From positions 1 to 28,141 of IMG/VR virus record IMGVR_UViG_3300050028_000013: a DNA stretch of 28,141 nucleotides; one strand, written 5' to 3'. Positions 1-28,141 of this stretch are shown here, one piece after another. Made by a program: the position numbers and the translations under genes. Source of the stretch: a virus. The notes under the pieces were generated by a model. It saw only the letters and a program-made list of their open reading frames with translations, did not search any database and was not told the DNA's origin. The stretch's first letter is position 1. The number at the start of each line of letters is the position of its first letter.

Positions 1-46
1 CTGCCCACTCATTTCTGCCCACTCATTTCTCCACTCATTTCTCCAC
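1..46. repeat. Short tandem repeat at the left edge
   Basis: The unit CTGCCCACTCATTT occurs twice in a row (1-14 and 15-28), then a 12-base shortened form CTCCACTCATTT (29-40) and the start of another (41-46). The array is cut by the window edge, so its full copy number is unknown. It is non-coding. It could be an iteron-like or slippage-prone spacer; nothing else in the sequence tells which. Confidence 0.7.
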
Positions 47-253
47 TGCATCTATATATGTATCGCTTCGGCAGTGGATTGGCGGGTAATCGGCGGAAGA
101 TCGGCGGTAGAGCTATCCCAGGTCAATTAGCGGGCTGATATTGTCTCAAGTCATTGATTCTATGTCCGCCGATGGAAAAGTTGTCCGAGGGTGGGGGGCG
201 TGATGACATAGACCGCCCAAACCGCGAAATCGGAGACCCCTAAATTTTTTGGA
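47..253. other. Non-coding left stretch, no gene seen
   Basis: No reading frame here has a ribosome binding site and a protein-like translation. The stretch holds a repeated ATCGGCGG core (near 89 and 99) and otherwise nothing I can name. It leads into the promoter/operator region that follows, so it may be an upstream control region or a boundary between transcription units. Confidence 0.5.
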
Positions 254-305
254 TATAGTGTACACTTTTAGTGCTTGACAGTGGCCACAATTGGTGTACA
301 CTATA
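254..305. promoter_or_regulatory. Inverted repeat flanking a promoter (probable operator pair)
   Basis: TATAGTGTACAC at 254-265 is matched by its exact reverse complement GTGTACACTATA at 294-305. Each arm also contains the self-complementary core GTGTACAC. The arms lie about 40 bases apart, centre to centre (close to four helical turns). One lies upstream of the -35 box and the other covers the -10 box of the promoter at 275-302. This is the usual geometry of repressor sites that can block RNA polymerase together or by looping. Which protein binds is not known; the HTH proteins at 797 and 2137 are candidates. Confidence 0.65.
275..302 (+). promoter_or_regulatory. Sigma70-type promoter for the left operon
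   Basis: A perfect -35 box TTGACA (275-280) is followed after 16 bases by TACACT (297-302), which matches the -10 consensus at four of six positions. Expected transcription start is near 308-310, almost on the GTG at 309 that could begin the zinc-ribbon frame, so that gene may be translated from a leaderless message. The -10 lies inside the right arm of the inverted repeat, so repressor binding there would switch it off. Confidence 0.5.
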
Positions 306-308
306 AGA

Positions 309-731
309 GTGGAGATCAAACATTGCAAGCGGTGTGGTCGTGACTGGTGCTTTCGAGGATTCGGGAGGCCGCTTCGGTGTGGGAAGTGCAAGACGCCGTA
401 CTGGGATGTGGAGGTAGGTAATGCAGGGATACGCGACGGAGTTGGAAGAGTTGATAGCGGCGGAGGACAGGATAACCGAGCAGTCGGTGAAGGCTTGCCA
501 GGGAGACGTGGTTCTGGGCAGAGAGTTGGCGCAGCGGGTGATGGCGCGAACGGAAAAGGAATCCAGAAGGGTGCGGGGGATCGTGAGACAGATGTTGCCG
601 GAAGTTCAGAAAGCGTTGGTAAGGTATCACGTGGGCGCGTAGCTCAACTGGAAGAGCATTCGGCTCGGCCTGCTCACGCGGTTGGTTGCAAGTGTGGTAT
701 GTGTAAGATTTTGGCAACAAACAAGTCCTGA
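309..731 (+). CDS. Zinc-ribbon protein, probably frameshifted at its 3' end
   Basis: The first 35 or so codons encode a convincing zinc ribbon: CKRCGRDW, then RPLRCGKCKTPYWD, giving two C-x2-C knuckles in a spacing common in small bacterial and phage proteins. The ribbon should end near position 415. Instead the frame stays open to 731 with Gly/Arg-rich, low-quality sequence, lying across the whole of the next gene in another frame and then reading a tRNA-like element. A TAA at 419-421 that would make a TAATG junction with the next gene is out of frame by one base, so a one-base deletion (natural or an assembly error) is likely. Possible starts are GTG 309, GTG 294 and TTG 291; GTG 309 sits about at the predicted transcription start. 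Its partner and role are unknown; zinc ribbons of this type usually bind nucleic acid or protein. Confidence 0.5.
   Translation: MEIKHCKRCGRDWCFRGFGRPLRCGKCKTPYWDVEVGNAGIRDGVGRVDSGGGQDNRAVGEGLPGRRGSGQRVGAAGDGANGKGIQKGAGDRETDVAGSSESVGKVSRGRVAQLEEHSARPAHAVGCKCGMCKILATNKS
421..642 (+). CDS. Small helical protein, 73 residues, unknown
   Basis: ATG 421 is preceded by a strong ribosome binding site GGAGGT (410-415). The product is almost entirely helical by composition, rich in Glu, Arg and Gln (LEELIAAEDRITEQSV near the start, RRVRGIVRQMLPEVQKAL near the end). I do not recognise the family. It is cytosolic by composition, with no signal or membrane segment. It probably shares the promoter at 275-302 with the zinc-ribbon frame. 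Its stop codon TAG (640-642) lies inside the 5' part of the tRNA-like remnant, so the two abut closely. Confidence 0.6.
   Translation: MQGYATELEELIAAEDRITEQSVKACQGDVVLGRELAQRVMARTEKESRRVRGIVRQMLPEVQKALVRYHVGA
633..690 (+). pseudogene. tRNA-like 5' half (degenerate tRNA remnant)
   Basis: GGGCGCG (633-639), TA, GCTC (642-645), an eight-base loop with GG and GAGC (654-657) reproduce a normal acceptor 5' strand and D arm. The next bases TTCGG could begin an anticodon stem, but no matching CCGAA follows, no proper T arm is visible and no 3' acceptor strand or CCA is found. One reading frame across it gives VAQLEEH, the translation typical of tRNA 5' halves. I infer a broken tRNA or an exchange remnant; it should not work as a tRNA. 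The 3' limit is approximate. Confidence 0.4.
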
Positions 732-756
732 CATTTACGGCGTATTTAAATACAAT
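728..756 (+). promoter_or_regulatory. Promoter of the excisionase-like gene, with palindrome on the -10
   Basis: CTGACA (728-733, five of six to TTGACA) and TACAAT (751-756, five of six to TATAAT) are exactly 17 bases apart. The perfect palindrome GTATTTAAATAC (742-753) overlaps the -10 box and is a good operator candidate. The promoter would drive the HTH gene at 797 and possibly the tRNA-Lys after it. The short palindrome next to a gene for a DNA-binding protein suggests autoregulation, which is inference. Confidence 0.55.
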
Positions 757-796
757 TTAAGTATGCCAAAGACGAAAGAAATGAGGAGCAATCGCC

Positions 797-1003
797 ATGA
801 ATGAATTACTGCAAACGCTAACGCCAAAACAGGCAGGAAAATACGTGGGAATCAGCGAAGCCTCGCTGAGGCTGTGGCGTGCTGGGGGCCGAGGGCCGCG
901 CTATTTCAAGGCGGGCGAGAGATTGATTAGGTATCGCCGCGCCGATCTCGATGCGTGGATTGAGGCCCGCTTGAGCGCTCCGCAAGTCGCGGGGGTTCAA
1001 TGA
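797..1003 (+). CDS. Excisionase/AlpA-like helix-turn-helix protein
   Basis: This 68-residue protein has the layout of the HTH_17 / MerR-like excisionase family: LTPKQAGKYVGISEASLRLW forms the helix-turn-helix (about residues 8-27), followed by a wing with GPRYFKAGERLIRYRRADLDAW, where the RYRR-DLDAWI ending is typical. Such proteins bind DNA and act as recombination directionality factors or transcription regulators in temperate phages. No integrase gene is seen in this window, so regulation is at least as likely as excision. The start ATG 797 has GAGGAG at 783-788. It lies behind its own promoter (728-756) and just ahead of tRNA-Lys. Confidence 0.8.
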   Translation: MNELLQTLTPKQAGKYVGISEASLRLWRAGGRGPRYFKAGERLIRYRRADLDAWIEARLSAPQVAGVQ

Positions 1004-1046
1004 GTCCGGCAGAGGCCACGCGGCGGGCTGTACCGGAATGAATTTT

Positions 1047-1121
1047 GGGCTGCAAGTGTTATTGGCTGCATACCCGGCTCTTACCCGGATGGTCAGGGTT
1101 CGACTCCCTGGCGGCCCACCA
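1047..1121 (+). tRNA. tRNA-Lys (CUU anticodon), CCA encoded
   Basis: Acceptor GGGCTGC (1047-1053) pairs with GCGGCCC (1111-1117) with one T-G pair. The anticodon arm has CCGG stems around the seven-base loop CTCTTAC, placing anticodon CTT after T33, which reads AAG lysine codons. The T arm is perfect: CAGGG, loop TTCGACT, CCCTG. Discriminator A and CCA (1118-1121) are encoded. The D arm is weak (GTGT/GCAT with two G-T pairs around TATTGGCT), so it is less standard than the rest. It may supplement the host pool for lysine-rich late proteins. It could also mark an attachment site, but no second copy of its 3' end is seen. Confidence 0.88.
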
Positions 1122-1165
1122 AATTTGACGTGTTCGCTGTGTGGTCAGCAGCAGGGGAGGGTGAA

Positions 1166-1270
1166 TTGAGAGCCAAGCGTCAGGAGTGGATAGACGAGTT
1201 CCTTTCCCGGTATCGCCGGGGATTGATGGCGTTGAAGGTGTTGCGGTGGGAGTTGGAGGGAAAACGATGA
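1166..1270 (+). CDS. Very small basic protein, 34 residues, unknown
   Basis: TTG 1166 follows GGGGAGGG (1154-1161) at good spacing. The frame encodes a compact amphipathic, Arg/Trp-rich peptide (MRAKRQEWIDEFLSRYRRG, then LKVLRWELEGKR). It ends in TGA at 1268-1270, overlapping the ATG at 1267 of the next gene as ATGA, the same linkage used along this operon. That junction and the ribosome binding site are the reasons to accept it. No family is recognised. Confidence 0.55.
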   Translation: MRAKRQEWIDEFLSRYRRGLMALKVLRWELEGKR

Positions 1271-1653
1271 GCAACAAGATTGTAGTACCGAAAGAGATGT
1301 GGATTGCAGGATTCAACGCCACCATAACAATTGCCGACCGTGGAGAAGCAACAACAAAATGCCTTGAAGCGGCTCTGCGCTGGCTGTCGGAGAACCCGAT
1401 TGTGCCGACAACAGGAGATGTGCTTGGGCTGCTTCAGGAGCGTGTGCTGTCGGGGCGCCTGTCAGAAGAGGAATACTGTGGCATTCCCGCGACAACCATC
1501 AAATGCGTTATGCGAGAGTGGCAGCGCCGTATGTTCCTCGCGCCGGAGCCGGTATTCGATGCGACTCTAGGTGGGGCACTATTAGGCCGCACATTCACTC
1601 GTGAACAGGCTAACGCTATAAAGAACATCATCGACACGGCGGTGCATGGATGA
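1267..1653 (+). CDS. Unknown protein, 128 residues
   Basis: ATG 1267 has GGAGGG at 1255-1260 and overlaps the previous stop (ATGA), so I prefer it to the upstream in-frame start at 1186, whose extra residues are Gly/Val-rich and lie across the 34-residue gene. The protein is soluble, with a mainly helical first half (TKCLEAALRWLSENPIV, VLGLLQERVLSGRLSEEEY) and a final FTREQANAIKNIIDTAV helix. No catalytic motif is visible and I do not recognise a family. It sits in the operon before the terminase genes. Confidence 0.65.
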   Translation: MSNKIVVPKEMWIAGFNATITIADRGEATTKCLEAALRWLSENPIVPTTGDVLGLLQERVLSGRLSEEEYCGIPATTIKCVMREWQRRMFLAPEPVFDATLGGALLGRTFTREQANAIKNIIDTAVHG

Positions 1654-1922
1654 AGCAAATCTGCTCAAAATGCAAGCACACGATCCGGCGCACAGAGCGT
1701 TGGAAGCACGTCTACACCAAGTTCCTCTGGTTCTTTACGCGAAAGCACGTCGAGCATCACAACTGCCTGCACCCATGTGATGGTCCGGTGAAGACAGTGA
1801 AGCGGTTGGCCGGCGAAGTGCCCTTGCCGTTTCCCGTCACCACAACGTACACCTACTTCAACAGTGAGACAGGTCAGGAATCACAACCCACTCCAGCACA
1901 AGAACTAGCGAGGATCGACTGA
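1650..1922 (+). CDS. Small Cys/His-rich protein, possible zinc binder
   Basis: This 90-residue protein starts at ATG 1650, overlapping the previous TGA (ATGA). The N-terminal half has CSKCKHTIRR, then HVEHHNCLHPC, giving several Cys and His that could hold one zinc ion (C-x2-C near residue 5 and H/C-x-x-x-C near residue 40). The C-terminal half is Thr/Pro-rich and polar. This may be a nucleic-acid or protein contact module. No exact family is recognised. It is translationally coupled on both sides, so it belongs to the same message as its neighbours. Confidence 0.6.
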   Translation: MKQICSKCKHTIRRTERWKHVYTKFLWFFTRKHVEHHNCLHPCDGPVKTVKRLAGEVPLPFPVTTTYTYFNSETGQESQPTPAQELARID

Positions 1923-2140
1923 TGGAAAACGAAATCATCGAAACGAAGATGCACCAACCTGCTTGCCCCAAGTGCGCCCATGAGCCACTTGAGTTCGCCT
2001 GTAACGTAGTCAAGACTCATGCTGGACACTTGATCGCCGTGATCTGGTGCGGGGCGTGCGGGTATAGTCTGAACGTGCAGTTCGTGGGCATGGACCAACC
2101 CAAAGAAGAGAAGCCCGTGTTGGTTATGAGGCCGTCGTGA
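1922..2140 (+). CDS. Zinc-ribbon protein, 72 residues
   Basis: ATG 1922 overlaps the previous stop as TGATG. The protein carries CPKCAHEPL (about residue 15) and WCGACGYSLNVQF (about residue 42), two C-x2-C knuckles about 24 residues apart with beta-type sequence between them, the standard zinc-ribbon layout. Such small ribbons in phages often bind DNA, RNA polymerase or other proteins. Function here is not known. It is followed by an HTH gene in a GTGA overlap, which suggests both act in regulation or early takeover; that is inference. Confidence 0.65.
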   Translation: MENEIIETKMHQPACPKCAHEPLEFACNVVKTHAGHLIAVIWCGACGYSLNVQFVGMDQPKEEKPVLVMRPS

Positions 2141-2586
2141 GGAGTATCATCAACCCATCCCGCAACTGCGCAAAAGAGTGGAAGACTTGGCGCAAGGAGC
2201 GCGGGTGGACGCAGCGGGAGATGGCTGATGTTCTGGGCGTCTCCCTCAGAACGGTTAGAAACGTGGAGTTGGGTTGGCATCCACCTTGCTTGAGTTCCCG
2301 GCTCAAAATGGAAGAACTGCAAAAACGCTACCGGGAAGCGAGAGAATTGGAGAACTATGGCATCCGCGACGCAAGTTGTTCCACAGCCACTCAGCGGGGA
2401 AGAAATCCGAAAAGGGATAGCCTCCCGCATTTCCTCAGAGGTTCCCGAAGAACACGCCGAAGCAGTCAAGGAGATTGTGTACCTGGGCCTGGCCGCGACG
2501 TGTTCGCTGGAGTCAAGCACAGCCTACTCGAAGTTCAAGGCGTCGTGGAAGTTGGCGTTTTCCGCTCCTCGTGTACCAGCCATTGA
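2137..2586 (+). CDS. Cro/C1-type helix-turn-helix protein with doubtful C-terminal tail
   Basis: GTG 2137 overlaps the previous TGA (GTGA). Residues about 14-45 form an HTH of the XRE class: WRKERGWTQREMADVLGVSL then RTVRNVELGWHPP, with the WTQREMA helix and the LGVSLRTVR recognition helix. A helix LKMEELQKRYREARELEN follows. After about residue 75 the sequence turns Arg/Ser/Gly-rich and lies across the next gene in another frame, overlapping it by 230 bases. The tail therefore looks like a shadow: the true protein may have lost its stop, or may once have been fused to the next frame by a one-base change. The HTH itself is convincing, and it is a candidate binder for the operators at 254-305 or 742-753. 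Confidence 0.6.
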   Translation: MRSIINPSRNCAKEWKTWRKERGWTQREMADVLGVSLRTVRNVELGWHPPCLSSRLKMEELQKRYREARELENYGIRDASCSTATQRGRNPKRDSLPHFLRGSRRTRRSSQGDCVPGPGRDVFAGVKHSLLEVQGVVEVGVFRSSCTSH

Positions 2587-2887
2587 CGGAATGAACAACG
2601 GTCTTGCCGTGTGCTGGTGGGTGGACTACGAACTTGACGACTTCGGACGAATCACTAAGGGAGGAATCGGAGGCAACACTTCCAACTCAAAGTTTCGCAT
2701 CTGCAATCAACTTGCCGTCATGGAATTGCCTCACATTGAAGGAGAGATTCCAGAGGTTCCACCTGACCGCTTCCGCCGCGAGACAAGCCAGCCGATCCCC
2801 AAGCCAAGAGAACTAAAACAACCTGACCCGCAACAAAGTTCGCTTTCACGGGCGGTTCGTGGTCAGGGAAAACGGAGGGACGTGTGA
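2357..2887 (+). CDS. Unknown protein, 176 residues
   Basis: ATG 2357 has GGAG about seven bases upstream. The sequence looks like a real soluble protein: an N-terminal helical part (LSGEEIRKGIASRI, PEEHAEAVKEIVYLGLAATC), a central beta part with LAVCWWVDYELDDFGRITKG, and a Pro/Gln-rich basic tail. No family is recognised. It ends in GTGTGA, where GTG 2884 starts the next gene (GTGA). The first 77 codons overlap the C-terminal tail of the HTH frame before it. The position ahead of the terminase genes suggests an early or DNA-handling role, without direct evidence. Confidence 0.6.
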   Translation: MASATQVVPQPLSGEEIRKGIASRISSEVPEEHAEAVKEIVYLGLAATCSLESSTAYSKFKASWKLAFSAPRVPAIDGMNNGLAVCWWVDYELDDFGRITKGGIGGNTSNSKFRICNQLAVMELPHIEGEIPEVPPDRFRRETSQPIPKPRELKQPDPQQSSLSRAVRGQGKRRDV

Positions 2888-3099
2888 CCCCAAGACAGCT
2901 TAACCGTCTCATTGGAATCCTCGACCGGGCTGTGAAAGTCGCTGAACGTTGGGCTGATAAGGAGTACCCTCTTGCCAGTGAAGAAGAAGCCACCATTTCT
3001 CGTGTCGGCGACAGGCCGCTCCCTCAAACCGAAGAAGAGTACAAAGCCTTCGAGCCAGAAGTCGGTCGTTTTGAGAAAGCCTTCCTCCCTCGCGCCTAA
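2884..3099 (+). CDS. Small charged protein, 71 residues, unknown
   Basis: GTG 2884 overlaps the previous TGA (GTGA), matching the linkage style of this operon. The product has a basic helix (RQLNRLIGILDRAVKVAERW) and an acidic second half (ASEEEATIS, QTEEEYKAFEPEVGRFEKAF). No motif is recognised. Its last 128 bases overlap the 5' part of the next frame if that one really starts at TTG 2972. Either the two genes truly overlap or the next gene starts later. Confidence 0.5.
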   Translation: MTPRQLNRLIGILDRAVKVAERWADKEYPLASEEEATISRVGDRPLPQTEEEYKAFEPEVGRFEKAFLPRA

Positions 3100-3709
3100 G
3101 CGCACGGCTGCAATCATCATGCGCCGACTTGACATCGACCCCAAGACGGTGGCCCTCATGCCTACCGAGCCAGCAGAGATTCTGACGCGATGCTTGGGTG
3201 GGAAACGCAAAGACTTCCCTCGCAAGCAGGTGTTTGCATACTGCGCGGCATCCACCATGCCCGTCTGCCGAAAGTTCCTCGATTCCATCGGGACCATCGG
3301 TAAAGTTGATCTGGCAATGCTTTCGTTTGAGGCGATGTGCGTCAAAGCCGCGGTAAGCCCCCTGGAGATGCTTGGAGCCATCCTTATGTCCGCCAAGTCG
3401 CTCAAGGCAACTGAGAGCGCCCTGAAAGTAATTCTGGCACACCCTGACGTGATTGATACAACCGTCGAGACAGCAAAGATTTCCGGACCCGCCGGATACT
3501 CTGACCGGAGGATGCTGCATGAGACGGTTGGGTTCCTTCCAACTAAAAAGGGTGGAATGGAAATCAATATCGGGCTTGGCCGTCCAAAAGAAGATGACGA
3601 GGAAGAAACGGACGCGGATGATGCGTGGAGTGAGGTGTTTCCTCCTCTTGGAAACAAGATTCAAGACTGGTCGGAGAACAAGCACAAGTTGCTGGAAGGT
3701 GGTAAGTAG
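2972..3709 (+). CDS. Possible small terminase subunit
   Basis: The gene lies directly before the large terminase, the usual place of the DNA-recognising small subunit. TTG 2972 has GGAG at 2961-2964; ATG 3119 would avoid the overlap but has no ribosome binding site. The first 45 residues are basic and Pro/Ser/Lys-rich, as expected for a DNA-contacting arm. The middle is helical (VDLAMLSFEAMCVKAAVSPL, EMLGAILMSAKSLKATESAL). The end is acidic (GRPKEDDEEETDADDAWSEV), as in a tail that contacts a motor partner. No sequence motif proves the function. At 245 residues it is within or slightly above the size of known small terminases. Confidence 0.4.
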   Translation: MPVKKKPPFLVSATGRSLKPKKSTKPSSQKSVVLRKPSSLAPKRTAAIIMRRLDIDPKTVALMPTEPAEILTRCLGGKRKDFPRKQVFAYCAASTMPVCRKFLDSIGTIGKVDLAMLSFEAMCVKAAVSPLEMLGAILMSAKSLKATESALKVILAHPDVIDTTVETAKISGPAGYSDRRMLHETVGFLPTKKGGMEINIGLGRPKEDDEEETDADDAWSEVFPPLGNKIQDWSENKHKLLEGGK

Positions 3710-3711
3710 AC

Positions 3712-5898
3712 TTGTACTCTGAAAAAATTGTCGAACTCACGATTCGAGACTTTGAACGCAGAAATGGGTGGGAGCCTGTCTTCCATACCGTAGATGAGTG
3801 CGACGAAAAAGCTGAATACATTGAAAGCACACAGGAAATTGCATCCTCTAAGGGTGGATTACGGCGTGGATGGTTTTGGAAAGATGGCAAGGCTCCTACA
3901 GAAAGAAGAGTCAAGGAAATCGAGCGGTGGGTCGAAAATGAACGGTTCCTTTGCTTTGCTTCCGCTGAGTATTTTGTAACTCGCTATGCCTACATCCGCG
4001 CCGCCAACACCCGGTTGGTTCATTTTGACTTCCGCATTGCCCAGCGAATCTACCTCTCGTTCCTGGCCGAGTGCGACGATCAGCAAATAGCCATTCAGCT
4101 TTTCATTCTCAAAGCTCGACAATTAGGTGTGTCCACCGTCACAGCATTGTTCTTTATGCATAGGATACTTGAGGTAGCCAACACCTATGCGATTGTGGCT
4201 TCGGTGCAGGTTGAACAATCTAAAAAACTAAAAAACATGATGGACACCTGCATGGACAAGCTCCCATTCTGGCTCAGGGTGGGGCAGACTTCCACTAAAG
4301 CAAGTGAGCCAAAATGGGCGAATGGTTCTCGTCTCTCTGTCCAAGCAGGAGCGCAGGAAGTAGGTATCGGACAAGGAGACTCACCTTCCTGCCTTCATAT
4401 TTCTGAGCTTGGCGACTACACGAACCCGAAGCACACGCTCGATGAAGGGTTGTTCCCGGCCTGTCACCAACTGCCATCTCTGTTCATGGTTCTTGAGGGA
4501 ACCGGCTCGATGTCTACTACGTGGCAAAAGGAAAGTTGGGAACTCTACTCGTCAGGTAAGGGAAGGTTTACAGCATTCTTCATCCCCCCGGCCTGTGCGA
4601 CTGACCTTTACCCTCCAGAGTCGTTCCTGAGACAGCACCCCGTTCCTGAGCCGTGGGATAGCTTCGTGACTGACCGTACCCGCAAGATGCGGCGACGGGG
4701 AGAGTTGTTTATTCGGCAGACTCCGTACCTGTCAAAAGTATTAGGCCGAAAATGGGAGATGCCGAAAGAGTTTCAGTGGTTCTGGCAATGTGGGTACGAG
4801 GAGGCGGTAGCCAAACACGCTGAGCGGGAATTTCTCGCGGCCAACGCCGTCACCCCGGAAGACGCCTTCCAATCGAAAGACGATCCGATTTTCACGCACG
4901 AGACAATCACTCTGGTAACGGAAGCGAAAGAAAAAGCTAACCTTGCCTACGCGATAACCGGGCGAACGATTCTCATGGGAAACGACAACCAACCCTACGA
5001 GCCAAATCCAGTAGACGTGAATCAGGATGAATCGACGATAGTTCTCGACTGGACCGGATTGGACGACAACGAGTACCGATGGAATCTGGTTCCCTTGAAG
5101 CAGTTTGATGACTCGACAGACGAGGCTTGCTTTGACAAGTTGATGATCTTCGAGGGGCCGCAACCAGGAGCCGATTACGCGATTGCCATTGACACGGCGG
5201 GTGGTCTTAACAAGCCAAACGAGGATCGGGCAAGTTTGAAGGTAATTAAAAACGGAGGCAGCACGGAGCCTACCGTGGAGGTAGCTTCATTTGCTTCCAT
5301 CCGCGTCAACTCTCCGCAAATGTCGCGCATCGCCGCCGCTATCGCTGTTCTCTATGGGACAGATGGAAGCGGTCACATCACCTCGGCGAATCAGCAGGTG
5401 GTCAAGTTTATCATCGAGCAGATTAGAAAGCGCGGTGACGAGTGCCAAAGCCAGTTGAAGATTATGGGATTCCTCGACCACCACATCATGCTCCGCATCG
5501 ACAAGAAAGGGAACGTCTTGCAGAATAGCGGACATCAGGAGGGCTGGTACACCCGCGACTACAGCCGGTCCTACCTGTTGGAAAGATTCGTGGATGCAGT
5601 CAATACCGGATGGCTGATTCTGAATGACCCAATCGTAATCAGGCAGCTTGCCACGTTCGTCAGAAAACAATCGTCAGAGGGAAAGTATGAGATGGTCCAC
5701 CAGACAGGTCAGCACGACGACGCAATCTTCGCCGCCGCCTTGGGTTGGACGACATTTCACGAACTTGAAAACTCCGCGCAGCGTATTCAAAGCCGGTGGC
5801 CTCTGACCAAAAAAGTCAAAGAGGCGGTCGATTTGTGGTGCGACCGGAGTATGCTTGTGGATTCAGGAAGTAGTTATTCTTTGCCTTTAGGGGCGTAA
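3712..5898 (+). CDS. terL: Terminase large subunit (DNA packaging ATPase/nuclease)
   Basis: This 728-residue protein powers DNA packaging and cuts concatemers. The ATPase part has the adenine/Walker A motif LKARQLGVST (K134-T142), the R-Q-L-G-x-S-T form usual in phage terminases, and a Walker B-like CLHISELGDY with the catalytic Glu near 232. The C-terminal RNase H-like nuclease shows YAIAIDTAGG (Asp near 494, first metal ligand) and QHDDAIFAAALG (Asp 669/670, last ligands). The start is TTG 3712, two bases after the previous TAG (3707-3709); no ATG fits better. It acts with the portal at 7186. The N-terminal 100 residues before the ATPase core are longer than in compact terminases. Fully intact by motif inspection. 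Confidence 0.93.
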   Translation: MYSEKIVELTIRDFERRNGWEPVFHTVDECDEKAEYIESTQEIASSKGGLRRGWFWKDGKAPTERRVKEIERWVENERFLCFASAEYFVTRYAYIRAANTRLVHFDFRIAQRIYLSFLAECDDQQIAIQLFILKARQLGVSTVTALFFMHRILEVANTYAIVASVQVEQSKKLKNMMDTCMDKLPFWLRVGQTSTKASEPKWANGSRLSVQAGAQEVGIGQGDSPSCLHISELGDYTNPKHTLDEGLFPACHQLPSLFMVLEGTGSMSTTWQKESWELYSSGKGRFTAFFIPPACATDLYPPESFLRQHPVPEPWDSFVTDRTRKMRRRGELFIRQTPYLSKVLGRKWEMPKEFQWFWQCGYEEAVAKHAEREFLAANAVTPEDAFQSKDDPIFTHETITLVTEAKEKANLAYAITGRTILMGNDNQPYEPNPVDVNQDESTIVLDWTGLDDNEYRWNLVPLKQFDDSTDEACFDKLMIFEGPQPGADYAIAIDTAGGLNKPNEDRASLKVIKNGGSTEPTVEVASFASIRVNSPQMSRIAAAIAVLYGTDGSGHITSANQQVVKFIIEQIRKRGDECQSQLKIMGFLDHHIMLRIDKKGNVLQNSGHQEGWYTRDYSRSYLLERFVDAVNTGWLILNDPIVIRQLATFVRKQSSEGKYEMVHQTGQHDDAIFAAALGWTTFHELENSAQRIQSRWPLTKKVKEAVDLWCDRSMLVDSGSSYSLPLGA

Positions 5899-5916
5899 AG
5901 GGGGTAATGTATCAAC

Positions 5917-6378
5917 ATGGGAAACGTGCAACTGTGCGGCAAGGAGCGGACGGTAGTCTACCGGGAGCTTGGTTCTTCCAGAATACTCGGATTCGGGATT
6001 GAGGGCGCCCCACCGATCAACTGTTCAGAGGGGCTGCGCTACGAGACAATCACTGTATTCCATGCCCACGAACTCGACCGCTTCATGGACCAATACCGTG
6101 CGCAGCACATCCGAGACGAGGAGCAAGCGGCTCTCGTAAGGTTGAATCGGGAGCGTTCTTTCCGACAATCCAATCGAAGTGCAATTATTGCACGAAACGC
6201 GCATCTTGACCCGTTCAACCGGGCGGTCAATTTGAGGATGCTCGACGCTCAGGATAAGATGTATGAGGAGACGCTTTCCCGTAGAATCAGGGCAGTTCCC
6301 CGGCTAGCAGCGGAGATGTACGAGGCTGGCGGTGATGACACGAGGATCGTGAAAGATGCAATGAAGGGGTCAATGTGA
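5917..6378 (+). CDS. Unknown protein between terminase and HNH gene, 153 residues
   Basis: ATG 5917 follows AAAGGGGGT at rather long spacing. The first third is beta-like (CGKERTVVYRELGSSRILGF); the rest is a long Arg/Ala/Glu-rich helix (RAQHIRDEEQAALVRLNRER, RRIRAVPRLAAEMYEAGGDD). No family is recognised. It ends in TGA at 6376-6378 overlapping the GTG start of the HNH gene. Because the HNH gene seems to begin with a copy of the portal N-terminus, this protein was probably once directly upstream of the portal and coupled to it. Confidence 0.65.
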   Translation: MGNVQLCGKERTVVYRELGSSRILGFGIEGAPPINCSEGLRYETITVFHAHELDRFMDQYRAQHIRDEEQAALVRLNRERSFRQSNRSAIIARNAHLDPFNRAVNLRMLDAQDKMYEETLSRRIRAVPRLAAEMYEAGGDDTRIVKDAMKGSM

Positions 6379-7196
6379 GACTGGAAGAGCCAGAGCGTCA
6401 ATTGTCGTGGCAGGCTGGCTGGCGTAAAAAGCGTCGTGCTGACATGACTACGCAGGAGCGAGAAAGACTCCGCGAGGCCAAACGGAAACTTCGGGCCAGA
6501 ATGACCACGGAACAGAGAGAGACGGAACGTATTAAAAGCAGGGAAAGTAAGTTCCGTCGGTACCATGACCCAGATTTAATTGAAAAACTAAGAGAAAGAA
6601 GCAGACTGTGGGCGCAGAATCTCGCTCCGGACAAAAAGGAAGAAAGAAAGAAAAAGCAGGCTATTCGGGCCAAGGCGAGACGCGATAGCATGACCAAAGA
6701 GCAAAGGGAGGCTGAGAACGCATATCAGCGAGCATGGAAATCTGCTTCCGAGGAGAGGAGAGATGCTTCCCGCCAGAAAAACCGCGAATGGTACGCCACT
6801 AGAGACGCAGAACAGAAACGTCGCAAAAATGAGATTGAGAAGGCGCGGCTTTCCGCTAGAGATGCCGAACGAAAGGCGCGGGACAAGGCGGTAAAGGCTG
6901 AATGGAAGCACTCCCACAGAGAAGTGAGCAGGGCGGTTAATCGTAAGCGAAAAGCTGCTGCTAGGGCTGGGGGAAATTTTACGGCTCAAGAATGGACGGA
7001 ACTTGTCGAACAATGCGACCATCGGTGTTTATGCTGCCAGAGACGGGAGCCAGAAATAACGCTCACCGTAGACCACATTGTTCCGGTAAGTAAAGGCGGA
7101 TCAAACACGATTGAAAATCTCCAGCCGTTGTGCGGTTTGTGTAATTCTAAGAAGGGTACTTCGATAATCAGATACGGGGTGCTGAATGCTGCATGA
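6375..7196 (+). CDS. HNH endonuclease with long charged N-terminal region
   Basis: The C-terminal 60 residues are a classic HNH nuclease: CDHRCLCCQRREPE gives the first C-x2-C zinc pair (about residue 214), then TVDHIVPVSKGGSNTIENL with the catalytic DH and the Asn, then CGLCNSKKG with the second zinc pair. Residues about 20-200 are Arg/Lys/Glu-rich and probably one long coiled helix. HNH proteins beside terminases can help large terminase cut DNA at packaging; free-standing HNH genes can also be homing elements. GTG 6375 overlaps the previous TGA (GTGA). The first 14 residues match those of the portal in exact register (see the findings), which argues for insertion at the portal start. The end overlaps the portal start by 11 bases. 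Confidence 0.9.
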   Translation: MRLEEPERQLSWQAGWRKKRRADMTTQERERLREAKRKLRARMTTEQRETERIKSRESKFRRYHDPDLIEKLRERSRLWAQNLAPDKKEERKKKQAIRAKARRDSMTKEQREAENAYQRAWKSASEERRDASRQKNREWYATRDAEQKRRKNEIEKARLSARDAERKARDKAVKAEWKHSHREVSRAVNRKRKAAARAGGNFTAQEWTELVEQCDHRCLCCQRREPEITLTVDHIVPVSKGGSNTIENLQPLCGLCNSKKGTSIIRYGVLNAA

Positions 7197-9216
7197 CGAT
7201 GAAACAAGAGTGCTGAGCTGGCAGGCACCGCCCCGTGAAACGGACGGCTCCCAACTAAAGGGATGGATGGACGAACTGGTTCAAACCGGCGATTCATGGG
7301 TCCAAGGACAGCCGGGAATCGCCAATCTCGACAACGACATTCAGCTTTTGATGGGGACCGGCCAGAACCGGGATATGCCCTCGAATCTCCTCCAGCCGGA
7401 CATCCGCTCTTTCGTTGAGACCATTACAGACCTTCGCCAGATCGCCACAATGGGATCAAAGGCGCAACAGGCAAAGAAGACCATTGCGCTCTACAATGAT
7501 ATTTTCAAGTTCGTATTCTGGGATTCACTCTACATCCCCAACACACGCAAGGCTCTCCAGTGGGCCATTTTAGGCCGTGGGTACAAGTGGCAGAAGTTTG
7601 GGCGCAACAAGTTTGGATGGGGAAAGCCGAAGATCATCTTCGAGTCTCTTGGTCCGCGCGAGTTTCTTCCTGACCAGATTCCCCACAATAACGATATTGG
7701 CGGATGCTATGCCGGCACGATTGTATATCCGATGGGGATAGCCGAGGCTCATGCCCGCTTCCCAAAATTCCAAGAATGGCTCAAGCCGATCTCTCAATAC
7801 TCGTGGTCGAAGTACGGATCACTAGGAATGGCGCGGCGCTACGACTTCTACGACCGGCACAGGTTTCAAGGCGACGGCGACTGGCCGAACAAGTATATTG
7901 AAATCCGCTACCACTTCATTCACGATCTCAGAATCAACGATACCGGCTACACGCAGCCAATGGGCGTCAAAGGATCGACGTGGGGATATGATGTTCCTAC
8001 GCTGGGCGACTTGATTGTGAGCGTAGACCCAAACAACGGGTTGCCAAGGTCAAGAACTGCTGAGATTGCAGACTGCCGTATGTACCCTCGGATGCGCCTG
8101 GTCATCACTTCACCATCCTGCCCGTTCCCGATGTACGACGATACAGCTTTCGATATGCATGGAGAGATTCCCGTCACGCAGCACGACGTGAATGATTACC
8201 CGTGGGCCGCGCTCGGCTACTCGATTGTCTCAGGTGTGAAGGGGTTGGAAGTCGCTCGTCGTGATCGAATGTCGGACATCAACACCGTGAAGGCTATCGA
8301 GAAAGACCCGCCCTTGGGCACAGACGTATCGACAGGCGTCTCCCGCACCCAGATGGACAAGCTCGACCTGCTCCACGCGCAAGGCGTGCGCGTGGGTGGC
8401 AAAGGCGATCCGTCCAAGTGGACTCGCTCATTGCTTCCTGAGGGCGTCAAGATCGAGGAATCCGACTTTAAGGCTGTGGAGATGCTGAATGCTGGAGTCA
8501 AGGCCGCTTTGGGACTAGCTGACATAGCTTCCATGCGGGAAGTCAAAGGCAATATGTCGGACCAGTCATTCGACAAGTTTGTTGAGAACCTGGGTCCGGT
8601 GGCTAAGGGGATTGCACTCAATCAGTGGATTGCCAACTCCAAAGACGCGGATATGTTGAAGTACAACATCGCGCAATACTTCACCGTGGACATGATTACC
8701 GACATGATCGGTCCAGAAGGTGTAGGCATTGAGACGTTCGACAATGACCCAAACACTCTGGTTCCTTCGCATCTCCCCGGAGAGGACACGTCGAACCTGA
8801 GCGCACATTCCCGACTCGACCGGGCGAAATGGTATTGCGAGAGACTCAGAGTAGTAAACACCCCTGCTCAGTTGCTTAACGTGACACATATGCAGGAGAG
8901 AATGCTTCAGATGTTCACCCTCCAGCAAAAGATTCCGATTGACACTGAAAGCACGATGGAAAAGATCGGCATCCCTGACTATCAGGTTCGCCACGAAAAG
9001 TGGAAAGAGGAGCAGTTGGAAGATGCTATCTGGAAGCTCGAAGTCGAGAAGACGTTGCAGGAAAAGGCAAAGTCTCTTGGGATGGAGCAACCACAGCCTC
9101 CGCAGCCTGGGCAGGGTAAGGGCGGTGGAAGAAAGCAGACGGGGGCTAAACCCCAACAGGCTGCGCAAAAAGGTTCTCAATCAGGGCAGGTGAGAGTGGT
9201 TAACAAAAGCAGTTAA
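7186..9216 (+). CDS. Portal protein
   Basis: This 676-residue protein should form the dodecameric channel at one head vertex through which DNA enters and leaves. Evidence is the position after the terminase and before scaffold and capsid genes, the length (typical for podovirus-type portals), and portal-like content: LQPDIRSFVETITDLR near the start, WAILGRGYKWQKFG, GYSIVSGVKGLEVARRDRMS in the stem/clip region, and a long helical C-terminal barrel segment (HEKWKEEQLEDAIWKLEVEK) followed by a Pro/Gln/Gly-rich tail. ATG 7186 lies inside the HNH 3' end. No strong ribosome binding site is seen, so translation probably depends on termination of the HNH gene. Sequence similarity was judged by eye only. 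Confidence 0.82.
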   Translation: MLHDDETRVLSWQAPPRETDGSQLKGWMDELVQTGDSWVQGQPGIANLDNDIQLLMGTGQNRDMPSNLLQPDIRSFVETITDLRQIATMGSKAQQAKKTIALYNDIFKFVFWDSLYIPNTRKALQWAILGRGYKWQKFGRNKFGWGKPKIIFESLGPREFLPDQIPHNNDIGGCYAGTIVYPMGIAEAHARFPKFQEWLKPISQYSWSKYGSLGMARRYDFYDRHRFQGDGDWPNKYIEIRYHFIHDLRINDTGYTQPMGVKGSTWGYDVPTLGDLIVSVDPNNGLPRSRTAEIADCRMYPRMRLVITSPSCPFPMYDDTAFDMHGEIPVTQHDVNDYPWAALGYSIVSGVKGLEVARRDRMSDINTVKAIEKDPPLGTDVSTGVSRTQMDKLDLLHAQGVRVGGKGDPSKWTRSLLPEGVKIEESDFKAVEMLNAGVKAALGLADIASMREVKGNMSDQSFDKFVENLGPVAKGIALNQWIANSKDADMLKYNIAQYFTVDMITDMIGPEGVGIETFDNDPNTLVPSHLPGEDTSNLSAHSRLDRAKWYCERLRVVNTPAQLLNVTHMQERMLQMFTLQQKIPIDTESTMEKIGIPDYQVRHEKWKEEQLEDAIWKLEVEKTLQEKAKSLGMEQPQPPQPGQGKGGGRKQTGAKPQQAAQKGSQSGQVRVVNKSS

Positions 9217-9225
9217 GGAGAAAAG

Positions 9226-9549
9226 ATGGTCAACGTAGCGGGAACAGTTCCAACACTGGAAGATGAACTCGGTATTGATGTTTTGAAGTCAGAGCAGTTC
9301 GTCACATACCGGCAGACCATTGCGCTACGCAAGCCGGAGTGCGCGGGGGCGGCTCTGGCTTATCTCCAGCAGTGTTTGCATGAAGGAAAAGTTACCGGAC
9401 GTGTGCTTTGTTTGAATATGAACCAAGGCGGTATCTGCCAGATTCAAACCGAGCAGACGGGAAAAATCAGGGCTGGGTCGGAGCTTGAAGAGTTGACCGA
9501 TGAAGTTTTTTCTCAGAATACAGTTGACAAGAAAACGGTATCAGCGTAA
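9226..9549 (+). CDS. Unknown protein after portal, 107 residues
   Basis: ATG 9226 has a strong AAGGAGAA ribosome binding site. The protein is soluble, with helices (LEDELGIDVLKSEQF, CAGAALAYLQQCLHEGK) and a short beta region (GRVLCLNMNQGGICQIQ). No family is recognised. It closes the portal transcription unit: a strong terminator (9597-9634) follows its stop within 50 bases. A role in head assembly is plausible by position only. Confidence 0.65.
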   Translation: MVNVAGTVPTLEDELGIDVLKSEQFVTYRQTIALRKPECAGAALAYLQQCLHEGKVTGRVLCLNMNQGGICQIQTEQTGKIRAGSELEELTDEVFSQNTVDKKTVSA

Positions 9550-9596
9550 TAGTTGAATCACAAGAGATTCCAGATCACTTCCTTTGGAAGATTGTG

Positions 9597-9634
9597 ACGG
9601 CCTCAAGCTAAACAGCTTGGGGCCGTTTTCTTTT
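9597..9634 (+). terminator. Strong intrinsic terminator after the portal unit
   Basis: ACGGCCTCAAGCT (9597-9609) pairs over all 13 positions (one T-G) with AGCTTGGGGCCGT (9614-9626) around the tetraloop AAAC, followed by TTTTCTTTT. A second small hairpin CTTCC-TTT-GGAAG (9578-9590) sits just before it. The next ATG is at 9664 with its ribosome binding site in between, leaving no room for a normal promoter, so the terminator probably reduces rather than stops transcription. Confidence 0.88.
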
Positions 9635-9663
9635 GCCCCCACAAAATCCAAAGGAGAATCACC

Positions 9664-9777
9664 ATGGCAAAGAGCAAAAAGCACGGCTTTACCGTCAAGG
9701 GCGTCAGCGAGCATGAAGGCAAGCGCAAGGGCAAGAAGCGCGGCAAGAAGGGTTCCAAGAAGTCCAGCAAGAAGTAA
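9664..9777 (+). CDS. Lys-rich 37-residue basic peptide
   Basis: ATG 9664 follows AAAGGAG at ideal spacing. The product begins MAKSKKHGFTVKGVSEHEGK and continues as almost pure Lys/Arg/Gly/Ser with no hydrophobic residues. A protein this basic very likely binds DNA or an acidic protein partner. It lies immediately after the terminator and before the scaffold-like gene, so it belongs to the capsid unit and may be packed in the head or help neutralise DNA. A similar basic small protein is encoded at 16500-16730. The function is inferred from composition alone. Confidence 0.65.
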   Translation: MAKSKKHGFTVKGVSEHEGKRKGKKRGKKGSKKSSKK

Positions 9778-9788
9778 CCGAGGCCATC

Positions 9789-10046
9789 ATGGACCCGAAC
9801 GCATCCCCTAATCCGCAAGCATCGGCTCCCCAACCAGGCGGGGCCGATGCTGCGTCACCTGACGCGAACCCCATCCAGTCAACCCTTGGAAAGATAGCCA
9901 TGATGCTCAAGCAGATGGCGTCTCAGAACACTTCTATCCAAGACCCACTCAACCAGGCAGTACAAAACATCGTGCAAGCGATTCAGATGAGCGGACAGGC
10001 GCAAAGCGCCCCGCCACAGCAGCCGCAAGCACCTCCACAACAGTAA
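9789..10046 (+). CDS. Pro/Gln/Ala-rich small protein, 85 residues
   Basis: ATG 9789 has GAGG seven bases before it. Both ends are disordered and Pro/Gln/Ala-rich (NASPNPQASAPQPGGADA; APPQQPQAPPQQ). Between them lies one probable helix (STLGKIAMMLKQMAS, PLNQAVQNIVQAIQMSGQ). No family is recognised. The layout, a short helix with disordered Pro-rich ends next to the scaffold, would fit an assembly helper or a minor capsid-associated protein. An 11-bp hairpin (GCATCGGC at 9819-9826, GCCGATGC at 9843-9850) lies within the gene. Confidence 0.6.
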   Translation: MDPNASPNPQASAPQPGGADAASPDANPIQSTLGKIAMMLKQMASQNTSIQDPLNQAVQNIVQAIQMSGQAQSAPPQQPQAPPQQ

Positions 10047-10059
10047 CAAGGAGAATACG

Positions 10060-10872
10060 GTGAAAGTCGAAGACATTCTTGCAGCGCTTGGAGTACAAGT
10101 CGATCCCGCGAAGGCGTCCGTCATTCAGGAATGGAATGGCAAGTTGACCGCCTCTGAAACCGAAGCCCAGCAGCGCCTTGATGCCGCTCAGAAGAAGGTA
10201 TCTGACGCAGAAGCTCTTGACCGCATCATCAATGAAAATATCCGCACCGCCGGTTTGACGGAAACCAGTGTGGCTCAGTTGCAGGCGAACAACGCCGCGC
10301 TGACCGCCGCCAATGCTCAACTGACAACGGCTGTCGAGTCGATCAGGAAGCAGGGTTTCACTGGCATCACGATTCCAGAACTTCCCAAGACGGCTACTCA
10401 AGTGCAGGCCGATCCGATGAAAGAACTCCAAGAAACCATTATGAAGGGTTTGACGAACGTGGGCCAAGCGTTTGATGAGACTGTCCGGTATCAGCGCGTT
10501 TTTGGAGCGCCTATCCCGGAAGCTCCGTCAACCATTGCCGACCGCGCCGCCAAACTCCGTCTGTCCGTTCCTGACTACATGGAGCAGACGTATCATATCG
10601 GCGCAAAGGAAAAGGAAATTGCTGCCGCCTCCACTCAAAAAGGTTTGGATGATTATGCGGCAAAGAAGGTCGAAGAGTACAAGGCCGCGAATCCAGTGAC
10701 ATTCGGTAATCCCGATTTGAACGGCGGGCGTCCGTCGAACTATCCCAACATCCCCAAGCCCCGCGACGGAAAGAGTCTGCGGGAATTTTCGGCAATGTCG
10801 CCGATGCAGAAGATTCAAGACGCAAAAGCTCGCGTCACAAAGGAAGTTCAATCGCGGCAAAACGCCGCGTAG
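10060..10872 (+). CDS. Scaffolding-like protein upstream of major capsid
   Basis: GTG 10060 follows AAGGAGAATACG. The 270-residue protein is mainly helical: residues about 20-100 are Ala/Gln/Glu-rich with coiled-coil character (SETEAQQRLDAAQKKVSDAE, LQANNAALTAANAQLTTAVE), and the C-terminus is basic with a final helix (MQKIQDAKARVTKEVQSRQ). A helical, charged protein placed just before the major capsid gene is the standard place and look of a scaffold, which shapes the procapsid and then leaves it. No protease or other enzyme motif is seen. The identity is from position and composition. Confidence 0.65.
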   Translation: MKVEDILAALGVQVDPAKASVIQEWNGKLTASETEAQQRLDAAQKKVSDAEALDRIINENIRTAGLTETSVAQLQANNAALTAANAQLTTAVESIRKQGFTGITIPELPKTATQVQADPMKELQETIMKGLTNVGQAFDETVRYQRVFGAPIPEAPSTIADRAAKLRLSVPDYMEQTYHIGAKEKEIAAASTQKGLDDYAAKKVEEYKAANPVTFGNPDLNGGRPSNYPNIPKPRDGKSLREFSAMSPMQKIQDAKARVTKEVQSRQNAA

Positions 10873-10888
10873 GAAAGGGTAACCTGAG

Positions 10889-12157
10889 ATGAACGATCCA
10901 CTTTACAATCAACGAGACGCGGTATCGCGGGAGATGGTCCGCAAAGGGACCGTCATCGACTGGTTCGGAACCAACTATCCACTGATGACTCTCCTGCGCG
11001 AAGCGGGAATCGTTGACTTGGACTTCCAAGGCACCGGCGTCAGGACTGCGGGCATTTACGACTTGGCTCACGGTTCATCGACGGAGCCGGGTGCGACCAT
11101 CAACCCCACGCGCAAGCAGATGGTCACCGACACCAAGTACGATATCCGCTTCATGGAAGCCGACCTCGAAGTAGAGCGGACGGAATACGACCTCTACAAC
11201 GCCGCCGGAGAAACGCAGATTGCCGATCAGGAGATGATTGACAACTACTGCATGACGCAACGGTTGGAGTCGATGGTTGAGATGCAGGCGTACCAGCACG
11301 GACAGTGGAACTCCGGTTCCTCGTTTGGTTCGTCCGCTGGCGTGGCGCAAGACCGGCATCGCGCGATCAACGGTTTCGATGAGCAGTTCAGCAACGGTGT
11401 CGATCCGGGTCCGTTCGGGAACTACTACCTCACGACCGGCGGCGTGACGCGCAATGGTGTGGTTGGGCAGGCGTTTAACTCGACCCCGTACTACTGCGGA
11501 ACTCCGACTGGCGCGGCAGGGTCAATCAACTACTCACACTTCCTCTTGGCGAATGCCCGTCTCGGCACGCTGGGCGCAAAGGCGCGGGTTGGATTCACCA
11601 GCTTCTACGGATGGGGCGCAATCGCCCTGGCCTTCCGTCAGCAGTCTGTGGTCCTTCAGTTGGATGTGAAGGAGGGGACCGACTTCGGCTGGCCCTCGGT
11701 GGACTTCAACGGCATGAAGATTCATGCCGATCCTCTGGCTCCTTCTTCGGCGGCATGGCAGACACTCCCCGGCGGCAATCCGGGCGCGTTTGGCACAACC
11801 AGCCAAGCCAAGTTCTACGACGGCGCGGGCGGCACAACGCAGCTTGTTCCGTTCCTCACTCCGACGTTCAAGCTGAACGGAGCGAATATCGCCACTGGCG
11901 CTCTGTCTCCGACCGGCTCAAACATCCCGTCGAACACGACCATCAATCCGGGCGAAGTGCTTTACTTCCTTGACCCGCACGCGATGGTTGCTTTGAAGCC
12001 CAAGCCGGGTTCCGGTTGGACGATGACGTTCGATGAGAATCGCATCCCCAATAACATTTCTTCGAGCATCCTCTACTTGCGGTATGCGACAAACCTTTTC
12101 CCGGACCAGCCGACACACGGCATGATCCTGTACGGATTCAAGGGGGTTGGACAATAA
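10889..12157 (+). CDS. Major capsid protein (probable HK97 fold)
   Basis: This 422-residue protein follows the scaffold-like gene and has the size and mixed alpha/beta make-up of phage capsid subunits. Visible parts are an N-terminal arm, a charged region that could be the E-loop (DTKYDIRFMEADLEVERTEY), a long helix (DNYCMTQRLESMVEMQAYQHG, broken here into its core) as in the spine helix, and a beta-rich P-domain/A-domain end (GEVLYFLDPHAMVALKPKPG, ILYLRYATNLFPDQPTHGMI). ATG 10889 has GAAAGG upstream. It ends two bases before the decoration-like gene. The fold is assigned by context and look, not by a search. Confidence 0.78.
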   Translation: MNDPLYNQRDAVSREMVRKGTVIDWFGTNYPLMTLLREAGIVDLDFQGTGVRTAGIYDLAHGSSTEPGATINPTRKQMVTDTKYDIRFMEADLEVERTEYDLYNAAGETQIADQEMIDNYCMTQRLESMVEMQAYQHGQWNSGSSFGSSAGVAQDRHRAINGFDEQFSNGVDPGPFGNYYLTTGGVTRNGVVGQAFNSTPYYCGTPTGAAGSINYSHFLLANARLGTLGAKARVGFTSFYGWGAIALAFRQQSVVLQLDVKEGTDFGWPSVDFNGMKIHADPLAPSSAAWQTLPGGNPGAFGTTSQAKFYDGAGGTTQLVPFLTPTFKLNGANIATGALSPTGSNIPSNTTINPGEVLYFLDPHAMVALKPKPGSGWTMTFDENRIPNNISSSILYLRYATNLFPDQPTHGMILYGFKGVGQ

Positions 12158-12158
12158 C

Positions 12159-13019
12159 ATGGCACAGACTACAGCACAATCTTTCTTTCTTGGCCCGTTC
12201 GCGGTCTACACGTCGCCGACCGGGATGGCCGATGTGAATACCGGCATCCCGTATCTTGGCGGAACGCTCCACGAGGGCGACTACGTGGACCTGACGGCAG
12301 ATGAAGCCGCGCAGTGGAATATTCAGTATGGCGCGAACCTCTATCCGGGGCGCTATCGCTTTGTCCGTGTCTCTCCGAACGCCACCTACTCGAACATCAA
12401 GTTCGGGACTCCGGTGGGTATCGGTCTGGGAACTTCGGTCGCACAGGTGTTGGTGGCGGCAGGCGGAACAGGCTATGTGATTACCGCAACCGGCGCAACG
12501 AGTGGCACGGTGTCGATCTCGTCTTCGGCTGCTGGCGGCACGGCGGCTACGGCCAACCTGACCATTGTGGGCGGCGTCATCACATCGGCGCAGTTGACCT
12601 ATCCTGGCGCGAACATGACTTCGGTCCCGACATTCACGCTTTCGAGCGTGCTGTCCAGTGGATCGAATGGATCGGTTCTGGCGGCGCAGTACATCAGCCC
12701 AAACTTCATCAGTTCGTTCGATTCATCCTCGGCGCAGTTGAGCACGGTTCGCGGCGTGTCGCTGACCACCATCACGGCGGCGCAGATTACGGCTGGCGCA
12801 TGGATCGTTATTCAGGAAGAGGGCATTGCTCCGATTCTTGTGACCACGGCCACCAATACGGCGGCGGGCTGCTATGCGGCGGCGACGAACGGCGCGGCAG
12901 TAACGACAACCACGGCGGCGACGGCGGTTCCGGTGGGATACTTTGCCGACACCCTCGACATTGCAACAGCCTCGGCTACGGTTCGCGGCATCCTGCGCAT
13001 TCCAGTTCAGCAGGGGTAA
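12159..13019 (+). CDS. Capsid decoration / head-fibre-like beta protein
   Basis: I start at ATG 12159, two bases after the capsid stop, with AAGGGGG at 12140-12146; TTG 12147 in frame is possible but overlaps the capsid gene. The 286-residue protein has an N-terminal ordered part (LGGTLHEGDYVDLTADEAAQ, YGANLYPGRYRFVRVSP) and a Gly/Thr/Ser/Ala-rich beta domain: VAAGGTGYVITATG, then TANLTIVGGVITSAQLTYPG. This 'GGTGY ... ATA.. GGVIT' repeat style is common in phage surface proteins. No Cys-rich or enzyme motif. The place after the capsid gene fits a protein that coats or decorates the head. Confidence 0.65.
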   Translation: MAQTTAQSFFLGPFAVYTSPTGMADVNTGIPYLGGTLHEGDYVDLTADEAAQWNIQYGANLYPGRYRFVRVSPNATYSNIKFGTPVGIGLGTSVAQVLVAAGGTGYVITATGATSGTVSISSSAAGGTAATANLTIVGGVITSAQLTYPGANMTSVPTFTLSSVLSSGSNGSVLAAQYISPNFISSFDSSSAQLSTVRGVSLTTITAAQITAGAWIVIQEEGIAPILVTTATNTAAGCYAAATNGAAVTTTTAATAVPVGYFADTLDIATASATVRGILRIPVQQG

Positions 13020-13028
13020 GGAGACAGC

Positions 13029-13622
13029 GTGAACACGAATTACGTATATCCGAGCGCACAGGTTGGCGAGTTTCGGCAAGCATTGCTTTATGCTGCCGGA
13101 CCCGCCTCCTACTCGCAAGCTACGGGCGATCCTGTCTACAATCCGGGCGCGAACGAGTACATCAATTTTCCGTCCTCGGCTACCACGGTGAGTGGGAATT
13201 ATGATGTGAGGTTTAACCCAACTTCGGCTGGTTACAATATCGTTCGTGCCGGTGCTCCTGCTCCCTCTCAATCGGGATGGACGGCTCGCTGGTTCTTCAA
13301 TAACATCGGTGGTGGTTCTGGAGTGGCGAAGGTGACACAGAATGCCGCCGGAACTGGAATGACGCCGGGTACCTATCCGATTACGTTCTCAAGTGGAGCC
13401 GCGACTGGTACTGTGACTGTAACGGCTACAACCGTAACTGCCGCAGTAGTCACGACCCCTGTATATTACACGACTCCTCCGACAGCAACTATGGGGGGAA
13501 CTCCGGGAGGAACTCCAGCGACTCTTACCGTCACCATGTCCACCGCTGCGCAGGAAGTACCAACGGGCGCGAATCTGAGTGCGGAGACATTGCAGTTTGG
13601 TGCGGTCATCTCAAGTTTGTAG
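13029..13622 (+). CDS. Second beta-rich head-associated protein, 197 residues
   Basis: GTG 13029 follows TAAGGAGACAGC. The first 85 residues are a specific domain (YPSAQVGEFRQALLYAAGPA, FPSSATTVSGNYDVRFNPTS). The second part is low-complexity beta sequence rich in Thr, Gly, Val and Ala (GMTPGTYPITFSSGAATGTV, PTATMGGTPGGTPATLTVTM), similar in style to the protein before it. The pair may be paralogous in this domain. It is the last gene before a strong terminator, so it closes the capsid unit. No family recognised; head decoration is the best guess. Confidence 0.6.
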   Translation: MNTNYVYPSAQVGEFRQALLYAAGPASYSQATGDPVYNPGANEYINFPSSATTVSGNYDVRFNPTSAGYNIVRAGAPAPSQSGWTARWFFNNIGGGSGVAKVTQNAAGTGMTPGTYPITFSSGAATGTVTVTATTVTAAVVTTPVYYTTPPTATMGGTPGGTPATLTVTMSTAAQEVPTGANLSAETLQFGAVISSL

Positions 13623-13644
13623 GGCTATCGTCGCGGGTGGCCTT

Positions 13645-13678
13645 GGGGCAGGTGGCAAAAGCTGCCTGTCCCTTTTTT
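13645..13678 (+). terminator. Strong intrinsic terminator after the capsid unit
   Basis: GGGGCAGGTGGC (13645-13656) pairs with GCTGCCTGTCCC (13661-13672) over 12 positions (three G-T pairs) around an AAAA loop, followed by six T. The next gene starts at ATG 13693 with TAAGGAG in between, so no promoter fits after it. It would lower expression of the tail genes compared with the capsid, if some polymerase reads through. Confidence 0.88.
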
Positions 13679-13692
13679 CGTAAGGAGCGTAG

Positions 13693-14721
13693 ATGAGTCT
13701 TGGAACGGTAGCAATGAATTTGACGAGGTTGGTTCCCGATTCACCGTTGCCACGGTGTCAGACGGGAGTCTATCGCGCTCTGGAGGCTATCTATAATCAG
13801 ACAGACTGGAGCTTCCAAAAAGGATTCTCTGGTTGGCTTGTTCCAGGGGTACTCTTCGATACCGGAAGTTTTACCACGACTCCGTACTCGAATCAGGTCA
13901 TCGCGGACGCGGTGGCAACTGCGGCGCTAATCGCTTACGCCGGAATGCCGTTGCTGACGAATCTTCAATACAGAAACCCGGCATACGCGATCTACGACAT
14001 TGTGGGCTACGACTACAATACGATCAATCCGGGGTTCGTGACTCTGACTCTCGACCGTCCGTGGATGGAGCCAACAATCGGGTCAGGACAGCCGTTCATG
14101 ATCTATCAGGCGTACTTTGTGGCCCCAGTTCAAGACTTCCGAAAGTTCATCTCGATTCAGGATTTTACGAATGACCAGCCTATTGATTTCTGGTCGAAGA
14201 CTCAAGCCGATCTTGCCAGCGATGACCCGCAGCGGCAGGACTTCTCAATTCCTCTGTATTGTGTTCCGGCGGGATTCGATAACAGGCCGGGAAGTTCTAC
14301 TCCGGGATGGCCCAGATTCGAGTTGTGGCCGCATCAGGGAAACTACTGCCCGTACACGCTCAACTATCGTCGCACTGGACCATTGCCGCAGACGCAGAGC
14401 GACTGGCAGACAATGTTTCCTCCCTCTCCGATCACAGAGAATATGCTGGAGTTCAAAGCCAAAGAGATTCTTCTTCTCGACAAGGCGGCGGACATGGAGG
14501 CAAAAGTTCCTTGGTCCGGAAAAGGGATGATGCTTCTCTCGACGATGGCTCAGAATACGTATTTTGAACTGTTTGGGAATGTTCTCTCCATCGACTTGAA
14601 CTTGGACGGAGAGAATTTTACGCACACGCACCAACCCGGAAAGTGGCAGGCCGGGGAGCCTTATGCAACCATGAATGCAGGATTGAATCTGGGTGGTTAC
14701 CCATCTGGAGGAGGAGTCTAA
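13693..14721 (+). CDS. Structural protein, probable head-tail connector or tail component
   Basis: ATG 13693 has a strong TAAGGAG site. The 342-residue protein is soluble and rich in aromatic residues (ALEAIYNQTDWSFQKGFSGW, DFRKFISIQDFTNDQPIDFW, PRFELWPHQGNYCPYTLNYR). The MEFKAKEILLL-type helix near the end (NMLEFKAKEILLLDKAADME) resembles those of head-completion and adaptor proteins of podoviruses, where a similar 'middle' protein follows the capsid unit. No enzyme motif. The stop overlaps the next start (TAATG). Function from position. Confidence 0.55.
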   Translation: MSLGTVAMNLTRLVPDSPLPRCQTGVYRALEAIYNQTDWSFQKGFSGWLVPGVLFDTGSFTTTPYSNQVIADAVATAALIAYAGMPLLTNLQYRNPAYAIYDIVGYDYNTINPGFVTLTLDRPWMEPTIGSGQPFMIYQAYFVAPVQDFRKFISIQDFTNDQPIDFWSKTQADLASDDPQRQDFSIPLYCVPAGFDNRPGSSTPGWPRFELWPHQGNYCPYTLNYRRTGPLPQTQSDWQTMFPPSPITENMLEFKAKEILLLDKAADMEAKVPWSGKGMMLLSTMAQNTYFELFGNVLSIDLNLDGENFTHTHQPGKWQAGEPYATMNAGLNLGGYPSGGGV

Positions 14722-15014
14722 TGTATCTGATTCAAGTAACCTTGCTGTCGGGAGCAACACCAATCGCTCCATCAGACCTTGTTGTGGCGAGAAACCTGAA
14801 CTTCAACTCGATTGTGATTCAAAACAATGCCGCCCATGTGGTTCGGGTAGGGGATTCTACCGTGAGTTCTACGGTTGGGATTGCTCTTGCGGCAGGGAGT
14901 AGCACTACGCAGCCTCCATTTGTTGTAGCTCCTCTTGCTCAGGCAGAAACTCTTTCCGACTGGTTTCTTTATGGAACGGTTGGAGACAAAATCGACGTGA
15001 TGGTTTTCGCATAG
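14721..15014 (+). CDS. Small beta protein, 97 residues, probable virion component
   Basis: ATG 14721 overlaps the previous TAA (TAATG) and has GGAGGAGGAG just before it, so the upstream in-frame start at 14643, inside the previous gene, is not used. The protein is beta-rich with alternating hydrophobic residues (MYLIQVTLLSGATPIAPSDL, NFNSIVIQNNAAHVVRVGDS, AETLSDWFLYGTVGDKIDVM). It has the look of a small single-domain beta sandwich, as in head-closure or decoration proteins. No family is recognised. Confidence 0.65.
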   Translation: MYLIQVTLLSGATPIAPSDLVVARNLNFNSIVIQNNAAHVVRVGDSTVSSTVGIALAAGSSTTQPPFVVAPLAQAETLSDWFLYGTVGDKIDVMVFA

Positions 15015-15024
15015 GCAATGAAGA

Positions 15025-16524
15025 ATGGCGACGTATTCATGGCTCACGAAGACGGCGGCTGTTACGGCGTTGCAGGGAAGGCTAAACAATTGGTCACTCT
15101 GGACGCCCACAGAACTGTACCTATGCATCACTGAAGCATTGCGGCACTTCAACGGACTATGTGAGCAGTGGAACTCGACCGTCTCCATTCCCAATGCCAA
15201 TGGTCAGTGGATCAACACCGGAACGCTTGCCAATTCGCCGCGGATTCGCACCGTCACGGACACATCCCTGTACACGCAGATGGAGTATATGCTGCTTGAG
15301 CCTGCTAGCGGAGGTGCGTGGACCGGGAGTTCTCAGTTCAATATCGGCAATCTTCAAGACGCGCTCCAGAAGCGGTTGCAGGAGATAATTCAGCAGACCT
15401 CGTGCAATATCGCACTACTTTCCCCAATCAACGCCACTCCAGGTGTGCGCGGTCCATACGCTCTTGCTGATACCGTCCTACAGCCGCAGAGGAACCGTTT
15501 CATGGCTCTGGTGGCACAGACGACCGGAACGGCAGCGTCCGGTTCGTCTCAAGTCATCCTGAGCGCGGCAGCGGGTGTTGTGGCTGGGCAGGTAGTCGGC
15601 GGAGCGGGGATTCAGGCTGGCACATTTGCCACTTCGGTATCCGGTACGGCCGTAGGGTTGAGTTTGCCAACCATAGCTCCACTTTCCGGGACGGCGCTAC
15701 AGTTCTTTCAGCCGTTTCTTTTGACGCGCGAGGATGCACTTTCATTTCAGTCATTCGAGCCGCAGTACCTCCAGACTTCCGGGTTTCCGCAGTCGTGGTC
15801 AGTGTCCAGCGAGCCTCCTCTCTCTTTCGACGTGGACATTGCCCCGAACTTGCCGGGGTACTTCGAGATGCTTGCGCTCAATGCTGGTCCCACGTTGGCT
15901 CCTCCAGCAGATTCGCTTCTCGGAATCCCTGATGACTGGTCGATGGTTGCTCTCTACGGGGCGCTTGCCGATGTTCTTGGGCAAGAGGCGGAATCTACTG
16001 ACCGGCAACGGGCCGCATACTGCATGGAACGCTATACCGAGATGATGGAGATGATGAAGCAGTCGAACTGGCTTCTTCAAACACTCATCAATGGTCAGGT
16101 ATCAAAAACAGTTTCACTGGCCGAGATGGACACTCTCGCGGTGAACTGGCAGCAGTCACAGAACAATCTTCCAGCGGTGATTGAGGCCGGAATGGATATG
16201 ATCGCACCCGTTCCCGGAGTCGGCGTGAATCTCAATGTGACTTTGGTTGGCAATGCTCCGCTGCTAGACGCGACAGGAACGTACTTGCAGGTAGCGCGGG
16301 ACGATTGGGACGCGGTACTGAATTACGCGCACCACGTCGCATCGTTCAAGTTGGGAAACGAAGGTTTTCAGGCAACCATGCCGATGCTGAAAGCGTTCTA
16401 CCAGTTCTGTGCTGACCGCAATAAAAGATGGATGAGCCAGGGAATTTTTTCTAAGTACCTGCACACTGAGGGTAAAAAACAGGAGGTATCACAACCAAGA
16501 TGGGAAACTCAAGAGATGCAGTGA
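15025..16524 (+). CDS. Tail/head-tail protein with inserted beta domain, 499 residues
   Basis: ATG 15025 is the first good start after the previous stop. The N-terminal part (TKTAAVTALQGRLNNWSLWT, ELYLCITEALRHFNGLCEQW) is helical, and the C-terminal half is helical and structural (SMVALYGALADVLGQEAEST, YCMERYTEMMEMMKQSNWLL). Between them, residues about 163-227 form a Gly/Ser/Thr/Ala-rich stretch (TGTAASGSSQVILSAAAG, GGAGIQAGTFATSVSGTAVG), a surface-type beta repeat often inserted in phage virion proteins. The outer parts look like a connector or tail subunit. No exact family can be named. Confidence 0.6.
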   Translation: MATYSWLTKTAAVTALQGRLNNWSLWTPTELYLCITEALRHFNGLCEQWNSTVSIPNANGQWINTGTLANSPRIRTVTDTSLYTQMEYMLLEPASGGAWTGSSQFNIGNLQDALQKRLQEIIQQTSCNIALLSPINATPGVRGPYALADTVLQPQRNRFMALVAQTTGTAASGSSQVILSAAAGVVAGQVVGGAGIQAGTFATSVSGTAVGLSLPTIAPLSGTALQFFQPFLLTREDALSFQSFEPQYLQTSGFPQSWSVSSEPPLSFDVDIAPNLPGYFEMLALNAGPTLAPPADSLLGIPDDWSMVALYGALADVLGQEAESTDRQRAAYCMERYTEMMEMMKQSNWLLQTLINGQVSKTVSLAEMDTLAVNWQQSQNNLPAVIEAGMDMIAPVPGVGVNLNVTLVGNAPLLDATGTYLQVARDDWDAVLNYAHHVASFKLGNEGFQATMPMLKAFYQFCADRNKRWMSQGIFSKYLHTEGKKQEVSQPRWETQEMQ

Positions 16525-16730
16525 GCCGGGAGAATCCGAAACGCTGGAGTCAGAATGCCGACGAAAAAATGACTCACAAGGGCACTAAAGGCTCTTTCGG
16601 AAAAGCAACTAAGAAGAAGATCGCCGCCGGAAAGAAGAAAGGCGGATTGACGGAAAAAAGGGCTGTTTTTGCGGATAATATGCGTAAAATCGCATCCAAA
16701 CAGCGCGGAAAAAGGTTGAGAGGCAAGTAG
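16500..16730 (+). CDS. Small basic protein, 76 residues
   Basis: Two starts are possible. ATG 16500 has AGGAGG but at a spacing of about 12. GTG 16521 is in frame and overlaps the previous TGA as GTGA, the linkage common in this phage; it would give 69 residues. The product is rich in Lys, Arg and Gly (KGTKGSFGKATKKKIAAGKK, KIASKQRGKRLRGK) and has no hydrophobic core. It resembles the 37-residue peptide at 9664 in composition. Its stop TAG overlaps the GTG start of the 998-residue gene (TAGTG), so it is translated with the tail genes. A DNA- or protein-binding virion role is likely. Confidence 0.6.
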   Translation: MGNSRDAVSRENPKRWSQNADEKMTHKGTKGSFGKATKKKIAAGKKKGGLTEKRAVFADNMRKIASKQRGKRLRGK

Positions 16731-19726
16731 TGGAAAACGGAATCAGACTAGATATTGCGGGTGGCATCAACTCGATGGCTTCTCCCGATCAGATCGCGGA
16801 GAACGGTGGAGGATGGCCATTTCTTCAAAATGTCCGCCGCTATCGCAAGTCTATGACTGTTGCTCGATTCCCTCTAGGGGTGAATCTTCTTACTTCCGCG
16901 CTTGCCAATGGAATCACGTCTGTTGCTCGTCTGAATGACCCTTACCAGTCCCCAACGCCTTACGCGTACCTGAGTGTGTCGAATGGAAGCCTGTACGTTG
17001 GATCGACTCAAGTCGCATCCGGGCTGAGTGGAAATCCACTATCGTTTCTCCCGTACCGGCCTCCTGCCAGCCCACGTCCATTTGACTACATCGCCGACAC
17101 TTCTCTCGCCGTGAGCATCCTCAACCCTTCCTATGCGGCATACGGTATTGTTTCAGGAATGCTCAAGGTTAGAGCAGATGGAACGGTATACAAGATGGGA
17201 GTGAAGGAACCTCAAGTCGCACCGGCAATCACAGTAGGCTCAGGGACAGGGCCGAATTGGGTGACGTATCGCTACACCTATCGTGATAAAAATACCGGCG
17301 CCACTTCCAACCCGTCGCCTGAGTCCGCTCCTCAAATTGTTCCTCAAAGCAACAGCACGGGAACGATTATTCCCCACAGTTCCGACCAGGGCGTGAGTAT
17401 GAGTTGGAACGCCTCGCAGTACGAGGTCCAAGTGGATGGTCAACTCCGCACGAAAGGAGGCGTTGTGGGAGGAACACTGACAAACTACATCAACGCTTTC
17501 GATTATGGACTCACTATTCCTGCTGGAGTGACCATTGATGGAGTTGAAGTAGACCTGAATTGGGCTGGACAAGCTGTAGCGACAGGAACCATTCAAAATG
17601 TTGCTCTGTTCTATCAGGGGGCGATCTTAGGACAACCGAAGACACCGGGAGCTCAGAATCAAGTCACTCCCACCGCCGATCTTATTCTTGGCGGTGGGAG
17701 TGACTCATGGGGTGCAATCATTACACCAGCCATCGCCAACGATCCAACCTTCGGGTTCGGCGTACAAGTGCTGGTCACGGACACCGGAACGACTCGCTCA
17801 TTCTTCTATTCGTTCACGATAACCGTATACTACACATCCCTTTCAGGGACGGGGACTTGCACGGCATCACTTGACCCTCAAGTGAATACGATTGACGTAT
17901 ACCGCCAAGGTCCGGGGCTAGACAATTTCACCTACGTTCTTTCTGTTCCCAACTCCAGTCCATCGTTTACTGACACGGCAACCGATCTATCTATTGCGTC
18001 AAATCCGCTCATGAGCTTCAATAATTACGAGCCGTTTCCTTCGATTGATCTGCCGCGCTCAGGCACTTGCAACGTCGCGGCGAACGGAGCGATCGCATGG
18101 GTGTCGGGTGACGTGTTCAACGTGCGCTGGTTGCCAGGAACCATCGTCCTTATCGCGGGTGTAGCCTATGTCCTCTATAACCGACCAAGCTCCACCACCG
18201 CGATGGAAGTCTACACAACGGTTGCATCTACCGATGGAACAGGTTTCATCTCGTTTGGATACCCTCCAACCGGAACGGGCCAAACGTGGCAAATCAACGA
18301 ACCTGACTTGGCGGCAGAGCCGTCTCCTGTTCTTTGGGGTCCGACCCCGGACAGCGGAGGGGGTTCGTTTATGTTGGGACTCGACCCTCTCAATCCGGGC
18401 GATCTTCTTACTTCGATGGGAAACAATTTTGACTCGGCTCCGTCTTCGCAGAGGCTTTACGTTTGCAGTCCGTCCGAGGGTCTTGTCAACGGAATTGTGA
18501 CATCAGAGCTTCATGTTGTGTTCTCGCCAGAACGGTTCTGGCTCCTGTATCCCAACTTCTCTGACGCGGTAGCAACGGTGACGGGTACTACTGGGCCTCT
18601 GTGGACTCCGGTTCAAGCTGCGTCAACTCGTGGGCTTTTCATGCGATACGCTCTTGGAGGTATCGGTAGCCTGATAGCGTTCAGGGCAAAGGATGGAATT
18701 TTCGTTTCGCAAGGTGGAGGGCCAGAGCAAGATGTTTCCGCAAACATCTACAACCTGTTTCCCCACGGAGAGCCAGAGGGACCATCGCCAATCGTTATCG
18801 GGAATCAGACGATCTATCCGCCAAACGACTCATTGCCAAACGCGCAGACTATCGCTTGCGTTCCCGGCTATATATTCTATGACTACCAAGACACCACAGG
18901 CACTCCTCGCACCCTTGTTTACGACATGGAGGCAAAGGGATGGGTCGTTGATTCCTACACGCCATCAGTGAACTGTCACGCCCTGGCTACAGGAGTGAAT
19001 CAGATCCTTTGCGGATGCAGTGACGGAACGATCAGAGCTTTTGATGCGGCGGGAACGGAAACGCAGACGGCTGTCATTATCACGCGCTCGGAGGGTAAGG
19101 GCAGCACGCGCATTGTGAAGCGTGTTGGCGGGGTGTTCTTGCGGGCAGTGGCCGCGAGCGTGATAAGCATGGCGTTCTGGGCCAACCGTCTCCAGACGGC
19201 AATCACGGGATTCCTACCTGCCACAGTGGGGACCGGAGCAGCGGAGAGTGACTACCTTGTGGACTTCACGGCGGCGACGAACGCGGACGTGAAAGACCTT
19301 GCCTGTCAGTTCTCATGGCCTATCGTGAGCGGGAACGTATTGAGTGAGTGGCAACCGGACTGGACGATTATGCCGGCGGCGATGATCGGATGGAAGACGG
19401 GCCTGTTGAGCTACGGGCCGGGGTGGGGCCACGTGGAGTGGATAAACTTGGCATACCAGTCCACGGCCACGGTGACGCTGGTGATGACTCCTGACAACGG
19501 AAGCCCTATCACTCTGACGTTCCCAAGCACGAGCGGAGCGCAAGTGAAACTGTTCTCGACCTTCCCGCCAAACAAGTTCAAAATCATCGGATGGACGGCC
19601 AATTCTTCGCAGCCGTTCACGATTTACGCGGCGGGTTGCGCGGTAATGTACTCTGGATGGGGAGTAAAATCGGTAACGATCAAGCCATTTGAAGCTGGGT
19701 TTGGCGTTGGAGACAGCACCACATGA
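16730..19726 (+). CDS. Large tail nozzle/hub-like protein, 998 residues
   Basis: GTG 16730 overlaps the previous TAG and is preceded by GAGAGG. The protein is beta-rich throughout, with many propeller-like repeats in the second half: SELHVVFSPERFWLLYPNFS, GSLIAFRAKDGIFVSQGGG, RTLVYDMEAKGWVVDSYTPS and QILCGCSDGTIRAFDAAG. That pattern is seen in podovirus tail nozzle proteins (T7 gp12-like, P22 gp10-like). The middle contains a fibronectin-like segment (VTYRYTYRDKNTGATSNPSP). It would form the distal end of the short tail. A perfect 16-bp inverted repeat lies inside the gene at 17662-17705. The 3' end overlaps the next start (ATGA). Confidence 0.68.
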   Translation: MENGIRLDIAGGINSMASPDQIAENGGGWPFLQNVRRYRKSMTVARFPLGVNLLTSALANGITSVARLNDPYQSPTPYAYLSVSNGSLYVGSTQVASGLSGNPLSFLPYRPPASPRPFDYIADTSLAVSILNPSYAAYGIVSGMLKVRADGTVYKMGVKEPQVAPAITVGSGTGPNWVTYRYTYRDKNTGATSNPSPESAPQIVPQSNSTGTIIPHSSDQGVSMSWNASQYEVQVDGQLRTKGGVVGGTLTNYINAFDYGLTIPAGVTIDGVEVDLNWAGQAVATGTIQNVALFYQGAILGQPKTPGAQNQVTPTADLILGGGSDSWGAIITPAIANDPTFGFGVQVLVTDTGTTRSFFYSFTITVYYTSLSGTGTCTASLDPQVNTIDVYRQGPGLDNFTYVLSVPNSSPSFTDTATDLSIASNPLMSFNNYEPFPSIDLPRSGTCNVAANGAIAWVSGDVFNVRWLPGTIVLIAGVAYVLYNRPSSTTAMEVYTTVASTDGTGFISFGYPPTGTGQTWQINEPDLAAEPSPVLWGPTPDSGGGSFMLGLDPLNPGDLLTSMGNNFDSAPSSQRLYVCSPSEGLVNGIVTSELHVVFSPERFWLLYPNFSDAVATVTGTTGPLWTPVQAASTRGLFMRYALGGIGSLIAFRAKDGIFVSQGGGPEQDVSANIYNLFPHGEPEGPSPIVIGNQTIYPPNDSLPNAQTIACVPGYIFYDYQDTTGTPRTLVYDMEAKGWVVDSYTPSVNCHALATGVNQILCGCSDGTIRAFDAAGTETQTAVIITRSEGKGSTRIVKRVGGVFLRAVAASVISMAFWANRLQTAITGFLPATVGTGAAESDYLVDFTAATNADVKDLACQFSWPIVSGNVLSEWQPDWTIMPAAMIGWKTGLLSYGPGWGHVEWINLAYQSTATVTLVMTPDNGSPITLTFPSTSGAQVKLFSTFPPNKFKIIGWTANSSQPFTIYAAGCAVMYSGWGVKSVTIKPFEAGFGVGDSTT
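17662..17705. repeat. Perfect 16-bp inverted repeat inside the tail nozzle gene
   Basis: AGTCACTCCCACCGCC (17662-17677) and GGCGGTGGGAGTGACT (17690-17705) are exact reverse complements around the 12-base loop GATCTTATTCTT. In the reading frame it encodes QVTPTADLILGGGSDSW. No T tract follows on either strand, so it is not a standard terminator. It would form a stable hairpin in mRNA or single-stranded DNA. Confidence 0.85.
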
Positions 19727-20520
19727 GTCAGCCACCAATCATTACCGCTGGACCGTCGATAGAAAGCGATGTCCCATCCAACGTGCGCCGTCACCTTCAA
19801 CTCATTTATCAGAAACTCGGCAACCACACTCAGGCATTTTCTCTGCTTTCGGCAAGATCGGCTGGTTCCACCACTACCAACACGGCAGTCCAAGAGAACA
19901 TCACGACCGGCGGAGGATCGACACCGGGAAGCGTTTCGGGGATTCCGGTCAACAACCAGAGCGGTGTTGCATCCTACTCCACATCGAGTTTCGATAATGG
20001 CGGACTGCTTGTTCTCGCAGACGCTTCTCCTGTGGCCGTCACACTTGTACCATTTGTGACACCCTACGGCTTATTCGTTGCGAATCAGGGCGCTGGGACG
20101 GCAACTCTCACCCCGGCGAGCGGGACGATTAGCTACGCAGGGAATCCCGGCGCGTCTTCAATGGCGATTCTGACCAACTATTGTGCGATGGTGGCCTACG
20201 ATGGGACGAACTGGTGGGCATGGACGGAGCCGATTGTTCCGGTAACGTTTGGCGCGGTTGCTCACGAATGGCTGACGGCCTACAACGCGGCGACGGGGGC
20301 ATGGACGGCAGCGCAGCCCGCGTTCACAGACATAAGCGGATCGGCAACATCGGCGCAAGTTCCTGCACTATCCTCATTGACGGGGCAGATCACCACATCT
20401 CAACTCCCGGCATCAGGATTGAGCCTAACTATCACTACGGCTAAACTAACCACGGGCGGAACTCAAGGCTCCATGACTTATACGAACGGAATTTTGACGG
20501 CGCAGGTAGCGGCAACTTAG
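19723..20520 (+). CDS. Tail fibre-like protein, 265 residues
   Basis: ATG 19723 overlaps the previous TGA (ATGA). The N-terminal 60 residues (SNVRRHLQLIYQKLGNHTQA) form a helical attachment part. A Gly/Thr/Ser-rich shaft follows (VQENITTGGGSTPGSVSGIP), then a beta region with MAILTNYCAMVAYDGTNWWA, as in minor fibre and adaptor proteins. The C-terminus has the repeat style seen in fibres: FTDISGSATSAQVPALSSL, then GQITTSQLPASGLSLTIT. It would connect receptor-binding proteins to the tail. No enzyme domain is visible and there is a single Cys, in contrast to the Cys-rich spike at 26676. Confidence 0.65.
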   Translation: MSQPPIITAGPSIESDVPSNVRRHLQLIYQKLGNHTQAFSLLSARSAGSTTTNTAVQENITTGGGSTPGSVSGIPVNNQSGVASYSTSSFDNGGLLVLADASPVAVTLVPFVTPYGLFVANQGAGTATLTPASGTISYAGNPGASSMAILTNYCAMVAYDGTNWWAWTEPIVPVTFGAVAHEWLTAYNAATGAWTAAQPAFTDISGSATSAQVPALSSLTGQITTSQLPASGLSLTITTAKLTTGGTQGSMTYTNGILTAQVAAT

Positions 20521-20551
20521 GTATAAACTGTACGTGACAGGAAGTGGATTT

Positions 20552-21094
20552 ATGAGGATCAAAGAACTTCTAATCCGGCTCTGGCGCGAAGAGGATGGAA
20601 TCTTCGGCATTGGCATGGGACCGTCTAGCGGAGAGCTTCAAGCGACCTCTAATCTTACCAACGAATCCAACTTTGCAGGGGCGCAAGGAGAGGGTCTGAT
20701 CTCCCAATCGTCTGGCATCATGAGCGCCCTGATGAGTGGAAATCAGGCGCAGATTGCCAAAATGCTTGCCCCTCAGATCAACGCCATTTCCAAGCAGGCC
20801 AATGAAAAGACTCAGACAAATTCTCAGTTTGGTACGCGATCTGGAGGAACCAACGCATCAAACCAGAACACGATGGATGCGGCTCGTGCAGGCGTAAACG
20901 ACATGACAAGCAAGCTCACCAGCGATGCGGTCAGGGGCGCGGCTTCGACGGGAACCAACCTACTCAATTCGAGTATGGCCGGGAACAACGACGTGTTCAA
21001 CCAGAACGTCACAGAGCAGCAGCAACGTGCTTCCAATGTAAATGACGAGTGGGGAAGCTATTCGTCGATTGCCTCACAAATGTTGTTGAAGTAG
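20552..21094 (+). CDS. Internal virion protein candidate (Ala/Gln/Asn-rich), 180 residues
   Basis: I choose ATG 20552 with GGAAG upstream over GTG 20534 in frame. After a short basic/hydrophobic start (MRIKELLIRLWREEDGIFGI) the protein is rich in Ala, Gln, Asn and Ser (GIMSALMSGNQAQIAKMLAP, DAARAGVNDMTSKLTSDAVR), with no aromatic core. This make-up and position before three further Ala/Gln-rich proteins resemble the set of ejected internal proteins in podoviruses. The 13 bases after the fibre gene leave no promoter. Confidence 0.6.
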   Translation: MRIKELLIRLWREEDGIFGIGMGPSSGELQATSNLTNESNFAGAQGEGLISQSSGIMSALMSGNQAQIAKMLAPQINAISKQANEKTQTNSQFGTRSGGTNASNQNTMDAARAGVNDMTSKLTSDAVRGAASTGTNLLNSSMAGNNDVFNQNVTEQQQRASNVNDEWGSYSSIASQMLLK

Positions 21095-21103
21095 GGAGAT
21101 GAT

Positions 21104-21556
21104 ATGGCGGGAATGATAATCACGCACAAGATTGGAAAGGATATTGGTAGCGTGTCTAAAGCTGCCCAGCAGAGCCAAGACAATTTGAATGCGATGGCGC
21201 AGTCAAGCCATGTCGAACACTCTTCTCCCGGAGGAGAGTCCACTCCCGCAAAGCCGATAGCGCACGATGACGCGGTAGACCACGCGCTGATGACTGACCC
21301 ATCCACAGGTGGACCGCATAAAGATTTCCCAAACTCAGTCTCTTCAATACTCGACAAATTGAGAAGGGGTGGAGGTAGTTTCCCTAATTCAGTCTCTTCA
21401 ATACTCGACAAATTGAGAAGGGGTGGAGGGTCCGCTCCGGGTGGCGGTGACGCTGGAGGCGGTGTGGAGGCTCCCCAGCAAGGAATGGGCGGCGCGGTTG
21501 GGCAAAATGGGTCTGGCGGAATACCTATGGTTGGCGGAATGCCTGGGGGGAACTAA
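21104..21556 (+). CDS. Small protein with an 18-residue tandem repeat, 150 residues
   Basis: ATG 21104 has GGGAGATGAT upstream. The first half is hydrophilic (GSVSKAAQQSQDNLNAMAQS). At about residue 75 the 18-residue unit FPNSVSSILDKLRRGGGS occurs twice in a row. The rest is Gly/Pro/Ala-rich (APGGGDAGGGVEAPQQGMGG). The unit looks like a short amphipathic basic helix with a flexible GGGS linker, a possible membrane- or partner-binding motif. It lies in the internal-protein set. Stop and next start overlap (TAATG). No family recognised. Confidence 0.6.
   Translation: MAGMIITHKIGKDIGSVSKAAQQSQDNLNAMAQSSHVEHSSPGGESTPAKPIAHDDAVDHALMTDPSTGGPHKDFPNSVSSILDKLRRGGGSFPNSVSSILDKLRRGGGSAPGGGDAGGGVEAPQQGMGGAVGQNGSGGIPMVGGMPGGN
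21325..21432 (+). repeat. 54-bp in-frame tandem duplication
   Basis: Unit 1 is 21325-21378 and unit 2 is 21379-21432. The middle 41 or so bases are identical; the differences at the ends (CCA/CCT, AAC/AAT, GGT/GGG, AGT/TCC) are all silent, so both copies encode the same 18 residues. Confidence 0.9.
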
Positions 21557-22911
21557 TGGGCGATATTCAGACCTTTCTTCAAAGCTTGACGGCGGGCGTG
21601 GGAACTGCATCCAACACCCCAACGGGAACCCACGCAGCAAGCGTAATCGAAGACTCACAGCAACGGCAACGTGACGTACAGGCGAAAAATCTAACCATGT
21701 TGCAAGACTCGGCCAAGAATCAGCAGTTGATAGCCGCGCACTTTACTGACCCCACAACCGGCAAAGCGTATCCGCAGTATCAGACTCAGCACGATGAGGC
21801 GATGAATCGGTTCGGTGGATTGGCCGGCCAGATTTACGAGAGCCAGCATCCAAACCCCGAAAGTATGTCGTTTGAACATAAAATGGGAATCCGCGCTCTC
21901 AGCAAGATGCACTTGACGAACGACCTGAACAGCCGGATTGACAAGTGGAAGAAGCATGAGGCGCAATTCAAAGACAATCTCGCTGCGGGTGGTCAATTGC
22001 CTTATGAATGGACTCCAGAGAGAGACGCAGAGGCCGCGAAATTGAGAGACGCTCAAACATTAGAGAAGCAACTCTCGGCGGATGCGATTGCTCTTGAGGG
22101 CGCCAAAAAAGCCAATAAACCTCCGAAAGGACTCAAGGCAATTGAGGCTGGAGGAATCCCGGTAGCTGTGCAGGACCAGGATACGGGAAAACAATACCTT
22201 CCATCACAACTCGGAAGGGATGGCGATGCGCCTCCCGAAGCCAAGCAAATGTGGCAAACTATTCAGGATGCAAAAGAGCAGAAACGAAAAGATGAGCAGC
22301 GAAAAGAAGATGAGATTGCACAACGTCAGGCGCGGACTATTGCCGCAGGTTTTGAGCGCATGGGGCAAACTCAACAATTCCAAGAACTCATGACGCAGTA
22401 CCGATCCGATCTGGAAACCTACCGGACATTGAACACCCAGGCCGACCAGACCGAGGAGACGATGGCTGCGCTTAAGGCTCAATACTCGCAGCCGGGTAAA
22501 AAATCTGTGGCTGATAACGAACTGCAAAACTTCTACACTACCGTGGTGCAAAAAGGTGGGCGAAAAACTGCCGCTGAATTGATGTTGACGTTGAAGATTG
22601 GCAGTTTGGGGATGAACATTGAGCAGATGGCGACTAAGGCTGCGAAGGGAGAACTTCCCCCAGAGTTGCGAAAAATGCTACTTGAAGGTATGGACGCGGT
22701 CGCCAAAGAGCAGAGGGAAGTAGCTGACCATGTCAAGCCGGAGTTGCCGAAGATTAGCACACCATCCGGCCAGATTCACCAAAAGCTACTGAAGACAAAG
22801 CAGCAGGGTGGCGGCGGAAGTTCCAAGATGAAGGTTAAACTCTCAGACGGAAGAGTGGGAACAATAGATGCAGGCGACTTTGATCCGAGCACGATGACGA
22901 AGGTGCAATAA
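21556..22911 (+). CDS. Internal virion (ejection) protein candidate, 451 residues
   Basis: ATG 21556 overlaps the previous TAA (TAATG). The protein is long, soluble and helical, rich in Gln, Lys, Glu and Ala. Residues about 226-312 form a strong coiled coil (IQDAKEQKRKDEQRKEDEIA, FQELMTQYRSDLETYRTLNT). It ends in a Gly-rich linker and a small beta hairpin (KMKVKLSDGRVGTIDAGDFD). A signal or membrane segment is absent. Together with the neighbours it fits a protein packed inside the head and ejected with the DNA. No lysozyme or transglycosylase motif is seen. Confidence 0.65.
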   Translation: MGDIQTFLQSLTAGVGTASNTPTGTHAASVIEDSQQRQRDVQAKNLTMLQDSAKNQQLIAAHFTDPTTGKAYPQYQTQHDEAMNRFGGLAGQIYESQHPNPESMSFEHKMGIRALSKMHLTNDLNSRIDKWKKHEAQFKDNLAAGGQLPYEWTPERDAEAAKLRDAQTLEKQLSADAIALEGAKKANKPPKGLKAIEAGGIPVAVQDQDTGKQYLPSQLGRDGDAPPEAKQMWQTIQDAKEQKRKDEQRKEDEIAQRQARTIAAGFERMGQTQQFQELMTQYRSDLETYRTLNTQADQTEETMAALKAQYSQPGKKSVADNELQNFYTTVVQKGGRKTAAELMLTLKIGSLGMNIEQMATKAAKGELPPELRKMLLEGMDAVAKEQREVADHVKPELPKISTPSGQIHQKLLKTKQQGGGGSSKMKVKLSDGRVGTIDAGDFDPSTMTKVQ

Positions 22912-25085
22912 TGCCTACTCCTCCAAAAAGTTTCGTTCCCGACGCTCCTTCTAGTTTTGTTGAGGACACACCATCGTCTAGCGATCCAAGCGGTCGAACC
23001 CCCACAGGAGAACCCGCGCCGGGAGATGAGCGCAATGGGGCGCAAAGGTGGATTGACAATCTCACCAACCCAAACCCTCGCGCCGAGGAGTGGCATAATC
23101 CAATAAAGAACACGGTTGACGATTTCGTGCGACACGTTGGAAGCACATTCCTTCCGCTCATCTCTCATCCCATAGACTCTGCGGTTGGCATAGCGAAGAG
23201 CGCGGGGCAAGCCATGGCCGATAATTACGGAAACGAAGCGGGAGCTATGGGACAACTTTTAGTCAAACCTCTTGTAGAACAGGCTATCACTGAATCAGCG
23301 GAAAAAGGTAAGGCGCGGGCGGCTCTCAACCTTGCGGGTACTGGTTTGGGTATGTGGGCCACCGGGGAGGCGTCCGGGGCAGTAGGTGAGGCTGCAAAGC
23401 CTGTCATTGGCAAGGTGACGCGGGGGTTACTGGAAAAGGTTGCGAAGGCGAAAGATGCTGCTGTACGTGGAGCTACCGGAACTGGTCCTCATGTGATGAG
23501 AGAGCTTGTTAAGGAGACTCAGAAAAATAAAGACTTGGTGGCAAAAAAGACTGGAGAAATATCTACCGAAGATCAAACAAAAGCCGCAGGAACTAAAAAC
23601 CAAGATGAGGTTGCGTCCAAGACTCACAAGGATTCCGTCGCTGCCGCACGCGATAAGGCTAAGGCCGATCACGAAGCAGCACAGAAAGAGTATTTCCGCA
23701 AACATGCAGAGCATAAAGCGGAGACGGAGAGAACGGAAGCCGAGAATAAGCGTCTAACTCAGGAGCATGAGAAAGCAGTAGAAAAACACGGACAGACGCA
23801 ATCATCTCTCAACGAGAACGAGCGTTCGGCAAAGGTTGAACTCGGTAAAGTGGAGGAACGAGTCCACGACGAGGCCGACAACCTGTACAAGGAATTGAAG
23901 CCTAAACTTCAAGACGAAGACGTTGACCCGGAAATCGCAGACCGTATAGCGACACACGGAATAGACAACATGAGTGCCGCTGAGTCGAAGCCCCCTTTGT
24001 TGGAAAAATTCGAGAAGGCATTGAAAAACTCCTCTCCCACCTATGGGGTATACGACGAATTCCGCTCGAAAATCGGGAACGCGATGAGGAAGGGTGGTCT
24101 TTCTGGAACCACTTACCATATCTACGAAATGATGCTGGAGGGCGACCCAGAGAACGGTATTCCTGGCATCGTTGATGAAATGGACAAGATCGCCAAAAAG
24201 GAAGGTCTTTCCGAAGAAGCGGCTGCGGCGCGGTCTGCATGGAGAGATTGGGCGCAAGCGTTCCGCGACCGTTCATCCCCCCTGCATAATATTCTCGCAG
24301 ACCCAGAATCTCATGGGATGCTTGGTGCGATGCGTGGCCAGCAAAGTTATCTTGCACGTCTCCGTGCGTTTGGGGAAGATGGATCTAAACTCGCTGACCA
24401 GATTGAAAAAGACCTCAACACGGCGCAAGGGTCCAAGGCAAAATTTACTCCGTATGGAACAATAGAAGTTCCAAAACCGAAGCCTCCTGTATTAGGGAGA
24501 ACAGAACCTTTTTCTGAGAGAGAGACGCAGTATAAAGCTCCTCAAACGAAACCCGCCCCCACTCCATCCCATCCTGTTCTAACGTCTGGTAGCGCGGAAG
24601 AGAGAGCGCGTAACGCAGTTGGGAAGCCTACTGACATTGGTACTGAGGATATTCGTCAAGCGAAGCGTGAATCCATGCTGTCTAAATCTGAAACCCTTAG
24701 TGGTCCAGCCAGCAAATTCATCAGCAATATGGCGGCATTTGGAGTGATCGAAGAGGCAATGCGTGGGGGAATACCCGCCGCCGCTAGAATAGTCGGAGCG
24801 CGTGTAATTTACGGGCTTGGACGCCACGCATTAGCAACTCTTCTCAGAAATGAATCGGTGTTAAAGCTAATCACAGAGCCAACCGCTTATGACATAGCGC
24901 ACATCCCAGAGAATATGCGTGGTCCCTTGAAGGAGATTACCGAGGAAGCTCAAAAGCAGGGAATCAAAGTAGACCCGAAAGTTCTTTCTCTTATTGGTGC
25001 TTCCGCCGCCACCCCTCGCGGTCCAAAATCTCAAGAACTCCAGAAGACAGCCGATGAATACCGCCAAAACTCTACTCAGCAGTGA
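22911..25085 (+). CDS. Large internal virion (ejection) protein candidate, 724 residues
   Basis: ATG 22911 overlaps the previous TAA (TAATG). The N-terminus is Pro/Ser-rich (PTPPKSFVPDAPSSFVEDTP). Residues about 120-185 are Ala/Gly-rich and moderately hydrophobic (ALNLAGTGLGMWATGEASGA). Residues about 195-330 are a long charged coiled coil (DKAKADHEAAQKEYFRKHAE, ETERTEAENKRLTQEHEKAV). The C-terminal part has a hydrophobic helix (MAAFGVIEEAMRGGIPAAAR, IVGARVIYGLGRHALATLL). This long helical layout fits an ejected protein that could span the envelope during DNA entry. No lytic motif is visible. The 3' end overlaps the Cas4-like gene by 32 bases. Confidence 0.65.
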   Translation: MPTPPKSFVPDAPSSFVEDTPSSSDPSGRTPTGEPAPGDERNGAQRWIDNLTNPNPRAEEWHNPIKNTVDDFVRHVGSTFLPLISHPIDSAVGIAKSAGQAMADNYGNEAGAMGQLLVKPLVEQAITESAEKGKARAALNLAGTGLGMWATGEASGAVGEAAKPVIGKVTRGLLEKVAKAKDAAVRGATGTGPHVMRELVKETQKNKDLVAKKTGEISTEDQTKAAGTKNQDEVASKTHKDSVAAARDKAKADHEAAQKEYFRKHAEHKAETERTEAENKRLTQEHEKAVEKHGQTQSSLNENERSAKVELGKVEERVHDEADNLYKELKPKLQDEDVDPEIADRIATHGIDNMSAAESKPPLLEKFEKALKNSSPTYGVYDEFRSKIGNAMRKGGLSGTTYHIYEMMLEGDPENGIPGIVDEMDKIAKKEGLSEEAAAARSAWRDWAQAFRDRSSPLHNILADPESHGMLGAMRGQQSYLARLRAFGEDGSKLADQIEKDLNTAQGSKAKFTPYGTIEVPKPKPPVLGRTEPFSERETQYKAPQTKPAPTPSHPVLTSGSAEERARNAVGKPTDIGTEDIRQAKRESMLSKSETLSGPASKFISNMAAFGVIEEAMRGGIPAAARIVGARVIYGLGRHALATLLRNESVLKLITEPTAYDIAHIPENMRGPLKEITEEAQKQGIKVDPKVLSLIGASAATPRGPKSQELQKTADEYRQNSTQQ

Positions 25086-25956
25086 CCTTTGCGAACGCCG
25101 CGCCTGGTACTCTTTGCGATGGGCTGCTCCGTTCCTGGCTCCCAAGGAAATTCTCTACCTCGCCGTCGAACACGGACTATGTACCACAGGAGACGCAGGG
25201 GAATCGGCAGAGTCTCACGCGATGGACCTGTGCGTGGACCCCGGAGTTGACACATCGGAAGAAGACTTGCTCGGCCTCGCGCAGCATATCGCCAGTCTCG
25301 CCAACTTTCTGGCATGGCTACTCCGCGGCTCACAGACTCCGTACAAGCGTCCTGAGACTATCTCCCTTCCCGATGGAACCCCGTGGACCTCTGGAGCCTT
25401 CCTGAACGGTTCTGAGACACATCTTCGCCGGGTTGTGCTGGTGGACCGATGGGATTCATGGGCGCAACTGGCTATGGAGAGGTCGTGGGATGTGGCCGGG
25501 GAGTGTTCCGTCTATGGAGTGGGAATAGACTGCGTTGTTGTCGAACTTGGTTCCCTGCGAAAAGGTCGCTGGTCAAACCCGTTCACCCGCGCTTACCGGC
25601 ACCCGGTGGCGAAGACCTTGAGATTCAAAAAACGTGATGGTGACGACTTTGGTTCCACTTGGATCAAGGTTGAGCGGGAACACGACAATGCCTCACGCGA
25701 GGACTGGCTTGACGCTATGGGAGACGATGGGGTGTTGGCTGAGTCAATTCATGTCCTGAGCATGGAAGCTCCACAGCGGGGAAGTGCGATTATTGCACTA
25801 GCTCAATCGAAGTTGGAAAGAATCTGGGCGGCGGGGGAACCGCCCGAAGAGAACCTATCCATGTGCTACGACCGTATCCATCCTTGCCCGTTTAGGGCGT
25901 GTTGTCCGAGAGGATTGGAGCCGTCATCGGAGACTGGTTTCGTCCCTTTTCCATGA
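25054..25956 (+). CDS. Cas4/RecB-like PD-(D/E)XK nuclease candidate with Fe-S cysteines
   Basis: I start at ATG 25054, not at the upstream in-frame start at 24994, which lies inside the ejection-protein gene. The 300-residue protein begins TLLSSDLCERRAWYS, the form of the Cas4/AddB N-terminal region with its first cluster Cys (C13). Next come GESAESHAMDL (a G-x5-H motif) and VYGVGIDCVVVELG, where the Asp is a likely metal ligand. The C-terminus has C271, then HPCPFRACC (C278, C283/C284), matching the three C-terminal cluster Cys. The E-x-K catalytic pair expected after the Asp is not clear, so the nuclease may be divergent or inactive. It ends tail-to-tail with a minus-strand gene, overlapping by 65 bases. 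Confidence 0.6.
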   Translation: MNTAKTLLSSDLCERRAWYSLRWAAPFLAPKEILYLAVEHGLCTTGDAGESAESHAMDLCVDPGVDTSEEDLLGLAQHIASLANFLAWLLRGSQTPYKRPETISLPDGTPWTSGAFLNGSETHLRRVVLVDRWDSWAQLAMERSWDVAGECSVYGVGIDCVVVELGSLRKGRWSNPFTRAYRHPVAKTLRFKKRDGDDFGSTWIKVEREHDNASREDWLDAMGDDGVLAESIHVLSMEAPQRGSAIIALAQSKLERIWAAGEPPEENLSMCYDRIHPCPFRACCPRGLEPSSETGFVPFP

Positions 25957-26152
25957 AACATTCCAGTACCCCATGCTTATTGAGTGTCGCTACTAAACCC
26001 ACCACAGCGTCTCCGGGGGTCGATCCGTCTCCTTCGTAAAACTTTCCTATGACGGTGGCCTTTGCAAACCACGTGCTTCCCAGAATCCCAGACGGGTTTT
26101 TATATCGTCTAGGTGTCACTTCTGCCAATGTTTCTGCCCAATCTCCAATCAT
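25892..26152 (-). CDS. Minus-strand protein, 86 residues, unknown
   Basis: On the minus strand the ATG (26150-26152) follows GGAGGAAGTT, an excellent ribosome binding site, which is the main evidence. The stop TAA is at 25892-25894, inside the 3' end of the plus-strand nuclease gene. The product is a small soluble alpha/beta-like protein (LAEVTPRRYKNPSGILGS, STPGDAVVGLVATLNKHG). No family is recognised. It is the second gene of a two-gene minus-strand unit, its ribosome binding site touching the stop of the upstream partner. Confidence 0.65.
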   Translation of the reverse strand: MIGDWAETLAEVTPRRYKNPSGILGSTWFAKATVIGKFYEGDGSTPGDAVVGLVATLNKHGVLECFMEKGRNQSPMTAPILSDNTP

Positions 26153-26161
26153 AACTTCCTC

Positions 26162-26629
26162 CTACATCATCGTCCCTGTGAGTTCATTGGGATTGCGGGA
26201 TGCATGGGCGCGGGAAACCATATCGTTCGGGTCACCGTATCCCTGCACGCCGCGCTGTGCTGGAGCGGGATCGACAGACACGCCTTGAATTGACGGCATG
26301 GATGTCATCTGGAGAACAGGAGCCATTGGCTGACGGTTTTCCAGTTGAGCGATGAGTCCGATTCGGTACTGAACTTCCTGCTCGATTCCCTGCAACTCGG
26401 CTTGAGCGGCCTGAAACTTGCTTTGGGCTAGCAGGTACTCGGCGTGTGATTGGGTGAGGCGCTGACGGCCGGCAGTTCGTTGGCCGACCAGTTCGACAAC
26501 CTGAGATTGAAGTGCAACGACTGCGGGTGATGTCACAGGCGGTAGAACCGGGAGTGGCGCGGGTGTGGCAGCAACAGCCTCTTGCGGGGCCAAAGGTGGG
26601 GCGTTTGGTACTGTTTTACGTCTCGGCAT
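26162..26629 (-). CDS. Minus-strand protein with Pro-rich start and coiled coil, 155 residues
   Basis: The minus-strand ATG is at 26627-26629, with no strong ribosome binding site. The N-terminal 40 residues are Pro/Ala-rich (PLAPQEAVAATPAPLPVLPP). Residues about 40-95 form a probable coiled coil (LQSQVVELVGQRTAGRQRLT, FQAAQAELQGIEQEVQYRIG). The end is disordered and polar. No family is recognised. The stop TAG touches the GGAGGA site of the 86-residue gene, so the two are one translational unit. Why a two-gene unit faces the other way within late genes is open: a later insertion, or a regulator or chaperone of the spike, are possible. Confidence 0.65.
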   Translation of the reverse strand: MPRRKTVPNAPPLAPQEAVAATPAPLPVLPPVTSPAVVALQSQVVELVGQRTAGRQRLTQSHAEYLLAQSKFQAAQAELQGIEQEVQYRIGLIAQLENRQPMAPVLQMTSMPSIQGVSVDPAPAQRGVQGYGDPNDMVSRAHASRNPNELTGTMM

Positions 26630-26675
26630 GAAAATATCATACTCTCATGTCACCAAAAAGCGGTAGACTATCTGC
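26630..26675. promoter_or_regulatory. Divergent intergenic region before the spike gene
   Basis: The 46 bases separate the minus-strand unit from the spike gene and must hold the control signals of both unless the spike is read from further upstream. On the minus strand TATGAT could be a -10 box for the 155-residue gene; TAGACT (26664-26669) is a weak -10 candidate for the spike. No convincing -35 box or Shine-Dalgarno site precedes ATG 26676. Confidence 0.3.
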
Positions 26676-28141
26676 ATGAAGAACCTGTTTGTGTTGATCG
26701 TCTTAGCGGTATCTCTTCCGGCCTCGGCTCAACTATCGACGGTGAATGGCTGGTGTGAACAAGGGGCGCAATCGGCTGTTGTGTCGGGTATGAACTCGAC
26801 AAACAAGTTGCAGGGGATCATTCCCGGATGCACGGTGACGCCATATCTGACAGGCACTACCACGCTGGCTACCTACTATTTATCTCTCACGGGAAGCCCA
26901 CAGACGGGACCATTTACCGCCGATACGAATACAGGTCAATATCTCTTCTATGCGGCAAACGGAATCTGTTTGGATGTTTATCGGAGTAGCGGAACAACTG
27001 ATACAGGTGTGACCCCTAACACAGGCGGAGGCGTCTCACAGATCGTACCCGGCACAAACGTTACCATCTCGTCCACGGGTCCTAGTGGTACAGGGATTGT
27101 GACGATCAACTCCACGCCAAGCGGTACTTCCCCGCTCACCACGAAGGGTGATCTGTACGGCTACGGCACAACGAATGCACGCATTCCTGTTGGAACAGAC
27201 GGATACGTGTTGACAGCGGATTCAACCCAGGCGGTAGGGCTGAAATGGGCGGCGGGTGGTGGCTCGATGACCTACCCCGCCGCAAACACCATAGGTGTGT
27301 CGAACTCAGGTGCAACAGCATGGCGTTCGCCGCTTTATAGCGACATCACCGCGCTCTTTGGCTCTGGTTCCTGCTCCGGCTATCTCAAGAGCGATGGAAC
27401 GTGCTCTACACCCTCTGGCGGCGTCTCCAGCATCAACGGCGTGCCGGGCGCATTCACATTCTCTGGCTCGGGCGTGAGTTGCTCTACTACGACCTGCACA
27501 TTCACTGGATCTGGTTCCGGCATTGGCAGCATTGCGTGGGCAATCCCTTCCTGGCTCACGGCCTCGCCTCCAACCATCAGCGCCAGCGGAACTCAGACAT
27601 TCACCCCTACGACCGGACAGACCTCGCATCAGGTCATCGGCACTTGTGGGACGGGTACCAGTTTTGTGCCGTGCTCGCTGGTAGCAGCAGACTTGCCCAC
27701 AATTCCCTCCACTCAGGTTTCTGGTCTGGGCACCTTTGCTACTCAGAACTACGCTACTCCGCCGGCAATTGGAGGAACGACTCCAGCGGCGGGAACATTC
27801 ACAACTCTCTCCGCCAAGAACCTGTCCAGCATCGGCCCGCGCTACGACGTGACGCAATATGGGGCCGTGGGCAACGGCTCAACAGACGACACGGCGGCGA
27901 TCCAGGCGGCCTTCAATGCCTGCTGGAATAATGGCTCAGGAGCTTACGGCGGAATTGTGCAGTTTCCCGGCAACAAGAGTTATGCAATATCTTCAACGAT
28001 TAACGCGTGGGATGGTTGCAGGATAGATGGATCTGGCGGGAGTAAATCTGGTGGATGGCAATCCGCTGCGCTGAGCTGGATTGGGGCTGACGCGCACACC
28101 GCCTATAGCATCACCGGATTTACCGTCGGGTCAAACACTTC
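26676..28141 (+). CDS. Tail spike with Sec-like signal peptide and pectate-lyase-type domain (truncated at window edge)
   Basis: From ATG 26676 one frame stays open to the window edge (488 codons, no stop), so the gene is cut. Residues 1-18 are MKNLFVLIVLAVSLPASA: one Lys, a hydrophobic core and an A-S-A cleavage site before Q19, a textbook Sec signal peptide. Residues about 150-192 hold the fibre motif PLTTKGDLYGYGTTNARIPV, then GYVLTADSTQAVGLKWA. From about residue 390 comes YDVTQYGAVGNGSTDDTAAI, then GGIVQFPGNKSYAISSTI, the start of a Pectate_lyase_3 right-handed beta helix, as in polysaccharide-cutting spikes. The visible part contains 11 Cys, unusual for a cytosolic tail protein but normal for an exported one. 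It is divergent from the minus-strand unit and lacks a clear Shine-Dalgarno site. Confidence 0.85.
   Translation, partial: MKNLFVLIVLAVSLPASAQLSTVNGWCEQGAQSAVVSGMNSTNKLQGIIPGCTVTPYLTGTTTLATYYLSLTGSPQTGPFTADTNTGQYLFYAANGICLDVYRSSGTTDTGVTPNTGGGVSQIVPGTNVTISSTGPSGTGIVTINSTPSGTSPLTTKGDLYGYGTTNARIPVGTDGYVLTADSTQAVGLKWAAGGGSMTYPAANTIGVSNSGATAWRSPLYSDITALFGSGSCSGYLKSDGTCSTPSGGVSSINGVPGAFTFSGSGVSCSTTTCTFTGSGSGIGSIAWAIPSWLTASPPTISASGTQTFTPTTGQTSHQVIGTCGTGTSFVPCSLVAADLPTIPSTQVSGLGTFATQNYATPPAIGGTTPAAGTFTTLSAKNLSSIGPRYDVTQYGAVGNGSTDDTAAIQAAFNACWNNGSGAYGGIVQFPGNKSYAISSTINAWDGCRIDGSGGSKSGGWQSAALSWIGADAHTAYSITGFTVGSNT

Follow-up and report, generated by a model that had tools for sequence, protein, structure and literature searches.

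To our knowledge, tailed-phage virions are completed in the cytoplasm, and we know of no tailed phage whose spikes are added elsewhere in the infected cell. In P22, tail spikes are known to attach in vitro to particles that are already finished. The spikes of Pan3, Pam1, P22, and Sf6 (gp14) share with the gene analyzed here a homologous or similar docking domain, a modular glycan-active C-terminus, and a position in the tail module. The gene differs from all of them in a signal peptide (SP) that precedes the docking domain, in a conserved pair of cysteines (Cys27 and Cys52), and in a Cys-rich shaft.

Three other systems each show part of this combination. WceF of Pantoea stewartii, a trimeric enzyme resembling a tailspike, is exported and retains a P22-like head domain (PMC7949094); it is thus similar in export, fold, and head domain, but it carries a Tat signal and belongs to a bacterial exopolysaccharide operon rather than to a phage. 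Lys44 of fOg44 and the SAR endolysins are tailed-phage proteins with Sec signals (PMC6116005), but these are lysis enzymes and not parts of the virion. Agrobacterium phage Milano has Cys-rich virion proteins and disulfide-linked spikes, while export is not described for it (PMC10811340). We found no report of SPs on tailed-phage receptor-binding proteins in the open-access literature, and the novelty claimed here is provisional to that extent. Below, SP+ and SP- denote genes with and without an SP.

Results

The window, i.e., the whole 28,141-base stretch analyzed here, is a complete linear IMG/VR record. Its terminase, portal, capsid, adaptor, and tail proteins show distant homology (24-30%) to those of Tunturi_1 and Tunturi_2, two podophages that were isolated with the acidobacterium Tunturiibacter psychrotolerans as host (PMC11924767), and a closer relative, L028, has the same gene order around the spike (Table 1). 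The spike is encoded in a virion structural module together with portal, capsid, and adaptor. In most relatives the spike cluster directly follows the tail adaptor, and in Tunturi_1/2 it is flanked by the gp11 adaptor and by later tail genes, whereas in the window the spike gene stands behind the tail module. An HNH endonuclease gene (positions 6375-7196; phrog_6050, E=3e-18) is found between the terminase and portal genes.

From ATG 26676 the spike frame continues without a stop codon up to the final base, and 488 residues can be read (26676-28139); the gene is truncated, since the record ends inside the frame. As originally predicted, it begins with an 18-residue SP that has a hydrophobic core and an ASA cleavage site: a lysine at position 2 forms the n-region, the core is uncharged, and the c-region has small residues at -3 and -1, with Gln following the cleavage site. 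No RR occurs in MKNLFVLIVLAVSLPASA, as a twin-arginine (Tat) signal would have, and the +1 residue is Gln rather than the Cys of a lipobox (signal peptidase II), so that the segment is of the Sec/signal peptidase I type. The +1 Gln (window position 26730) is nearly invariant in orthologues, and the mature N-terminus could become pyroglutamate. We also confirmed the predicted count of 11 cysteines in 488 residues (positions 27, 52, 98, 233, 243, 269, 274, 324, 333, 416, and 448).

Table 1. Features of the window and of its spike gene
Feature	Position	Strand	Remarks
Terminase large subunit	3712..5898	+	phrog_2, E=6e-9; 27% to Tunturi_2
Portal protein	7186..9216	+	24% to Tunturi_1/2 portal
Major capsid protein	10889..12157	+	query for collecting relatives
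Tail adaptor homologue	13693..14721	+	29-37% to L002, L020, L021, L023, L025
Tail protein, 998 aa	16730..19726	+	84% to L028, 30% to Tunturi_2 gp32
Conserved gene upstream of spike	26162..26629	-	62% to L028, same position
Sec/signal peptidase I type SP, MKNLFVLIVLAVSLPASA, followed by Q	26676..26729	+	predicted; conserved in orthologues
Head-binding (virion-docking) domain with conserved Cys27 and Cys52	26730..27038	+	alignment, profile search, AF2 model
Fibre module, phrog_32934	27105..27257	+	residues 144-194; present as well in Microcystis phages LMM01 and MaMV-DC
Fibre module	27420..27704	+	residues 249-343; 78% to first SP-bearing fibre of L002
Fibre module GTFATQNYATPPAIGGTTPAAGTFTTL	27693..27833	+	residues 340-386; common to unrelated phages
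Right-handed beta-helix start, PF12708 (formerly Pectate_lyase_3)	27849..28043	+	ended by contig end

Fibre modules that recur in other phages make up the central part of the protein. The predicted Pectate_lyase_3 domain is indeed present, as PF12708 (residues 392-456, E=9e-8); because the gene is truncated, the match covers only positions 4-64 of the 213 in the profile. PHROG tail-spike families match the same residues, and the C-terminal domain is complete in relatives. The C-terminal modules differ between relatives, with PF12708 in the window and a GDSL esterase in L028 and L002, in line with the module swapping usual in receptor-binding proteins.

The domain behind the cleavage site is homologous to a virion-docking domain of known structure. 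We aligned 26 such domains, and an hmmsearch of the resulting profile against the PDB retrieved the tail spike of cyanopodophage Pan3, as solved in a tail-complex structure (E=3.8e-5), as well as, weakly, the chain of Pam1 labeled "Tailspike head-binding domain" (E=0.076). An AF2 model of the domain was all beta (pLDDT 76). Its best Foldseek matches in the PDB included Pan3, Pam1, P22, Sf6 gp14N, and WceF at E values from 0.01 to 1, with podophage tail complexes at the top (about 0.01), and matches in BFVD were pectate-lyase tail spikes of uncultured phages; since Foldseek alone is not significant here (best E 0.01), the significance comes from the sequence profile search. A scan of genome contigs for the domain, aimed at copies in bacteria or prophages, gave one weak match only.

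Known spikes have their docking domain at the very N-terminus with no SP, a feature that is not strictly definitional and from which the window spike departs. In Pan3 the matched part starts about 20 residues from the N-terminus, which apparently leaves no room for an SP plus a mature N-terminal stretch, and the residue at the position of Cys52 is Ala. The SP and the cysteine pair would thus either have been added to a virion-docking domain or have been lost by Pan3. Within the alignment Cys52 is present in 26/26 domains and Cys27 in 25/26, the exception being L060, the SP- copy. Both cysteines are absent from L197, which has an SP. Each of these is a single case, and the pattern of loss is compatible with the predicted Cys27-Cys52 disulfide.

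Using a profile of the domain behind the SP, and hence with no selection for the SP itself, we collected 33 distinct orthologues (up to 90% identity). SPs were scored by a home-made test based on charge, an uncharged hydrophobic core, and the -3/-1 rule. An SP was present in 31 of the 33, 26 by the test and 5 by eye (L057, L090, L095, L062, and L067, which the test had missed owing to a Lys in the c-region or to a profile match starting downstream); L106 was ambiguous and L060 had none. Close relatives of the window supplied five more copies (L191, L193, L194, L196, and L197; L192 is an additional docking-domain match outside these five), all of them SP+, bringing the total to 38 distinct orthologues, of which 36 are SP+, 1 is ambiguous, and 1 lacks an SP. 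Small residues occupy -3 and -1 in most orthologues, and +1 is Gln in 21 of the 22 that were tabulated; the remaining one reflects a tabulation shifted by one codon. Likewise, all 16 distinct open reading frames that have a readable N-terminus and a fibre module of the window begin with an SP-like segment, and the sequences behind it differ among them. The search with the docking domain extended this set by seven loci. The sole orthologue clearly lacking an SP (L060:14174-16954) has a strong Shine-Dalgarno sequence, starts with MATPPVTLDAVQG..., and contains 0.65% Cys with no Cys27. It offers a naturally occurring control for the idea of export.

The SP is also constrained at the codon level. 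In a subgroup of four orthologues, 47% of the differing SP codons were synonymous in frame, compared with 12-17% in the other frames, 8% upstream, and 74% in the docking domain; this excess indicates that the segment is translated and under constraint, though less so than the docking domain. A stop codon lies three codons upstream of ATG 26676. The Shine-Dalgarno sequence of this ATG is weak, which might favor a true start further downstream, with the hydrophobic segment not made. We consider such a start-site artefact barely credible and rejected it: orthologues conserve the segment, with constraint on its codons, strong Shine-Dalgarno sequences precede the SP starts of several relatives, no Shine-Dalgarno-like sequence precedes the downstream candidates GTG6, TTG7, GTG23, GTG36, and ATG39 of the window spike, and no conserved downstream start that would remove the segment was found in the orthologues.

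In both cultured phages the trait extends to the whole fibre cluster. In Tunturi_2 the genes gp12, gp13, gp14, gp16, and gp17, which are all the genes of fibre composition in the cluster, are SP+; they are consecutive except for the small gp15 and directly follow the gp11 adaptor. The four large ones contain 1.5-2.7% Cys, whereas the other virion proteins are SP- with 0-0.8%, and Tunturi_2 encodes no SP- protein of fibre composition longer than 212 aa. Tunturi_1 has the same gene set, also SP+, and the large spike and fibre genes of both phages are Cys-rich. Capsid, portal, and terminase belong to the same lineage as in the window, and gp12 has the same SP and docking domain. The main text of the isolation paper (PMC11924767) mentions neither signal peptides nor mass spectrometry. 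Two further Tunturi_2 genes start with other kinds of export signal: gp79, annotated "tail protein" (L029:36010-37209), with a lipoprotein signal (LLTGC), and gp99 (L029:42227-42538) with a twin-arginine-like one (RRSFFK).

The SP-bearing spike is thus not confined to one contig but recurs across a group of soil podophages that includes two cultured ones. We could reject a one-off in a single contig, as the SP recurs both in orthologues and in relatives selected by capsid, and contamination by a host gene, as cultured phages carry SP-bearing spikes. A requirement of the host was rejected as well: Tunturi_3, which infects the same strain, and Tunturi_4 and Tunturi_5, which infect other strains of the genus, have fibres that are SP- and mostly Cys-poor (several small fibre-region proteins of Tunturi_5, with 1.1-1.8% Cys, are the exception), so that the trait belongs to the phage lineage and not to the host.

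To avoid selecting on spikes, relatives were also collected by capsid protein alone, and relatives gathered around the Tunturi_3 capsid served as the control clade. In the window clade 43/64 fibre-like genes of ≥300 aa were SP+ (the SP- remainder includes several head proteins or start and frame miscalls), against 1/237 other large genes. The corresponding counts in the control clade were 9/55 and 1/238. The values for non-fibre genes of ≥300 aa double as an estimate of the false-positive rate of our test, and at this background rate the SP of the window is not due to chance. Presence of an SP was linked by computation with cysteine content. Median Cys in SP+ and SP- fibres was 1.9% versus 0.99% in the window clade (p=0.001) and 1.6% versus 0.34% in the Tunturi_3 clade (p=2.6e-5), and it was 1.98% versus 0.74% among large genes of the first set of loci, all uncorrected for shared ancestry. 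Beside an SP+ fibre in L198, from the long-contig relative G001, lies a 326-aa SP- open reading frame with 3.4% Cys (3444-4490), whose start may be broken or misread.

SP+ fibres are also found, frequently in runs of two to four, on contigs that appear from their remaining genes to come from different phages. L003 encodes a major head protein of the HK97 type, L015 and L019 encode tape-measure proteins of long-tailed phages, L017 an internal virion protein, and L014 a portal of another family. Two to four consecutive SP+ fibre genes are present in each of L003, L004, L007, L010, L018, and L023; no match to the window capsid was found in the examined stretches of these contigs, L023 excepted. 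Four members of the Tunturi_3 clade (L121, L122, L127, and L134) carry an unrelated second SP+ N-terminal domain (QQPQ...NGVAPGY..., first 150 aa), in which two cysteines occur together or are both missing (L118 and L125). A search for cultured homologues of this second family gave one partial match, and similar searches with the SP+ fibre families of L003, L018, and L004 found none.

Discussion

The window product may well serve a podophage relative of Tunturi_1/2 as its receptor-binding tail spike, synthesized as a precursor for Sec, exported, and then docked; we give this reading an even chance. That a broad group of tailed phages has spikes that are Sec-exported, oxidatively folded in the periplasm, and docked at or after lysis, completing assembly outside the cytoplasm, is a wider proposal that we hold tentatively, at somewhat short of even. 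In the sequence of events that we infer, the SP would target the spike chain for export to the periplasm, and cleavage after A18 would leave an N-terminal Gln. Disulfides would form there, Cys27-Cys52 in the docking domain and others in the shaft and beta-helix, and the spike would trimerize outside the cytoplasm. Upon lysis, tails set free from the cytoplasm would meet the waiting periplasmic spikes, which would dock onto them via their head-binding domain. Export, periplasmic maturation, and docking at lysis are the simplest account that fits both an export signal and a docking domain. Several points count against it: spikes of tailed phages are, as far as we know, otherwise added in the cytoplasm; L060 has the docking domain with no SP; and Tunturi_3/4/5 infect the same host genus with SP- fibres. 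The Milano spikes are Cys-rich and disulfide-linked with no export noted (PMC10811340), and, as WceF illustrates, a protein may have a head domain and yet not attach to a virion (PMC7949094).

The main rival is a secreted non-virion enzyme that degrades exopolysaccharide or destroys or masks receptors during infection, like WceF or superinfection-exclusion proteins. An SP combined with enzymatic C-termini (PF12708 and GDSL) suits such a role, and WceF, exported with a P22-like head domain, is a precedent (PMC7949094). We nevertheless regard it as unlikely, at perhaps one chance in five, as the head-binding domain has been inherited together with portal, capsid, and adaptor and the genes are part of the tail module, directly behind the adaptor in most relatives. 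Moreover, Tunturi_2 forms plaques (PMC11924767) and would be left with no large receptor-binding protein, and L060 retains the same gene in the same place with no SP. The original prediction is therefore supported in part. Its Sec export reading is well supported by the sequences, given the SP in 36/38 distinct orthologues and the constrained codons, whereas its leaning toward a free secreted depolymerase or masking factor has lost ground, since a head-binding domain behind the cleavage site and SPs on every large fibre or spike gene of Tunturi_2 make it likelier that the spikes are the virion's own.

It is less probable still, and in our view distinctly so, that the spike retains an uncleaved hydrophobic N-terminus, which would contribute to the docking site or form a membrane-active tip, with no export. 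This would agree with the cytoplasmic assembly of known spikes, export being here a prediction. It does not sit well with the presence of all three SP regions, with small -3/-1 residues in most orthologues and +1 Gln in nearly all, or with the homologous Pan3 docking domain, which starts with no such segment, and it leaves the link with Cys content unexplained. A host-surface adhesin or receptor mask of the lysogenic-conversion type, for which use in the virion would be secondary or absent, seems very improbable: Tunturi_2 does also encode lipoprotein-type proteins such as gp79, but the spike N-termini have no lipobox, the entire fibre cluster has SPs, and integrase or recombinase genes are reported for Tunturi_3-5 only and not for Tunturi_1/2 (PMC11924767).

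For annotation, export followed by docking would mean that SP-bearing fibres of phages could be mistaken for secreted proteins of the host, and expression of such spikes may call for removal of the SP or for an oxidizing compartment. The cultured Tunturi_1 and Tunturi_2 on Tunturiibacter make the export idea directly testable. If the spikes are exported, disulfides would become usable by receptor-binding proteins, and the spikes of coinfecting phages could mix on released particles. The last assembly step would then take place outside the cytoplasm, making the periplasm of the infected cell an assembly compartment.
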